Assembly: GCF_026427775.1 (NCBI RefSeq)
Contig: NZ_CP044532.1
Location: forward strand, 3,782,001-3,846,000
DNA: 64,000 bases
Direction of reading: 5' to 3'
Source of the DNA: Arthrobacter sp. CDRTa11
Lineage (GTDB): Bacteria > Actinomycetota > Actinomycetes > Actinomycetales > Micrococcaceae
Below, piece by piece: positions 1-64,000 of this stretch. Below the pieces are notes generated by a model that ran no database searches, was not told the DNA's origin, and saw only the letters and a program-made list of their open reading frames with translations. The translations under genes and the position numbers were made by a program. The first letter of the stretch is position 1; each line of letters opens with the position of its first letter.

Positions 1-222
1 GGTGACATCTTCCTTGACACCCGGAACCGTGGTGAACTCGTGCAGCACGCCATCGATCCGGATGCTGGTTACAGCGGCACCGGGGATGGAGGAGAGCAGG
101 GTACGGCGGAGGGAGTTTCCGAGGGTGTAGCCGAAGCCCGGTTCGAGCGGCTCAATGATGAAACGCGAACGGTTTTCGGAGACTACCTCTTCGGAGAGGG
201 TGGGGCGCTGTGCAATGAGCAC
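1..222 (-). CDS. rpoA: DNA-directed RNA polymerase subunit alpha, N-terminal part (runs off the window)
   Basis: The visible 74 codons encode the start of the alpha subunit N-terminal domain, which dimerises and nucleates assembly of beta and beta'. The translation begins [13 protein letters not shown] and continues through [20 protein letters not shown], the conserved alpha-NTD opening including the GNSLRR motif. The start is a GTG at 222 preceded by AAGGAAA at a normal distance. The gene follows rpsK with a 133-bp gap that holds a strong hairpin, so it may have its own promoter as well as read-through from the ribosomal genes. The remainder of the subunit, and probably rplQ, lie beyond the window edge. 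Confidence 0.95.
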
Positions 223-246
223 TTAGGTTTTCCTTTCGGCGAGCAT

Positions 247-258
247 CCGCTATATGAC
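247..258 (-). promoter_or_regulatory. CCGCTATATGAC motif upstream of rpoA
   Basis: On the minus strand this reads GTCATATAGCGG, about 25 bases upstream of the rpoA start. The same 12 bases occur upstream of rpoB (41026-41037), with a second near-copy at 41108-41118. Here TATAGC could act as a -10 element with TTTCCA 17 bases upstream, but the rpoB copies lack an equally good -35. The shared motif is seen directly; its function is inference. Confidence 0.4.
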
Positions 259-304
259 GCAACACAGGTGGTGGAAATTCGGTCTGAAGACTTAACGCGG
301 CTGG

Positions 305-336
305 GCTTGCCCGGACCATCAACGGTCCGGGCAAGC
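305..336 (-). terminator. Hairpin between rpsK and rpoA
   Basis: A perfect 13-bp stem (GCTTGCCCGGACC and its complement) with a 6-base loop lies 20 bases past the rpsK stop. There is no T-run after the stem on the minus strand, so it may be a partial terminator, attenuator or processing site rather than a full intrinsic terminator. Confidence 0.55.
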
Positions 337-355
337 TCCTGCTGCGGGAAAGGCC

Positions 356-757
356 TTAGACGCGGCGGCGCTTCGGCGGACGGCAGCCGTTGTGCGCTGC
401 GGGGGTGACGTCCTGGATGGAGCCAACCTCCAGGCCAGCGGCCTGCAGCGAGCGGATTGCGGTTTCGCGTCCGGATCCCGGTCCCTTGACGAAAACGTCA
501 ACCTTGCGCATGCCGTGCTCCTGCGCACGCTTTGCAGCGGCTTCGGCAGCCATCTGGGCAGCGAACGGGGTGGACTTGCGTGAGCCCTTGAAGCCAACCT
601 CACCTGAGGAAGCCCAAGAGATAACAGCGCCGTTCGGGTCCGTAATGGACACGATGGTGTTGTTAAAAGTGCTCTTGATGTGCGCCTGGCCAAGCGCGAT
701 ATTCTTCTTGTCCTTCTTACGCGGCTTGCGAACCGCGCCACGAGTCTTCGGGGGCAT
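356..757 (-). CDS. rpsK: 30S ribosomal protein S11
   Basis: S11 is a platform protein of the small subunit that contacts 16S rRNA near the Shine-Dalgarno helix. The 133-residue product has the typical basic N-terminus ([19 protein letters not shown]), the core [14 protein letters not shown], and the C-terminal end [12 protein letters not shown]. Length and motifs match full-length bacterial S11. It lies between rpsM and rpoA. In mycobacteria rpsD follows rpsK, but here no rpsD is present and a hairpin leads directly to rpoA. Confidence 0.98.
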
Positions 758-811
758 TTTTTCTCCTACAGAAAGTTATCGGGGGAAGCTCCGTTAATCC
801 CGGCGGGGATT

Positions 812-1186
812 TTAACGGGCCTTCTTCTTGCCGGCGACGGTACGCTTCGGGCCCTTGCGGGTACGTGCGTTGGTCTTCGTACGCTGTCCGCGTACGGGCA
901 GGCCCTTGCGGTGGCGCAGGCCTTCGTAGCTGCCGATTTCAACCTTGCGGCGGATATCTGCTGCTACTTCGCGGCGAAGGTCACCCTCAACCTTGTAGTT
1001 GCCTTCAATGTAGTCACGCAGCTCAACCAGCTGGGAATCAGTCAGGTCCTTGACGCGGACGTCAGCGCTGATGCCAGTGGCAGCCAGGGTTTCGTGTGCA
1101 CGGGTCTTGCCCACGCCGTAGATGTAAGTAAGCGCAATTTCCAGCCGCTTTTCGCGGGGAATGTCTACGCCAGCGAGACGAGCCAT
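812..1186 (-). CDS. rpsM: 30S ribosomal protein S13
   Basis: S13 sits in the head of the small subunit and contacts P-site tRNA and the large subunit. The product is 124 residues, starting [21 protein letters not shown], with the conserved GIG-type turn ([10 protein letters not shown]) and the C-terminal [13 protein letters not shown] tail that reaches the P site. The reading frame stays open 17 codons upstream, but the start at 1186 is preferred because it gives the canonical N-terminus and has GGAG about ten bases before the ATG. Confidence 0.98.
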
Positions 1187-1351
1187 AGTGGCAGTACTCC
1201 TTGAATAAACCGGAGGTCGTAGGCAGTACACCCGCACGTTCTGTGCGGCCCCAGCCTCCGACCGGGGGTTAGCTGTCCGGACTCTTTCGAGCTCAATGTT
1301 CCAGATCAGCTTGTGCTGCCTTTATTTACTTGCGTGGGTTAGCAACCCAGG

Positions 1352-1372
1352 ATTTCCTTCAGGGAAGGAAAT
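1352..1372 (-). terminator. Short hairpin after rpmJ
   Basis: A 9-bp stem (ATTTCCTTC paired with GAAGGAAAT) with a 3-base loop immediately follows the rpmJ stop codon on the minus strand, and a second small hairpin (GGGTT-AGC-AACCC) lies just beyond it. It is AT-rich and lacks a clear T-run. It may be an attenuator or stabilise the rpmJ mRNA end. Confidence 0.3.
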
Positions 1373-1486
1373 TTAGCCCTGGCGCTGCTTGTGGCGCGGG
1401 TTCTCGCAGATCACCATGACCCGGCCATTACGGCGGATCACTTTGCACTTTTCGCAGATCTGCTTGACGCTCGGCTTGACCTTCAT
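1373..1486 (-). CDS. rpmJ: 50S ribosomal protein L36
   Basis: This 37-residue protein is the smallest large-subunit protein. It starts [19 protein letters not shown] and ends in [11 protein letters not shown]. The zinc-ribbon ligands Cys11, Cys14, Cys27 and His32 are all present, so this is the C+ zinc-binding form. It lies between infA and rpsM as in most actinobacterial alpha operons. The gene is short and easy to overlook, but the match is unmistakable. Confidence 0.97.
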
Positions 1487-1554
1487 GGCATTCCTTTGCG
1501 TGTGGCAGTTGGTCAACTGGAGCAGCCTCAGCTCATGCCGCGGCTGCCCAGAAT

Positions 1555-1776
1555 TTACTTGTAGCGGTAGACGATACGACCCCGAGTGAGGTCATATGGG
1601 CTCAGTTCCACCACTACCCGGTCCTCAGGGAGAATCCTGATGTAGTGCTGGCGCATCTTGCCTGAGATGTGTGCCAGAACGATGTGCTTGTTGGTGAGCT
1701 CAACGCGAAACATCGCGTTAGGCAGCGCCTCAGTCACAACGCCCTCGATCTCAATGACCCCGTCCTTCTTGGCCAT
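1555..1776 (-). CDS. infA: Translation initiation factor IF-1
   Basis: IF-1 binds the A site of the small subunit during initiation. The 73-residue product ([20 protein letters not shown] through GRIVYRYK) is a single S1-like OB fold of standard length. The frame is open 14 codons further upstream, but MAKKDG is the invariant start. A GGAGGG lies only one base before this ATG, which is unusually tight and may reduce initiation or mean that another upstream purine stretch is used. The gene precedes rpmJ. Confidence 0.98.
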
Positions 1777-1943
1777 ACCCTCCGCTAACTGTTGTTGCCG
1801 CAGCCCACCGGATTGCACCGGAGAGGACCACGGACGTTTTTGTTGGATCGGTTATCACCTCAGGCCCCAAACAGGGCACAGCAGGGCAGACAACCAACAG
1901 ACAACACTACCCCTTATCCGGGTAAATGTTAAATCCAGCCATG

Positions 1944-2897
1944 TTAGCGCAATGTGCTCCCGTACGCATCATATTCACCGGCAGGAGTGCTCACCGCTGC
2001 CGCGCTGGAGACCCCATCCAGGATGGCCAGGCGTACGACGTCGGCTGCCGCGCTCTGCAGGGTAATCAGACTTATCTGCCGGGCAGCTTCCGTGCCGCGG
2101 TCCAGCGGCAGGTCCCCGGTGGCAAGGCAGAAAACGGTATCTCCGTCCGCCAGGGTGTGGCTTGGGTCCAGGGCCCTTGCGATCCCGGCCTGGGCAGCCG
2201 AAGCCGTCCGTTTGCACTCGGTCTTGTCCAGGACGGCGTTTGTGGCCACAACAACCAGGGTTGTGTTGAGCCCCGGCGGTTCCGGCGTTGCGGCGGCTGC
2301 TGGAGCTGCCGGAGACAATCCAACCGGCAGGCCCAGTGCGTTCACCACAGCCAGCGCACCCAGGACAACCCCGTTCTCGAGGGTGACCGAGGCCGTGCCT
2401 ACTCCCCCTTTATAGGTCCGGGCCATCAAGGCTCCGAGGCCGGCTCCCACATTGCCGCGTTCGACGTCGTGCCCGTCCTTTTCCGCCGCGGCGGCAACGG
2501 CGGCGGCGTAGCCCATTTCCGCCGTCGGACGCGCTGAGAAGTCACCACCGCGGCCGAGGTCAAAGATGGCGGCAGCGGGAACAATCGGTACGACGCCGCC
2601 GGGGACCGGGAAGCCCCGGCCGTTCTCTTCGCACCACTGCTGGACTCCGTGGGCCGTCACCAGTCCGTAGGCGCTGCCGCCGGTCAGGACCACCGCATCT
2701 ACGGCAGACGTCAGCGTGGTGGGGTCCAGTGCGTCCGTCTCGTGGGTTGCGGGGCCTCCCCCGCCCACGTCCACTGAACCCGTGGTTCCCGGCGGCGGCA
2801 GGATCACTGTCACGCCACTCAACCAGCCGTCGTCGGACTTCTGATGGTGGCCCACGCGGATCCCGGGCACGTCAGTAATGGCTCCCATAGGCTCCAT
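1944..2897 (-). CDS. P1 family peptidase (S58/DmpA-like aminopeptidase)
   Basis: Members of MEROPS family S58 are N-terminal nucleophile hydrolases that cleave themselves into two chains and act as aminopeptidases, amidases or D-esterases. The product (about 317 residues) shows ITDVPGIRVGHH at the N-terminus, the VVLTGGSAYGL motif, and NVGAGLGALMARTYKGGVG followed by TASV. By analogy the Thr in GVGTASV (about residue 168) is the nucleophile released by autocleavage. The start could be ATG 2897 or ATG 2888; a further in-frame start at 2915 lies inside a palindromic repeat and is less likely. It lies between infA and map, outside the usual set of that operon. Substrate unknown. Confidence 0.85.
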   Translation of the reverse strand: MEPMGAITDVPGIRVGHHQKSDDGWLSGVTVILPPPGTTGSVDVGGGGPATHETDALDPTTLTSAVDAVVLTGGSAYGLVTAHGVQQWCEENGRGFPVPGGVVPIVPAAAIFDLGRGGDFSARPTAEMGYAAAVAAAAEKDGHDVERGNVGAGLGALMARTYKGGVGTASVTLENGVVLGALAVVNALGLPVGLSPAAPAAAATPEPPGLNTTLVVVATNAVLDKTECKRTASAAQAGIARALDPSHTLADGDTVFCLATGDLPLDRGTEAARQISLITLQSAAADVVRLAILDGVSSAAAVSTPAGEYDAYGSTLR

Positions 2898-2910
2898 TGT
2901 GCCGTGCCAC

Positions 2911-2976
2911 CCCAACTGAGTAGCGCTAACTGTCGTTTTGAGCCCTCAAAACGACAGTTAGCGCTACGTAGTTGGG
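2911..2976. repeat. Intergenic palindrome, CCCAACT family (copy 1)
   Basis: A perfect 22-bp inverted repeat (left arm 2921-2942, right arm 2945-2966) with a 2-base centre is extended by outer CCCAACT/AGTTGGG arms, making about 32 bp per side with two mismatches. Its core contains AACTGTCGTTTTGAG. Two similar palindromes lie at 33274-33341 and 43094-43176. It separates map from the P1 peptidase gene and could act as a transcription terminator or a REP-like element. Confidence 0.75.
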
Positions 2977-3804
2977 TTAGGGGATGGGAACGGGGACGAC
3001 GCCGAGGGGCACCAGCTGCTCGGCGCCGCCGTCGGGGGCCGAGAGCACCCAGATGCCCTTTTCGTGGACCGCCACGGAGTGCTCCCACTGGCAGGAGCGC
3101 TTGCCGTCCGTAGTCACAACGGTCCAGTCGTCTTCCAGGACTGCCGTCTCGATGCCGCCACGGACCAGCATGGGTTCGATCGCAAGGCACAGCCCCGGCC
3201 GAATCTTGGGCCCGCGGTGGCTGGTGCGGTAGTTGAGCACGTCCGGAGCCATATGCATCTCGGAGCCGATGCCGTGGCCTACGTAGTCTTCCAAAATGCC
3301 GAGCGGCTTACCGGGAACAGAGGACACGTAGTCGTCGATGGCCGCGCCGATATCCCCCACATGGCTGCCCTTGGCGAGTGCCGCTATCCCCCGCCACATG
3401 GCCGCCTGCGTCACGTCGGAGAGCCGCTGGTCTTCGGGATCGGCGGTACCCACGATGACGGTCCGTGCCGAGTCGGAGTGCCAGCCATCCACGATCGCGC
3501 CGCCGTCGATCGAGATGATATCGCCATCATTGAGCGTGCGGCTGCCCGGGATGCCGTGTACCACCTCCTCATTGACGGAGGTGCAGATGGAGGCCGGGAA
3601 GCCGTGGTAGCCGAGGAAGTTGGATTTCGCGCCCGCCTCATTCAGGACCGCGGCGAAAACGTCGTCCAGATGCTTGGTGGTGACACCCGGAACCGCCGCG
3701 GCTACGGCGGCATCCAAGGCGCGGGTCAGGACGAGGCCTGCCTCATGCATGGTGCGCATCTGGGCGTTGGTCTTGTATTCGATGCGGGGCTGTCCGAATG
3801 CCAT
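2977..3804 (-). CDS. map: Methionine aminopeptidase, type I
   Basis: It removes the initiator methionine from nascent proteins. The 275-residue product keeps all five metal ligands of the pita-bread fold: Asp in SIDGGAIVDGW, Asp in HSDSARTV, His in GHGIGSEMH, Glu in AIEPML and Glu in WEHSV. The conserved HGFPASICTSVNEEVVHGIP segment is also present. The frame stays open 54 codons upstream, into oleD, but ATG 3804 gives the family start (MAFGQPRIEYKTNAQM). It starts 7 bases after the oleD stop, so it is probably transcribed as the last gene of the oleA-oleD operon, not directly after adk as usual. Confidence 0.96.
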   Translation of the reverse strand: MAFGQPRIEYKTNAQMRTMHEAGLVLTRALDAAVAAAVPGVTTKHLDDVFAAVLNEAGAKSNFLGYHGFPASICTSVNEEVVHGIPGSRTLNDGDIISIDGGAIVDGWHSDSARTVIVGTADPEDQRLSDVTQAAMWRGIAALAKGSHVGDIGAAIDDYVSSVPGKPLGILEDYVGHGIGSEMHMAPDVLNYRTSHRGPKIRPGLCLAIEPMLVRGGIETAVLEDDWTVVTTDGKRSCQWEHSVAVHEKGIWVLSAPDGGAEQLVPLGVVPVPIP

Positions 3805-3811
3805 GTGTACC

Positions 3812-4753
3812 TCAGTGGTTGGTCTCTTGGGCGGGATGGGTTGATCCCAGGGCTCTGATCCATTCTCCCGCACCTGAGAAGCTGCTGGGGACAGGCTCCA
3901 CCCCCACCTCTTCGCGCAGCCGGCGGGTGCTGTAGGTCCGCTCGAAGCCAAGCTGGGAGACGGCATAGCGTGTGAGAGCCGGCGGCTTCCGCGTTACGCT
4001 GCCCAACGCCTCCAGCGAAGCGGCCAGCGTCATTGCCGTCCGCAGCGGGATGAACTGGAGTTCGACGCCGGACCGTCCAGTTTCGTCCAGGACTTCCCGC
4101 AGGACTTCGCCCAGTTTCACCGGCTGGTGGTCGGCCACGTTGACGGGCCCTGTTGCGTCTGAGGCGCACGCGGCGAGCGCTGCTTCGGTCAGGTTCCCGA
4201 TTGACGTCAGCTGGTGGCGCACGTTCGGGCTTCCGACGCACAGCAGCCGGCCGCGCTTTACATTCCGGATGAGCCGCGGCAGCAGGGTCCTGTCACCGGG
4301 CCCGTACACGCCGTGCGGCCTGAGGATCAGTGCATTCGGGTGCTTTGACGCCACCGCCTCCGCCAGGGCCTTGGAGCGGGAGTAGGCATTCAGGTAGCGC
4401 CCGGCCGGGGCTTGCTCGGGCCGGTCAATACAGGGCTGCCACCAGGGATAGACGCTCGAGCTGGAGATATGGACCAACCGGGCACGGGGGAAGGAGGCGG
4501 CCACGGCTTCGGTGCCGAGGACGTTCACACGGTGGAACAATTGCGGCGGTCCCCAGTCACCCACCTGCGCACCGGCATGCACCACGGCGTCCACCTCGGG
4601 CGGGCTCCAAAGATTCCCCTCGGCCAGATCCCACACGGTAAATCCTGGGAGCTGGCGCCTGCCGTAGCGGTACACCTCCCAGCCGCGGTGTTCGGCGGCC
4701 GCCGCCACGGCGGCACCGACAAACCCCGTGGCACCGGTGACAGCGATCCTCAT
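3812..4753 (-). CDS. oleD: OleD-like NAD(P)-dependent beta-keto acid reductase (extended SDR)
   Basis: OleD proteins reduce the 2-alkyl-3-keto acid made by OleA to the beta-hydroxy acid. The 313-residue product begins MRIAVTGATGFVGAAV, an N-terminal Rossmann motif, followed by VDAVVHAGA, ISSSSVYP (catalytic Ser region) and the Tyr-Lys pair in AYSRSKALAE. The C-terminal half carries RPHGVYGPGD and a substrate-binding region ending VPSSFSGAGEWIRAL. The ATG overlaps the oleC stop (ATGA), so translation is coupled. Function is assigned from the SDR fold plus the adjoining OleC and OleA; as an isolated sequence it would be only an NAD-dependent epimerase/dehydratase family protein. Confidence 0.85.
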   Translation of the reverse strand: MRIAVTGATGFVGAAVAAAAEHRGWEVYRYGRRQLPGFTVWDLAEGNLWSPPEVDAVVHAGAQVGDWGPPQLFHRVNVLGTEAVAASFPRARLVHISSSSVYPWWQPCIDRPEQAPAGRYLNAYSRSKALAEAVASKHPNALILRPHGVYGPGDRTLLPRLIRNVKRGRLLCVGSPNVRHQLTSIGNLTEAALAACASDATGPVNVADHQPVKLGEVLREVLDETGRSGVELQFIPLRTAMTLAASLEALGSVTRKPPALTRYAVSQLGFERTYSTRRLREEVGVEPVPSSFSGAGEWIRALGSTHPAQETNH

Positions 4754-6546
4754 ACGTGGCCGCCCTCGCCGTCCGAAGGGAGGGAGCCGGCTGGAGCCAA
4801 GGCCGGGTTCGAACTTGTGGAGCCGTCCGCCGTCGTGACCCGCTCCGAGAAGAGTGTCCTCAGGGCGATGCGGTCCGGTTTGCGGTGCCTGCCGGAAGTG
4901 GGCAGGTGGGGCATGATCTCTATGCTGTCCGGCAGGGCCGATTCGTCGATGAGTTTGGGCAGCTCCCGTTGGAGCGTGCGAAGCAGAGCATCGTGTGCCT
5001 GGCCGGGCCGCGGCTCGACGGCGAGCCAAACTGCTTCGTCGCCGATGCCGTTGGGAACACCCACCATGACGGCCTGGGCCACGCACGCAATTCCAGCGAT
5101 GACAGGCTCGTACAGGCCCGGATAAATGTTGGTTTTCCCGCGGATGATCATGTCCTTCTTCCGCCCCAGCAGGACCAGCCTGGCCGGTCCCGGCCCGCTA
5201 CCCGGTCCGCCGGTTTCCCCCGGGCCTTGATCCGTCCGGCCGTGATCCAGCCGGACGAGGTCACCGGTGGCATGTTCGTCCATGGATCCTTCGCCGAGGT
5301 AGCCAAGGCACATGTTCGGCCCCGCGACCATCAGTTCGTGGTCCTCCGCCACCCGCACGGTCATACCCGGCAGCGGTTCCCCGAGGAAGTCTCCTTCCCC
5401 GGAGCCGTCGGCCGCCCGGTATTGGGCCGTGCGCCCGGAGGCGAAGTCCAGCTTCTCCTGTCCTGACGCTATCGCGATGGGAAGTACCTCGGTCATGCCG
5501 TAGATGCAATGAAAGCGGACTGCCGGCAGCAGCCGGGCGGCCCGCTCCAGGAAGGAGGCAAGGACGGGCGCGGCTCCCAGCATGACGGTTTTCAGCGTTT
5601 CCGGCCAGGCGATCCTGCCGGTTTCGACGGCGTCCAGGATGGGTGCCAGCTGCGAGGGCACCAGGAAAACGTGGGTTGCCGCTGCCTGCCCCGGGGAGGA
5701 GCCCAACGCCGCGGCGAACTGGAGCGGATCGATTGTGGCGGAGAGCCCGTAGGACGGCATAGTCCAATGGGCTCCGGCGATCAGGGCGGGCAGCCCCATC
5801 ATGAACTGTTCCGAGTGGATACGGTCGCCTGCAGCGAAGGTGCACCGGGTGCTGAGTTGGGTGAATCCCGCTGCCAGGGTGCCGCGGGTGTGCACCACGC
5901 CCTTGGGACTGCCCGTGGTGCCCGAGGTGAAGATGATGACCGCTTCCTGCCCCGGAGCTGCGTCCACCGGCGGCACCGCACCCTTTGCCTGTCCGGAAGA
6001 ATCGGCCGCTCCCCAACGGGAAGGTAGGCGGGAGAGCTGCCGGATGTTCGTGGACCTCAAGGGAACGCCCGGCAGCCAGGGGCCGGAGTGGTAATGGCGG
6101 ACCTTCATGGCTGCATAGTCCGGCAGCAGGAGGCCGCGGCGCCGGGCGAGGGGACGGAGCGGACCCCTTGCACTGAGCGCGTAGAGCAGGGATTCAGCGG
6201 CCGCCCACTGCGGCGAGGCCAGTGCGGCCCTGTTGCGGAACAGTTCGGGGCCCACCCCGGGATCGATAAAAACAATGGCACCGCCGGCCCGCACCGCGGC
6301 CAGTGCCAGCGTAAAGGCCGCGGGGCCGGGCCTGACCGAGAACAGCAGGCGTTCGCCCGGGCCGAAGCCATCGCGCCTCAGTCCGGCGGCAGTGGATTCG
6401 ATTCCGGCGGCAAGGTCCCGGTAGCTGATGATCCTGCCGGGCCGGCCGTTCCGCTTTCCCGGCCCGGTGATGGCCGGGTGGTCCGGGTACCGGGAAGCTG
6501 CATCGTAGACCGCTGTGATGAGGTCCGGCTGGCTCTTAGTGTCCAC
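4750..6546 (-). CDS. oleC: OleC-like beta-lactone synthetase (AMP-binding superfamily)
   Basis: OleC uses ATP to convert 2-alkyl-3-hydroxy acids to cis-beta-lactones. The 598-residue product has the adenylation motifs VIIFTSGTTGSPKGVVHTRG (P-loop, about residue 210), YGMTEVLPI (A5), the GDLVRLD region and LLGRKKDMIIRGKTNIYP (hinge and A8). The AIVFIDPG segment around residue 95 is typical of the OleC group. The start is GTG 6546, overlapping the P450 end by 11 bases. In Micrococcus luteus OleC is fused to OleB; here no OleB hydrolase domain is fused or adjacent. A generic fatty-acid:CoA or AMP ligase is the alternative reading. Confidence 0.82.
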   Translation of the reverse strand: MDTKSQPDLITAVYDAASRYPDHPAITGPGKRNGRPGRIISYRDLAAGIESTAAGLRRDGFGPGERLLFSVRPGPAAFTLALAAVRAGGAIVFIDPGVGPELFRNRAALASPQWAAAESLLYALSARGPLRPLARRRGLLLPDYAAMKVRHYHSGPWLPGVPLRSTNIRQLSRLPSRWGAADSSGQAKGAVPPVDAAPGQEAVIIFTSGTTGSPKGVVHTRGTLAAGFTQLSTRCTFAAGDRIHSEQFMMGLPALIAGAHWTMPSYGLSATIDPLQFAAALGSSPGQAAATHVFLVPSQLAPILDAVETGRIAWPETLKTVMLGAAPVLASFLERAARLLPAVRFHCIYGMTEVLPIAIASGQEKLDFASGRTAQYRAADGSGEGDFLGEPLPGMTVRVAEDHELMVAGPNMCLGYLGEGSMDEHATGDLVRLDHGRTDQGPGETGGPGSGPGPARLVLLGRKKDMIIRGKTNIYPGLYEPVIAGIACVAQAVMVGVPNGIGDEAVWLAVEPRPGQAHDALLRTLQRELPKLIDESALPDSIEIMPHLPTSGRHRKPDRIALRTLFSERVTTADGSTSSNPALAPAGSLPSDGEGGHV

Positions 6547-7738
6547 GGGCCAGCTCCATTGACTTGTAGTGGGGTATCAGCACGTTCCGGCTGACGGTCC
6601 GTTGACGGATGCGCCAGGGCTTCCGGGCGTATTCATCCAGCAGCACATTCAAAGCCCCGTTGATTTCGGCCATGGCCAGCGGCATGCCGATGCAGAAATG
6701 CGCCCCCGCCCCGAACCAGAGCTGCCGGGCCGGAGCCGGAACGGGCACTGCCGGATCAAAGCCGCCCAGGCTCTTCACCGCATGGACAGTGGAGAGCAGG
6801 ATGCGGTCACCAGGCCTGATCCTGACGCCTCCAAGCTGTTTTTCCGCCGTCGCTTCCCGGAGCATCATGGGCGAGGGTGCGGTGAAGCGCAGCCCTTCAT
6901 TGACGGCGTCCGGCAGGCCGGCCCGGTCAGCCGCCAGCATGGGCAGCCTGCCGTCGTCGAACAGCAGGGCGGCGAGCCGTGGAACGTAGGACACCAGCGT
7001 CTCAGTCCCCGCGATGACAAACGCACTGACAATCCCCACGGCCTCATCCTCACTCAGGCCAAGCTCACGCAGGCGGCCGGGGAAGGTGGCAGGGTCATCT
7101 CGGCGGTACGCCTCCCGCACGGGCCCGGCAAGAATTTCGACGGCGGCCTTCGCCTTCGCCACCTGGGGCGGCGTCAGTTGTGGCCGGCCGAGGCGAACCA
7201 AGCCGGTGATGGACGTACCGAGGCTGAAGAGGTCGGTATCCGGCAGGCGTCCGGGAGCCTGGTCAGGAACCCCGAGCAGGCGGCTGATCACTCCCCCGGA
7301 CAGTTCCTTGACCAGTCCCACAAACTCCACGCTGTGGCCGTTCTCAAGTCCGGCCGACAGGCGTCCGCGCATCCGCTCCACGGCCGGGGCAACAATGGAC
7401 TCCACGGCCCGGGGCGTGAAGAGCCCGTTGAGCCGGCGCCGCAGCTCAAGGTGCGCTTCGCCGTCCATGTTCAGCAGGGCGCGGGGACCAACCACCGGAG
7501 TCCAGAGCGCGCCGGAGGCCCTGGTTCCGGTTTTTGAGTAGCTGGCGTCCATGAGTACTTCCCGGAGCAGCGAGGCATCGCTCACCAAAACACCCAGGCC
7601 GGGCAGCCTGACCACGGGGCGGAGTTTCCCCAGTCCACGGATCAGCGGGTAGGCGAAGGGGTGTGCTGCGGTGTGGAGGCGCCGTTCCCAACCTGCCAGG
7701 CGGCCGGTGCTCAGGCCCAAACCTTCCGAAGAAGTCAC
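6536..7738 (-). CDS. Cytochrome P450
   Basis: A soluble haem monooxygenase of about 400 residues. The diagnostic motifs are the I-helix oxygen-binding AGTET, the K-helix ExxR (NEGLRF), and the haem-thiolate loop FGAGAHFCIG with the proximal Cys. The frame remains open for more than 100 codons upstream, inside the glycosyltransferase gene, but the chosen GTG at 7738 overlaps that gene's TGA (GTGA) and gives a standard-length bacterial P450. It lies in the middle of the ole-like operon, so it probably oxidises the lipid product or a precursor. No ferredoxin or reductase gene is nearby, so electron partners must come from elsewhere. Confidence 0.9.
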   Translation of the reverse strand: MTSSEGLGLSTGRLAGWERRLHTAAHPFAYPLIRGLGKLRPVVRLPGLGVLVSDASLLREVLMDASYSKTGTRASGALWTPVVGPRALLNMDGEAHLELRRRLNGLFTPRAVESIVAPAVERMRGRLSAGLENGHSVEFVGLVKELSGGVISRLLGVPDQAPGRLPDTDLFSLGTSITGLVRLGRPQLTPPQVAKAKAAVEILAGPVREAYRRDDPATFPGRLRELGLSEDEAVGIVSAFVIAGTETLVSYVPRLAALLFDDGRLPMLAADRAGLPDAVNEGLRFTAPSPMMLREATAEKQLGGVRIRPGDRILLSTVHAVKSLGGFDPAVPVPAPARQLWFGAGAHFCIGMPLAMAEINGALNVLLDEYARKPWRIRQRTVSRNVLIPHYKSMELARGH

Positions 7739-8520
7739 CGGATGTCCACGTGTTCTGGCCGGTAGCGGTGGTCCGCGTACCAGGCAAGCGTGTTCGGCAG
7801 GCCCCACGCCTTCACCCGGCGGGAAGAACCGAACACCACCACATTCCGCCGGAGCGCATACGCCCGCGTTAGTTTGCGGACGCGGTTGGAAAGCGCCCGG
7901 TCCTCGTGGAGCTCCTCGATGCTGGTGCGGGGAAACCCGCCCGACCGGAGGTAGAGATCTGCCGTGATGGCCATATTGCAGCCGGGCAGCATCTGGTACG
8001 GGCCCAGATACCCTTCCCCTTTGTTGCCCGGGCGGATACGGCCAAAGAAGGACGCCACCTCCACTGCCCCCAGCATCAGCCACCGCTGGCCGCGGCTCAG
8101 GCCCTCGTCCAGGCGGGGGTTCAGCTGCCCGGCGATCATCTCCAGGCCGTCGTCGAAGGCATCCATGATCCGCAGCGTCCAGTCCGGCGCCGGGAGGCAG
8201 TCGGCATCGGTTCGTGCCAGCCAGCGGGCACCGTTCAATGCACCAAAGCGCATCCCGGTGTCCGCTGCGGCGCCGGTCCCCTTCTCCGGCTCACTAATCA
8301 ACCGGATGTCCATGCCAGGGTTCAGCGCGGCGAATTCCGCAACGATGGCCTGGCTGGCGTCTGTGGAGCCGTTGTCTACGACTACAAGGGTGAAATCGGG
8401 GCGGAGTTGGGCAGCGAGTGCCTGCAGCGTTTCCAAGATCAGCTTCTCTTCATTCAGCACAGGCATGGCAACGCACAGAGCCCTCACTGGAGGAACGCCG
8501 GCCGCCGAAGGCCCGGTCAC
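7735..8520 (-). CDS. Family 2 glycosyltransferase
   Basis: The 261-residue product is a GT-A fold enzyme with no obvious membrane segments. It shows AMPVLNEEKLILETLQAL at the N-terminus, VVVDNGSTDAS, the DxD-type metal/nucleotide motif in RTDADCLP, and EELHEDRALSNRV, which fits the catalytic ED position. The start is a GTG at 8520 that overlaps the oleA TGA (GTGA), so it is translationally coupled. Its place between oleA and the P450 suggests it glycosylates the pathway product, but neither donor nor acceptor can be read from the sequence. Confidence 0.85.
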   Translation of the reverse strand: MTGPSAAGVPPVRALCVAMPVLNEEKLILETLQALAAQLRPDFTLVVVDNGSTDASQAIVAEFAALNPGMDIRLISEPEKGTGAAADTGMRFGALNGARWLARTDADCLPAPDWTLRIMDAFDDGLEMIAGQLNPRLDEGLSRGQRWLMLGAVEVASFFGRIRPGNKGEGYLGPYQMLPGCNMAITADLYLRSGGFPRTSIEELHEDRALSNRVRKLTRAYALRRNVVVFGSSRRVKAWGLPNTLAWYADHRYRPEHVDIR

Positions 8521-9551
8521 AGCCTGACCACGGCGATCCCCAGGCTGACCCCGCCGGCCAGTCCCACCAGTGCCACCAGGTCACCGGGCCCGCAACGGCC
8601 CAGGTCCTGCGCAACCTTTAGCTGAAGGGCCAGGCTGACGGAGGCCATGTTGCCGAACTCCTCAACGGTCTTGACGAGTTTCTCCTGTGGCACCCCGGCG
8701 CCACGGGCGAAGACATCCCGGTACGGTGCGCTTACCTGGTGCACACAGACCACGGCGAAATCGGACCAGGCCAGTTCAAGCCGGGCCAGTGTTTCATCCA
8801 GGATGCCGCGGCCAAGGTCCAGGAACGCATCCTTGAGTTTCTCGCCGTCCATGGTGAAATAGGTCGCCTCGGGATCCCTGGGGGCCACGGATCCGCCGGT
8901 GCCCAGTGTTCCCACTGCCCAGTGGCTGCTTTTCGCCGTGAATCCCGTCCCCAGCACGCGCGGTCCTGATTCGTCCTGCGGATCCGCAGGTTCCAATAAC
9001 AGCGCACAGCCGGCGTCGCTCATGGTGTAGCCGGGGAACGCTGCAGCAAAAGTTTCCTGGTCCGGAACGGCCCACCGCACTGCCCTGGACGGGGACTCAC
9101 CGCTGACCAGGAGCACCCGGCGGTACCGGCCGGCGCCGATCAGGGCGTCCGCCACTTCCAGCCCGTTCAGCAGGCTGTTACAGGCATTCTTGACGTCCAT
9201 AACGGGACACGTGATTCCCAGTTTGGCCGCCACCATGTGCCCGGTGGCGGGCTCCACCATGTCCTGGCTGGCGGAGGCAAAGATGAGGAGTCCGACGTCG
9301 GCGGGCTGGAGTCCGAGGTCTGCCAGCAATTTTCCGGCGGCAACAGCCGCAAGGTCTGACGCCTGCTCTGTCGCGGCCATCACGGACCTGGTCCGGATGC
9401 CGGTCAGACGGCCGATGAGGCCTTTGGGAACACGGAAGCCGGGGCTGGCCGCAGCAAGCTGTTGTTCCAGATCCTCGGTGCTCAGGCGGCCCGGCGGCAC
9501 ATAAACTTCGAGGCCGGCTATCCTCGCCGCGCCCGGAATAGGTTGGTGCAT
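8517..9551 (-). CDS. oleA: OleA-like thiolase (3-oxoacyl-ACP synthase III family)
   Basis: OleA performs a head-to-head, non-decarboxylative Claisen condensation of two acyl-CoAs. The 344-residue product keeps the thiolase triad: Cys124 in DVKNACNSLLNG, His271 in CVHQVSAPY and Asn301 in EFGNMASVSL. Glu100 (MVEPATGH), 24 residues before the Cys, is in the place of the Glu that OleA uses to deprotonate the second substrate. ATG 9551 is preceded by GGGAG six bases away. It is the first gene of a five-gene coupled set, and an 8-1-8 palindrome lies upstream. FabH or another KAS III enzyme is the alternative if taken alone. Confidence 0.82.
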   Translation of the reverse strand: MHQPIPGAARIAGLEVYVPPGRLSTEDLEQQLAAASPGFRVPKGLIGRLTGIRTRSVMAATEQASDLAAVAAGKLLADLGLQPADVGLLIFASASQDMVEPATGHMVAAKLGITCPVMDVKNACNSLLNGLEVADALIGAGRYRRVLLVSGESPSRAVRWAVPDQETFAAAFPGYTMSDAGCALLLEPADPQDESGPRVLGTGFTAKSSHWAVGTLGTGGSVAPRDPEATYFTMDGEKLKDAFLDLGRGILDETLARLELAWSDFAVVCVHQVSAPYRDVFARGAGVPQEKLVKTVEEFGNMASVSLALQLKVAQDLGRCGPGDLVALVGLAGGVSLGIAVVRL

Positions 9552-9614
9552 GCATATCTCCCCACAGACAATGCTGACGGTGAACCGGCGCCGGCCATAT
9601 CGCTACGGCAGCAG

Positions 9615-9631
9615 CCGCGTCCAGGACGCGG
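9615..9631. promoter_or_regulatory. 17-bp palindrome upstream of oleA (possible operator)
   Basis: CCGCGTCC-A-GGACGCGG is a perfect 8-bp inverted repeat with a single central base, located 64-80 bases upstream of the oleA start and downstream of the adk terminator. A one-base centre cannot form a useful RNA loop, so a dimeric regulator site is more likely. No regulator gene is adjacent. Seen in sequence; role inferred. Confidence 0.4.
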
Positions 9632-9687
9632 ACACCCAGGTTCGTGACCCGCAGGCGCTGGCCTCCAGGACGCTAGCCCCCAGGAAC

Positions 9688-9734
9688 AAGGAAAGGCGCG
9701 TCCCGTACTCGATGGTACGGGACGCGCCTTCCTT
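9688..9734 (-). terminator. Intrinsic terminator after adk
   Basis: A 20-bp stem with one bulged A (right arm GTACGGGACGCGCCTTCCTT) and a 6-base loop lies 72 bases past the adk stop. On the minus strand the stem is followed by a moderately T-rich stretch. It ends the secY-adk unit and implies that oleA has its own promoter in 9552-9687. Confidence 0.8.
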
Positions 9735-9805
9735 AGATCCGTAAGGCAGGGCCGGTGGCGTCAGACCCCGTCGGGGACTCCGCCGCTGACACAAACCAGA
9801 AGGTA

Positions 9806-10384
9806 TCAGGCTGCCTGTGCGGCCTTGATGGCCTGCATTACACGGTCCGTCACTTCGTCGATGGCACCGATGCCGTCAACCTGGGTCAGGATGCCGCGCT
9901 CCGCGTATTTGGCAACAACTGCCTCAGTCTGCTCGTGGTACAGGTCAAGGCGGTGGCGGATGACGGCTTCATTGTCGTCGCTCCGGCCGGTTTCCTTGGC
10001 ACGGCCCAGGAGACGGGTGACCAGTTCCTCATCGTCGGCGGTCAGCTGCAGAACGACGTCGAGCTTCTCTTCGCCTTTGGCGAGAATCTCGTCGAGGTAG
10101 TCCACCTGTGCCGTGGTGCGCGGGTAACCGTCGAGCAGGAATCCGGTTTCGACGTCTGCCTCGCTGAGGCGGTCCCGGACCATCTTGTTGGTCACGCTGT
10201 CCGGAACGAAGTCCCCGTTGTCCATGTACTTCTTGGCTTCGATGCCAAGCGGGGTCTCACCCTTGACGTTGGCGCGGAAGATGTCACCGGTGGAGATCGC
10301 CACAACGCCGAGGCGCTCCGATATGCGTTCCGCCTGTGTCCCTTTTCCGGAGCCGGGTGGTCCAATAATTAACATTCTCGTCAT
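9806..10384 (-). CDS. adk: Adenylate kinase
   Basis: It catalyses ATP + AMP = 2 ADP. The 192-residue product starts MTRMLIIGPPGSGKGTQAER with the Walker A loop, followed by STGDIFRAN (AMP site), GFLLDGYPRT and RLLGRAKETGRSDDN. The LID domain is the short form common in actinobacteria, about 25 residues shorter than the E. coli enzyme. The ATG overlaps the secY stop (ATGA), so the two genes are coupled. The usual downstream neighbour map is displaced by the ole-like cluster. Confidence 0.97.
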   Translation of the reverse strand: MTRMLIIGPPGSGKGTQAERISERLGVVAISTGDIFRANVKGETPLGIEAKKYMDNGDFVPDSVTNKMVRDRLSEADVETGFLLDGYPRTTAQVDYLDEILAKGEEKLDVVLQLTADDEELVTRLLGRAKETGRSDDNEAVIRHRLDLYHEQTEAVVAKYAERGILTQVDGIGAIDEVTDRVMQAIKAAQAA

Positions 10385-11691
10385 CGCAAAAGCCCTTCGT
10401 AGTGACGTTGCTGTAGTTGCGCGTCTATCTGTTTGACGGTTTCAAGGCCAACGCCCACCATGATCAGGATGGAGGTACCACCGAACGGGAAGTTCTGGTT
10501 GGCGTTGATCAGTACGAGTGCCACCAGCGGAATCAGTGCCACGAAGCCCAGGTACAGGGCGCCGGGCAAAGTGATCCGGGAGAGCACGTACTGGAGGTAG
10601 TCCGCCGTCGGCTTGCCCGCACGGATACCGGGAATGAAGCCGCCGTACTTCTTCATGTTGTCCGAGACCTCTTCAGGGTTGAAGGTGATCGCGACATAGA
10701 AGTAGGTGAAAAATACAATCATGGCGAAGTAGAGCGCCATGTAGATCGGGTGGTCGCCACGGGTCAGGTTGTTGTTGATCCACTCAACCCAGGGCTGCAG
10801 CTGCTCGCCGGGTTTGGGCTGGTTGAACTGTGAGATCAGACCTGGCAGGTAGAGCATGGACGAAGCAAAGATCACGGGGATCACGCCGGCCATGTTCACC
10901 TTGATGGGGATGTAGGTGCTGGTGCCGCCCACGGTGCGTCGCCCGATCATCCGCTTGGCGTACTGGACCGGGACGCGGCGCTGGGACTGCTCCACAAAGA
11001 CCACCAGGCCAACGGTCACCAGGCCGATGGCCAGGACCATAAAGAAGGTGCCCGGGCCCTGGGAGGACCAGATGGCGCCGAGGGAGGTGGGGAATGTTGC
11101 TGCGATGGAGGTGAAGATCAGCAGCGACATGCCGTTGCCCACACCCTTTTCGGTGACCAGCTCGCCCATCCACATGATGAGGCCGGTGCCGGCCGTCAGG
11201 GTGATGATGATGAGGATGGTGGTGATCACGCTGTCATCAGGGATGATCGGGAAATTGCAGCCCGGCAGCAGCTGGCCTGAGCGCGCCAGGGAAACAAGGG
11301 TAGTCGCGTTCAGGAGGCCCAGCGCAATGGTCAGGTAGCGGGTGTACTGGGTCAGCTTTGACTGCCCGGAAGCACCTTCTTCATAGAGCTGCTGGAAACG
11401 GGGAATGACCACCCGGAGCAGCTGCACAATGATGCTGGCGGTGATGTACGGCATGATGCCCAGGGCGAAAATAGACACCTGGAGCAATGCACCGCCGCTG
11501 AACAGGTTGACGAGCTGGTAGAGCCCGCCTGCGGTCTGACCGGCGTCAAGGCATTGCTGGACATTCTGGTAGTTCACCCCAGGCGAGGGGATGAAGGCAC
11601 CCAAGCGGAAGATTGTGATGATTCCCAGCGTGAACAGCAACTTGCGTCGCAGATCAGGCGTGCGAAAGGCCCGGCCAAATGCGCTAAGCAC
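10381..11691 (-). CDS. secY: Preprotein translocase subunit SecY
   Basis: The central channel of the Sec translocon; it works with SecE (encoded at 49524-49793) and SecG. The 436-residue product has ten predicted transmembrane helices, the N-terminal FRTPDLRRKLLFTLGIIT segment, the first cytosolic loop and the conserved cytosolic-loop motif KYGGFIPGIRAG before helix 9. The start is GTG 11691 with AGGAGGA four bases upstream. A hairpin separates it from rplO, so a promoter within 11692-11805 is likely. Confidence 0.98.
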   Translation of the reverse strand: MLSAFGRAFRTPDLRRKLLFTLGIITIFRLGAFIPSPGVNYQNVQQCLDAGQTAGGLYQLVNLFSGGALLQVSIFALGIMPYITASIIVQLLRVVIPRFQQLYEEGASGQSKLTQYTRYLTIALGLLNATTLVSLARSGQLLPGCNFPIIPDDSVITTILIIITLTAGTGLIMWMGELVTEKGVGNGMSLLIFTSIAATFPTSLGAIWSSQGPGTFFMVLAIGLVTVGLVVFVEQSQRRVPVQYAKRMIGRRTVGGTSTYIPIKVNMAGVIPVIFASSMLYLPGLISQFNQPKPGEQLQPWVEWINNNLTRGDHPIYMALYFAMIVFFTYFYVAITFNPEEVSDNMKKYGGFIPGIRAGKPTADYLQYVLSRITLPGALYLGFVALIPLVALVLINANQNFPFGGTSILIMVGVGLETVKQIDAQLQQRHYEGLLR

Positions 11692-11805
11692 GCGTCCTCC
11701 TGAGTGGTTTAAATGAAGTCATGGGAGCAGGGTGAATAAACCCAACAACCGAGTCTAACGGGTGGAGGCTGTTCACGGATAATCCGGAAAGCCGGTAAAG
11801 CGAAA

Positions 11806-11849
11806 GACTCCCGGTATCCGAGGCCATGCGGCCCCGAATCCCGGGAGTC
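11806..11849 (-). terminator. Hairpin/terminator after rplO
   Basis: GACTCCCGG pairs with CCGGGAGTC around an inner partly paired loop, followed on the minus strand by TCTTTCGCTTTA. It lies 28 bases beyond the rplO stop and would separate the spc operon from secY-adk. Confidence 0.65.
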
Positions 11850-11876
11850 CAACAACGGGCGTTCGCCCCACCGGCC

Positions 11877-12371
11877 CTAGAGCGCGGTGGTGCTTCCGCC
11901 TGCTGCAGCAATCTTTTCAGCAGCGCTGGCCGAGAATGCGTGGGCGGTGACGTCAACCTTCACGGTGATGTCGCCGGTGCCCAGCACCTTGACGGGCTGG
12001 TTCTTGCGAACGGCACCCTTTTCGACCAGGTTCTCCACGGTGACAGCGCCACCTTCCGGGAACAGCTCGTTGAGCTTGTCCAGGTTAACAACCTGGAACT
12101 CAACCCGGAACGGGTTCTTGAAGCCGCGCAGCTTCGGCAGGCGCATGTGCAGCGGCAGCTGGCCGCCGGCAAAGCCAGCCTTGATCTGGTAGCGGGCCTT
12201 CGTACCCTTGGTACCGCGACCAGCGGTCTTACCCTTGGAACCTTCACCACGACCAACACGGGTCTTGGCGGTCTTGGCACCCGGGGCGGGACGCAGGTGG
12301 TGGACCTTCAGAGCGTTCTGCTTCTCAGCAGTAGCGCTCTGTGCCTTCTCAGCAGTGTTTTTCTCTGCCAT
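11877..12371 (-). CDS. rplO: 50S ribosomal protein L15
   Basis: A large-subunit assembly protein. The 164-residue product has a non-conserved N-terminal extension of about 18 residues ([19 protein letters not shown]), then the typical [20 protein letters not shown] and [17 protein letters not shown] segments. It begins directly next to the rpmD stop. It is the last gene before a hairpin, which separates it from secY, whereas rplO and secY are cotranscribed in many bacteria. Confidence 0.97.
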
Positions 12372-12578
12372 TTACTTCGCCTCCTCTACCTTTACCAGGT
12401 GCGGAACCGTGTTGAGCATTCCAACGGTCACGGCGTCGGCGGTGCGGACAACGGTGTGTCCGATCCGCTTCAGGCCGAGGGACCGAAGGGTGTCGCGCTG
12501 GTTCTGCTTGCCGCCAATGACGGACTTGATCTGAGTGATCTCCAACTGAGCGTCGGAGGGAATCAGGTTCTTAGCCAT
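12372..12578 (-). CDS. rpmD: 50S ribosomal protein L30
   Basis: The 68-residue product contains the L30 core [20 protein letters not shown] and [14 protein letters not shown] with the C-terminal [15 protein letters not shown]. Length is slightly longer than the 60-residue norm because of a short N-terminus. It lies between rpsE and rplO with a 3-base gap to rpsE. Confidence 0.97.
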
Positions 12579-12581
12579 AAC

Positions 12582-13310
12582 TTAGACACCCACCTTCTGG
12601 TTCAGGAGGGCCTTGACCATAGCCGGCGGAGCAACTTCGTCCAGCGGCAGGCCGCGGCGTGCTGCCACAGCTGCCGGCTCTTCGAGGCGCTTCAGCGCAT
12701 CAACGGTCGCGTGCACGATGTTGATGGCGTTGGAGGAACCGAGCGACTTGGAGAGGATGTCGTGGATGCCCACGCACTCCAGTACTGCACGGACCGGACC
12801 ACCGGCGATAACACCGGTACCGGCGGAAGCCGGACGCAGCATTACGACGCCGGCAGCAGCCTCACCCTGAACGCGGTGCGGGATGGTGTTGCCAATGCGG
12901 GGAACGCGGAAGAAGGACTTCTTAGCCTCTTCAACGCCCTTCGCGATTGCGGCGGGAACTTCCTTGGCCTTGCCATAGCCCACGCCGACCATACCGTTGC
13001 CGTCACCAACGACGACCAGGGCGGTGAAGCTGAAGCGACGACCACCCTTGACCACCTTGGAAACGCGGTTAATGGTGACAACGCGCTCGATGAACTGGCT
13101 CTTCTCGGCCTCGCGGCCGCCATCGCGGCCACCACGGCCACCACGGTCGCCGCGGCCCTGGCCACGGTCGCCACGCTCGCCACGACGAGCGCCACCACGG
13201 CGGTCATCGGCAGCAGCGGGGGCAGTGGTCTCAGTGGCCGGAGCAGCTACGGCTTCAGTCGCCTTCTGATCTGCAGACACAGTGTCCTTTTCCTTGTTTG
13301 CTTCCGTCAC
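12582..13310 (-). CDS. rpsE: 30S ribosomal protein S5 with long N-terminal extension
   Basis: S5 lies at the mRNA entrance and contributes to decoding fidelity. The conserved core ([47 protein letters not shown]) starts near residue 70. It is preceded by an acidic/Ala-rich stretch and an Arg-Gly/Asp-rich segment (about residues 36-68) not found in E. coli S5. The product is 242 residues against about 166 in E. coli. The start overlaps the rplR stop. Similar RG-rich extensions occur in other Micrococcaceae as far as I recall. Confidence 0.97.
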
Positions 13311-13690
13311 AGTGACAGCCCACCTTCACGTGCACCGTCAGCGACGGCGGCGATCCGGCCGTGGTACTTGTTACCACCGCGGTCGAAGACAACAGCTTCG
13401 ACGCCGGCAGCCTTCGCACGCTCGGCAACGAGCTCGCCAACGCGCTTGGCCTTGGCAGTCTTGTCACCGTCGAATGCACGAAGGTCGGCTTCCAGTGTGG
13501 ACGCGCTCGCTACGGTCAGGCCCTTGGTGTCATCGACAACCTGGACGAATACGTGGCGTGCGGAGCGGTTGACGACCAGACGAGGACGTACAGCCGTTCC
13601 GGAGATGCGCTTGCGGATACGAAGCTGGCGGCGGCTGCGTGAAGCAGACTTGCTCTTGTTCGTACGCTTCTTATTGATTGAGATGGCCAT
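13307..13690 (-). CDS. rplR: 50S ribosomal protein L18
   Basis: A 5S rRNA-binding protein of the central protuberance. The 127-residue product has the basic N-terminus [20 protein letters not shown], then [20 protein letters not shown] and the C-terminal [17 protein letters not shown]. It overlaps rpsE by four bases and follows rplF by two. Confidence 0.97.
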
Positions 13691-13692
13691 GG

Positions 13693-14229
13693 TTACTTAC
13701 CAGCCTTTCCGACCTTGCGGCGGATGACTTCGCCTGCATAGCGGATGCCCTTGCCCTTATAGGGGTCCGGCTTCCGAAGCTTGCGAATGTTGGCAGCAAC
13801 CTCGCCGACCTGCTGCTTGTTGATACCTGAAACAGAGAGCTTGGTCGGGGTCTCAACTGCAAAGGTGATGCCGTCCGGTGCCGAAACATTCACCGGGTGG
13901 CTGTAGCCGAGAGCGAACTCAAGGTCAGATCCCTTGGCCTGAACGCGGTAACCAGTACCAACGATTTCAAGCTTCTTCTCGTAGCCCTTGGTGACGCCCT
14001 CGATCATGTTGGAGATCAGGGTGCGGGTCAGGCCGTGGAGTGAACGGGAGGCGCGCTCGTCGTTCGGGCGGGCGACAGTCAGGGTCTCTGCTTCCAGGGA
14101 AACCTCGATCGGGCTGGCCACAGTGTGGTTCAGCTCGCCTTTGGCACCCTTGACGCTGACGACAGAGCCGTCAACCTTGACCTCAACGCCGGCAGGAACG
14201 GTGATGGGGAGACGTCCAATACGTGACAT
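13693..14229 (-). CDS. rplF: 50S ribosomal protein L6
   Basis: L6 lies near the sarcin-ricin loop and the factor-binding site. The 178-residue product starts [20 protein letters not shown] and ends [19 protein letters not shown], the signature C-terminal loop. Full length and in the normal spc order between rpsH and rplR. Confidence 0.98.
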
Positions 14230-14247
14230 TATTCTCTTCCTTTCCCG

Positions 14248-14646
14248 TTACCAGACGTAAGCGAGGACTTCGCCGCCCACGCCCTTCTTGCCGGCCTGCT
14301 TGTCAGTCAAGAGGCCGGAAGAGGTGGACAGGATTGCGACACCCAGGCCACCGAGCACGTGCGGCAGGTTGGTGGACTTTGCGTAAACGCGCAGTCCCGG
14401 CTTGGAAATACGACGAACGCCAGCGATGGAACGCTCACGGTTCGGGCCGAACTTGAGCTCGAGGGTCAGCTTCTTGCCAACCTCAGCGTCTTCTTCTTTC
14501 CAGGAGGCGATGTAACCTTCAGCCTTCAGGATGTCGGCAACGCGTGCCTTGAGCTTGCTGTACGGCATAGTCACGGAATCGTGGTATGCCGAGTTTGCAT
14601 TGCGCAGACGCGTAAGCATGTCTGCGACAGGATCTGTCATTGTCAT
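14248..14646 (-). CDS. rpsH: 30S ribosomal protein S8
   Basis: A primary 16S rRNA-binding protein and, in E. coli, the spc-operon autoregulator. The 132-residue product begins [20 protein letters not shown] and has the C-terminal [20 protein letters not shown] motif. ATG 14640 (two codons in) is an alternative start. It follows rplE after only 79 bases, leaving no room for rpsN/rpsZ (S14), which lies here in many bacteria. Confidence 0.97.
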
Positions 14647-14725
14647 TGTGGGCTCTTGCCCTTCCTCATAACGGTTTCCTCGCTGCGGCACAAAGCCTCA
14701 GCGAAGGACCTTTTACGTAGTTAGA

Positions 14726-15307
14726 TTAGTCTTCGGCCTTGAACGGGAAACCAAGCGCCTTCAGCAGCGCGCGGCCTTCGTCATCGGTCTTGGCAGTGGT
14801 AACCACAGTGATGTCCATGCCGCGGGTGCGGTCGATGGAATCCTGGTCGATTTCGTGGAACATAACCTGCTCGGTCAGACCGAAGGTGTAGTTGCCGTTG
14901 CCATCGAACTGCTTGCCACTGAGGCCGCGGAAGTCGCGGATACGGGGCAGGGCCAGCGTGACCAGACGGTCCAGGAATTCCCACATGCGGTCGCCACGCA
15001 GAGTTGCGTGCGCACCGATGGGCATGCCTTCGCGCAGCTTGAACTGTGCGATCGACTTGCGGGCCTTGGTTACCTGCGGCTTCTGGCCGGTGATCAGGGT
15101 CAGATCGCGGACAGCGCCGTCGATCAGCTTGGAGTCCTTGGCGGCATCTCCAACACCCATGTTCACAACGACCTTCACCAGGCGGGGAACCTGGTTGACG
15201 TTCTCGTACTTGAATTCCTCAATGAGCGTGCTCTTGATGGAATCGGCGTACTTGGTCTTCAGACGAGGAATGATCTTCGTTGCCGGAGTCTCGAGAGTCT
15301 CAGTCAT
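14726..15307 (-). CDS. rplE: 50S ribosomal protein L5
   Basis: A 5S rRNA-binding protein. The 193-residue product contains [58 protein letters not shown] and the C-terminal [20 protein letters not shown]. The ATG overlaps the rplX stop by one base (TAATG), indicating coupling. Confidence 0.98.
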
Positions 15308-15666
15308 TAGATGTCCTTCCCGGAGCTCTTGGCCACGCGTACACGCACTTCACGCTTCACGCCATTGCGCTCCACGGTCTCGGTGCGGAAACCAACGCGG
15401 GTGGGCTTCTTGGTGGACGGGTCAACCAGAGCCACGTTGGAGATGTGGATCGAAGCTTCGACGACCTCGATGCCACCGGTCTTGGTGCCGCGCTGCGACT
15501 GACCGACCTTGGTGTGCTTGGTTACGCGGTTAATGCCTTCAACCAACACGCGGTTGGTTTCCGGGAATACGCGCAGAACCTTGCCCTGCTTGCCACGGTC
15601 GCCGCCGCGCTCAGCCTTGGCGCCAGTGATGACCTGAACCAGGTCACCCTTTTTGATCTTAGCCAT
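15307..15666 (-). CDS. rplX: 50S ribosomal protein L24
   Basis: An assembly-initiator protein with a KOW motif: [19 protein letters not shown] followed by [19 protein letters not shown]. The 119-residue product carries a C-terminal extension [20 protein letters not shown] that is common in actinobacteria. It lies between rplN and rplE. Confidence 0.97.
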
Positions 15667-15669
15667 GGA

Positions 15670-16038
15670 CTAGAGCACCTCCGGAGCCAGAGAAACGATC
15701 TTCATGAACTTCTTGTCACGGAGTTCACGACCAACCGGTCCGAAGATGCGGGTACCGCGGGGGTCACCGTCAGCCTTCAGGATCACAGCTGCGTTCTCGT
15801 CAAACTTGATGTAGGAACCATCCGCACGGCGGCGTTCCTTCTTGGTACGGACGATGACTGCCTTGACAACATCGCCCTTCTTTACGTTGCCGCCCGGAAT
15901 TGCGTCCTTGACGGTAGCGACGATAACGTCGCCAATGCCTGCGTAGCGACGGCCAGATCCACCGAGAACGCGAATGGTAAGGATTTCCTTAGCACCCGTG
16001 TTGTCGGCGACCTTGAGTCGCGACTCCTGCTGAATCAC
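15670..16038 (-). CDS. rplN: 50S ribosomal protein L14
   Basis: First gene of the spc operon. The 122-residue product begins [20 protein letters not shown] and contains [20 protein letters not shown] and [20 protein letters not shown]. It starts with GTG at 16038. The 546-base gap and terminator upstream separate it from rpsQ, so a separate spc promoter is expected. Confidence 0.98.
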
Positions 16039-16340
16039 TATTTACTCCTTGCGTCGCGCGGGTTCTCAGACCGAAAATCTTCCTACGGAATGAGCCTTGC
16101 GGAACGGTTGATCGGGGTGTCTCTTGACCTGCCTGGATTTTGCCAGACCAGGCCTAAACGCCCATGCCAAAAACATTTGCTTCCCAAGCGGATCCAGGCT
16201 GACCTGGAGCACGAGGGGGCACTATGCCGTGGCACGATTGTTTACGAGGTTGATGACGGCGCGCGAAAGGCGCCATACAAACTCAATATCCTAGCACAGT
16301 TCGGGCCAGCCCCCATATCACAGAGCAGCCACTCCCCCTG

Positions 16341-16446
16341 CGACGCTCTCTCACCTAATGCGCGTTTTTCACCGACGCTCTCTTACTTTCTTGGGGAAAG
16401 TGAGAGAGCGTCCTTCCAAACAATGCGTTAAGTGAGAGAGCGTCGC
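16341..16446. repeat. Nested GTGAGAGAGCG palindrome cluster (cluster 1)
   Basis: Four copies of a GACGCTCTCTCACTT-like motif occur: two on the plus strand (from 16342 and 16374) and two inverted (16397-16412 and 16429-16445). Copies 2 and 3 form a 17-bp stem with one mismatch and a five-base loop. Copies 1 and 4 can form an outer stem of about 20 bp. The same motif forms a second cluster at 51455-51500 and 52954-53031. Confidence 0.8.
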
Positions 16447-16526
16447 AAAGGACGACGGCGGCACGTCGGGACCGCGGGGTGTCGCACCACGGGTGCCGCC
16501 CGTGACGCGCGCCGTCCAGGAATGAG

Positions 16527-16560
16527 GAAACCCCCGCTCCCATAAGGGAACGGGGGTTTC
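16527..16560 (-). terminator. Intrinsic terminator after rpsQ
   Basis: A 15-bp stem with one mismatch (GAAACCCCCGCTCCC with GGGAACGGGGGTTTC) and a 4-base loop lies 25 bases past the rpsQ stop. It ends the S10 operon. Confidence 0.85.
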
Positions 16561-16584
16561 TAAGCAGTCATAACAGCAGGGCTG

Positions 16585-16890
16585 TTACTTGGCCTTCTCG
16601 AGGATCTCCACGAGCCGCCAGTTCTTCGTGGCGGACAGCGGGCGGGTCTCGGCGATGACAACGAGGTCGCCGATGCCGGCGGTGTTCTCTTCGTCGTGTG
16701 CCTTGACCTTGGAGGTACGGCGGATGACCTTGCCGTAAAGAGCGTGCTTCACGCGGTCTTCAACCTGAACAACGATGGTCTTTTCCATCTTGTCAGAGAC
16801 AACGTAGCCGCGACGCGTCTTGCGGTAACCGCGCTGCTCAGCCGTGGCTGCGGTAGCAGTTTCCGTCACGTTCTCGTCCTTTTCACTCAC
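16585..16890 (-). CDS. rpsQ: 30S ribosomal protein S17
   Basis: A primary 16S rRNA-binding OB-fold protein. The 101-residue product has a 20-residue variable N-terminus, then [39 protein letters not shown] and [16 protein letters not shown]. It overlaps the rpmC stop by four bases and is the last gene of the S10 operon before the terminator. Confidence 0.97.
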
Positions 16891-17216
16891 TTGGCGTCCT
16901 CCTCGGTCTCAACCGTTTCAGCCGTCTCGGCCTTCTTGGTTGCTGACTTCTTGGACTTCTTTTCTTCCTTGGCTTCCACAACCGGTGCGGCAACCTCGGC
17001 ACGAATGCCCAGCTCGCGCTCACGGAGAACGGTGTAGATGCGTGCGATGTCCTTCTTTACCGCGCGCAGACGACCGTGGTTCTCCAGCTGACCGGTGGCG
17101 GACTGGAAACGCAGGTTGAACAGCTCTTCCTTAGCCTTACGGAGTTCTTCAACGAGGCGCTCGTTGTCGAACGTGTCCAGCTGTGCGGATGCAAGTTCCT
17201 TGGATCCTACTGCCAT
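16887..17216 (-). CDS. rpmC: 50S ribosomal protein L29 with acidic/Lys-rich C-terminal extension
   Basis: L29 sits near the polypeptide exit tunnel, close to the SRP and trigger-factor docking site. The core [20 protein letters not shown] and [20 protein letters not shown], then [10 protein letters not shown], is normal. It is followed from about residue 75 by a low-complexity tail ([20 protein letters not shown] and an acidic end), making 109 residues instead of about 65. The tail would project from near the exit tunnel. Confidence 0.96.
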
Positions 17217-17218
17217 TT

Positions 17219-17635
17219 CTATTCACCACCTTCGCGACGCAAAATGCGTGCCTTCAACGGGAGCTTGTGAATTGCCAGGCGCAGTGCCTCGCGAGCTACC
17301 GATTCTTCGACGCCGGAGATCTCAAAGAGAACCCGGCCCGGCTTGACGTTGGCGACCCACCATTCCGGCGAACCCTTACCGGAACCCATGCGGGTTTCGG
17401 CAGGCTTCTTCGTCAGGGGACGGTCCGGGTAGATGTTGATCCAGACCTTACCGCCACGCTTGATGTGGCGGGTCATCGCGATACGTGCAGACTCGATCTG
17501 ACGGTTGGTGACGTATGCCGGGCTCAGGGCCTGGATGCCGTACTCACCGAAGGAGACCTTGGTGCCGCCCGTAGCAGCGCCGGAACGACCCGGGTGGTGC
17601 TGCTTACGGTGCTTGACTCGACGTGGGATAAGCAT
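17219..17635 (-). CDS. rplP: 50S ribosomal protein L16
   Basis: The 138-residue product contains [59 protein letters not shown] and [20 protein letters not shown], all standard L16 elements near the A site. Full length, directly abutting rpsC. Confidence 0.98.
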
Positions 17636-18469
17636 TTAAGCCTGTCCTCCTTCTACTGCAACGGGTGCAGCCTCAACTGCCGGAGCCTCTGCAGCAGGAG
17701 CTGCTTCGGCGGCCGGACGGTCGGTACGACGGCGGCGGTCACCACGGTCAGCGCCACCGGGACGTCCCGGACGGTCGCTGGCACCGCGGCCACGGGACGG
17801 AGCAGCAGCTGCCTGCTGAGCCAGTTCCTTGGCGGTGATGTCACCCTTGTAGATCCAGACCTTCACGCCAATGCGGCCGAAGGTGGTCTTGGCTTCGTAG
17901 AAGCCGTAGTCGATGTTCGCGCGGAGGGTGTGCAGGGGCACACGGCCTTCGCGGTAGAACTCCGAGCGGGACATTTCGGCGCCGCCCAGTCGACCGGAGC
18001 AGGCGATACGGATGCCCTTGGCACCTGCACGCTGCGCGGACTGCATGGCCTTCTTCATCGCACGGCGGAAAGCCACGCGGGAAGTCAGCTGCTCGGCAAC
18101 ACCCTGGGCAACAAGCTGTGCTTCCATCTCGGGGTTCTTGACCTCGAGGATGTTCAGCTGGACCTGCTTGCCAGTGAGCTTTTCGAGCTCGCCGCGGATG
18201 CGGTCTGCTTCTGCGCCACGGCGGCCGATAACGATACCGGGACGTGCCGTGTGGATATCCACGCGGACACGGTCACGGGTGCGCTCGATCTCAACCTTGG
18301 CGATACCGGCGCGCTCCATGCCAACAGACATGAGCTGGCGGATACGGATGTCTTCGCGAACGAAGTCCTTGTACCGCTGTCCGGCCTTGGTGCTGTCAGC
18401 GAACCAGTGCGATACGTGATCGGTGGTGATGCCGAGTCGGAACCCGTGCGGGTTTACTTTCTGTCCCAC
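17636..18469 (-). CDS. rpsC: 30S ribosomal protein S3
   Basis: S3 lines the mRNA entry channel. It starts [20 protein letters not shown] and has the KH domain ([20 protein letters not shown]) and the C-terminal domain ([20 protein letters not shown]). Residues from about 215 form a low-complexity Arg/Gly/Ala tail. At 277 residues it is about 45 longer than E. coli S3, typical for actinobacteria. Confidence 0.98.
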
Positions 18470-18835
18470 TTAGCGAGCCTCCTCTTTCTCCGGGGTAGCG
18501 ACTACCACGGTGATGTGGCTGGTGCGCTTCTTGATCTGAAATGCACGACCCTGGGCACGCGGCTGGAACCGCTTCATGGTCGGGCCTTCATCAACAAACG
18601 CTTCGCTGATGATGAGGTCACCTTCGTCAAACGCCACGCCGTCGCGGTCCGCGAGGACCCGGGCGTTGGAGATTGCCGACTGAACTACCTTGAATACCGG
18701 CTCCGAAGCTGCCTGTGGGGCAAACTTCAGAATTGCCAGAGCCTCATTCGCTTGCTTACCACGAACAAGGTTGACGACGCGCCGGGCCTTCATAGGCGTT
18801 ACGCGGATGTGACGCGCAATTGCCTTGGCTTCCAT
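18470..18835 (-). CDS. rplV: 50S ribosomal protein L22
   Basis: L22 lines the exit tunnel and its loop affects macrolide susceptibility. The 121-residue product begins [20 protein letters not shown], then [18 protein letters not shown], and ends in the tunnel loop region [20 protein letters not shown] and [10 protein letters not shown]. An open extension upstream overlaps rpsS and is not supported; ATG 18835 gives the family start. No insertion or deletion is evident in the loop. Confidence 0.97.
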
Positions 18836-18872
18836 TGCTTTCCTTCTCTCGTCTTGACGTAAGTGCAGGCGC

Positions 18873-19154
18873 CTAGCGGCGCTTGCCCTTACGGTCGTCC
18901 TTGACATGGCCGCGGAATGTCCGCGTGGGAGCGAATTCGCCGAGCTTGTGCCCGACCATCGACTCGGTGACAAACACCGGGATGTGCTTGCGTCCGTCGT
19001 GTACGGCGATCGTGTGCCCGAGCATGTCGGGGATGATCATCGAACGGCGGGACCAGGTCTTGATGACGTTCTTGGTGCCCTTTTCGTTTTCCCTGGCTAC
19101 CTTCACAAAGAGGTGCTGGTCAACGAAAGGACCTTTTTTCAGGCTGCGTGGCAT
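18873..19154 (-). CDS. rpsS: 30S ribosomal protein S19
   Basis: The 93-residue product begins [19 protein letters not shown] and includes [20 protein letters not shown] and [20 protein letters not shown], full-length S19 of the 30S head. It lies between rplB and rplV. Confidence 0.98.
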
Positions 19155-19166
19155 GTGTCCAGGCTC

Positions 19167-20006
19167 CTATCGCTTGTTCTTGCCAGTACGACGGCGACGA
19201 ACAATAAGCTTGTCGCTCTCTTTGTTGGGACGCCGGGTGCGGCCTTCCCGCTTACCGTTCGGGTTGACGGGGTGACGTCCACCGGACGTCTTACCCTCGC
19301 CACCACCGTGCGGGTGGTCAACCGGGTTCATCGCGACACCACGGACGGTCGGGCGAACGCCCTTCCAGCGCATGCGGCCGGCCTTACCCCAGTTGATGTT
19401 CGACTGCTCGGCGTTGCCGACCTCGCCGACAGTAGCGCGGCAGCGCACGTCAACGTTGCGGATTTCGCCGGAAGGCAGACGCAGCTGGGCGAAGCGGCCT
19501 TCCTTGGCTACGAGCTGGATCGATGCGCCGGCGGAGCGGCCCATCTTGGCGCCGCCACCCGGACGCAGTTCAACTGCGTGGATAACGGTACCTACCGGGA
19601 TGTTGCGCAGGGGCAGGTTGTTGCCAGGCTTGATGTCAGCGTTGGCACCTGCCTCTACGAAGTCACCCTGGGACAGCTTGTTCGGGGCGATGATGTAACG
19701 CTTGGTGCCATCAACGTAGTGCAGGAGGGCGATGCGAGCCGTGCGGTTCGGATCGTACTCGATTTCGGCAACGCGGGCGTCAACGCCGTCCTTGTCGTGG
19801 CGACGGAAGTCGATCAGACGGTACTGGCGCTTGTGTCCACCACCCTTGTGACGGGTTGTGATCTTACCGGTGTTGTTACGGCCACCCTTTTTGGGCAGCG
19901 GACGTACCAACGACTTTTCCGGCGTCGACCGCGTGATTTCGGTGAAGTCCGCTACGCTCGAGCCACGACGGCCCGGGGTAGTCGGCTTGTATTTACGGAT
20001 TCCCAT
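19167..20006 (-). CDS. rplB: 50S ribosomal protein L2
   Basis: L2 is essential for peptidyl-transferase centre assembly. The 279-residue product begins [20 protein letters not shown], has [20 protein letters not shown], and ends with [20 protein letters not shown], the conserved histidine-containing loop near the catalytic centre. Full length. Confidence 0.98.
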
Positions 20007-20035
20007 AATTTATTTCCTCGTTAAAGTGGTCTCCG

Positions 20036-20341
20036 CTACGCGAGCGGACCGCCGAAGATGTCGATAGTGCCTTCTTTGAGGGTCACAATTGCACGCTTGG
20101 TGTTCTTGCGGGTACCCCATCCGAATTTGGTGCGCTTGCGCTTACCGGCACGGTTGATGGTGTTGATCGATTCGACCTTGACGGAGAAAATCTTCTCCAC
20201 GGCCAGCTTGATCTCGGTCTTGTTCGAGCGGGGGTCCACCAGGAAGGTGTACTTTCCCTCATCGATCAGGCCGTAGCTCTTTTCCGATACGACGGGTGCA
20301 AGCACGACGTCGCGCGGGTCTTTGATGGTGGCTGCACTCAC
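20036..20341 (-). CDS. rplW: 50S ribosomal protein L23
   Basis: The exit-tunnel docking protein for SRP and trigger factor. The 101-residue product contains [40 protein letters not shown] and [20 protein letters not shown]. It starts with GTG 20341, overlapping the rplD stop (GTGA). Confidence 0.97.
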
Positions 20342-20961
20342 TTGGCATCCTCCTCGTTCTTTGCCACTGCCTTGTCAGCAACGAATGCTTCGTAGGCAGC
20401 CTTGGTGAAGACAACGTCGTCAGAGACGAGAACGTCGTAGGTGTTCAGCTGGTCTGCGTACAGAACGTGAACACCGGCGAGGTTGCGCACGGACAGTGCA
20501 GCAACGTCGTTGGCGCGCTCGATGACAACCAGCAGGTTCTTGCGCTCGGAAACTCCGCGCAGCGTTGCCAGTGCGTTCTTGACGGACGGCTTGGTGCCCT
20601 CCACCAGTTCGGCAACAACGTGGATCCGGCCGTTGCGTGCCCGGTCAGACAGTGCGCCGCGCAGTGCAGCAGCAATCATCTTCTTGGGGGTGCGCTGGCT
20701 GTAGTCACGCGGTGTGGGTCCGTGAACAACGCCACCACCGGTCATGTGAGGAGCACGGATTGAACCCTGACGGGCGCGGCCGGTGCCCTTCTGCTTGAAC
20801 GGCTTGCGGCCTGCACCGGAAACTTCGGCGCGGGTCTTGGTTTTGTGGGTTCCCTGGCGGGCAGCAGCGAGCTGGGCAACGACGACCTGGTGCAGCAGCG
20901 GCACGTTGGTCTGAACGTCGAAGATCTCTGCAGGCAGGTCAACCTTGACAGTGCTAGTCAT
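20338..20961 (-). CDS. rplD: 50S ribosomal protein L4
   Basis: L4 lines the exit tunnel and in E. coli autoregulates the S10 operon. The 207-residue product contains [20 protein letters not shown], the tunnel loop [20 protein letters not shown], and [18 protein letters not shown]. Full length between rplC and rplW. Confidence 0.97.
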
Positions 20962-20965
20962 TTAA

Positions 20966-21616
20966 CTAGGCTCCCTTCACGGCGGTGCGTACGAGTACGA
21001 CCTGGCCGCGGGCGCCGGGAACGGCACCCTTGATCAGGAGCAGCGACTTCTCAACGTCAACCGCGTGGACCGTGAGGTTCAGCGTGGTGTGACGAACGGC
21101 GCCCATGCGGCCGGCCATTTTCATGCCCTTGAAGACGCGGCTCGGGGTGGATGCGCCACCGATTGAACCGGGCTTACGGTGGTTCTTGTGGGCACCGTGG
21201 GAAGCTCCAACTCCGTGGAAGCCGTGACGCTTCATAACGCCGGCGAAGCCCTTACCCTTGGTGGTGCCAATAACGTCGATCTTCTGGCCGGCTTCGAAGA
21301 GCTCAACAGAAAGCTCCTGGCCCAGCTCGTAAGAGTCAGCATCTGCAGTGCGCAGTTCGACGACGTGGCGGCGAGGAGTGACGCCTGCCTTTTCAAAGTG
21401 ACCAGCCAGCGGCTTGGTGACCTTGCGGGGATCGATCTGGCCGTAGCCGATCTGAACGGCGACGTAGCCATCAGTGTCTGCGTTGCGCAGCTGGGTGATG
21501 ACGTTCGAATCTGCCTGGACCACAGTGACGGGGATGAGCTTGTTGTTCTCGTCCCAGACCTGGGTCATGCCGAGCTTCGTGCCCAGCAGGCCCTTTACAT
21601 TACGGGTTGCGGTCAT
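20966..21616 (-). CDS. rplC: 50S ribosomal protein L3
   Basis: The 216-residue product starts [20 protein letters not shown] and contains [39 protein letters not shown] and [20 protein letters not shown], including the loop that approaches the peptidyl-transferase centre. Full-length L3. Confidence 0.98.
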
Positions 21617-21633
21617 AGTCTCTCAGCACCTCC

Positions 21634-21942
21634 CTACAGCTTGATTTCGATGTTCACGTCGGCCGGCAGGTCGAGACGCATAAGCGAGTCAACAGCCTTG
21701 GGCGTGGGATCGATGATGTCGATAAGACGCTTGTGCGTGCGCATTTCGAAGTGCTCGCGGCTGTCCTTGTACTTGTGCGGAGAGCGGATTACGCAGTAAA
21801 CGTTCTTCTCCGTCGGCAGCGGCACGGGGCCGACTACCGTTGCGCCTGCGCGCGTGACCGTCTCAACGATCTTCCGTGCTGAAACGTCAATGACCTCGTG
21901 GTCGTATGACTTCAGCCGGATGCGGATTTTTTGTCCCGCCAT
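21634..21942 (-). CDS. rpsJ: 30S ribosomal protein S10
   Basis: S10 is part of the 30S head and, as NusE, of the antitermination complex. The 102-residue product starts [20 protein letters not shown] and contains [20 protein letters not shown] and [20 protein letters not shown]. It is the first gene of the S10 operon and is preceded by a long leader region. Confidence 0.98.
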
Positions 21943-22385
21943 GTCGCCTGACTCTCTTTCAGTCTGTGCTTCCCCTGGTTGGGGCTGCCCTGTTCACTTA
22001 CCCGTTGTATGGCTGCCGAAGCAATTGAGGTTGTAACCACCATCCGCCGCACAAACTGAATCCGGAAGAATCCGGGTTCCTCACCTTGCCGGCGTAACCG
22101 ACCCCCGCGGTCGGGCGTGTCGCGTTTGGCACGCTTACAAATCCGCAGTTCCATGGGGAGTGGGTTATGTTTGGTCTTCCACTTGGACCCTGACACCCGG
22201 CATTATCCGGATCGGGACGCGAAGAAGCGCTTGAACAACTCATCTAGTATGCCGGATATTATCCAGAGAAGCCAATCAACGGGTTTGGCAGGGGCTGCAA
22301 CCGCGGCAGGGCCGGAAGACTGCCTGCGCCGCCGTCGCCCAGCCGAATCATTGCCTTCAGCAACGTCCGAATGGATGATAGGGGC
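21943..22385. other. Divergent intergenic region: S10 leader and GH1 promoter space
   Basis: About 440 bases separate rpsJ (minus) from the glycosidase gene (plus). No gene is supported. On the minus strand a small hairpin (CCGACCGCGGGGGTCGG, 22099-22115) lies about 160 bases upstream of rpsJ, followed by a repeated CCGGATTCTTCCGGATTC element near 22056-22075. This could be a structured S10 leader. On the plus strand a candidate promoter is given separately. Confidence 0.5.
22231..22260 (+). promoter_or_regulatory. Candidate sigma-70-type promoter for the GH1 gene
   Basis: TTGAAC (22231-22236) and GATATT (22255-22260) are separated by 18 bases, giving a leader of about 115 bases to the proposed start. 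The match is moderate and unverified. Confidence 0.25.
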
Positions 22386-23822
22386 ATGACAGTGGAAGAT
22401 GCTGTTTCCATCCGCGAACTGGCAGGGCGGATCCCGCCCTCCTTCACCCTTGGCGTTGCCGCTGCGGCCTTCCAGATTGAGGGGGCGCTGGCCGCGGACG
22501 GACGCGGCCCTTCAGGCTGGGACGCCTTCGTCCAGAAACCAGGCGTCATTGTCGACGGACATTCACCTGCCGTGGCCTGCGACCATTACAACCGCTCGCA
22601 CGAAGACGTGGCCCTGATGCGCCAGCTGGGCATTGATTCCTACCGCTTCTCCATCTCGTGGCCACGGATCCAGCCTGACGGCCATGGTGCTTTCAATGAA
22701 CAGGGCCTGGACTTTTACGACCGCCTCATCGATCAGCTCCTCGAAGCCGGCATCTCCCCCATGGCCACGCTGTACCACTGGGACACCCCCCTGCTCCTGG
22801 AGCACCGTGGCGGGTGGATGAACCGTGCCACAGCGGAGAGGTTTGCGGAATATGCGGCTGCAGCCGGCCGGCGTTTTGGCGACCGCATAGACCAATGGGT
22901 CACCCTGAATGAGCCTGCCTCCGTGGTGCTCAACGGCTACGCCCTGGGCGTGCACGCCCCGGGACGCTACCTGCTGTTCGACGCCTTCCCCGCCGTCCAC
23001 CACCAGCTCTTGGCACACGGTCTTGCTGTGCAGGCGCTCCGGTCGGAAGGGGTCCGCGGCGGCATCGGCGTGACCAACCTGCACTCCCCCGTCCGCCCGG
23101 CCTCCCCGAACATCGCCGACAGGGTGGCAGCAAAGGTGTTCGACCTTATGCTGAACAGGATCTATGCTGACCCCATCCTGCTGGGCCGATACCCCCGCTC
23201 CCTGTTGTTTGCCAAGCCATGGATGCGTTCGTTCGGCAAGATTTCCGACGACGATCTGCGCACCATCCATCAGCCCGTGGACTTCTACGGCGTGAACTAC
23301 TACCAGCCCGTGAAAGTAGCGGCAGGGCAGGGCACCGGCGAGGACCTCACCGTGCCGGCGGAAGCGATGGTCCGGATACCCGCCCACCAGGTGCCGTTCG
23401 ACGAGTACGAAACAACGGGGTTCGGTTGGCCCGTGGCTCCGGAACATCTGGGGATCCTGCTGCGTGAGCTCAAGGACCGCTACCGGGATGCCCTGCCGCC
23501 CATCTACATCACGGAAAGTGGCGCCAGCTTCCCCGAACCCGAGCATGTCACAGGGCCTGTCCAGGATCAGCAGAGGATCGATTATCTTGCCCACCACATA
23601 CGCAACGCCTTGGAAGCGACGGCTCCCGGTGGAATTGCCGCGGATGTGGACCTGCGCGGCTATTACGTCTGGACGCTGATGGACAATTTTGAGTGGGCCG
23701 CAGGATATTCGCAGCGCTTCGGCCTGGTACACATGGATTTCGACAGCCTGGAGCGCACCCCCAAGGAATCGTTCTACTGGTACCAGGCGCTCTGCCTGGC
23801 CCGGAGGTCCGTGGCTGACTGA
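22386..23822 (+). CDS. Family 1 glycoside hydrolase (beta-glucosidase type)
   Basis: It probably hydrolyses beta-linked glucosides or related disaccharides in the cytoplasm; there is no signal peptide. The 478-residue (beta/alpha)8 enzyme opens with FTLGVAAAAFQIEGALAADG, has the acid/base Glu in VTLNEPAS (about residue 175) and the nucleophile Glu in YITESGAS (about residue 377), then YYVWTLMDNFEWAAGYSQRF and ESFYWYQ at the end. The usual ITENG motif is ITESG here. ATG 22371 is an alternative start five codons upstream; neither has a strong Shine-Dalgarno. It is a lone plus-strand gene between the S10 and str operons. Confidence 0.92.
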   Translation: MTVEDAVSIRELAGRIPPSFTLGVAAAAFQIEGALAADGRGPSGWDAFVQKPGVIVDGHSPAVACDHYNRSHEDVALMRQLGIDSYRFSISWPRIQPDGHGAFNEQGLDFYDRLIDQLLEAGISPMATLYHWDTPLLLEHRGGWMNRATAERFAEYAAAAGRRFGDRIDQWVTLNEPASVVLNGYALGVHAPGRYLLFDAFPAVHHQLLAHGLAVQALRSEGVRGGIGVTNLHSPVRPASPNIADRVAAKVFDLMLNRIYADPILLGRYPRSLLFAKPWMRSFGKISDDDLRTIHQPVDFYGVNYYQPVKVAAGQGTGEDLTVPAEAMVRIPAHQVPFDEYETTGFGWPVAPEHLGILLRELKDRYRDALPPIYITESGASFPEPEHVTGPVQDQQRIDYLAHHIRNALEATAPGGIAADVDLRGYYVWTLMDNFEWAAGYSQRFGLVHMDFDSLERTPKESFYWYQALCLARRSVAD

Positions 23823-23837
23823 GCCCGGCGGCTCCCG

Positions 23838-23963
23838 CTATTGGTTTTTGTTCGCCCGGTTAATACGCTTGGCGCGGTCAATCTCGTTGCGGAAATGCTT
23901 CTTGGCCCAGAACACACCGGCCACCACTGCCACTGCCACAATCAGAAAAATAAGCCATCCCAT
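23838..23963 (-). CDS. 41-residue single-pass membrane protein
   Basis: The product reads MGWLIFLIVAVAVVAGVFWA followed by a basic tail, KKHFRNEIDRAKRI and NRANKNQ. It has one N-terminal hydrophobic helix of about 18 residues and a charged cytoplasmic tail. GAGGAGCTC lies just upstream of the ATG. It follows the giant membrane protein gene after 29 bases on the same strand and converges with the GH1 gene. I do not recognise a family. The clean start, ribosome-binding site and amphipathic organisation support a real small protein. Confidence 0.65.
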   Translation of the reverse strand: MGWLIFLIVAVAVVAGVFWAKKHFRNEIDRAKRINRANKNQ

Positions 23964-23992
23964 GATGAGCTCCTCTCGGTCAGCCAACACTA

Positions 23993-26900
23993 TCAGGGCC
24001 GGCTGAACGGTCCGCCGTCCGGCAGTCGGGGCGGGGACTGTTGAGGTTCAGGCTGTTGAGGTTCAGGCTGCATGGGCGCTGATGGCCGCGGCCCGGTCTG
24101 GTCCGGCGCCATCTGCTCAGGCCTGACTCCAGCTATATCGGAGCTACTCGGTACGGCTTCGGCAGGACCGGCGACGGTCCCCCGGTTCAGCCGCCACACC
24201 GCAAAGGCGATCAGCCCGACGGCGATAAGCGCCAGGAGCGCGAAGGTGTAGTGGCGCATGGCCCACAGGATACACACAGCCACTCCTGCAGCACCCCACC
24301 AGACGAACAGCCGCTCCCCCAGCCCAAGTCCCACCATCAGGAGCACGGCCAGAAGGACCAGGGCCCACAGCTGTTGACCGCTGGTGCCGCCGAAAATCAC
24401 GCCAAGCCCGCTCAGCGAGAGAAGTCCTGCACCCGCGGCCACCAGCATTCGCCCGGCGGTCCGTTGGCCCGTGCCGTAGCGGAGGGCGCCCAGGCCTGAC
24501 GCCAACAGCACGTACCACTGGGTCGCCCAGAACGCGTTGGGCATGCCCGCGGAGACCCGGTAGTTGTCACCGGATTGCACGTCCAACCCAAAAATCGCCG
24601 CGCGCTGCAGGGCCGCCGTCACCACCAGCGCACCCACCTCCGCAGTTAGCCTCCGCGCCCTTGATGGCGCTTCGTAATAGCAGATGCCGACGGCGGCAGC
24701 CAGCACCGCTGCGCTGGCCCAGGATGTGGCGTCCACGGGTAAGCCGGCCGCGGCGATGAGGCACAGACCCAGTAAGGCTGTCCCTGTCAAGGACCAACGG
24801 CGCACGGGGTCTTCCCGTAATTGCTCATTCCGGTAGAGCCTTACCAGGTACGAGGCTGCAGCAGCTGTTCCGGCCCCCGCCAGCCAGGGGACGAACGCGC
24901 CCCATACTCCGGAGGTTCCCTGGAAGGCTGCCGTGGCCAGAAGGACGGCACCGCCGAGTCCAGCTGCCGCGGCGGGTGGATAGAAGACCGGATACCCTTC
25001 CAGGTGCGACGCAGTAAAGCACACGGCCGCAAGAACCAGCAGGGCGATGCCAGGCAGCCAGTCTGCTGCCACAGTAGACACGGCAAGCCCGGAAAGTGTG
25101 AACGATCCAGCGGTGCAAAGCCACAACCAGTGTTCCGCACCGCGAAGCTTAACGTTTTGCCGGCGGCTTGCCACGCCGGCACCAGTTGCCAGCAGCGCCA
25201 CCACAAGCAGGACCACCGCAGTCCCTGTGTGGTCCAGTACCGGTGACGCAGGCAGCCTTCCACCAAAGCTGAACAGCGGGCCCAGCGAGAGAACGCCGAA
25301 CAGCGCAGCATAAACGCCGAAGTACAGCGAACCGCGGGCAACGAAAAGGACTCGTGCACCAAGTGCTGAGACAAGAAGCAGCGACAGCTCCAGGAGAACG
25401 AGCCAGCGGCCGCCGTCGTCCTGGGTCAATGCCCGGGCAGGACCAGCCTGGATGACGTAAGCCAGCGGCAGCAGGGCCTGTCCTGCCAACGTAATCCACA
25501 CTGCAGCCTGCTGGAACGGAACCTCGGCCAGCCGCTTCCTCATGAACCAGCGGACCACGTGCTGGGCGGCAAGGACCAGCGCGAAGGTCAGGGAAACGGC
25601 GGTGAGGGAAGCCGTGAGGTCGTAACTCAGCAGCACCGCCAGGCCTGCCGTCAGCACTCTGGCCGCCACGAAGTACCACCCTCTGTATGCCCGCCGGGGT
25701 TCTGCCACCACCATCACTGTGCTAAAGACAGCGAAAATGAACAGCAGGAGTTCCACCTGCTGCAGCTCCCCTCCGGTAACGGCCAGCAGCGAGCCGAAGG
25801 CAACGGGGGCGATCCAGACGGCCCCGGCTTCGGCCCTCAGAACGTACGCCGAGCCAGCGGCGCAGAGTGCCACCAGGATTGCCCCCGAAACAGCCTGCAC
25901 GCCAGCGGGATCCTGCAGCGCCAAGATTCCACAGGCCAGCACCTGCACGAACAGGACGGCACCGGCATCTGCAAGGATCCATCGCGGGGCACGCCGCCGG
26001 GCAACCGCAATAAGGGGCATCGCCAGCTGCAGGGCCAGCACCGCAATCACCACGGACCCAGGGCGAATCACTTCCCCGGCAACGGTCACTACTATTCCCG
26101 CTTGCTGCAGCTGATCAAAGGCGGTGAGAGCAAGGACCGTTGCTGCCCCTCGCCCCAGCCACAGGTAGGCCCAGCGGTGCTGACGCAGCCGCAGCCGGAG
26201 GGCCGTGGCAAACAAGTAGCCGCTCACCAGCACCAGCGCAGCATTTCCGGACCCTTGGGAGACGGCCAGGAATCCGAGACTCACGGCCACGGCGGATACC
26301 GCCAACGGCACGGCCTCCCAAACCGTGGGTTTCCAGTCAGGCTCGGAGACAGGCCGGGGTATCAGCAGCCAGCCGATGGCCAGGGCAGCAAGCAACTGGA
26401 GGATGATCCCGGATCCTGCCAGGCCGGTGTCCGGTACTGAATCAGCCAAGGCAAGGCAGCCCAAGGCCAGCGCCCCCGCGGCAGCGAGGGCACCAAAGCT
26501 CGCTTCCGGTGCCAGAGTCCGCATTCCCGCGCTCTGCAGGATGGCCGTGAGCAACTGCTGGCACACCAGCGCAACCAGCAGCCCGAAAAGCACCGCCGCG
26601 GACCGTGCAGGCCCATCTGGCGTCAAGCCCGCAACGGCTAAGGGTACGGCCAGGGTTAACGCAGCACGGGCGGCGAGCACCATTGTCCCGCGCAGCCTGC
26701 CTACAGCAGGGATAGCCCGAACCGCCCAGAAGGCCGAAGCGAGGACAAGCATTGCGGCCAGGGGCCACGCGCCGAGAACGAAGCCGGCCAAGCCGGCGGT
26801 GACCAGGGCGGCAACCGGAGCCGCCTCAGCCCGCCCGGCCAGCCGCCATGCCAGCACCATGCTGGTGCCAAGCGCCAGCAGCATCGGTACCCACAGGGGA

Positions 26901-28300
26901 ATGGAGCCGCCCGCTGCTGTACCGCCATAACCAAGAAGTCCCGAAGTTATGCCATGGACGGTAAGTGCCATGGTCACCAGCAGCTGACCTCCGAAAGTCA
27001 GCAAAGCGTCCAGGGACCAGCGGCCGTCTTTCCGCGTTGCCTCGCCGGCTACTTCGTTCTCCCCTGCCTGAACCGCTGCCTGATTCGTTGCCTGGTCCGC
27101 CGCGTGAGACCGTGCCGGAAACCAGGCCCCGAGCTGCGCCTGGGCGAGCGCTACAGCCATTGCCTGGACGGCAAGCAGACCGGCGGCAGTCAGCAAGGCA
27201 TCAGAGCCACGCCCGGTCAGATGCCAGACTCCAACGGCAGCGGCGAGGGTCAGGGAGATTCTCGCGGCATAGACATTTGGCAACCGCAGCCGGCCGGGCA
27301 CCGCAGCCATAAGGGCGAAGTACACGCCGCAGAGGGCCATGAGGTTGGCATACCCCGCAGTCCCCAAGAGCAGGGGAACGCAGTTCACAGCCAGGGCCAC
27401 CGCGGGTACCACAAGCGGATGGAGAACCGCCAAGGGCCTGACGTATACCGGTGGAAGCCAGCCTGGGCGTGCCAGCGCCAGAACGGTCAGCAGCACTGCC
27501 ACTGCAACCATGGCCCCGAAGTACCAGGCCAGTGCACCGCCGAGGACACTGACGCCGGACCAGGCCAAGGAGCCGACAAAGGTGAGGGAAAGGTAGACCA
27601 GTACCCGGCTCTCAAGTCTGACTGCCGCCACCACGTACGCCGCGGTCCCGATCAGGGAGGTGATAAGCCAGGCGGTGGGCCCCTGTTGCAGGACGAAGTT
27701 ATACAGCGCCAGCCCTGTCACAGGAATCAGAGCCAAGCCCGTACCTGCAAAGGCTACGGATGCAGGTTTGAGCCGCGCCACCCGCGCATGCAAAACGAAG
27801 CCTGCCACGTAGAACATGGCCGTGACCGTGCAAACGCCCAGGAAACGGAACATGGGCGGAAGGTTGGTTCCGATGAAAAGCGCAGCGGCAGCCACCAGGA
27901 GGAGGCTGGCCACATACAGGGTGATATTGATGTTCTGGCGGTCCCGCCTTTCCCGCCGCGCCTGACGCTCGGCGGGCGTCTCTACCGGAGGCGGCGCGAA
28001 AGCCGGTCCTGGCAATGTGCCAGCCGTACCTGCCTGAGGTTGGAAGGGCAAAGGCTGTGCCGCGACGGCGGGACGAATGGTCTCCTGCCTCACTGCACGC
28101 TGTCCTGGGGATGGCCATGGGACTGCCGCGGGCGACGCAACGGGTTGGGCAGTTGGTTGGGCAATTGGTTGGGCAGTGGCTTGGGCAGCAGTGGGCGGGT
28201 GGAATACCGGCGGGCGGGCGGGGACCTTGGAGGCCATGGCATCCACCCAGCCTTGGAGGTGCCCGGCGCGGTAGCCTGCCTCGTACGATTCGTCCCTCAT
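23993..28300 (-). CDS. Very large polytopic membrane protein of unknown function
   Basis: About 1,435 residues. The N-terminal 120 residues are cytoplasmic and Pro/Ala/Gln-rich, with AQP(I/T/V) repeats, starting MRDESYEAGYRAGHLQGWVD. From ITLYVASLLLVAAAALFIG onwards the rest is almost wholly hydrophobic, alternating helices with short polar turns, enough for roughly 35-45 membrane spans. The C-terminus is a Pro/Gln-rich cytoplasmic tail. I see no catalytic motif, nucleotide-binding site or transporter signature. ATG 28300 is preferred, with AAAGAG upstream; a TTG start 11 codons earlier is possible. The gene follows the tuf terminator and has an 11-bp inverted repeat in its promoter space. 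Similar giant hypothetical membrane proteins exist in actinobacteria; the function is unknown to me. Confidence 0.8.
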   Translation of the reverse strand: MRDESYEAGYRAGHLQGWVDAMASKVPARPPVFHPPTAAQATAQPIAQPTAQPVASPAAVPWPSPGQRAVRQETIRPAVAAQPLPFQPQAGTAGTLPGPAFAPPPVETPAERQARRERRDRQNINITLYVASLLLVAAAALFIGTNLPPMFRFLGVCTVTAMFYVAGFVLHARVARLKPASVAFAGTGLALIPVTGLALYNFVLQQGPTAWLITSLIGTAAYVVAAVRLESRVLVYLSLTFVGSLAWSGVSVLGGALAWYFGAMVAVAVLLTVLALARPGWLPPVYVRPLAVLHPLVVPAVALAVNCVPLLLGTAGYANLMALCGVYFALMAAVPGRLRLPNVYAARISLTLAAAVGVWHLTGRGSDALLTAAGLLAVQAMAVALAQAQLGAWFPARSHAADQATNQAAVQAGENEVAGEATRKDGRWSLDALLTFGGQLLVTMALTVHGITSGLLGYGGTAAGGSIPLWVPMLLALGTSMVLAWRLAGRAEAAPVAALVTAGLAGFVLGAWPLAAMLVLASAFWAVRAIPAVGRLRGTMVLAARAALTLAVPLAVAGLTPDGPARSAAVLFGLLVALVCQQLLTAILQSAGMRTLAPEASFGALAAAGALALGCLALADSVPDTGLAGSGIILQLLAALAIGWLLIPRPVSEPDWKPTVWEAVPLAVSAVAVSLGFLAVSQGSGNAALVLVSGYLFATALRLRLRQHRWAYLWLGRGAATVLALTAFDQLQQAGIVVTVAGEVIRPGSVVIAVLALQLAMPLIAVARRRAPRWILADAGAVLFVQVLACGILALQDPAGVQAVSGAILVALCAAGSAYVLRAEAGAVWIAPVAFGSLLAVTGGELQQVELLLFIFAVFSTVMVVAEPRRAYRGWYFVAARVLTAGLAVLLSYDLTASLTAVSLTFALVLAAQHVVRWFMRKRLAEVPFQQAAVWITLAGQALLPLAYVIQAGPARALTQDDGGRWLVLLELSLLLVSALGARVLFVARGSLYFGVYAALFGVLSLGPLFSFGGRLPASPVLDHTGTAVVLLVVALLATGAGVASRRQNVKLRGAEHWLWLCTAGSFTLSGLAVSTVAADWLPGIALLVLAAVCFTASHLEGYPVFYPPAAAAGLGGAVLLATAAFQGTSGVWGAFVPWLAGAGTAAAASYLVRLYRNEQLREDPVRRWSLTGTALLGLCLIAAAGLPVDATSWASAAVLAAAVGICYYEAPSRARRLTAEVGALVVTAALQRAAIFGLDVQSGDNYRVSAGMPNAFWATQWYVLLASGLGALRYGTGQRTAGRMLVAAGAGLLSLSGLGVIFGGTSGQQLWALVLLAVLLMVGLGLGERLFVWWGAAGVAVCILWAMRHYTFALLALIAVGLIAFAVWRLNRGTVAGPAEAVPSSSDIAGVRPEQMAPDQTGPRPSAPMQPEPQQPEPQQSPPRLPDGGPFSRP

Positions 28301-28330
28301 GGGTCTCTTTCCCGGTGCAGGCGCTAAGCG

Positions 28331-28357
28331 CAATTAATCCAATGAGTGGATTAATTG
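28331..28357. promoter_or_regulatory. Inverted repeat operator candidate upstream of the giant membrane protein gene
   Basis: CAATTAATCCA-ATGAG-TGGATTAATTG is a perfect 11-bp inverted repeat, strikingly AT-rich for this genome. Only about 65 bases lie between the tuf terminator and the gene start, so it must overlap the promoter. On the minus strand TTGCTA (28358-28363) and GATTAA (28334-28339) are 18 bases apart. A dimeric repressor site of MarR/TetR type is plausible. Confidence 0.5.
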
Positions 28358-28364
28358 TAGCAAA

Positions 28365-28398
28365 GAACAGCCCCGCTGCACCAGCAGCGGGGCTGTTC
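28365..28398 (-). terminator. Intrinsic terminator after tuf
   Basis: A perfect 15-bp stem (GAACAGCCCCGCTGC) with a 4-base loop lies 65 bases past the tuf stop, and a T-rich stretch follows on the minus strand. It ends the str operon. Confidence 0.88.
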
Positions 28399-28462
28399 CT
28401 TACCTCAGGTCAGCCGTTACACGGCAAACCTGACGGAGATCTAAACGCAGATCAGCAAGTGA

Positions 28463-29653
28463 CTACTTGATGATCTTGGTAACGCGTCCTGAACCAACCG
28501 TGCGGCCGCCTTCGCGGATAGCGAAGCCGAGGCCCTCTTCCATGGCGATGGGCTGGATGAGCGCAACGGTCATCTCAGTGTTGTCGCCAGGCATAACCAT
28601 TTCCGTGCCTTCCGGCAGGGTGATAACGCCGGTTACGTCCGTGGTGCGGAAGTAGAACTGCGGGCGGTAGTTGGAGTAGAACGGGTTGTGACGTCCGCCT
28701 TCGTCCTTGGAGAGGATGTAGACGTTAGCCTCGAAGTCGGTGTGCGGGGTAATGGAACCCGGCTTGACGACAACCTGGCCACGCTCTACGTCATCACGCT
28801 TGAGACCGCGGAGCAGGAGGCCACAGTTCTCGCCGGCCCATGCTTCGTCGAGCTGCTTGTGGAACATCTCGATACCGGTAACCGTAGTCTTCTGGACCGG
28901 GCGGATGCCGACGATCTCGACCTCGGAGTTGATGGCGAGGGTTCCACGCTCGGCGCGGCCCGTTACAACGGTGCCACGGCCGGTGATGGTGAAGACATCT
29001 TCGATCGGCATCAGGAAGGGCTTGTCGCGGTCACGAACGGGGTCCGGAACCGAGTTGTCGACAGCTTCCATCAGGTCCTCAACGGACTTGACCCAAACGG
29101 GGTCGCCTTCGAGTGCCTTCAGGCCGGAAACGCGAACAACCGGAGCGTCGTCGCCATCGAAGCCCTGTGCGCTGAGCAGCTCACGAACTTCCATTTCAAC
29201 GAGGTCCAGGAGCTCTTCGTCGTCAACCATGTCCGACTTGTTCAGAGCAACCAGCAGGTAGGGAACACCAACCTGGCGGGCGAGCAGAACGTGCTCGCGG
29301 GTCTGAGCCATCGGGCCGTCAGTGGCGGCAACCACGAGGATTGCACCGTCCATCTGTGCAGCACCGGTGATCATGTTCTTGATGTAGTCAGCGTGACCCG
29401 GAGCGTCTACGTGTGCGTAGTGGCGCTTTTCGGTCTGGTACTCAACGTGGGAGATGTTGATGGTAATGCCGCGCTGACGCTCTTCGGGAGCAGAGTCAAT
29501 AGACGCGAAGTCGCGCTGCTCGTTGAGAGTCGGGTACTTGTCGTACAGCACCTTGGAAATGGCGGCCGTCAACGTCGTCTTACCGTGGTCAACGTGACCA
29601 ATGGTGCCGATGTTAACGTGCGGCTTAGTCCGCTCGAACTTTGCCTTTGCCAC
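28463..29653 (-). CDS. tuf: Elongation factor Tu
   Basis: A GTPase that delivers aminoacyl-tRNA to the ribosome. The 396-residue product starts [20 protein letters not shown], with G1 GHVDHGKT, G2 RGITI, G3 DAPGH and G4 NKSD (NKCD in E. coli). The C-terminal [12 protein letters not shown] is intact. The start is GTG 29653 with AGGAGG nine bases upstream. A 264-base gap with a hairpin separates it from fusA, so it may have an additional promoter. Confidence 0.98.
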
Positions 29654-29794
29654 AGGTTCCTCCTAGAACGTTTTCAAAAGACTTACCCTTCGGCCGCGCT
29701 TGTCGCGGCAGAAACTCTGGCAAGTCTACTTGGGGGGCTTTGGATTGGTGAAATTGCAGATTCAGGAACTAATACTAGCCCCTAGAGCCTGTTC

Positions 29795-29856
29795 GTGCAG
29801 ACGGCCGGAGCCCGGCTTGACCGGACTGCATCCAACCGGGATCCGGCCATCTGCAC
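29795..29856 (-). terminator. Long hairpin between fusA and tuf
   Basis: GTGCAGACGGCCGGA pairs with TCCGGCCATCTGCAC (one mismatch) around a 32-base loop that has some internal pairing. No T-run follows on the minus strand. It may reduce read-through or serve as an RNA processing site. Confidence 0.4.
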
Positions 29857-29917
29857 CAGGCGTGCTTCCATCAGTCGGAAGCGCACCCGAGTTTGTTCGC
29901 AGCAAAAGTCCTAAGGA

Positions 29918-32032
29918 CTATTCGCCACGGTTCTTCTGGATGATCTCGTCGGCAACTGCCTTCGGGACCTCGGCGTAGCTGCTGAAGGTCATGGAGAAAA
30001 CAGCACGGCCCTGGGTCTTGGAGCGCAGGTCACCGATGTAGCCGAACATGCCGGACAGCGGGACGTGCGCACGGATGACCTTGACACCCTGTGCATCTTC
30101 CATGGACTGCATCTGGCCACGGCGGGAGTTGAGGTCACCGATAACTTCACCCATGTATTCCTCAGGGGTGCGGACCTCGACATCCATCAGCGGTTCGAGC
30201 AGGACAGGGTTCGCCTTGCGTGCGGCTTCCTTGAAAGCCATACGCCCGGCGATCTTGAATGCCATTTCCGAGGAGTCAACATCGTGGTACGCGCCGTCAA
30301 TCAGCGTGGCCTTGATGCCAACAACCGGGTAGCCGGCCAGGACGCCGTCGTTCAATGCATCCTGGATACCAGCGTCAACGGACGGGATGTATTCGCGCGG
30401 AATACGGCCACCGGTGACCTTGTTTTCGAACTCGTAGAGCTCGCCGTCCGCGGTGTCCAGGGGAGCAATAGCGATCTGGATCTTTGCGAACTGGCCGGAA
30501 CCACCGGTCTGCTTCTTGTGCGTGTAGTCGTGACGCTCTACAGTGCGCTTGATGGTTTCGCGGTAAGCCACCTGCGGCTTGCCGACGTTTGCCTCGACCT
30601 TGAATTCGCGGCGCATGCGGTCCACCAGGATGTCCAGGTGGAGCTCGCCCATGCCGGCGATGATGGTCTGTCCGGTGTCTTCGTCGAGGGAGACCTGGAA
30701 GGTCGGGTCCTCGGCGGAGAGCTTCTGGATGGCCGTGGAGAGCTTCTCCTGGTCACCCTTGGTGTTCGGTTCGATGGCAACGAAGATCACGGGCTCCGGG
30801 AAGCTCATGGACTCGAGGACGATCTGGTTGGAGGAATCGCACAGGGTGTCACCCGTGGTGGTGTCCTTGAGCCCGATCGCTGCGTAGATGTGGCCGGCGG
30901 TAGCGCCCTCAACGGGCATTTCCTTGTTGGCGTGCATCTGGAACAGCTTGCCGATGCGCTCCTTCTTGCCCTTGGTGGAGTTGACCACCTGGGCGCCCGC
31001 TTCAATGTGACCGGAGTACACGCGGATGAAGGTGAGCTGGCCGAAGAACGGGTGTGCAGCGATCTTGAACGCGAGAGCCGAGAACGGCTCGTCGGAAGAC
31101 GGCTTGCGCGTCAGTTCCTTCTCTTCGTCGCGGGGATCGTGACCGATCATCGGCGGGACGTCGAGCGGGTTCGGCAGGTAGTCAATAACCGCATCCAGCA
31201 TCGGCTGAACGCCGCGGTTCTTGAAGGCAGAGCCACAGAAGACCGGGTAGAGCTCGGAGTTGATGGTCATCTTGCGGATGCCAGCCTTGAGCTCATCGAT
31301 GCTCAGCTCTTCGCCCTCAAGGTACTTCTCCATGAGGTCCTCGGTAGCCTCGGCAACAGTCTCAACGAGTGTTGCGCGGTACTCCTCGGCCTTCTCGCGA
31401 AGGTCCGCCGGGATCTCCTGGATTTCGTACTTGGCACCCATGGTGACGTCACCCTTGGAGTCGCCAGGCCATACGAGCGCACGCATGTAGAGCAGGTCGA
31501 CGACGCCGATAAAGTCGTTCTCCGCACCGATGGGCAGCTGCATAACGAGCGGCTTGGCGCCCAGGCGGCTGATGATGGTGTCTACGGTGAAGTAGAAATC
31601 AGCACCCAGCTTGTCCATCTTGTTGACGAAGCAGATGCGGGGGACGTTGTACTTGTCAGCCTGACGCCAAACGGTCTCGGACTGCGGCTCAACGCCTTCC
31701 TTGCCATCGAAAACAGCGACAGCGCCGTCGAGGACGCGCAGGGAGCGCTCAACCTCAACGGTGAAGTCAACGTGGCCGGGGGTGTCGATGATGTTGATCT
31801 GGTTGTTTTCCCAGAAGCAGGTCACGGCGGCAGACGTGATGGTGATGCCGCGTTCCTTTTCCTGTTCCATCCAGTCGGTGGTCGAAGCGCCGTCGTGCGT
31901 TTCGCCAATCTTGTGGTTCACACCTGTGTAGAACAGAATGCGCTCGGTGGTGGTGGTCTTGCCGGCATCAATGTGGGCCATGATGCCGATGTTGCGGACC
32001 TTACTAAGGTCGGTAAGCACGTCCTGTGCCAC
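29918..32032 (-). CDS. fusA: Elongation factor G
   Basis: A translocase GTPase. The 704-residue product starts at GTG 32032 ([20 protein letters not shown]) with AGGGAG upstream; the frame remains open nine codons further but that part is not conserved. G motifs are [26 protein letters not shown] and NKMDKLG. Domain IV/V segments ([33 protein letters not shown]) are intact. Length is standard. Confidence 0.98.
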
Positions 32033-32101
32033 GGTGTCTCCCTTTCGGATGGACTGCACGTTCGCCGCCGGCTCGTCTGAGCCGGCGGCGTCCGGGAAGT
32101 A

Positions 32102-32572
32102 TTACCAGCGGTAGTGTGCGAAGGCCTTGTTGGACTCGGCCATCTTGTGGGTATCTTCGCGACGCTTCACAGCGGCTCCGAGACCGTTGGAGGCATCCAG
32201 GATTTCGTTCTGGAGGCGCTCGGTCATGGTCTTCTCGCGGCGGGCCTTGGAGTAGCCAACGAGCCAGCGCAGTGCGAGGGCGGTGGAGCGGCCCGGCTTG
32301 ACCTCAACCGGAACCTGGTAGGTTGCGCCACCGACACGGCGGGAGCGGACCTCGAGGGAAGGCTTGACGTTCTCCATGGCCTTCTTGAGGGCTGCAACGG
32401 GATCGCCGCCGGACTTGGCGCGGGCGCCTTCGAGTGCACCGTAAACGATACGCTCGGCGGTGGACTTCTTGCCGTCAACCAGCACCTTGTTGATGAGCTG
32501 GGTGACCAGCGGGGAGCCGTAAACGGGATCTAGTACGAGCGGCCGCTTGGGGGCCGGACCCTTGCGAGGCAT
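32102..32572 (-). CDS. rpsG: 30S ribosomal protein S7
   Basis: The organiser of the 30S head. The 156-residue product begins [20 protein letters not shown] and contains [40 protein letters not shown] and KAFAHYRW at the end. It lies between rpsL (one-base gap) and fusA. Confidence 0.98.
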
Positions 32573-32573
32573 A

Positions 32574-32948
32574 TTACTTCTTCTCCATCTTTGCGCCGTA
32601 GCGGCTGCGGGCCTGCTTACGGTTCTTTACACCCTGGGTATCAAGGGCGCCACGGACGATCTTGTAGCGGACACCCGGAAGGTCCTTCACGCGGCCACCG
32701 CGAACGAGCACAATGGAGTGCTCCTGCAGGTTGTGGCCTACACCGGGGATGTAAGCGGTGACTTCAACGCCACCGTTGAGGCGCACACGGGCCACCTTAC
32801 GGAGAGCCGAGTTCGGCTTCTTCGGGGTGGTGGTGTAAACGCGGGTGCAGACACCGCGGCGCATCGGGCTGCCGTTAAGCGCGGGAGCCTTGGTCTTCTT
32901 GACCTTAGGCGTGCGGCCCTTGCGGACCAGCTGGTTAATCGTAGGCAC
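32574..32948 (-). CDS. rpsL: 30S ribosomal protein S12
   Basis: S12 lies at the decoding centre. The 124-residue product starts [20 protein letters not shown]. Both lysines that mutate in streptomycin resistance are wild type: [13 protein letters not shown] and [14 protein letters not shown], predicting susceptibility at this locus. First gene of the str operon; rpoC lies upstream across a 470-base gap. Confidence 0.98.
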
Positions 32949-33273
32949 TCTCGTGTTCTCCGTTTTATCCGGAGTGACCGCTTCCGGCCACTCTCCTGTT
33001 GCGTTGCCCCGCCGCCCTGGCTTTGAAGAATTCTCCAGAGCAGCTGAGGCGAAGCCTTAATAGTCGGATCCATCCCCAGGGCGACCGGACTCGCGTCTCA
33101 AAGTTCCCTAGGCATGCAAAAATGTGGCATACGTTGCACAAGAACCCTGCAAACCGGAAACGTCGCTCTGGTTCAGCCTTTCAGCTGCAACCGGCGCACT
33201 CATCCACTGCCACAATAACAATTGGTAACAAGTCTAGCATGGACCCTCTCCATGCCTTAATCGGCGTCCCACT

Positions 33274-33341
33274 CCCCAAGTAACTGGCAGTTGACGTCGT
33301 GAAACGGGCGAATGAGGACATCAACTGCGAGTCACTTGGGG
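33274..33341. repeat. Intergenic palindrome, CCCAACT family (copy 2)
   Basis: A 21-bp inverted repeat with two mismatches (left 33274-33294, right 33321-33341) has outer CCCCAAGT/ACTTGGGG ends and an inner CAGTTGACGTCGTGAAAC. The ends and the TTGACGTCGTG core resemble the palindrome at 43094-43176. Confidence 0.7.
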
Positions 33342-33348
33342 TAAGCGG

Positions 33349-33396
33349 AAGGCCCCGCCTCCCGGCTCTTACTCGAGCGTGGGGAGGCGGGGCCTT
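33349..33396 (-). terminator. Intrinsic terminator after rpoC
   Basis: A perfect 15-bp stem (AAGGCCCCGCCTCCC) around an 18-base loop lies 23 bases past the rpoC stop. It ends the rpoBC unit. Confidence 0.85.
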
Positions 33397-33418
33397 TCAG
33401 CAATTCAGCAGGGCTTCC

Positions 33419-37318
<3,900 letters not shown>

Positions 37319-37380
37319 ATGGTCCCTGTTCTCTCTTGTTCTCTAAATTCTGAAGTCTTGGGTGCGGGGAGGAGGGAGCC

Positions 37381-37421
37381 CCGGAGCAAGGCAGCGCGGC
37401 GGGCCGGCTGCCTTGCTCCGG
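37381..37421 (-). terminator. Hairpin between rpoB and rpoC
   Basis: A perfect 15-bp stem (CCGGAGCAAGGCAGC and its complement) with an 11-base loop lies 7 bases past the rpoB stop. No T-run follows, so an RNA processing or partial-termination role is more likely than full termination between two subunit genes. Confidence 0.5.
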
Positions 37422-37427
37422 AGGACT

Positions 37428-40400
37428 CTAAACCTCTTCTACGGAACTGGGCTCTGCACGAGACAGATCGATGCCCAGTTCTTCCGCAGCCGTGAAGACT
37501 GCGTCATCAGAGTCACGCATTTCAATTGTGGTTCCGTCCGTGGAAAGTACTTCCACGTTCAGGCACAGCGACTGCATTTCCTTGATCAAGACCTTGAAGG
37601 ACTCAGGAACGCCCGGCTCGGGGATGTTCTCGCCCTTGACGATTGCTTCGTAGACCTTCACACGACCATGGATGTCATCGGACTTGATCGTGAGGAGCTC
37701 CTGGAGCGTGTAGGCGGCGCCGTAAGCTTCGAGCGCCCACACTTCCATTTCACCGAAGCGCTGGCCACCGAACTGTGCCTTACCACCCAGCGGCTGCTGG
37801 GTAATCATGGAGTACGGGCCGGTGGAGCGGGCGTGGATCTTGTCGTCCACCAGGTGGTGGAGCTTCAGGATGTACATGTAGCCGACCGAGATCGGATCCG
37901 GGAACGGCTCGCCGGAGCGGCCGTCGAACAGGCGGGTCTTGCCTGAGGAGTTGATCAGGCGGTCACCGTCGCGGGTCACGTTGGTGGAGTCCAGCAGGCC
38001 AGTGATTTCTTCTTCACGGGCGCCGTCGAACACCGGCGTTGCAACAGTGGTCTGGCCACTCTCGCGCGGCAGGTTCGGCAGCTGCTTGACCCACTCGGGC
38101 TCGCCTTCGATCTTCCAACCGGTCTTGGCAACCCAGCCGAGGTGCGTTTCCAGCACCTGGCCGACGTTCATACGGCCCGGAACACCCAGCGGGTTCAGGA
38201 CAATGTCAACGGGGGTACCGTCGGCAAGGAAGGGCATGTCCTCGATCGGCAGGATCTTGGAGATAACACCCTTGTTGCCGTGGCGGCCGGCGAGCTTGTC
38301 GCCGTCGGTGATCTTGCGCTTGGCGGCCACGTACACGCGGACCAGCTGGTTGACGCCCGGGGGCAGTTCGTCGTCGTTGTCGCGGTCAAAGACCCGGACG
38401 CCGATGACAGTGCCGGACTCGCCGTGCGGAACCTTCAGCGAGGTGTCACGCACTTCGCGGGACTTCTCACCGAAGATGGCGCGCAGCAGGCGCTCTTCCG
38501 GGGTCAGCTCGGTTTCACCCTTAGGGGTGACCTTTCCGACCAGGATGTCGCCGGCTTCAACCTCAGCACCGATGTGGATGATGCCGCGCTCGTCCAGGCC
38601 TGCAAGGACTTCCTCGGACACGTTGGGGATGTCACGGGTGATTTCCTCGGCACCAAGCTTGGTGTCGCGGGCATCGATCTCGTGCTCCTCGATGTGGATG
38701 GAGGAAAGGACGTCCTCGGCAACGATGCGCTGCGAGAGGATGATGGCGTCCTCGAAGTTGTGGCCTTCCCATGACATGAATGCCACGAGCAGGTTCTTAC
38801 CGAGGGCGAGTTCACCCTGGTCCGTTGCCGGGCCGTCAGCGATGATGCCGCCGACCTCAAGGCGCTGGCCTTCGCTCACCAGTACGCGGTGGTTGTAGCA
38901 GTTGCCCTGGTTGGAACGGGCGAACTTGTTGATGCGGTAGTTGGTTTCCGTGCCGTCATCGTTGAGCATGATGACCAGCTCAGCGGAGACCTCGGTAACC
39001 ACACCCGGCTTCTTCGCGATGACAACGTCACCGGCGTCGACGGCGGCTGCGCGCTCCATGCCGGTGCCCACGAACGGAGCCTCGGAACGGACCAGCGGCA
39101 CGGCCTGGCGCTGCATGTTGGCACCCATGAGTGCGCGGTTTGCATCGTCATGCTCAAGGAACGGGATCAGGGCGGTAGCCACGGACACCATCTGGCGCGG
39201 GGAAACGTCCATGAACTCGACGTCGGCGGCGGGAACCAGAACGGGCTCGCCTCCACCACCACGGGCACGAACCAGGACGGTCTCTTCGGCGAACTTCTTG
39301 TTCTCGTCCAGCGGAGCGTTGGCCTGTGCGATCAGGACCTCTGCTTCGTCGTCGGCCGTGAGGTACTGGACCTCGTCAGAGACAACACCCTCGGAGACGA
39401 GGCGGTACGGCGTCTCGATGAAGCCGAAGGGGTTGATGCGTCCGTAGGATGCCAGCGAACCAATCAGACCAATGTTGGGGCCTTCAGGGGTTTCGATGGG
39501 GCACATACGTCCGTAGTGGGACGGGTGAACGTCTCGAACTTCCATGCCTGCGCGGTCACGGGACAGACCACCCGGGCCAAGCGCGGACAGACGGCGCTTG
39601 TGGGTCAGACCCGACAGCGGGTTGTTCTGGTCCATGAACTGTGACAGCTGGGACGTTCCGAAGAACTCCTTGATCGCTGCAACCACGGGGCGGATGTTGA
39701 TCAGGGTCTGCGGCGTGATGGCCTCGACGTCCTGGGTGGTCATACGCTCGCGGACAACGCGCTCCATACGGGACAGGCCGGTGCGGACCTGGTTCTCGAT
39801 GAGCTCGCCGACGGCGCGGATGCGGCGGTTGCCGAAGTGGTCGATGTCATCGATCTCGACACGCAGCTCGTGGTCCTGGCCGTCGCGCTTACCCGTGAGG
39901 GTCTTCTCGCCGGCGTGCAGGGCAACCAGGAACTTGATCATGGCGACGATGTCTTCAACGTGCAGGACCGAGGCTTCCTTGTCACCAAGGGAGCGGTCGA
40001 TGCCAAGCTTGCGGTTGATCTTGTAACGGCCAACCTTGGCCAGATCGTAGCGCTTGGAGTTGAAGTACAGGTTGTCCAGCAGGGACTGGGCAGCCTCGAC
40101 TGTGGGCGGCTCGCCCGGTCGCAGCTTCCGGTAGATGTCCAGCAAGGCGTCTTCGCGGGTCTCGGTAGCGTCCTTCTCCAGCGTTGCGCGCATGGAGTCG
40201 TACTGGCCGAACTCTTCCAGGATCTGGCCTTCGGTCCAGCCGAGGGCCTTCAGCAGTACCGTGACGGACTGCTTGCGCTTGCGGTCGAGGCGAACGCCGA
40301 CCTGGTCGCGCTTGTCGATTTCAAGTTCAAACCATGCACCGCGGGACGGGATGATCTTGGCGGTGAAGATGTCCTTGTCGCTGGTCTTGTCAGCGGTGCG

Positions 40401-40937
40401 CTCGAAATAGGCGCCCGGTGAACGGACCAGCTGGGAGACGACAACACGCTCGGTGCCGTTGACGACGAAGGTGCCCTTCTCGGTCATCAGCGGGAAGTCG
40501 CCCATGAACACGGTCTGCTGCTTGATTTCGCCCGTGTTGTTGTTCATGAACTCGGCCTTGACGTACAGCGGAGCCGAGTACGTTGCGTCCCGGTCCTTGC
40601 ACTCGGCCATGGTGTACTTCGGGTCAGCGAACTCCGGATCGGAGAAGCTCAGGGACATGGTGCCCTGGAAGTCCTCGATCGGGGAGATCTCTTCGAAGAT
40701 GTCCGACAGTCCGGACGTGGTGGCGACGCTGAGATCGTTTTCTTCGACGGCCTTCGCTACGCGTGCCTGCCAGCGTTCGTTTCCGACGAGCCAGTCGAAG
40801 CTGTCCGTCTGCAGGGCAAGAAGATTCGGAACGTCAAGAGGTTCGTGAATCTTTGCGAATGAGAGCCGGCGAGTGGCACCATCAGTGCTGTCGGCGGTGT
40901 TAGCGGTTTGGTTATTAGAGGTGCTCGAGGCGACCAA
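37428..40937 (-). CDS. rpoB: DNA-directed RNA polymerase subunit beta
   Basis: About 1,169 residues. The rifampicin-binding region reads [20 protein letters not shown], then [19 protein letters not shown], with Asp, His and Ser at the classic resistance positions unchanged, so wild type. Downstream motifs include [20 protein letters not shown] and [20 protein letters not shown]. The start is probably TTG 40937 ([10 protein letters not shown] follows), with GGAAGGA six bases upstream; GTG 40952 is the alternative. Two CCGCTATATGA motifs lie upstream. rplJ-rplL normally precede rpoB directly but here are separated by two plus-strand genes. Confidence 0.98.
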
Positions 40938-41025
40938 GAGGGATCCTTCCACAGACCTTCAGGCGTTTTCAGATCTCCCCCGCTGTGCACCCTGCAGAAT
41001 GACTCCGCAGTGCTACCATCCGGTT

Positions 41026-41037
41026 CCGCTATATGAC
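41026..41037 (-). promoter_or_regulatory. CCGCTATATGAC motif upstream of rpoB (proximal)
   Basis: Identical over 12 bases to the motif upstream of rpoA at 247-258. It lies about 90 bases before the proposed rpoB start. It may be a -10 region (TATAGC on the minus strand) or a regulator site. Confidence 0.4.
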
Positions 41038-41107
41038 CCGGGGCCCGCGCTGCCATAGTGTGACGTTGTTGACGGCACGTTGATGGTCAGCTGCCAGGCA
41101 AAGCCCA

Positions 41108-41118
41108 CCGCTATATGA
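41108..41118 (-). promoter_or_regulatory. CCGCTATATGA motif upstream of rpoB (distal)
   Basis: Matches the proximal rpoB and rpoA motifs over 11 bases, 82 bases further upstream. A second promoter or tandem regulator site is possible. Confidence 0.35.
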
Positions 41119-41383
41119 AGGCTGAAGGTAAACAGGGAAGACGCAAATATCTACGATACGGCAAAACCGTGTACGTGTCTACCCCACATCCGCCGTGATT
41201 GCAAGCACCTATTTCCCGCGCGTGATTTCAGTGTCGCCACAAACTTCAGTGTCCGCCTCAAACTATGTCCGCCTGGGGACCGATGCGGGAATTCAGGGTG
41301 GAGCTGCGGCGTTCTGATAAAGAGGTGATACGGCTCACGGTAGCCTAGGCAATACATCGTTTTTCGGACCGGAAGAGATACCA

Positions 41384-42583
41384 ATGGGCAACTTCGCAGA
41401 CAACACTGACGTTGTCATCCTCGCAGCGGCGCGGACCCCGCAGGGCCGCCTCAACGGGCAACTGGCGAGTTTCACCGCCGTCGAACTCGGTGCGCACGCC
41501 ATCAAGGCGGCCCTGGCAGCAAGCGGTGTGGACGCCGGCCGCGTTGATGCCGTCATCATGGGCCAGGTGCTCCAGGCTGGGGCTGGCCAGAATCCGGCCC
41601 GGCAGAGCGCCATCGGTGCCGGCATCGGCTGGAATGTCCCCACAGTCACCATCAACAAGGTCTGTCTCTCCGGCCTGACAGCCGTGATCGACGCCGCCAG
41701 GATGATTCGCAGCGGCGACGCCACGGTGGTGGTGGCGGGTGGCCAGGAATCCATGACCAGGGCACCGCACCTGCTCCCCGGATCCCGGCAGGGCTGGACG
41801 TATGGTGCGATTCAGGCCCTCGATGTGGCCGCCCATGACGGCCTCACCGACGCCTTCGACGGACAGTCCATGGGCCTGTCCACCGAGACGAAGAACCTGA
41901 CGCTCGGCATTGACCGCACAGCCCAGGACAACGTGGCAGCCCACTCCCACCAGCGCGCTGCCATCGCGTCAAAGAACGGCGTTTTCGACGACGAGATCTC
42001 GCCCATCAGTGTCAAGCAGCGCAAAGGCGACCCCATGCTGGTTTCCACCGACGAGGGCGTGCGGCCTGATACCACTGTGGAATCCCTCGCCGGACTGCGT
42101 GCGGCCTTTGTCAGTGACGGAACCATCACCGCGGGGAACTCCTCTCCCCTGTCCGACGGCGCCTCCGCCCTGGTGCTGACCAGCCGCGCCTTCGCGGAGG
42201 ACAATGGCCTCGAATACCTCGCGGTGGTCGGCAAGCCCGGGCAGGTCGCGGGCCCGGACAACTCGCTTCATTCCCAGCCATCGAACGCCATCAAAAACGC
42301 GCTGGCACGGGCCGGCTGGAGTATGGCAGACCTTGACTTCATCGAAATCAACGAAGCGTTCGGTTCTGTAGCTGTACAGTCCCTCAAAGACCTGGACTAC
42401 CCGCTGGAGCAGTGCAACATCCATGGCGGAGCAATCGCCCTCGGCCACCCGATCGGGGCGTCCGGTGCGCGGCTGGCCCTGCATGCGGCCCATGAACTGA
42501 AACGGCGCGGCAGCGGCAAAGCCGCGGTGTCGCTCTGCGGCGGCGGCGGGCAGGGCGAAGCGCTCCTGCTGTACCGGGATTAA
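41384..42583 (+). CDS. Acetyl-CoA acetyltransferase (thiolase)
   Basis: A biosynthetic or degradative thiolase interconverting acetoacetyl-CoA and two acetyl-CoA. The 399-residue product has the nucleophile Cys94 in INKVCLSGL, VAGGQESMTRAPH, the His in GHPIGASGARLA and the second Cys in SLCGGGGQGEAL, with the conserved IEINEAFGSVAV. No terminal signal is seen, so it is cytoplasmic. Its stop overlaps the ybaK start (TAATG). These two plus-strand genes interrupt the usual rplL-rpoB adjacency. Confidence 0.94.
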   Translation: MGNFADNTDVVILAAARTPQGRLNGQLASFTAVELGAHAIKAALAASGVDAGRVDAVIMGQVLQAGAGQNPARQSAIGAGIGWNVPTVTINKVCLSGLTAVIDAARMIRSGDATVVVAGGQESMTRAPHLLPGSRQGWTYGAIQALDVAAHDGLTDAFDGQSMGLSTETKNLTLGIDRTAQDNVAAHSHQRAAIASKNGVFDDEISPISVKQRKGDPMLVSTDEGVRPDTTVESLAGLRAAFVSDGTITAGNSSPLSDGASALVLTSRAFAEDNGLEYLAVVGKPGQVAGPDNSLHSQPSNAIKNALARAGWSMADLDFIEINEAFGSVAVQSLKDLDYPLEQCNIHGGAIALGHPIGASGARLALHAAHELKRRGSGKAAVSLCGGGGQGEALLLYRD

Positions 42584-43080
42584 TGGTGGGCGAAGCAGCA
42601 ATCCCGGCTGACGGCGTCGGACGCGGGCGTTTCCTCGCAGACGCCCGCGCCCGCGGGCTGGAGGTCCGGCTGGTGGAGCGCCTGGCGGCCAACAGCCTTG
42701 AGGAAGCGGCGCGGATTCTGGGCATCACGCCTGCGGACATCGTGAAGTCCCTGGTGGTCAAGCACAAGGACGGCAGCTTCCTGTTCGCCCTCATTCCCGG
42801 CGACCGGCAGATCTCCTGGCCCAAGCTGAGGAACCTGGTGGGCGTTAACAACCTGTCATTGCCGCCCGCGGACGTGGCACTTGATGCTACCGGGTATGAA
42901 CGCGGCACCATCACCCCGCTGGGCAGCACCACCGCCTGGCCGGTCTATGCGGACGCCGCGATCACAGGCCGGCGGATCTCAATGGGCGCCGGTGAACACG
43001 GCTACAGTGCCTTTGTTGATGCCGACGAACTGACCGCGGCCTTGGGCGCAACCGTCGCCGACATCAGCGAGCCCTCCTGA
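42583..43080 (+). CDS. ybaK: YbaK/EbsC-type aminoacyl-tRNA deacylase
   Basis: Free-standing relatives of the prolyl-tRNA synthetase INS editing domain hydrolyse mischarged tRNA such as Cys-tRNA(Pro). The 165-residue product shows ADIVKSLVVKHKDGSFLFAL (with the conserved Lys), GVNNLSLPPADVAL, YERGTITPLG and RRISMGAGEHGYSAFVDADE. The GxxP-type loop reads GTITPLG. It is translationally coupled to the thiolase. Exact tRNA specificity cannot be read from the sequence. Confidence 0.88.
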   Translation: MVGEAAIPADGVGRGRFLADARARGLEVRLVERLAANSLEEAARILGITPADIVKSLVVKHKDGSFLFALIPGDRQISWPKLRNLVGVNNLSLPPADVALDATGYERGTITPLGSTTAWPVYADAAITGRRISMGAGEHGYSAFVDADELTAALGATVADISEPS

Positions 43081-43093
43081 TCAACCCTGCGAA

Positions 43094-43176
43094 CCCCGAA
43101 GTAGCTCATATTTGACGTCGTGGAAACGCCAGTCGTGAAAACGCCATTTCGCGACGTTAAATGCGACCGAGTTGGG
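43094..43176. repeat. Intergenic palindrome, CCCAACT family (copy 3)
   Basis: An imperfect inverted repeat: left CCGAAGTAGCTCATATTTGA followed by CGTCG, right CGACG, TTAAATGCGACCGAGTTGGG. The centre has further TCGTG(G)AAAACGCC repeats. It lies between the convergent ybaK and rplL genes. Shares outer ends and the TTGACGTCGTG core with copy 2. Confidence 0.7.
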
Positions 43177-43204
43177 CCGGGGACCCAGTTGGGCCGGGAA
43201 CGCA

Positions 43205-43238
43205 GAAAGCCCCGCCCACCGGAGTGGACGGGGCTTTC
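43205..43238 (-). terminator. Intrinsic terminator after rplL
   Basis: GAAAGCCCCGCCCAC pairs with GTGGACGGGGCTTTC (one mismatch) around a 4-base loop, 17 bases past the rplL stop on the minus strand. It could also act for the convergent ybaK. Confidence 0.85.
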
Positions 43239-43254
43239 GTGAAGAAGGCGTGTG

Positions 43255-43632
43255 TTACTTGAGGGTAACGCGTGCGCCGGCTTCTTCGAGCTGTGCGATA
43301 GCCTTCTCGGCAGCTTCCTTGGTGACACCCTCGAGGACAGCCTTGGGAGCGCTGTCGACCAGGTCCTTTGCTTCCTTCAGGCCCAGGGAAGTGATGGCAC
43401 GAACTTCCTTGATCACTGCGATCTTCTTGTCGCCGGCAGCTTCGAGGATGACGTCGAATTCGGTCTTCTCTTCAGCTTCCTCAGCGGCGCCGCCACCGGC
43501 GGGGCCAGCAACAGCAACAGCAGCTGCGGTAACTTCGAAGGTCTCTTCGAAGAGCTTGACGAACTCGGAGAGCTCGATGATGGTCAGTTCCTTGAAAGCT
43601 TCAATGAGCTCTTCGTTGGTGAGCTTCGCCAT
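43255..43632 (-). CDS. rplL: 50S ribosomal protein L7/L12
   Basis: The multimeric stalk protein that recruits translational GTPases. The 125-residue product starts [20 protein letters not shown], has the Ala/Gly-rich hinge ([20 protein letters not shown]) and the C-terminal domain [20 protein letters not shown] with the factor-binding helix. A frame extension upstream is not conserved. It follows rplJ by 75 bases. Confidence 0.98.
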
Positions 43633-43707
43633 GGTTGGCGTCCTTCCTATAGTGGTGTTCAGCGGCACATGGCCGTGCCTCACACCGAGTCTGGTGGGTA
43701 AAGAGAG

Positions 43708-44328
43708 TTAGTTCTCTTCGGCTGCTGCGGCGGGGGCTTCTGCCTCTGCTGCTGCATCTGCTGCGGGAGCTTCAGCCGGAGCTTCTGCTTCAGCGGCGGG
43801 GGCTTCGTCAGCGGCGGGAGCTTCAGCAACTGCCGGAGCGCCACCCTCTTCTTCAAGCTTGAGGCGCAGTGCGTCAATGGTGCGTGCAGCGGCGGCAGCA
43901 GGAGCCTTGAGGACACCTGCAACCCGTGCGAGCTGCAGCTCACGGGACTCGAGCGCTGCCAGTGCGATGACTTCGCTGGCGTTCAATGCCTTGCCTTCGA
44001 AGTAACCGGTCTTGATGACCAGCTGCTTGTTGGCCTTGGCAAAATCCGTCAGGCTCTTGGCAGCCGCAACCGCGTCACCCTTGATGAACGCGATTGCAGT
44101 GGGGCCGGAGAGCTGGTCGTTGAATGCTTCAACGCCGGCTTCCTTGGCTGCAATGGCGGTCAGGGTGTTCTTGACGACCGAGAACTTGGTCTCCTGGCCG
44201 AGAGAAACACGCAGCTGCTTGAGCTGTGCAACAGTGAGCCCGCGGTATTCGGTCAGGACAGCGGCGTTCGATTCCTTGAAATCGTTAGTGATCTCAGCTA
44301 CTGCTGAAACCTTGGTAGGCGTTGCCAT
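43708..44328 (-). CDS. rplJ: 50S ribosomal protein L10 with long Ala/Glu-rich tail
   Basis: The stalk base that anchors L7/L12. The core runs from MATPTKVSAVAEITNDFKES through NAAVLTEYRGLTVAQLKQLR to the helix LARVAGVLKAPAAAAARTID. After about residue 165, a low-complexity tail of some 40 residues (repeats of EAPA and AAAEAEAPA) extends the protein to 206 residues, against about 165-175 usually. The tail follows the L12-binding helix, which is unusual. ATG 44328 is the conserved start; the leader carries an attenuator-like hairpin. Confidence 0.97.
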   Translation of the reverse strand: MATPTKVSAVAEITNDFKESNAAVLTEYRGLTVAQLKQLRVSLGQETKFSVVKNTLTAIAAKEAGVEAFNDQLSGPTAIAFIKGDAVAAAKSLTDFAKANKQLVIKTGYFEGKALNASEVIALAALESRELQLARVAGVLKAPAAAAARTIDALRLKLEEEGGAPAVAEAPAADEAPAAEAEAPAEAPAADAAAEAEAPAAAAEEN

Positions 44329-44633
44329 AACCCTCCTTCCGGGGATAGTGCCGGTATTCGACGGTCCCCGCTCAAGGTGAGCTAAAACTAAAAGCGCCCC
44401 GCGCAGATGCACGGGGCTTGGCTCAACACAGTATTACTGCGGAGCTTTGCTTCGTTCACCTGCGTTGGCCGCCCTATGTTCAGGGTCCTTCGTCCAGAAA
44501 GCCACTTGACCTCCCGCGCACAACTGCAGAGTTGAGCTGCGTTCAGGAGAGTGGATTTCCAACAACCGACGGTCTTTGGTAGTTCAAGCTTACGGGACCG
44601 GCCGTCCCTCTACCAAATCGGCCAACCCGGGCC
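44329..44633 (-). promoter_or_regulatory. rplJL leader region
   Basis: About 305 bases with no gene precede rplJ. In bacteria this leader usually binds the L10(L12) complex for autogenous control. An attenuator-like hairpin lies 68 bases before rplJ (44396-44417). The upstream part (44440-44620) has several short GC-rich stem candidates, but I could not assign a full L10-leader fold by eye. Confidence 0.5.
44396..44417 (-). terminator. Attenuator-like hairpin upstream of rplJ
   Basis: GCCCCGCGC pairs with GCACGGGGC with one mismatch, with a short loop, followed on the minus strand by GCTTTTAGTTTTAG. The stem plus T-rich tract has the form of an intrinsic terminator inside the rplJ leader, consistent with attenuation control. 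Confidence 0.55.
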
Positions 44634-45764
44634 TCAGCTGTTACTGGCCCCGACGTGGGGCAACTCCTTCTGCCAGATCCCCGTCACGCCCGCGGTGGTG
44701 AAGCCCAACTGCTTATTCACGGTCAGGAGGTACCTGTTCTCCGGCGCGTTCCAGGTGTAGATGACGCGTGCGTCAGGGAACTGCTCGGTAAGCCGTTCCA
44801 TATTGGCCACCTTGATCAGCAACCCCAGCTTGTTCCCGCGGTGCTCCTGCAGCACCAGGGTGTCGTCCTGGAACACCACGTCGGCCCGGTGTGCGAGGAC
44901 GCTGATGGTGGTAAGGCCTACCAGCGCTCCGCTGGCCAGATGCTCAACGGCCGTCACCACCGTCCGGCGCCCCTGCGCGATGGTGGCCTCCTCCGCTTCA
45001 CGGAGGATATCGCCGTCGAACACCATGTCCTGCTCTACAGGCGTCTCCAACGACGGGTCGACGTCGGCGCCCGCCTGGTTCTCCAGGGTGGCCACCGCTT
45101 CCAGCCACTGGTCCGGGCAGCGGTCAGTCCAATGGTGCAGCCGGTAGCGGCCGTGGTTCGCTTCATCGGCTTCCGCCTGTAGATCCGCGACAAGTTTTGT
45201 ATCCAGCGGAAGGGCGCATGAACTGAACTGCTCGATGTGCTGGAGCGTATATCCCGTCTTGCGGGCAAATTCGACCTCCCGGCTGTCCAGCGGCACAAAG
45301 CCTTGGCCGGAGCCAGGAACCAGCTGCGCTTCCTCGAACTCATGAAGTGATGCCCCGGGGTGGTTGGTGTCAACCAAAATCATGGTGCGGCCCTCGCCGC
45401 GTGCCATCTGTTCCGCCGCCAGAAGCAATTTCCGGCCCACGCCCTGACGCTGGAATTCGGGCAGGATGTCCAGTGTGAATTCCGCGAGTTCCAGGTTGTC
45501 TGTCATCGGAAGGGCAATATCCACCGTCCCCACGATGTCACTGCCCACCTTTGCCACCAGGATGATCTGCCGTTCGTACGGGTCAGCCAGTTCGAGAAGC
45601 TTCTCAAGCGGCGCATAGGCCAGGTCATCACTCCCCCAGGTCTGCATCCGTACCTTGCGCCCCACTTCGACGGCGGCGAGGAAGTCCGCGGCGTCCGGTG
45701 CGTCCAGTGATTCCGGGATCCAAAGCTGCTCGATCTGTACGTTTTTTGCCATAAGGGGCATCAT
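44634..45764 (-). CDS. Bi-domain GNAT N-acetyltransferase (paralogue 1)
   Basis: About 376 residues with two GNAT-like halves. The first carries the acetyl-CoA-binding A motif ILPEFQRQGVGRKLLLAAEQ. The second half has VLQEHRGNKLGLLIKVANM, and ends NRYLLTVNKQLGFTTAGVTG. The upstream neighbour is clearly paralogous (compare NQHMLAINISLGFKPDGYEG). ATG 45764 overlaps the neighbour's TGA (ATGA). Substrate unknown. The pair is inserted between rplA and rplJ, which are usually adjacent. Confidence 0.85.
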   Translation of the reverse strand: MMPLMAKNVQIEQLWIPESLDAPDAADFLAAVEVGRKVRMQTWGSDDLAYAPLEKLLELADPYERQIILVAKVGSDIVGTVDIALPMTDNLELAEFTLDILPEFQRQGVGRKLLLAAEQMARGEGRTMILVDTNHPGASLHEFEEAQLVPGSGQGFVPLDSREVEFARKTGYTLQHIEQFSSCALPLDTKLVADLQAEADEANHGRYRLHHWTDRCPDQWLEAVATLENQAGADVDPSLETPVEQDMVFDGDILREAEEATIAQGRRTVVTAVEHLASGALVGLTTISVLAHRADVVFQDDTLVLQEHRGNKLGLLIKVANMERLTEQFPDARVIYTWNAPENRYLLTVNKQLGFTTAGVTGIWQKELPHVGASNS

Positions 45765-46897
45765 CCCAGCCGTTTCTGCCACTCACCTTCATAGCCGTCA
45801 GGCTTGAATCCAAGCGAAATATTTATCGCCAGCATATGCTGGTTTTCGCTGGCGTTCCATGTAAGAACCGACTTCGCCGCAGGCCACCGGCGCTGGGCCC
45901 TGCGGAGATTGGCGATCTTGATCATCATTCCCAGGCGGTGCCCCCGGTGTGCCCCGGATACCAGCGTGTCCTGCTGGGAAATGGTGGCAGGGACACCGGG
46001 ACGCCAGTTCAGTACCGTGTAGGCAACCAATTCTCCGGTGGGGCGGTGCAGGGCCGCGGTGACTGCTGACTGCACACCGGTGCCGATCAGGGCCCGCTCA
46101 TCCTCCCTGACCCGCGCCGAGTCCCAATTCTCGCCCTCCCAGTCGAGCCCGGCGATGGGAACATCTGTACTCATCGTGGCTTTGAGGAGGGCATGGCCGT
46201 TCACCAGTTCCTCAGGGCAACTGTCATCCCACCCGATAATGTCGTATTGCCCCGCCAGGGCACCGGCTTCGGTCTCCAGCCGGGCGAGCAGATGCGGCGG
46301 CACGGGAAGTGTAAGGCGGCTGGACCGCTCCACCTGCTCCAGCTCATATCCGGCAGCAACGGCAAACGCTACGGCAGGTTCATCAAGCGGCAGGGCGCCC
46401 GCCCCGGACTTGGCCGGGACCGCGGCTCCGCCCACGGCCATGGGTGGAACCTCGTGGTAACCATAAAGGGACGTTCTGCCCCGTTCCCTGGCAAGCCCTT
46501 CGGCATGCTCCAGCAGTGCCCTGCCCAGGCCCTGGCGTCGTTGGGCGGGAGCAATGAGGACATCGATGCCGGCGGTATGGGTGTTCTCATGCAATGAAAG
46601 CTCCATGGTGCACATCCCGATGACCTCCCCGTCCAGCCTGGCGAGGTAGACATGCCGCTCCTCGTAACGGTTGCCGCGCCAATACTCAACCGCCTCCGGG
46701 AGGGTGGGGCACCGGTCCAGGTTGCCCCAGAGGGAGAGTTCGTGCTGCTGACGCAGGGCATGGCAGACCAGGAGCTCCTGCGGTAGTTCTTTTACGTCGG
46801 ATGCGGCTCCACTGCCGTCCGGCGGAGGGACGTCAACAGCGGAGATCTCCAGCTCAGCATGTCCTCGTGCAGATGCATCCGGGTCCGGTTCAGCCAT
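45761..46897 (-). CDS. Bi-domain GNAT N-acetyltransferase (paralogue 2)
   Basis: A 378-residue tandem GNAT protein. The first domain A motif is LIAPAQRRQGLGRALLEHAE; the second has SGAHRGHRLGMMIKIANLRR. The C-terminal VLTWNASENQHMLAINISLG aligns with the downstream paralogue. A GGAGGA almost touches the ATG at 46897. Such tandem GNAT proteins are common in actinobacteria and often lack known substrates; small molecule or antibiotic acetylation is possible but unsupported here. Confidence 0.85.
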   Translation of the reverse strand: MAEPDPDASARGHAELEISAVDVPPPDGSGAASDVKELPQELLVCHALRQQHELSLWGNLDRCPTLPEAVEYWRGNRYEERHVYLARLDGEVIGMCTMELSLHENTHTAGIDVLIAPAQRRQGLGRALLEHAEGLARERGRTSLYGYHEVPPMAVGGAAVPAKSGAGALPLDEPAVAFAVAAGYELEQVERSSRLTLPVPPHLLARLETEAGALAGQYDIIGWDDSCPEELVNGHALLKATMSTDVPIAGLDWEGENWDSARVREDERALIGTGVQSAVTAALHRPTGELVAYTVLNWRPGVPATISQQDTLVSGAHRGHRLGMMIKIANLRRAQRRWPAAKSVLTWNASENQHMLAINISLGFKPDGYEGEWQKRLG

Positions 46898-46944
46898 TCC
46901 TCCAGCTTAAGCAGGAAACCGCCAGGAGCAGGCGCTTAAAACAG

Positions 46945-46976
46945 GAAACCGCCCGGCGCAGGCGCCGGGCGGTTTC
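46945..46976 (-). terminator. Intrinsic terminator after rplA
   Basis: A perfect 15-bp stem (GAAACCGCCCGGCGC) with a 2-base centre lies 42 bases past the rplA stop. An imperfect direct copy of its left half occurs at 46912-46935. It separates rplKA from the GNAT pair. Confidence 0.8.
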
Positions 46977-47018
46977 TTACGCGGCGGACGAATCCGCTGC
47001 GAAGTTTCAACCGAAGGA

Positions 47019-47726
47019 TTAGACCTCGGTCAGAACCTTGGTGACGTTGGGGTCAACGGAAATGCCGGGACCGAACGTGGTGGCCACAGTGGCCTTCTGG
47101 ATGTAGCGACCCTTGGAAGCGGACGGCTTCAGGCGAAGGACCTCTTCCAGAGCTGCGGCGTAGTTCTCGGCCAGCTTGACGGCGTCGAAGGAAACCTTGC
47201 CAATGATGAAGTGCAGGTTGGAGTGCTTGTCGACGCGGAAGTCGATCTTGCCACCCTTGATGTCGTTGACAGCCTTGGCGACATCTGCCGTAACGGTGCC
47301 GGTCTTCGGGTTCGGCATCAGGTTACGGGGACCCAGTACCTTACCCAGACGGCCAACCTTGCCCATGAGGTCAGGGGTGGCTACGGCTGCGTCGAAGTCG
47401 GTCCAGCCGCCGGCGATCTTTTCGATCAGGTCATCGGAACCAACGAAGTCGGCGCCTGCAGCAATTGCTGCTTCAGCCTTGTCACCGGTTGCGAAAACGA
47501 GAACGCGGGAGACCTTGCCGGTGCCGTGGGGCAGGTTGACCGTGCCGCGGACCATCTGGTCGGCCTTACGGGGGTCAACGCCCAGGCGGAAAGCCACCTC
47601 AACGGTTGCATCGAACTTGGACGGGTTGGTGTCCTTGGCGAGCGTTACTGCCTCGAACGGCGCGTAGAACTTCTCCGCGTCGATCTTGGCGGCTGCTGCC
47701 TCATATGCTTTGCTGCGCTTTGCCAT
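47019..47726 (-). CDS. rplA: 50S ribosomal protein L1
   Basis: The L1-stalk protein and, in E. coli, the repressor of the rplKA mRNA. The 235-residue product contains [60 protein letters not shown] and [15 protein letters not shown]. Full length. A 282-base gap separates it from rplK, longer than the usual few bases. Confidence 0.98.
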
Positions 47727-48008
47727 GCTGCTTATTTCTCCTTGTGCAGTTGTGGTCTGCGGACCGCGCTGGGCCCTGCCACAGTCGGTGTTCCGGTTCG
47801 ATTACCGGCCCGGATGCCCGACATTTCAATTTTCAGTGGTGCCGGATTCCCGGCGGGTGCCGCCCGCCGTCGTGATCGGTTTCCCGAACCCAACGTCCTG
47901 GCAGCGGAAGGGATTACCCTTCGGCGGTATCTTTTTGTCGAAAGCCTGCGGTACTCACTTCCGGCGAGTGCTTCGTTCCTCAGCCCTCACCGTCCGTTCA
48001 TTCCTCGA

Positions 48009-48437
48009 CTATTCGACGGTGATGCCCATGGAGCGGGCGGTGCCGGCGATGATCTTCGCTGCGCCTTCGAGGCTGGTGGCGTTGAGGTCTTCCATCTTGG
48101 TGGTGGCGATCTCGTTAACCTGGGCCTGGGTCAGCTTGGCAACCTTGACGGTGTGCGGCGTGGGTGAACCCTTGGCGACGCCTGCAGCCTTTTTGATGAG
48201 CTCTGCAGCCGGCGGGGTCTTGGTAATGAACGTGAATGAACGGTCTTCGTAAACCGTGATCTCCACGGGGATGACGTTTCCGCGCTGGGCTTCTGTGGCA
48301 GCGTTGTACGCCTTGCAGAATTCCATGATGTTGACACCGTGCTGGCCAAGCGCAGGACCAATCGGCGGAGCCGGGTTAGCGGCACCTGCCTGGATCTGCA
48401 GCTTGATGAGGCCGGTGACCTTCTTCTTGGGAGCCAA
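48009..48437 (-). CDS. rplK: 50S ribosomal protein L11
   Basis: L11 forms the GTPase-associated centre and the thiostrepton site. The 142-residue product contains [40 protein letters not shown] and [20 protein letters not shown]. The start is TTG 48437 with AAGGA upstream. Full length. It follows nusG after 127 bases. Confidence 0.97.
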
Positions 48438-48564
48438 TGTAGGGTCCTTCTCTCAAATGCGTCCTGGGACACAGGAGCGTGCCTCAGGTTTTTGGCCGCC
48501 ATGGCGAGGCGGCCGGCCGTTCCGGTGCTGCTAAGCGGGCAGTGCCGGAACGAATTCTTGGGTG

Positions 48565-49407
48565 CTAGATCTTGGTGACCTGGTTGAACGCCAGCGTGAC
48601 CGGCGTTTCGCGCTCAAAGATGGAGACCAGCACCACGAGGGTCTGGGATTCCACCTTGATTTCGGAGATCGTGGCCGGGAGGGTCTCGAACGGACCTTCC
48701 TTGACGATGACGGACTCGCCAACTTCGAAGTCAACGTCAACAGGCGCTGCAGCGTGCTTGACGGGCTTGCCCTTCTCGGCCTGCTCTTCTTCGAAGACCG
48801 GGGCGAGCATGGAGAAGACCTCGTCCAGGCGCAGTGGTACCGGGTTGTGGGCGTTGCCCACGAAGCCGGTGACGCCGGGCGTGTGGCGGACGGCGCCCCA
48901 GGAGGCATCCGTCAGGTCCATCCGGACCAGGACGTAGCCGGGGATGCGGACGCGGTTGATGACCTTGCGCTGGGCGTTCTTGATCTCAACGACTTCTTCC
49001 ATGGGCACCTGGATTTCGAAGATGTAATCTTCCATGTCCAGGGTCTGGATGCGGGTCTCAAGGTTCGCCTTCACGCGGTTCTCGTAACCGGCGTAGGAGT
49101 GGATGACGTACCAGTCACCCTCCTGGCGGCGCAGCTTGGCCTTGAATTCCTCGGCGGGGTCCACCTCTGCCTTCGCGGCCGCGGCGGCGAGGGCATCTGC
49201 CTCGTCAGACTCGTCGTCGGAGTCTTCGCCTTCTACGTCTGTCTCTGAAGCGTCAGAGTCGTCGTCGGAATCGTCAGCGTCGTCAGAATCGGCGAAGTCG
49301 GATTCGGACGCAGCGGACTCAACCTCAGACTCTTCACCGGCTTCTGCCGTGACGTCCGTGGACTCTTCCAGCTCAGTCTCGGTTACCTCGAGCTCCTGCT
49401 CAGACAC
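48565..49407 (-). CDS. nusG: Transcription termination/antitermination factor NusG with acidic N-terminal extension
   Basis: It binds RNA polymerase to modulate elongation and couple it to Rho or ribosomes. The NGN domain starts near residue 97 ([20 protein letters not shown]) and includes [20 protein letters not shown]; the C-terminal KOW domain is [20 protein letters not shown]. The first 90 residues are very acidic (runs of Asp/Glu/Ser such as [18 protein letters not shown]). GTG 49407 is preferred over ATG 49437 because AGGAG lies six bases upstream of it. At 280 residues it is about 100 longer than E. coli NusG. Adjacent to secE as usual. Confidence 0.97.
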
Positions 49408-49523
49408 TTGGTCTCCTGCTTCCTCATTGCCTAACATGCCTATTTAAATGGCTCAATTCCGCACACTGACGTGGATTCCCTCCGGGTTACCGGACGCACC
49501 ACGCAGCCTGCGGACAATTCGCC

Positions 49524-49793
49524 TTAGCGGTCCCAGGGAGCGATCCCGCCAAAGACCCAGCCGACCGCCGATCCAAAACCGAGATCCAGCAGGCTGACGA
49601 TGACCATCATGATGGCCACGAACACCAGCACAACGGCCGTGTAGTTGATCAGTTCCTTGCGGGTGGGTGCAACAACTTTCTTCAGTTCGCCGATGACCTG
49701 GCGGACAAAGAGTGCAATGCGAGCGAAGAAGTTCACCTTGGCGGCCTTCTTAGCCGGGCGGCCTTTGGAGCTGCTGGCAGCTGTTTCGGTCAC
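49524..49793 (-). CDS. secE: Preprotein translocase subunit SecE
   Basis: The 89-residue product has a basic/Ser-rich N-terminus, the conserved amphipathic helix RQVIGELKKVVAPTRKEL and one C-terminal membrane helix (NYTAVVLVFVAIMMVIVSLL). The start is GTG 49793 with GAGGA six bases upstream. It pairs with SecY (10381-11691). The gene order tRNA-Trp, secE, nusG, rplK is typical of bacteria. Confidence 0.96.
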   Translation of the reverse strand: MTETAASSSKGRPAKKAAKVNFFARIALFVRQVIGELKKVVAPTRKELINYTAVVLVFVAIMMVIVSLLDLGFGSAVGWVFGGIAPWDR

Positions 49794-49889
49794 CTGGTCC
49801 TCACTCGTCTATGCAATGTTGGATTACCAGGTCCTGATCAGAACCATGGTTGCTGCGCGTGTTCCGGCTTTTCGCCGGAACCGCTTGCG

Positions 49890-49962
49890 CAGGGCAGACA
49901 GGACTCGAACCTGCAACCTGCGGTTTTGGAGACCGCTGCGCTACCAATTGCGCCACTACCCT
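49890..49962 (-). tRNA. tRNA-Trp (anticodon CCA)
   Basis: A 73-base cloverleaf is visible: acceptor AGGGTAG pairs with CTGCCCT, the D arm contains GCGCAATTGGTAGCGC, the anticodon loop is CTCCAAA, and the T arm is GCAGG-TTCGAGT-CCTGT. The anticodon CCA specifies tryptophan. The discriminator is G and CCA is not encoded. Its position upstream of secE is conserved among actinobacteria. Confidence 0.97.
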
Positions 49963-50235
49963 ATGGATCGAAAAACCGCATCCTGTACGAACTTGCCAGT
50001 TTCCACTGGGGCGCACGCCATCATCCGTGTTTTCAACACCGGAGAACCAGTCTACGCAACAACTTCGCGTTCGTCGAACCAGCCTCGTTCCGGGCCCTTC
50101 GCGGTGCCTGCATGCTGAACTGACATCCAGTCATATCCATGCCGGCAACCCGAACGATCCGGTGAACAGCATAGAGTAGGTCACGTCGAATTCCACCATT
50201 CAGCCTTCGGGCTGCAAGCGAAGAACGGACCCGCC

Positions 50236-51453
50236 ATGTCTGCCGCCCGCGTTTCCCAGCGCATTTCCGCTATTGCCGAATCCGCAACCCTGGCCGTTGA
50301 TGCCAAGGCCAAGGCGCTTAAGGCAGCAGGCCGGCCGGTCATTGGTTTCGGTGCCGGCGAACCGGACTTCCCCACGCCGGACTACATTGTCCAGGCTGCC
50401 ATCGACGCCGCCGGCCAGCCCAAGTACCACCGCTACTCCCCTGCTGCCGGCCTTCCCGAGCTGAAGAAAGCCATCGCGGAGAAGACCCTGCGCGATTCCG
50501 GCTATGCCGTGGACGCATCCCAGGTCCTGGTGACCAATGGCGGCAAGCAGGCGGTCTACAACACGTTCGCCACGCTGGTGGACCCGGGTGACGAAGTGAT
50601 TGTCCCCACCCCGTTCTGGACTACGTACCCCGAAGCAATCCGGCTCGCCGGCGGCGTCCCGGTAGAAGTTTTCGCTGGGCCGGACCAGGACTACCTGGTG
50701 ACGGTCGAGCAGCTTGAAGCAGCCTTCACCGACAAGACCAAAATCCTGCTGTTTGTCTCGCCGTCCAATCCCACAGGTTCCGTGTACTCTCCGGAACAGG
50801 TGGCGGAGATCGGCAAGTGGGCCGCGGCCAAAGGCCTCTGGGTGGTCACTGACGAAATCTACGAGCACCTGACCTACGACGGCGTGCCTTTCACCTCGAT
50901 CGCCACCGCTGCCCCTGAACTGGGCGACAAAGTGGTCATCCTTAACGGCGTGGCCAAGACCTACGCGATGACCGGCTGGCGCGTGGGCTGGATGATCGGC
51001 CCGGCCGACGTCATCAAGGCCGCCACCAACCTGCAGTCCCACGCCACCTCCAACGTCTCCAACATCATGCAGATCGCTGCCCTCGCGGCCGTCTCCGGCC
51101 CGCTGACCGCCGTCGATGAGATGAAAGTCAGCTTTGACCGCCGCCGGAAGGCGATCGTTGCGGGCCTGAACGCCATCGAGGGAGTGGAATGCCCGACGCC
51201 GAAGGGCGCCTTCTACGTGTACGCGGATGTCCGCGCCCTGCTGGGTAAGGAGTTCCCGACGTCGACCGGCACCGCCACGCCGTCGACTTCCGCCGAACTG
51301 GCCGCGCTGATCCTGGACGAGGTTGAAGTGGCAGTGGTCCCCGGTGAGGCTTTTGGCCCGTCCGGCTACCTGCGGCTCTCCTACGCCCTGGGCGACGACG
51401 ACCTCGCCACCGGCGTTGCCCGGCTCCAGGATTTCCTGGGCAAAGCGCAGTAA
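50236..51453 (+). CDS. Class I aminotransferase (aspartate aminotransferase type)
   Basis: A PLP enzyme, probably transferring amino groups between aspartate and 2-oxoglutarate. The 405-residue product shows [70 protein letters not shown] and the PLP-lysine motif [15 protein letters not shown] (Lys about residue 240), ending with [14 protein letters not shown]. These are features of the Ib subgroup. It faces away from the tRNA gene and ends just before a repeat cluster. Substrate preference could differ from aspartate. Confidence 0.93.
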
Positions 51454-51454
51454 C

Positions 51455-51500
51455 AACGCTCTCTCAGTTCCTGCACAAAATTTCCAAACGCTCTCTCACT
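51455..51500. repeat. GTGAGAGAGCG repeat cluster 2, left part
   Basis: Two AACGCTCTCTCA motifs (51455-51467 and 51487-51500) follow the aminotransferase stop. The second continues across the IS element: its partner AGTGAGAGAGCGTT lies at 52954-52967. Before insertion these two formed a 14-bp stem. Confidence 0.8.
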
Positions 51501-51504
51501 CCCT
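51501..51504. repeat. Target site duplication CCCT, left copy
   Basis: CCCT immediately left of the IS left end is repeated at 52941-52944 immediately right of the right end. A 3-5 bp duplication is normal for IS3-family elements. Confidence 0.75.
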
Positions 51505-51564
51505 TGAACTGCTCCCCGGAAGTTGGACTGAGAAATTCAGTTCCGACTTCCGGGGAGCAGTTTT

Positions 51565-52050
51565 ATGCGTGCACGTAGTTCATGGTCTGAGGCTCAGCGC
51601 GAGGCGGCTGTAGCGTTGTTTGAGAGGGGCATCGGGTATCGGGCGGCGGCCCGGTTGGTGGATGCGCCTCTTGTGCCGGTCAGGGCACTGTTTGGGCGGT
51701 GGAGGATTCATGGGCAAGGAGTGCTGGTGAGCAGGCCGGCGAAGTCATACTCTTTCGAGTTCAAGCTGGCCTTGGTGCAGCGGTTCCTTGCGGGCGAGTC
51801 CGGGCCGGATCTGGCAGTGGAGGCCGGTTTGGCCTCCCGTGAGCTGCTGCAAAAGTGGGTCCGGGCGTATCGTCTGGACGGTGAGGACGGGTTGCGGCCA
51901 AAGCCCAAAGGCAGACCGCGGAAACCCGATTCCCCGCCGCCTGCGGGGCTGCCCGAGCTTGAACGGTTGCGGCGGGAGAACGAGCGGCTGCGCGCGGAGG
52001 TGGCGTACCTGGGAAAACTGCGGGCCTTGAGGGAACAAGGACGACGCTAA
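51565..52050 (+). CDS. IS3-family transposase OrfA (helix-turn-helix protein)
   Basis: The 161-residue product binds the IS ends and is the N-terminal part of the frameshifted OrfAB transposase. Residues 1-50 (WSEAQREAAVALFERGIGYR) and 60-105 (FEFKLALVQRFLAGESGPDL) form two helix-turn-helix units. A leucine-zipper-like helix (LPELERLRRENERLRAEVAY) near the end should mediate multimerisation. The frameshift site G_GGA_AAA at 52011-52017 lies just before the stop. Confidence 0.88.
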   Translation: MRARSSWSEAQREAAVALFERGIGYRAAARLVDAPLVPVRALFGRWRIHGQGVLVSRPAKSYSFEFKLALVQRFLAGESGPDLAVEAGLASRELLQKWVRAYRLDGEDGLRPKPKGRPRKPDSPPPAGLPELERLRRENERLRAEVAYLGKLRALREQGRR

Positions 52051-52077
52051 AGGTTCAAGCCGTCGTTTCCCTCAAGG
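52011..52077 (+). promoter_or_regulatory. Programmed -1 frameshift signal
   Basis: The heptamer GGGAAAA (52011-52017) sits in the correct phase (G GGA AAA) in the orfA frame. Seven bases downstream, CCTTGAGGGA (52025-52034) pairs perfectly with TCCCTCAAGG (52068-52077), and inner ACGACG/CGTCGT extends the stem. Slippage moves ribosomes into the orfB frame, which is open from this point, giving an OrfAB fusion. Confidence 0.75.
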
Positions 52078-52901
52078 CTGACTATCCGCTTGCTGTCCTG
52101 TTGGACGTTGCCGGCCTGGCCAGGTCCACGTTCTTCTATCATCAGCTCCGGCTCCAGGCCCCGGACCCGAAAGAGAAGCTCAAAGCCGCGGTCACGGAGA
52201 TATTCACAACGAATCACGGCCGATACGGGCACCGGCGCATCCATACGGAATTATCCAAACAAGGCTGGGTGACCGCCAAGAAGACCGTCCTGAAACTGAT
52301 GCGTGCGCTCGGGCTGGCGTGCAAAGTCCGGAGGAAGAAGCGCTACAACTCCCACCAGGGCGAACAGGGCAGGATCGCCCCGAACCTATTGAACCGACAG
52401 TTCGAGGCCGATGCTCCGAACCGGAAGTGGGTCACCGACGTGACCGAATTCAGCGTCGGCGACCGGAAGCTCTACCTCTCACCGATCATGGACCTTTTTG
52501 ACCGGCAGATCATTTCCCATTCGATCAGCACGTCCCCGAACCTGGCTCTCACCAACAGTTCACTGCAGCAGGCTCTCGCCTGCCTCCAGCCCGGCCAGCA
52601 TCCGCTTGTACATTCAGACCAGGGCTTCCAGTATCAGCACGTAACCTGGCGGACTCTCCTCGAAGGCGCCGGCGCAGTCCAGTCAATGTCACGCAAGGGC
52701 AACTGCTACGACAATGCCGTGATGGAGAACTTTTTCGGGCACCTCAAGGAAGAACTCTTCCACCGTGTCCGGTTCATCAGTACCGATGCCCTGGCTGCCC
52801 AACTAAATGACTACATCCACTGGTACAACACCAACCGAATCTCAACAAAGCTAAAGGGCCTGAGCCCGGTGCAATACCGTGCCCAGGCCCTTGCGGCCTA
52901 G
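52014..52901 (+). CDS. IS3-family transposase OrfB (DDE integrase core)
   Basis: It carries the catalytic rve domain. The residues are Asp in KWVTDVTEFS, Asp in LVHSDQGFQYQH and Glu in NAVMENFFGHLKEE, with exactly 35 residues between the last two. An HTH_21-type segment (GRYGHRRIHTELSKQGW) precedes it. The frame has no good start of its own; TTG 52101 is the first candidate, so it is probably produced as the OrfAB fusion by frameshift at 52011-52017. The reading frame is intact to TAG at 52901. Confidence 0.88.
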   Translation, partial: KTAGLEGTRTTLKVQAVVSLKADYPLAVLLDVAGLARSTFFYHQLRLQAPDPKEKLKAAVTEIFTTNHGRYGHRRIHTELSKQGWVTAKKTVLKLMRALGLACKVRRKKRYNSHQGEQGRIAPNLLNRQFEADAPNRKWVTDVTEFSVGDRKLYLSPIMDLFDRQIISHSISTSPNLALTNSSLQQALACLQPGQHPLVHSDQGFQYQHVTWRTLLEGAGAVQSMSRKGNCYDNAVMENFFGHLKEELFHRVRFISTDALAAQLNDYIHWYNTNRISTKLKGLSPVQYRAQALAA

Positions 52902-52940
52902 AATCCCATTTAGCCAGTCCAACAATCGGGGACCAGTTCA

Positions 52941-52944
52941 CCCT
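52941..52944. repeat. Target site duplication CCCT, right copy
   Basis: Matches CCCT at 51501-51504 on the other side of the IS. Confidence 0.75.
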
Positions 52945-52953
52945 CTTCAGGAG

Positions 52954-53031
52954 AGTGAGAGAGCGTTGGCGTCTAAGCGACGTTAAGTGAGAGAGCGATC
53001 GGGTTTAAGCGACATTAAGTGAGAGAGCGTT
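52954..53031. repeat. GTGAGAGAGCG repeat cluster 2, right part
   Basis: Three same-orientation copies (52954-52967, about 52984-52999, about 53015-53031) of TTAAGTGAGAGAGCG, the last two within tandem units sharing TAAGCGAC(A/G)TTAAGTGA then GAGAGCG. They end just before the regulator gene stop at 53039. Same family as the cluster at 16341-16446. Confidence 0.8.
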
Positions 53032-53038
53032 TCTGGGG

Positions 53039-53722
53039 TTAGAGGAGGCGCCGCTCGGCGGCCCATTTTGTGAGCTCGTGCCTGCTGGAGAGCTGGAGTT
53101 TGCGCAGCACTGCGGACACGTGTGTTTCCACGGTCTTGATGCTGATAAAGAGTTCCTTGGCTACTTCCTTGTAGCTGTAGCCCCGGGCGATCAGGCGCAT
53201 CACCTCAAGTTCGCGTGCGGAGAGCCTGTCCAGTTCGTCGTCCGCTATGTCCGCTGGGGCAGTGCCGAAGGCATCCAGCACAAAACCTGCCAGCCGGGGC
53301 GAGAATACTGCGTCCCCGCCGGCTACGCGGAACACGGCGTCTGTGATCTCGGCTCCGGAGATCGTTTTGGTGACATACCCCCGTGCTCCGGCGCGGATGA
53401 CCGCAACCACGTCCTCGGCGGCGTCGGAGACGCTCAGCGCCAGGAATTTGGTGGTGCCCAGGAGTGCTGCAGAGCCGGCGATGACTTCGCGCCCGCCGCC
53501 GCCGAGGCCGCCGGGCAGGTGCACGTCCAGCAGGACCACCTCGGGACGTTCGCGGGCGATCACGGCGATGGCCTGCTCCACGGTGGCTGCTTCGCCAACC
53601 ACGTGGATGCCCGCGTCCAGGTCTGCCTTAAGGCCGGAGCGGAAAATCGCGTGGTCATCCACGATCACCACCCGAACAGGCTGGGCTGGACGGACAGGTC
53701 CTGTCCCCTGCAGGTTGTTCAT
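53039..53722 (-). CDS. LuxR-family response regulator
   Basis: The 227-residue NarL/LuxR-type regulator has a receiver domain with VVIVDDHAIFRSGL (acidic pair), phospho-acceptor Asp66 in VVLLDVHLPGG and the Lys of VTKTISGAE. The C-terminal helix-turn-helix is LSARELEVMRLIARGYSYKE, then VAKELFISIKTVETHVSAVL. Its ATG overlaps the kinase stop (ATGA), so they form a two-component pair. Likely targets are the divergent PspC genes, by analogy with such loci. Confidence 0.93.
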   Translation of the reverse strand: MNNLQGTGPVRPAQPVRVVIVDDHAIFRSGLKADLDAGIHVVGEAATVEQAIAVIARERPEVVLLDVHLPGGLGGGGREVIAGSAALLGTTKFLALSVSDAAEDVVAVIRAGARGYVTKTISGAEITDAVFRVAGGDAVFSPRLAGFVLDAFGTAPADIADDELDRLSARELEVMRLIARGYSYKEVAKELFISIKTVETHVSAVLRKLQLSSRHELTKWAAERRLL

Positions 53723-55230
53723 GTTTTCCCTTCCGCATTGTCCGTTGGGAGGGCCGGCAGGCCCAGCCGTACTTCAGTGCCATCGGCGGTGCTGGTAATG
53801 GACGCTGTCCCGCCATGGCGCTTCATGCGTCCGATGATCGATTCCCGGACGCCAAGCCTGTCCTCGGGCACATCATTGAGTTCGAAGCCCGGCCCGCGGT
53901 CCTTGACGAAGACCTCCGCACGGCCGTTGGAGACTTCCAAATACACGGAGACGGACCCGCCGCCGTGCCTGGAGGCGTTCAGCATCGCCTCACGGCTTGC
54001 CTGCAACAGAGCCTCGTGAGCTTCGGTCATGGCGGTGTCGCCCACGCTCACCACTTCCACGGCGTTGCCCAGCAGGTCCTCCACCTCCGCGGCCGTCGCC
54101 TTGATCCGGTCCGAGAGCTGGCCGGCGTCCTTCCCCGGGTCCTGGAACAGCCAGTTCCGGAGCTCACGCTCCTGGGCCCGTGCCAGCCGGACGACGTCGT
54201 GCTCGTTGCCTGCGCGGCGCTGGATCAGGGCAAGGGTCTGCAACACGGAATCGTGAAGATGGGCCGCGATCTCCGCCCGTTCGGTCTCCCGGATCCTGCC
54301 GGCCCGCTCGGATTCAAGGTCACGCCAAAACTTCAGGGCCCACGGGAGCAGCACCAGGATCACTCCTCCGAGAACCGCAACCGACGCCAGCAGGGCAAGC
54401 CACGTCTGTTCCCAGGAACCCGAGCCGGACACCATCACCAGCACACCCGCCACCACCAGGGCCAAGCCTGCCGCGAGGCGAGCCCAGCCGCCCGCCTGGT
54501 CTGCCTTGGTCTTATCCAGCAGTCCGGCGCGGCGGGTTTCATCCAGCTGCATCCAGGCAATGGAGGCACCGCCCAGTACGGCGGCCGCCGGGATCAGGGT
54601 ACCCAGCGGCACGTCGACGCCCAGGAGCTGGGCGATCAGGATTCCCGCCACCAGGAGGAGGCCGGCGCCCAGCAGGATTTCCTTGCCGTACCGCATGCTG
54701 CGGACCCGGAACCATGGCGGCCGGACAGCAGCCTCGTAGCCGGCCGACGCTTGACCATAACCGGTTGCGGCAGCAGCGTAACCTTCGGCTCCTGGGCCGT
54801 TTTCCCCGGTGGGCATCGTCGGAAGTGCCGCAGGGGGCACCGGACCGGCGCCATAGGCGGTGCTGCCGTAAGCGGCGGCGGACGTTCCGGCGTCGGGCGT
54901 TCCCCACGGCGGCGTGCCGGCAGTCCCCGCAGGGTTCGATGCCCCCGCGGGCGGGGCAGGGCCGAATGCCGGATCAAGGCTGACGGCAGGGGCAATGGGC
55001 GACGCCGGGCGCCTGGCGTTGCGCCGGGCGGCTTCGTCGGCGGTGGGAACCATGATCCACAGCCACGCATAGAAGGCCAGGCCGGCACCGCCGGCGAGCG
55101 TTGCGAGCGCCATACCAATCCGGACATTCTTCACCGGCCAGCCCAGATGCGCCGCGAGCCCGGAGCACACGCCCGCAATGACGCGGTCGCTGCTGCGGAC
55201 CAGCGGTGGGCGGGCAAAGGCTGTGCTCAT
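53719..55230 (-). CDS. PspC-domain sensor histidine kinase
   Basis: The 503-residue product has an N-terminal PspC domain (VIAGVCSGLAAHLGWPVKNV, residues about 10-62, ending in a membrane helix), a Pro/Ala/Gly-rich linker, four to five further membrane helices (about 175-290), and a HisKA_3 dimerisation helix with the phospho-accepting His of AAHLHDSVLQTLAL (about residue 326). The ATPase domain shows EAMLNASRHG and DRGPGFEL. Coupling to the downstream regulator and the divergent PspC genes suggests envelope-stress sensing. Confidence 0.92.
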   Translation of the reverse strand: MSTAFARPPLVRSSDRVIAGVCSGLAAHLGWPVKNVRIGMALATLAGGAGLAFYAWLWIMVPTADEAARRNARRPASPIAPAVSLDPAFGPAPPAGASNPAGTAGTPPWGTPDAGTSAAAYGSTAYGAGPVPPAALPTMPTGENGPGAEGYAAAATGYGQASAGYEAAVRPPWFRVRSMRYGKEILLGAGLLLVAGILIAQLLGVDVPLGTLIPAAAVLGGASIAWMQLDETRRAGLLDKTKADQAGGWARLAAGLALVVAGVLVMVSGSGSWEQTWLALLASVAVLGGVILVLLPWALKFWRDLESERAGRIRETERAEIAAHLHDSVLQTLALIQRRAGNEHDVVRLARAQERELRNWLFQDPGKDAGQLSDRIKATAAEVEDLLGNAVEVVSVGDTAMTEAHEALLQASREAMLNASRHGGGSVSVYLEVSNGRAEVFVKDRGPGFELNDVPEDRLGVRESIIGRMKRHGGTASITSTADGTEVRLGLPALPTDNAEGKT

Positions 55231-55354
55231 GTGTCAATCCAAACACGGATCAGGGTTCCCCGGACCCGATTCCGGCGTGAACCGGGGGTATCTCAGGGAC
55301 GGCTCAGGGTGTTCCCCAGTAGAGCGGGACCGCGCGGGGCGGCAGGATCGAAGT

Positions 55355-57046
55355 ATGAACTCGCACACCCCCACCCCAGATGACGAACACCCCACCGAAC
55401 CGCTCCCGCCCCGTGGGACCGAGCAGCCCACCGAACCGCTGACTGCCCGCCCGGCATCATCGGAGGACGCTCCCCCGTCCCAGCCGCAGAATGCTGCGGA
55501 GCAGCCCGCTTCCGGCGAGCCATCCCTGCAGAACACGCCATCCTCACAGGACGAGCCCACCGGACAGAACGAGCCGTCCGGGCAGACGCCCCTCGGGCAG
55601 AACGCCGGACCGTACCCGGGACCCTACGCGGGCCCCTACACAGGTCCGCCGTCCGGCCAGTACGGCGCCGCGAAAGCACCCGGCCAGTCCACTGACTTCT
55701 TCACCTGGATCCGGAGCCACGGCATCCAGCGCGGACGCGACCGCTGGATTGGCGGCGTCTCCAGCGGAGTCGCCCAGCGGATGGGCATCGATCCGCTGAT
55801 TGTCCGCGGCATCTTCATTGTCCTCACCCTCTTCGCCGGAATCGGCGTGCTTCTCTACGGCCTGGCCTGGGCGTTCCTGCCCGAGCCGGACGGCCGCATC
55901 CACGTCCAGGAAGCCGGCGCGGGCCGGTGGTCCACGGGCATGACGGGTGCCCTGATCACCACCGTGGTGGGCCTCACCGGGCTCGGCGGCGGTTTCTGGG
56001 GCTGGAGCCGCAACGGCTTCGGCGGATTCCTCTGGACCGTCTTCTGGGTGGGCGCCGCCATCTACCTCATCTACTACCTGGCCCAACGCAGCAAGGCCCG
56101 GAATGGAGCTCCCATGAACGCCACCCCGCAGCCGGCCGGCGCCGGCGGCAACGCCGCCTTCGCGGCCGCCTACCCCGCATCCCCCTACACTTCGCCGTAC
56201 TCAGCGACCTACACCGGCACCGACACCGACACCGGCTCCGGTTCTGGCTCTGCAGGGACCCCTCCCTACACGCCGACCCCGCCCGCGGGTCCCACCCCGC
56301 CCTACGGCGGCGGCGGCTTCCCGGGCGGCGGCAACTACGGTGGCGGCAACTACGGTGGAACCAACTACGGCGGCGGCTACCAGCCGCCACAGGGCCCGCC
56401 GCGCCCGCCCAAGGTCCGCCCCGCCGGTCCCGGGGCACCCGCAGTGGCAATCACGGCCGGAACGGCCCTGCTTGTGGGCGGCGGCCTCAAGGCCCTGGAC
56501 GCCGGAAACGTGATCAACCTCGGCGACTCAGCAAACGCCATCGTCTGGGCCAGCGCAGCAGCAGTGCTGGGCCTCGGCATCCTCCTCTCCGGCCTGCGCG
56601 GCAGGACCTCGGGAATCCTGGGCTTCTTCGCCGTGGTGGCCCTCATTATCGGCGGAATCTTCAACGTAGTGGGCGACGGCGACAGGGTCCGCTTCACGCA
56701 AGTGGACTGGACGCCGGCCGGCATTGAACAGGCCCGGGACGGCTTCGACGTTACGGCCGGCCGCGGGACCGTAGACCTCACGGAACTCGGGGTGGCCGCC
56801 CCGCTGACGTCCGACGTCGTCATTCCCCTGGACATCACGGCCAGCAACGTCAAGGTGGTCATCCCGGACAACGTCCCCGTGGACATCAAGGCCGACATGA
56901 CCATGGGCAACATCCACGAAGGCGCCAACCACCGCAGCGGCATCTCCACCCGGGAAAGCAGCTACAACACCGAACTGCCGGGCGCCCGCCTGGTGGTCGA
57001 GATAGACGGCACCTTCAGCAACGTCACCATCCAGGAAGGGAACTGA
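55355..57046 (+). CDS. PspC-domain membrane protein with C-terminal LiaF-like domain
   Basis: 563 residues. The N-terminal 120 residues are Pro/Gln/Thr-rich and disordered. A PspC domain follows (RDRWIGGVSSGVAQRMGIDP to YGLAWAFLPEPDG), then membrane helices, a Gly/Tyr/Pro-rich cytoplasmic segment (GGGNYGGGNYGGTNYGGGYQ, about residues 325-345), more helices, and a C-terminal beta-rich domain (DVVIPLDITASNVKVVIPDN) like the LiaF/cell-wall-response 'toast-rack' fold. ATG 55355 is chosen for its AGGA and conserved position; upstream codons overlap the divergent promoter. Probably part of the same stress system as the divergent kinase. Confidence 0.85.
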   Translation: MNSHTPTPDDEHPTEPLPPRGTEQPTEPLTARPASSEDAPPSQPQNAAEQPASGEPSLQNTPSSQDEPTGQNEPSGQTPLGQNAGPYPGPYAGPYTGPPSGQYGAAKAPGQSTDFFTWIRSHGIQRGRDRWIGGVSSGVAQRMGIDPLIVRGIFIVLTLFAGIGVLLYGLAWAFLPEPDGRIHVQEAGAGRWSTGMTGALITTVVGLTGLGGGFWGWSRNGFGGFLWTVFWVGAAIYLIYYLAQRSKARNGAPMNATPQPAGAGGNAAFAAAYPASPYTSPYSATYTGTDTDTGSGSGSAGTPPYTPTPPAGPTPPYGGGGFPGGGNYGGGNYGGTNYGGGYQPPQGPPRPPKVRPAGPGAPAVAITAGTALLVGGGLKALDAGNVINLGDSANAIVWASAAAVLGLGILLSGLRGRTSGILGFFAVVALIIGGIFNVVGDGDRVRFTQVDWTPAGIEQARDGFDVTAGRGTVDLTELGVAAPLTSDVVIPLDITASNVKVVIPDNVPVDIKADMTMGNIHEGANHRSGISTRESSYNTELPGARLVVEIDGTFSNVTIQEGN

Positions 57047-57047
57047 C

Positions 57048-57341
57048 ATGAGCAACGTTGATCCGGCACCGGATTCAGACACCAAAGAAACGCCGACGGC
57101 GGGATCCTCCGTGTGGACAGAATCCACCGGCCCGGCACCCACCCGGGTGGGAACCGTGGTCTGGGGCCTCGTGGTCCTGGCCCTCGCCGCCCTGATCATC
57201 ATCGCCCAGCTTGGCATCGTGACCCTGAACGGCACCTATGTGCTGATCGGCCTGATGATCGGAGCCGGGGCAGCCCTGGTGGTAGGCGGGCTCCTGTCGG
57301 CACGGAAACGTGACAACGGGCCCTCAACAGGGAAGTCTTGA
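57048..57341 (+). CDS. Small two-helix membrane protein
   Basis: The 97-residue product has an acidic, Pro/Thr-rich N-terminus of about 33 residues, then two hydrophobic helices (VVWGLVVLALAALIIIAQLG and YVLIGLMIGAGAALVVGGLL) joined by a short turn, and a basic tail. It begins one base after the previous stop and precedes the small PspC gene, so it is an operon member. Similar small proteins are often found in actinobacterial PspC loci; a specific function is unknown. Confidence 0.75.
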   Translation: MSNVDPAPDSDTKETPTAGSSVWTESTGPAPTRVGTVVWGLVVLALAALIIIAQLGIVTLNGTYVLIGLMIGAGAALVVGGLLSARKRDNGPSTGKS

Positions 57342-57344
57342 GCC

Positions 57345-57602
57345 ATGGACAAGTTTTTCAGCATCGTCAGGGGCTTCGGCCTGCAACGGGGACCGCAGCG
57401 CTGGCTGGGCGGTGTGTGCGGAGGGATCGCTGCCAAGCTCAATGTGGATGTGGCGTTCGTCCGGATCGCTTTCCTGATCTTCTGCCTTCTGCCCGGGCCG
57501 GCAGTGGTGTTCTACATCGCGGCATGGCTGATCCTTCCGGACCAGCGGAACGTCATCCCGCTGCAGTCATTTTTGGATAAGCGGTCCATTAACGGATCCT
57601 GA
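57345..57602 (+). CDS. Small PspC-domain protein
   Basis: The 85-residue product is almost only a PspC domain: LQRGPQRWLGGVCGGIAAKL, NVDVAFVRIAFLIFCLLPGP and AVVFYIAAWLILPDQRNVI with membrane helices. It has the same RWxGGV(C/S)xG signature as the large protein and the kinase. Third PspC domain of the locus and last gene before the terminator. Confidence 0.88.
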   Translation: MDKFFSIVRGFGLQRGPQRWLGGVCGGIAAKLNVDVAFVRIAFLIFCLLPGPAVVFYIAAWLILPDQRNVIPLQSFLDKRSINGS

Positions 57603-57617
57603 CACCCGGCGCCTTGG

Positions 57618-57644
57618 GGCCCCTGCTCATAGAGCAGGGGCCCT
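57618..57644 (+). terminator. Intrinsic terminator after the PspC operon
   Basis: A perfect 12-bp stem (GGGCCCCTGCTC) with a 3-base loop is followed by TTTT, 16 bases after the small PspC stop. Confidence 0.9.
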
Positions 57645-57755
57645 TTTGCTTGGCCCTGGGGCTGCCCACACCCCCTGCCGTCCACCAACCGGTGGACTCC
57701 AGGTTCAACCGGCCGGACCTGTTGGTTGCAGGCATGGCGGTGACACGCTTGAAGC

Positions 57756-58721
57756 ATGAACCCTTCAGCCAGGCCCGGACCCGGACCCACAGACGCGGCC
57801 ATCACGGTCCGCGGCCTCAGCAAGACGTACCAACTGCCCAAAGGCCAGACGCTCACGGCGGTGGACCAGCTCGAACTGAGCATCAGGGCAGGTGAAACCT
57901 ACGCACTGCTGGGACCCAACGGGGCCGGGAAATCCACCACCATCGAAATCCTCGAAGGGCACCGGAAACCGGACAGCGGTGATGTCCGGGTCCTTGGCAC
58001 CACCCCATGGAAGGCAGCTCCGTCCTTCCGCGCAAGGATCGGGATCGTCCTGCAGGAGGCCACCGATTCAGGCGAACTCAGGGTATCTGAGGCCCTGAAG
58101 TCCCTTGCCTCCTGCTTTCCAAAGCCACACGGCGTCGACGAGGTGATCGAGGCGGTCGGACTCGGCGGCAAGGCTGGCGTCCGGATCTCCACCCTCTCCG
58201 GAGGCCAGCGACGGCGGCTTGACGTTGCGCTGGGGATCATCGGGCGCCCCGAAGTCCTGTTCCTGGACGAACCCACCACGGGCTTTGACCCGGAAGCCAG
58301 GCGCCAGTTCTGGGAGCTCATCCGGCAACTGAGCAGCGGTGGCACCACCATCGTGCTCACCACGCACTACCTGGATGAGGCCGAACAGCTCGCGGACAGG
58401 ATCGGTGTGATCAACCACGGGCGCCTGATTGCAGAAGGAAGGCCCCGGGAAATCGGAGGGCCGGGCCTCCGGGTTCCCCGGGTCAGATGGCGGGACGCCA
58501 CCGGTCCGCGCGAAGTGGTGACGGAGCATCCGGCAGCCCTGGTCCATTCACTGTCCGACGGCGGCGCTACCGAGCCGGCGGAGCTCGCCGTCGTCCGTCC
58601 AAGCCTGGAGGACATCTACCTCCAGCTGATCGGTTCCGCCAACACCGCTGCTTTGAAGGCCGAACCGGCCGTAGCCGGTTCCGGTGCGGCAGCATCATCA
58701 ACATCAGGAGTCCTCTCATGA
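57756..58721 (+). CDS. ABC transporter ATP-binding protein
   Basis: The 321-residue ATPase has Walker A LGPNGAGKSTTIEIL, Q-loop IVLQEATDSG, signature STLSGGQRRRLDVAL, Walker B EVLFLDEPTTGFDPE and switch His in VLTTHYLDEAEQ. The type (DRA-like drug/antibiotic exporter) pairs with the ABC2 membrane protein that follows. The C-terminal extension after residue 230 is Ala/Glu-rich. It is coupled to the permease by an ATGA overlap. Probably exports a hydrophobic compound or lipid-linked drug. Confidence 0.93.
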   Translation: MNPSARPGPGPTDAAITVRGLSKTYQLPKGQTLTAVDQLELSIRAGETYALLGPNGAGKSTTIEILEGHRKPDSGDVRVLGTTPWKAAPSFRARIGIVLQEATDSGELRVSEALKSLASCFPKPHGVDEVIEAVGLGGKAGVRISTLSGGQRRRLDVALGIIGRPEVLFLDEPTTGFDPEARRQFWELIRQLSSGGTTIVLTTHYLDEAEQLADRIGVINHGRLIAEGRPREIGGPGLRVPRVRWRDATGPREVVTEHPAALVHSLSDGGATEPAELAVVRPSLEDIYLQLIGSANTAALKAEPAVAGSGAAASSTSGVLS

Positions 58722-59581
58722 GCATCACCCTCCCCGCACCCAATCAACCGGCCGCTGGATCCGCCTGGAAGCCATCCGCCCTCCGGCTCGGGCTGGGCAG
58801 GGTGCTCCTTGAGGTCAAACTCTTTAACCGGGATGTGCTCTCGTTGGTCCTTGTCCTGTTCTTTCCCATCCTGATGATGTCCCTGTTCGGAACCGTCTTT
58901 GGCGACGAGCCCAACTTCGGGACGGATCCCAACGGCAACGGCGGCATCACCCCGGCTCACTACTACCTCCCCGGCATGCTGGCTTTGAGCACCATTCTCA
59001 GTGGATTCCAGAACCTCAGCAGCTATGTGGCCACGGAACGGTTCAACGGCACAGTCAAACGCCTGGCCGGGACCCCCCTGCCCGCGGCGTCATACTTCAT
59101 CGGCAAAACGGGCCAGACGCTTTACCTGATCGTGGCCCAGACGGTCCTGCTGCTCCTCGCCGCGAAGTTCCTCTTTGATGTGCCGCTTCCGACGGAGGCG
59201 GGGCAATGGCTCCTCATCTCTGTGCTGATGATCCTGTCCACTGCCGCCTGGGCAACTGTGGCCATTGCCTTTACCGCCCTGCCCAAGTCGGCGCAAAGCG
59301 CTTCCACGCTGGCGGTGCTGCCGGTGCTCCTCCTGTCCTTTACGTCCGGCGTCTACTTCCCCTTTTCCCAGCTCCCGGCCTGGTTGCAGTCCGTGGCCAA
59401 CCTGTTTCCCCTCCGCTGGACGGCCAGCGCGCTGAGGTCTGTTTTCCTCCCGGCCGGATTTGAAGCCGTGGAGCCGGGCGGGAGTTATGACCTGCCGCTG
59501 ACGTTCCTGGTGCTCGCCGTCTGGGCCGTCGCCGGCGCCATACTGGCGAAGCTGGTCTTCACGTGGCCGCCGCAGAAGTAG
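58718..59581 (+). CDS. ABC-2 type transporter permease
   Basis: 287 residues with six predicted membrane helices: LSLVLVLFFPILMMSLFGTV, the second helix SYFIGKTGQTLYLIVAQTVL and later segments to LVFTWPPQK. The ABC2 signature AERxxGTxxRLxxTP-like stretch is ATERFNGTVKRLAGTPLPAA. The start ATG overlaps the ATPase stop, with AGGAG upstream. The open frame extends much further upstream but lies inside the ATPase gene. Confidence 0.92.
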   Translation: MSITLPAPNQPAAGSAWKPSALRLGLGRVLLEVKLFNRDVLSLVLVLFFPILMMSLFGTVFGDEPNFGTDPNGNGGITPAHYYLPGMLALSTILSGFQNLSSYVATERFNGTVKRLAGTPLPAASYFIGKTGQTLYLIVAQTVLLLLAAKFLFDVPLPTEAGQWLLISVLMILSTAAWATVAIAFTALPKSAQSASTLAVLPVLLLSFTSGVYFPFSQLPAWLQSVANLFPLRWTASALRSVFLPAGFEAVEPGGSYDLPLTFLVLAVWAVAGAILAKLVFTWPPQK

Positions 59582-59672
59582 CCCGTCCGGAAACAGCCGC
59601 GGCAGTTGTAGCCGCCCCTGCCGCAGCCCTCCGGTTCTTGGACCTCACGCAGGACGTGGATAGGGTGCAGGA

Positions 59673-60956
59673 ATGAGCAATATCGGCGGGCGGACGGAGC
59701 GGCTGCTTCCGGCCCGTTCCGTCTGGACCACCTCGATGGTCTGGTGGCACACAGGTTTCTACGTGGCGCTGGCCAGTGTGTCCTACTTCGCCCTCTTCAG
59801 CCAGGAGCCGGACCCCAATACACCCCTGGCGGTCGCCGCGCTGCTGCTGCTGGCGGCCGCCTACCCTTTCCTCACACGCACCCAGGACCTCAGGACAGCA
59901 AAGCCGACGCTGTATGTAGTGCTGTTGGTGGCGGTGGTGGTGTTCCTGTCCTTCGTCTATGACGGAGCCGGCGTCCTGCTATTTGTCGCCTTCCCGCAGG
60001 TGTGGATGTTCACCGCCTCCCAGCGCCAGGGCGTGGTGGCCACAGCGTTGCTCTGCGTGGGCGTGGCCGCAGGGCAGATCAGCCGCTGGGGATTGGAGGG
60101 CACGGAGGTTTACGGCATTTCTGCGCAGCTCGTGACCTCCTTTGTGGCCAGCTGCATGATCGGGCTGTGGATCTCCAAGGTCATCGAACAAAGTGAGCAG
60201 CGGGCAGAGCTGCTGGCAGAGCTGGAGGCGACCCGCAAGGAACTCAATGAAGCGGAGCAGGCACGGGGAGCCCTCGCAGAGCGTGAACGGATGGCCAGGG
60301 AAATCCATGACACCCTGGCCCAGGGGTTCACGTCCATTGCCATGCTCTCCGAAGCGGCGCAGGCACAACTGAGGACCCTGCCAGCCATGGGAGCGCCGGA
60401 TGACAGGGACCTGGGATTGATGCACAGCCTCACCGCGATCTCCCAGACGGCCCGGGACAATCTTGCTGAAGCCCGTTCGCTGGTTGCCTCCGGCGTGCCG
60501 TCCGATGTTCAGGGCGGCGACCTTATCGCGGCCCTCAGGCGGCTGCCCGACAGCATGCACCTGGACGGAATCCGGCTGACAGTGGAGGTGCCGGACACCG
60601 TCCAGCCGCTTTCGTCGACCCAGCAGGTGGCACTGCTCCGGACTGCCCAGGAAGCCCTGAACAATGTCCGGAAGCACTCGGGCGCAACGGCCGCCAGGGT
60701 CCTGGTGGATGTCAGGAGCAGCGCTTCCCAACAGCGGCTCCGGCTGACAGTCACCGACAACGGATGCGGCTTCGACCCCTCCGCCGTGCACAGCGGCTTT
60801 GGCCTGAAATCCATGGCGGCCCGGCTCCAGGAGATCCACGGCGAGCTGAAGGTCACGTCCACCGGCGCCGGAACCACCCTGACCGCCGTCGTTCCCGTTG
60901 CACCCGTCAGAACTACTGCCCACGCCACAACCACAGAAACGGGAAATGCCCCATGA
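59673..60956 (+). CDS. Sensor histidine kinase (HisKA_3 type)
   Basis: The 427-residue kinase has five or so N-terminal membrane helices (residues 25-170), a coiled-coil, and the phospho-His212 in MAREIHDTLAQGFTSIAML. The ATPase domain shows LLRTAQEALNNVRKH and LTVTDNGCGFDPS. It has no PspC domain, unlike the other kinase. Together with the next gene it forms a pair, separated by 91 bases from the exporter, so it may regulate it. Confidence 0.93.
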   Translation: MSNIGGRTERLLPARSVWTTSMVWWHTGFYVALASVSYFALFSQEPDPNTPLAVAALLLLAAAYPFLTRTQDLRTAKPTLYVVLLVAVVVFLSFVYDGAGVLLFVAFPQVWMFTASQRQGVVATALLCVGVAAGQISRWGLEGTEVYGISAQLVTSFVASCMIGLWISKVIEQSEQRAELLAELEATRKELNEAEQARGALAERERMAREIHDTLAQGFTSIAMLSEAAQAQLRTLPAMGAPDDRDLGLMHSLTAISQTARDNLAEARSLVASGVPSDVQGGDLIAALRRLPDSMHLDGIRLTVEVPDTVQPLSSTQQVALLRTAQEALNNVRKHSGATAARVLVDVRSSASQQRLRLTVTDNGCGFDPSAVHSGFGLKSMAARLQEIHGELKVTSTGAGTTLTAVVPVAPVRTTAHATTTETGNAP

Positions 60957-61585
60957 TCGGCCCAACCCAGGTCAGGGTCATTCTTGCCGATGACCACCCT
61001 GTAGTCCGGGGCGGCCTCGCTGCGCTGCTGGGCACCGCCGCGGGGATCGACGTGGTGGCCGATGCTGGAAACGGCCAGGAGGCGGTGGCAGCCGTTGAAC
61101 TGCACAGGCCCGACGTGGTGCTGATGGACCTGCGTATGCCCGTGCTCGACGGTGCCGGGGCAACAGCGCAGATCCGTGACCGCTTCCCGGCCACCAAAGT
61201 GCTGGTGCTGACCACCTACGACGGCGACGCGGACATCGTCAGGGCGGTGGAGTCCGGTGCAGTCGGATATTTGCTCAAGGATTCTCCCGGCGACACCATC
61301 ATCGATGCTGTTTTCGCCGCCGCCCGGGGTGAGACCGTCCTTGCGCCACCGGTAGCGGCGCGGCTCGTCTCACGCCTGCGCGCTCCGGAAAGGCCCCAGC
61401 TCACTGCCCGTGAGGTGGAAGTGCTGCGCTGGGTGTCCCGCGGCTTAAGCAATCCGGAGGTCGCGGCCCGGCTGCACATCGCCGAAGCCACCGTCAAAAC
61501 CCACCTTCTGCGGGTATTCAACAAGCTGGATGTGGATGACAGGACCAGGGCTGTGGTCATCGCAATGGAACGGGGCCTTTTGTAA
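60953..61585 (+). CDS. LuxR-family response regulator
   Basis: The 210-residue regulator has the acidic pair in VILADDHPVVRGGL, phospho-Asp59 in VVLMDLRMPVLD, and the Lys of GYLLKDSPGD. The C-terminal HTH is LTAREVEVLRWVSRGLSNPE, then VAARLHIAEATVKTHLLRVF. ATG 60953 overlaps the kinase stop (ATGA). The candidate target is the preceding ABC exporter. Confidence 0.93.
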   Translation: MIGPTQVRVILADDHPVVRGGLAALLGTAAGIDVVADAGNGQEAVAAVELHRPDVVLMDLRMPVLDGAGATAQIRDRFPATKVLVLTTYDGDADIVRAVESGAVGYLLKDSPGDTIIDAVFAAARGETVLAPPVAARLVSRLRAPERPQLTAREVEVLRWVSRGLSNPEVAARLHIAEATVKTHLLRVFNKLDVDDRTRAVVIAMERGLL

Positions 61586-61683
61586 CCGGTTTGTGTCGTA
61601 ACCCACACTCAGCACTACAATCTAGGTTGAGCTCAGCGTGGCGCTCTGCCTGTATACCTCAACACCAGGATTTGAGCCGAGAC

Positions 61684-62709
61684 ATGAAAATTGGAATTCT
61701 CACCAGCGGTGGCGACTGCCCCGGACTGAATGCAGTCATCCGCGGAGCGGTCCTCAAAGGCATCGCAATCCACGGCCACGAATTTGTGGGGTTCCTAGAC
61801 GGCTGGCGCGGCGTCGTCGAAGGCGACATCATCGACATCCCCCGAACCATGGTCCGGGGCATCGCCAAGCAGGGCGGCACCATCCTGGGCACCTCCCGGA
61901 CCAACCCATTCGAGAACGGCGGCGGCCCCGAGGTCATCAAGGCCCACATGGAGCGGCTGGGAATCGACGCCATCATCGCCATCGGCGGCGAGGGCACGCT
62001 CGCTGCAGCCAAGCGCCTCACCGACGCCGGCCTGAAGATCGTGGGCGTTCCGAAAACCGTTGACAACGACCTGGACGCCACGGACTACACCTTCGGTTTT
62101 GACACCGCAGTCCAGATCGCCACCGAGGCGATCGACCGGCTGCGCACCACCGGGGAATCCCACCACCGGTGCATGATCGCGGAGGTTATGGGCAGGCACG
62201 TGGGCTGGATCGCCCTGCACGCCGGCATGGCCGCCGGAGCGCACGCAATCCTCATTCCTGAGCAGAAGGTCAGCATCGAGCAGATCACCGAATGGGTGCA
62301 GGAGGCCCACGACCGTGGCCGTGCGCCGCTGGTGGTGGTTGCGGAAGGCTTTGTCCCGGACCACATGGAATCCCCTCATTCCGAACGCGGCCTGGACACC
62401 TTCGGCAGGCCCAGGCTTGGCGGCATCGCCGACCAGCTTGCTCCCGAGCTTGAAGCCCGCACCGGCATCGAAACCCGTGCCACCATCCTGGGACACATTC
62501 AGCGTGGCGGCGTGCCGTCGGCCTTCGACCGGGTCCTGGCGACCCGTCTTGGCATGGCCGCCATCGACTCCGTGGTGGAGGGTTACTGGGGCACCATGGT
62601 TGCGCTCAAGGGCACTGACATCGAACATGTGGGCTTCCAGGAGGCCCTGGGCAAGCTGAAAACCGTGCCGCAGCGGCGTTACGACGAAGCGGCCGTCCTG
62701 TTCGGCTGA
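61684..62709 (+). CDS. pfkA: 6-phosphofructokinase
   Basis: It phosphorylates fructose 6-phosphate. The 341-residue product starts MKIGILTSGGDCPGLNAVIR and contains AIGGEGTLAAAKRLTDAGLK, the catalytic GVPKTVDNDLDATDYTFGFD, MGRHVGWIALHAGM and LGHIQRGGVPSAFDRVLATR. It belongs to the mixed-substrate actinobacterial group. Gly in GGEGT, where PPi-dependent relatives carry Asp, favours ATP as donor, although the Lys of PKTVDND is shared with PPi enzymes. ATG 61684 is chosen because the preceding frame lacks conservation. Confidence 0.94.
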   Translation: MKIGILTSGGDCPGLNAVIRGAVLKGIAIHGHEFVGFLDGWRGVVEGDIIDIPRTMVRGIAKQGGTILGTSRTNPFENGGGPEVIKAHMERLGIDAIIAIGGEGTLAAAKRLTDAGLKIVGVPKTVDNDLDATDYTFGFDTAVQIATEAIDRLRTTGESHHRCMIAEVMGRHVGWIALHAGMAAGAHAILIPEQKVSIEQITEWVQEAHDRGRAPLVVVAEGFVPDHMESPHSERGLDTFGRPRLGGIADQLAPELEARTGIETRATILGHIQRGGVPSAFDRVLATRLGMAAIDSVVEGYWGTMVALKGTDIEHVGFQEALGKLKTVPQRRYDEAAVLFG

Positions 62710-62764
62710 TCCGAACCACAGCGCCGCTCCGAACCACAGGGCTCCTTCGTCATAGGCTGGGGAC

Positions 62765-63481
62765 ATGACTCTTGACCCGGGAACCGCCGCCATCATCCAG
62801 CTCGCATGGGCAAGGCGGCTGGGGCTGGCTGATGACGCTTTTGCTGAATCGCTCAGGTCAGGTGAACGCATCGTCCGGGTCGATGATGCGGCGCGGACAG
62901 TTGAGTTCGTGCGGCTGTTCGGAAGTTCCGCCCTGGTGGGTCCCGAGTGGATCGTCGACGCCGCGGCCGGGATTCCGGACGAGGAAATGGCCCATCACGT
63001 CACGCTTTTGACCCTGACACGCACGCACGGCGGACACGGACTGGGGTCCGCTGCGCTGTTCTTTGCCGACGATCTGCCGCTGCGGCAACCCTCCGAGGAG
63101 CTGACGGTCTCCCATGGGAATCCGGAGGCGATCGAACTGGAGGGGCTCTGCCCGCCCGACGACGTCAATGAGGTGGGCCTGTCAGACCTGGAAAACCGCT
63201 ACACCATTATCCGTGAGGTGGAAGGCCGAAGGGTTCCCATAGCCTGCGGAGCCTACACGGAATGGGAAGGGCTGCTCGCCCAAATGGGTGTCCTGGTGGA
63301 TCCGGAATGGCGGCGGCAGGGAATGGGATCCCTGGCAGCGTCCATCGCCGCCCATGAGGCGCTGGCTGCCGGCCTCACGGTGCAGTGGCGGGCGGAAGTC
63401 AGCAATACCGGTTCACTGGCCCTGGCGCGGAAGCTCGGGCTGTCCACGGGCGGGATCCAGACGAGCGTGCACCTGGGCTGA
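62765..63481 (+). CDS. GNAT family N-acetyltransferase
   Basis: A 238-residue protein whose C-terminal half is a GNAT fold with the acetyl-CoA-binding motif GVLVDPEWRRQGMGSLAASI and VSNTGSLALARKLGLSTGGI. The N-terminal half (about 120 residues) is unassigned, possibly a degenerate GNAT half (LLTLTRTHGGHGLGSAALFF). Substrate unknown. It follows pfkA on the same strand with 55 bases between. Confidence 0.8.
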   Translation: MTLDPGTAAIIQLAWARRLGLADDAFAESLRSGERIVRVDDAARTVEFVRLFGSSALVGPEWIVDAAAGIPDEEMAHHVTLLTLTRTHGGHGLGSAALFFADDLPLRQPSEELTVSHGNPEAIELEGLCPPDDVNEVGLSDLENRYTIIREVEGRRVPIACGAYTEWEGLLAQMGVLVDPEWRRQGMGSLAASIAAHEALAAGLTVQWRAEVSNTGSLALARKLGLSTGGIQTSVHLG

Positions 63482-63498
63482 GTGGCAAGCCTCCGGGC

Positions 63499-63999
63499 CT
63501 ATTGACCGAACAGGTCCAGGATCTCCGTGCGCGCGAACATCTGGGCGGCTGCGCGGGCTGACGGGGAACCCGCATCAGGATCAGCGCCGGCATGCAGCAG
63601 CACCTTGGCCACCTCCGCGTACCCCTTGAAGGCGGCCCCGGCCAACGGCGTCTGCCCGCGGTCGTTGGCAGTGTTGGCCTCTCCCCCATGCTGGAGCAGA
63701 AGCTGCACCGTTTCGGCGTGGCCATGGTACGCAGCCAGCATCAGCAGGGAATCTCCTGCGGCGTTGGTCATGGTGGCAGGCGCCCCGGCGTCCAGGTAAC
63801 TGCCCAGGAGTGCGGAATCGCCGTCCCTGGCCGCCTGGAACAGCGTATGGGCAAGAGCCACTGCCGCCTCATCCGGCTCCGCCGCGGCCCCGCCTGGGGC
63901 GGCAGGTCCGGCGCCGTAGCCGGCAGGGCCGGCGCCCTCATTGCCTGGCTGCGGCGACGCGCCGGAACGTGGTGGTCCGGAGGCGGCAGGTTCAGTCAT
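63499..63999 (-). CDS. Ankyrin-repeat protein
   Basis: The 166-residue product has a low-complexity Pro/Gly/Ala N-terminus (about 40 residues), then three or four ankyrin repeats: LFQAARDGDSALLGSYLDAG, NAAGDSLLMLAAYHGHAETV, NDRGQTPLAGAAFKGYAEVA and a partial last one. The repeat helix-turn-helix pattern with the D-x-x-G-x-T/S-x-L consensus is clear. It converges with the GNAT gene. Ankyrin repeats mediate protein binding; the partner is unknown. The gene is complete but ends next to the window edge. Confidence 0.88.
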   Translation of the reverse strand: MTEPAASGPPRSGASPQPGNEGAGPAGYGAGPAAPGGAAAEPDEAAVALAHTLFQAARDGDSALLGSYLDAGAPATMTNAAGDSLLMLAAYHGHAETVQLLLQHGGEANTANDRGQTPLAGAAFKGYAEVAKVLLHAGADPDAGSPSARAAAQMFARTEILDLFGQ

Positions 64000-64000
64000 C

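What the first reader, a model, noticed from the sequence alone, without database searches (positions are those of the whole stretch)
3812..9551. OleA-OleC-OleD cluster without OleB but with a P450 and a glycosyltransferase
Seen: an OleA-like thiolase, GT2, P450, OleC-like ligase and OleD-like SDR in five overlapping genes. Known: OleA condenses two acyl-CoAs, OleD reduces, OleC closes a beta-lactone and OleB decarboxylates it to an olefin. No OleB hydrolase is fused or adjacent. Inference: the product could be an intact, oxidised and/or glycosylated long-chain beta-lactone, rather than an olefin. Similar logic applies to nocardiolactone and lipstatin pathways, but this gene combination is not one I can name.
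Basis: partly seen in the sequence, partly recalled or inferred. Interest (0 to 1): 0.82.

Follow-up and report, generated by a model that had tools for sequence, protein, structure and literature searches.

The report
Five-gene bacterial OleA glycolipid operon
A soil bacterium carries a compact set of five genes that probably joins two fatty acids, oxidises them and attaches a sugar instead of turning them into hydrocarbons; the gene set had been noted once before, but its wide spread, its variants and a possible link to known ring-shaped sugar-lipids are worth testing.

Summary
Five intact, overlapping genes (OleA-GT2-P450-OleC-OleD, window 3812-9551, minus strand) sit between adk and map of an Arthrobacter-like chromosome whose genome shows no close OleB match and no second OleA besides a FabH-like gene. 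The combination is not new: Smith et al. 2020 (PMC7064751) describe the same five families in Actinoplanes atraurantiacus, without OleB, and propose a hydroxylated, glycosylated beta-lactone. New here: of 147 related loci found, 80 were kept and 69 of these have all five genes in this order. Four Herbiconiux loci and one relative carry an F390-synthetase-like ligase instead of OleC and no such GT2; their OleAs nest among five-gene OleAs. In Thermomonospora GT2 and OleC are fused, with P450 and OleD together elsewhere. The ligase is sister to OleB-associated OleCs but keeps an acyl-CoA-ligase hinge (Asp in 71 of 72) that those read lack. So a non-olefin product is supported; a beta-lactone is unproven, and a glycosyl ester or macrolactone (glucolipsin/arthrobacilin type) is a serious rival. 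Class: new member of a known kind.

The parts
8517..9551 (-). OleA-like acyl-CoA condensing thiolase (KAS III fold), 344 aa
   Evidence: Pfam PF08541/PF08545; Glu99/Cys123/His270/Asn300 align with X. campestris OleA Glu117, Cys143, His285, Asn315 (alignment; Glu117 and His285 are named in reference titles shown, the other two numbers are recalled); the genome's FabH-like gene has Thr at the Glu position
7735..8520 (-). soluble family-2 glycosyltransferase, 261 aa, GT-A fold
   Evidence: PF00535; DxD and ED kept in 76 of 76; AlphaFold model mean pLDDT 87, GT-A glycosyltransferases as PDB neighbours
6536..7738 (-). bacterial cytochrome P450, 400 aa
   Evidence: PF00067; heme Cys 78 of 78, ExxR 77 of 78, acid-alcohol pair 78 of 78; nearest solved P450s by sequence are assorted bacterial enzymes, many of them hydroxylases
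4750..6546 (-). OleC-family adenylate-forming ligase, 598 aa
   Evidence: PF00501; OleC-family branch 97/94 against 12 generic ligases; hinge motif GRKKDMIIRG
3812..4753 (-). OleD-like NAD(P)-dependent 2-alkyl-3-oxoacid reductase (SDR), 313 aa
   Evidence: NF042422 is the best family match, 113 bits, below its cut-off of 580; YxxxK kept in 74 of 74
9691..9732 (-). terminator-like hairpin between adk and oleA
   Evidence: 18-pair stem; the scan found 8 such sites against 3.8 expected by chance, this one by far the longest
9806..10384 (-). adk, upstream flank of the insertion site
   Evidence: adk-map spacing 72-229 bp between aligned ends in 10 non-carrier relatives
2977..3804 (-). map (methionine aminopeptidase), downstream flank, 7 bp after oleD

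Best explanation
The five genes are one translationally coupled pathway for an oxidised glycolipid built on the OleA/OleD scaffold. OleA joins two acyl-CoAs (inferred), OleD reduces the 3-oxo group to a 2-alkyl-3-hydroxy acid (inferred), the P450 hydroxylates an alkyl chain (inferred), GT2 adds a sugar (inferred), and the OleC-family ligase activates the carboxyl with ATP and closes it onto a hydroxyl (inferred). Without OleB the product is not decarboxylated to an olefin. Shown here: gene content, intact catalytic residues, co-conservation, no OleB match in the genome. Not shown: which hydroxyl the carboxyl is closed onto. I put about 0.40 on the lipid's own 3-hydroxyl (a glycosylated beta-lactone, the published proposal), about 0.35 on a sugar hydroxyl (a glycolipid ester or macrolactone), the rest on other fates.
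For: 69 of 80 loci keep OleA-GT2-P450-OleC-OleD in order, with catalytic residues conserved. The OleA-type Glu is present in all 41 OleAs of the tree set and absent from the genome's FabH-like gene. OleC family separated from 12 generic ligases with 97/94. OleD best matched by OleD models. No OleB and no second OleA found in the genome. In two Thermomonospora genomes the set is split into OleA+[GT2-ligase fusion] and P450+OleD, yet all five are kept. The A. atraurantiacus OleA, from a cluster of the same five families, was reported active (passages).
Against: No chemistry is known. The ligase is only 27-32% identical to OleBC ligases and the OleC model scores it no better (95 bits) than two generic ligases of the same genome (97 and 94 bits). 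Its second-best NCBIfam match is a long-chain acyl-CoA ligase model, the best one for the Saccharopolyspora ligase. Herbiconiux loci lack this GT2 and OleC, so neither is universal. 8 of 50 carriers tested also have an OleB fusion elsewhere, so absence of OleB is not a rule. The OleD copies of the two Thermomonospora genomes each show a TGA inside the matched stretch.
Confidence: 0.68

Rival explanations
1. Glycosylated beta-lactone: the ligase closes the carboxyl on the lipid's own 3-hydroxyl; the P450 puts a hydroxyl on a chain and GT2 glycosylates that hydroxyl.
For: OleACD without OleB is associated with lipstatin and nocardiolactone, and the same proposal was made for A. atraurantiacus. 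The ligase is in the OleC family.
Against: The hinge motif resembles that of acyl-CoA ligases, Asp in 71 of 72 read, whereas the OleB-associated OleCs read have His or Glu. GT2 is fused to the ligase, not linked to the P450, in Thermomonospora. The P450 is kept at Herbiconiux loci that lack this GT2. I recall no glycosylated beta-lactone from these genera (recall, not a search result).
Confidence: 0.4
2. Macrocyclic or ester glycolipid: GT2 glycosylates the 3-hydroxyl made by OleD, and the ligase esterifies the carboxyl onto a sugar hydroxyl of another unit, giving glucolipsin/arthrobacilin-type rings; the P450 adds a further hydroxyl as in fattiviracins and cycloviracins.
For: Glucolipsin is a dimer of glucose and a 2-methyl-3-hydroxy acid closed from the carboxyl to glucose C6, and fattiviracins/cycloviracins carry trihydroxy acids (PMC4365757, passages). 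Arthrobacilins are cyclic glycolipids of Arthrobacter (PMC7459527 and PMC7564310, passages). GT2-ligase fusion; hinge motif kept; one Microbacteriaceae-like variant (L182) has a GT21-family enzyme and an EryCIII-like glycosyltransferase piece between OleD and OleA.
Against: No genes are assigned to these compounds in the passages seen, and no producer genome was tested here. The acyl parts of arthrobacilins were not checked. The ligase's nearest relatives in the tree belong to olefin clusters, where OleC makes a beta-lactone.
Confidence: 0.35
3. The ligase is an ordinary acyl-CoA ligase feeding or recycling OleA substrates and has no ring-closing role; the product is a glycosylated 3-hydroxy acid or hydroxy-ketone.
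For: Hinge and A8 motif like CoA ligases; a long-chain acyl-CoA ligase model is its second-best family, 112 bits; AMP-binding_C was recognised in 3 of 4 window-type or A. atraurantiacus-order ligases and in 0 of 4 OleB-associated ones of the same call, though not in the window's own ligase.
Against: The tree places it with OleC rather than with the 12 generic ligases; fixed operon position; at Herbiconiux loci another adenylating enzyme takes its place, so the step looks pathway-specific.
Confidence: 0.12
4. Degenerate or silent former olefin cluster.
For: Patchy presence: a P450 orthologue (67% identity or more) in 4 of the 37 genomes of the window's genus group, G000 included.
Against: All five ORFs are intact with catalytic residues and the set is conserved across many genera; the olefin clusters of the genus are a separate lineage.
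Confidence: 0.03

Closest known systems
Actinoplanes atraurantiacus OleA / glycosyltransferase / OleC / P450 / OleD cluster (Smith et al. 2020, PMC7064751)
   Same: Same five protein families, no OleB candidate in the genome, same inferred chemistry; its OleA was active in their assay.
   Different: Listed as OleA, GT, OleC, P450, OleD; the window has GT2-P450-OleC. Four loci found here fit the listed order so far as their genes were detected (L184 and L188 all five; L189 all five with an extra GT2; L185 no OleD found), and their ligases are sister to the window's clade. The A. atraurantiacus sequence itself was not retrieved and its figure not seen.
oleABCD / oleA-oleBC-oleD long-chain olefin pathway of Micrococcales
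   Same: OleA, OleC and OleD families and (inferred) reactions.
   Different: OleB present and fused; OleA 26-29% identical to the window's; no GT2 or P450 match in the four regions read; ligase hinge His.
Nocardiolactone (nlt) and lipstatin (lst) beta-lactone pathways
   Same: OleA/C/D logic without OleB, as reported in PMC7064751.
Macrocyclic glycolipids: glucolipsins, cycloviracins, fattiviracins, arthrobacilins
   Same: The chemistry could follow from the gene set (glycosylated 3-hydroxy acids closed into lactones; actinobacterial producers including Arthrobacter; passages).
   Different: No genes known to me; the link is inferred only.

Membership tests
OleA | Cys/His/Asn triad plus the OleA Glu (X. 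campestris Glu117) | tested here: met
OleA | Condensation of two long acyl-CoAs in vitro | not testable with these tools
   Only the A. atraurantiacus OleA, of a similar cluster, is reported active
OleC (beta-lactone synthetase) | Groups with OleB-associated OleCs rather than generic ligases | tested here: met
   97/94 against 12 generic ligases taken from the window's genome and Herbiconiux only; 100/99 with five; 90/65 without intermediates
OleC (beta-lactone synthetase) | Reaches the curated cut-off of NF045786 or NF045785 | tested here: not met
   95 and 52 bits against cut-offs 900 and 850; a Micrococcales OleBC ligase also fails (309 and 267 bits), so the test is strict
OleC (beta-lactone synthetase) | Hinge/A8 motif as in the OleB-associated OleCs read here (His or Glu, no NIYP) | tested here: not met
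   Asp with an N(I/V)YP-type motif in the cluster; whether this motif defines OleC is my inference
OleD | SDR with YxxxK, best match to OleD models | tested here: met
   below the equivalog cut-off of 580 bits
Olefin (oleABCD) pathway | OleB fused, adjacent or elsewhere in the genome | tested here: not met
   0 hits at E <= 1e-10 in G000, 27 candidates scored
A. atraurantiacus-type five-gene cluster | OleA, GT, P450, OleC, OleD families together without OleB | tested here: met
   gene order differs
Glucolipsin/arthrobacilin-type macrocyclic glycolipid pathway | Operon present in a producer genome and needed for the compound | not tested
   No producer genome identified here

The most novel reading that the evidence does not exclude
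The operon is the missing pathway for actinobacterial macrocyclic glycolipids (arthrobacilin, glucolipsin, cycloviracin type): an Ole-family ligase has become a glycolipid macrolactone synthetase working with a dedicated, sometimes fused GT2, and 'F390 synthetase-related' ligases (TIGR02304, function unknown) can replace it, making them carboxyl-activating partners of OleA/OleD.
Probability: 0.27. Interest if true: 0.8.

Novelty: new member of a known kind. Interest (0 to 1): 0.5.

Why it matters
If the product is a glycosylated beta-lactone it would be an amphiphilic covalent inhibitor made by many soil actinobacteria; if it is a macrocyclic glycolipid it would give genes to a compound class for which none turned up in the papers seen here. 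Either way it shows the Ole scaffold feeding a glycolipid branch, and the swap of OleC for an F390-synthetase-like ligase makes the role of that uncharacterised family testable.

Tried and rejected
Rejected: a second, canonical ole cluster elsewhere in the genome (none found). Rejected: 'the P450 is lost in Thermomonospora' - it sits with OleD at another locus. Rejected: a general rule that carriers lack OleB (8 of 50 have one; the 50, four Herbiconiux among them, were chosen by me from 80 because of a cap, and in the genomes with the most candidates only 49 were scored). Not shown: anticorrelation with OleB within the genus; 4 carriers of 37 are too few.

Discarded or limited results: the first ligase tree used wrongly oriented loci and was replaced. 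F1_L177 was left out of the ligase trees for a bad reading frame; own_L039 and own_L041 (long branches) and 7 of the 16 window-type rows were left out. The OleD query was out of frame and was replaced. The bootstrap of the OleA tree had not settled, and its deep forks are open. The genome scan kept the best 80 of 147 loci, so 67 were not examined; of the 33 class-sample genomes with an OleA of this clade I read regions of 21 besides G000 and G043, so 10 were not read. GT2 was not searched genome-wide in Herbiconiux or G465, nor OleC in G465. The pattern for OleB-associated OleCs allowed only His or Asp at the hinge and matched 14 of 18 loci; three of the other four were read by alignment (Glu), L202 was not. 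The unfused OleBs of L186, L187, L191 and L192 rest on 33-37% identity.

The GT2 structure gave only a GT-A fold with assorted acceptors and identifies neither donor nor acceptor. A genome-mining paper reporting a Pseudarthrobacter 'betalactone' cluster (PMC12025171, passages) is not shown to be this operon. Statements that something is not in print rest on searches in one open-access library, whose listings were capped (for example 30 of 36 papers, 15 of 43); a Nocardia ligase paper (asked for) and an arthrobacilin paper were not held. Of PMC7064751 I saw the outline, one section and passages; of PMC7158056 the outline and part 1 of the Results; of PMC2649909, PMC4365757, PMC5168871, PMC7413640, PMC7459527, PMC7564310, PMC7918646, PMC8171317, PMC10024075, PMC12025171 and PMC13047676 passages only; of all others search listings at most.
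Full report
What is there. Between adk and map, inside the ribosomal-protein region of a 5.16 Mb single-contig genome (G000), five genes run on the minus strand with overlaps of 4-11 bases: OleA 8517-9551, GT2 7735-8520, P450 6536-7738, OleC-family ligase 4750-6546, OleD 3812-4753. Family assignments come from Pfam and NCBIfam. An 18-pair terminator-like hairpin lies between adk and oleA, and map starts 7 bases after oleD, so map may be co-transcribed with the operon (inference). In 10 relatives of the same genus group without the operon, adk and map are 72-229 bp apart between aligned ends; in the three carriers of that set (G000, G005, G008) no map lay within the 1.5 kb flank. The operon is therefore an island at this site in this genus group. 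All 16 Arthrobacter/Paenarthrobacter loci among the 80 kept by the genome scan (L060-L074 and L091) have it between adk and map.

OleB. A query from the OleB domain of an OleBC fusion found nothing in G000 at E <= 1e-10 and a match in 29 of the 59 genomes searched; 24 of these are among the 37 genomes of the window's genus group. G000 has no other OleA; its only further hit is a FabH-like gene. Of 50 carrier genomes tested (chosen from 80), 8 have a close OleB in a fusion-sized frame (E <= 6.5e-99), 11 only weak hits (6e-11 to 5e-28) and 31 none.

Distribution. The genome-contig scan with an OleA alignment found 147 encoded relatives and kept the best 80. In 69 of 80 the five genes lie in the order OleA-GT2-P450-OleC-OleD on one strand. 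The 11 exceptions: five cut by a contig end (L085, L101, L112, L113, L130), one with an inverted ligase (L095), Isoptericola (L136, no OleD found and a GT2 matching in two frames) and four Herbiconiux. Genera with the full set include Arthrobacter, Paenarthrobacter, Saccharopolyspora, Lentzea, Pseudonocardia, Cellulosimicrobium, Promicromonospora, Salinibacterium, Nonomuraea and Streptomyces. In an even sample of the class, 33 of 394 genomes have an OleA of this clade at E <= 1e-60.

Architectures. Of 20 class-sample regions fetched (read): six have the complete window order; two are partial (L176, L177); four have OleA-GT2-OleC-P450, with OleD found in three and an extra GT2 in one (L184, L185, L188, L189), the order in which Smith et al. 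list the A. atraurantiacus genes; one has the F390-ligase form (L182); four have OleA, OleC, OleD and an OleB-like gene (33-37% identity) without GT2 or P450; three show OleA alone. In Herbiconiux an 'F390 synthetase-related' ligase (TIGR02304, 352 bits against a cut-off of 252 for L099; the other three are 62-67% identical to it) precedes OleD-OleA-P450, and a search of the four genomes for the cluster-type ligase gave only 27-40% matches. In the OleA tree these four and L182 form one clade (100/99) that joins five five-gene OleAs of Microbacteriaceae (family partly by recall) at a 100/99 branch (bootstrap not settled). The reading is that OleC was displaced and this GT2 lost from the locus. 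TIGR02304 exceeds its cut-off in 4 of 394 class genomes, and in all four an OleA/KAS III-like match (26-33% in three) and an OleD-like match lie nearby (in G465 the OleA is about 4 kb away).

Fusion and split. P450 (69-71%) and OleD (49%, with one TGA inside the matched stretch) orthologues sit together at another locus in both genomes. All five genes are thus still recognisable although the operon is split.

Ligase. With intermediates included, window-type ligases and those of the A. atraurantiacus-like order are sister to OleB-associated OleCs; the whole OleC family is separated from 12 generic ligases with 97/94 (100/99 with five; 90/65 without intermediates). Yet 71 of 72 readable cluster ligases have Asp at the hinge, typically in a GRxxDMxxR..N(I/V)YP motif like most generic ligases of the genome, while OleB-associated OleCs have His (14 of 14 matched by a pattern that allowed His or Asp, out of 18 loci tried) or Glu (three of four unfused ones; Glu also occurs in two generic ligases). 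In CoA ligases this motif serves the second half-reaction on an external nucleophile (general knowledge). This argues, without proving, that the cluster ligase may pass its acyl-AMP to something other than the lipid's own hydroxyl.

Interpretation. The published proposal for A. atraurantiacus is Claisen condensation, reduction, P450 hydroxylation, glycosylation and beta-lactone closure. My data support the family assignments behind it and add breadth, but leave the last step open. The rival is chemistry already known from actinobacteria: glucolipsins, fattiviracins and cycloviracins are glycosylated hydroxy acids closed into lactones through sugar hydroxyls (PMC4365757, passages), and Arthrobacter makes cyclic glycolipids called arthrobacilins (passages). 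I recall no genes for them, and the listings of searches showed no title or abstract start that reports any.

Verdict. Real, intact and widespread; combination already in print; product undetermined. Filed as a new member of a known kind, with variants (ligase displacement, GT2-ligase fusion, hinge motif) that make the function testable.

Noticed in passing
G000:C1:3791809, 4418968, 2324436, 2074700, 4327416: Five adenylate kinase genes (100, 87, 65, 64 and 56% identity to the window's adk) in one genome, while the other 18 genomes of that search had 0-3 matches at E <= 1e-60.
   Followed up: no
window 23993-28333: A 1446-aa minus-strand ORF with many hydrophobic stretches covers the region of extreme AT skew at 24-28 kb.
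   Followed up: partly
L256 and L257 (Thermomonospora OleD): Both OleD matches contain one TGA inside the matched stretch; not examined further.
   Followed up: no
L182:3949-7140: In a relative of the window's order (G465) a GT21-family enzyme (PF13506; ceramide glucosyltransferase family by recall) and an EryCIII-like glycosyltransferase read in two frames lie between OleD and OleA.
   Followed up: partly
L223, L224, L225: F390 synthetase-related ligases near OleA/KAS III-like and OleD-like genes in three more actinobacterial genomes.
   Followed up: partly
L047:8541-9294: Isoptericola halotolerans GT2 matches in two reading frames and no OleD was found at the locus; an OleBC cluster elsewhere in that genome holds a weak OleD match.
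   Followed up: partly
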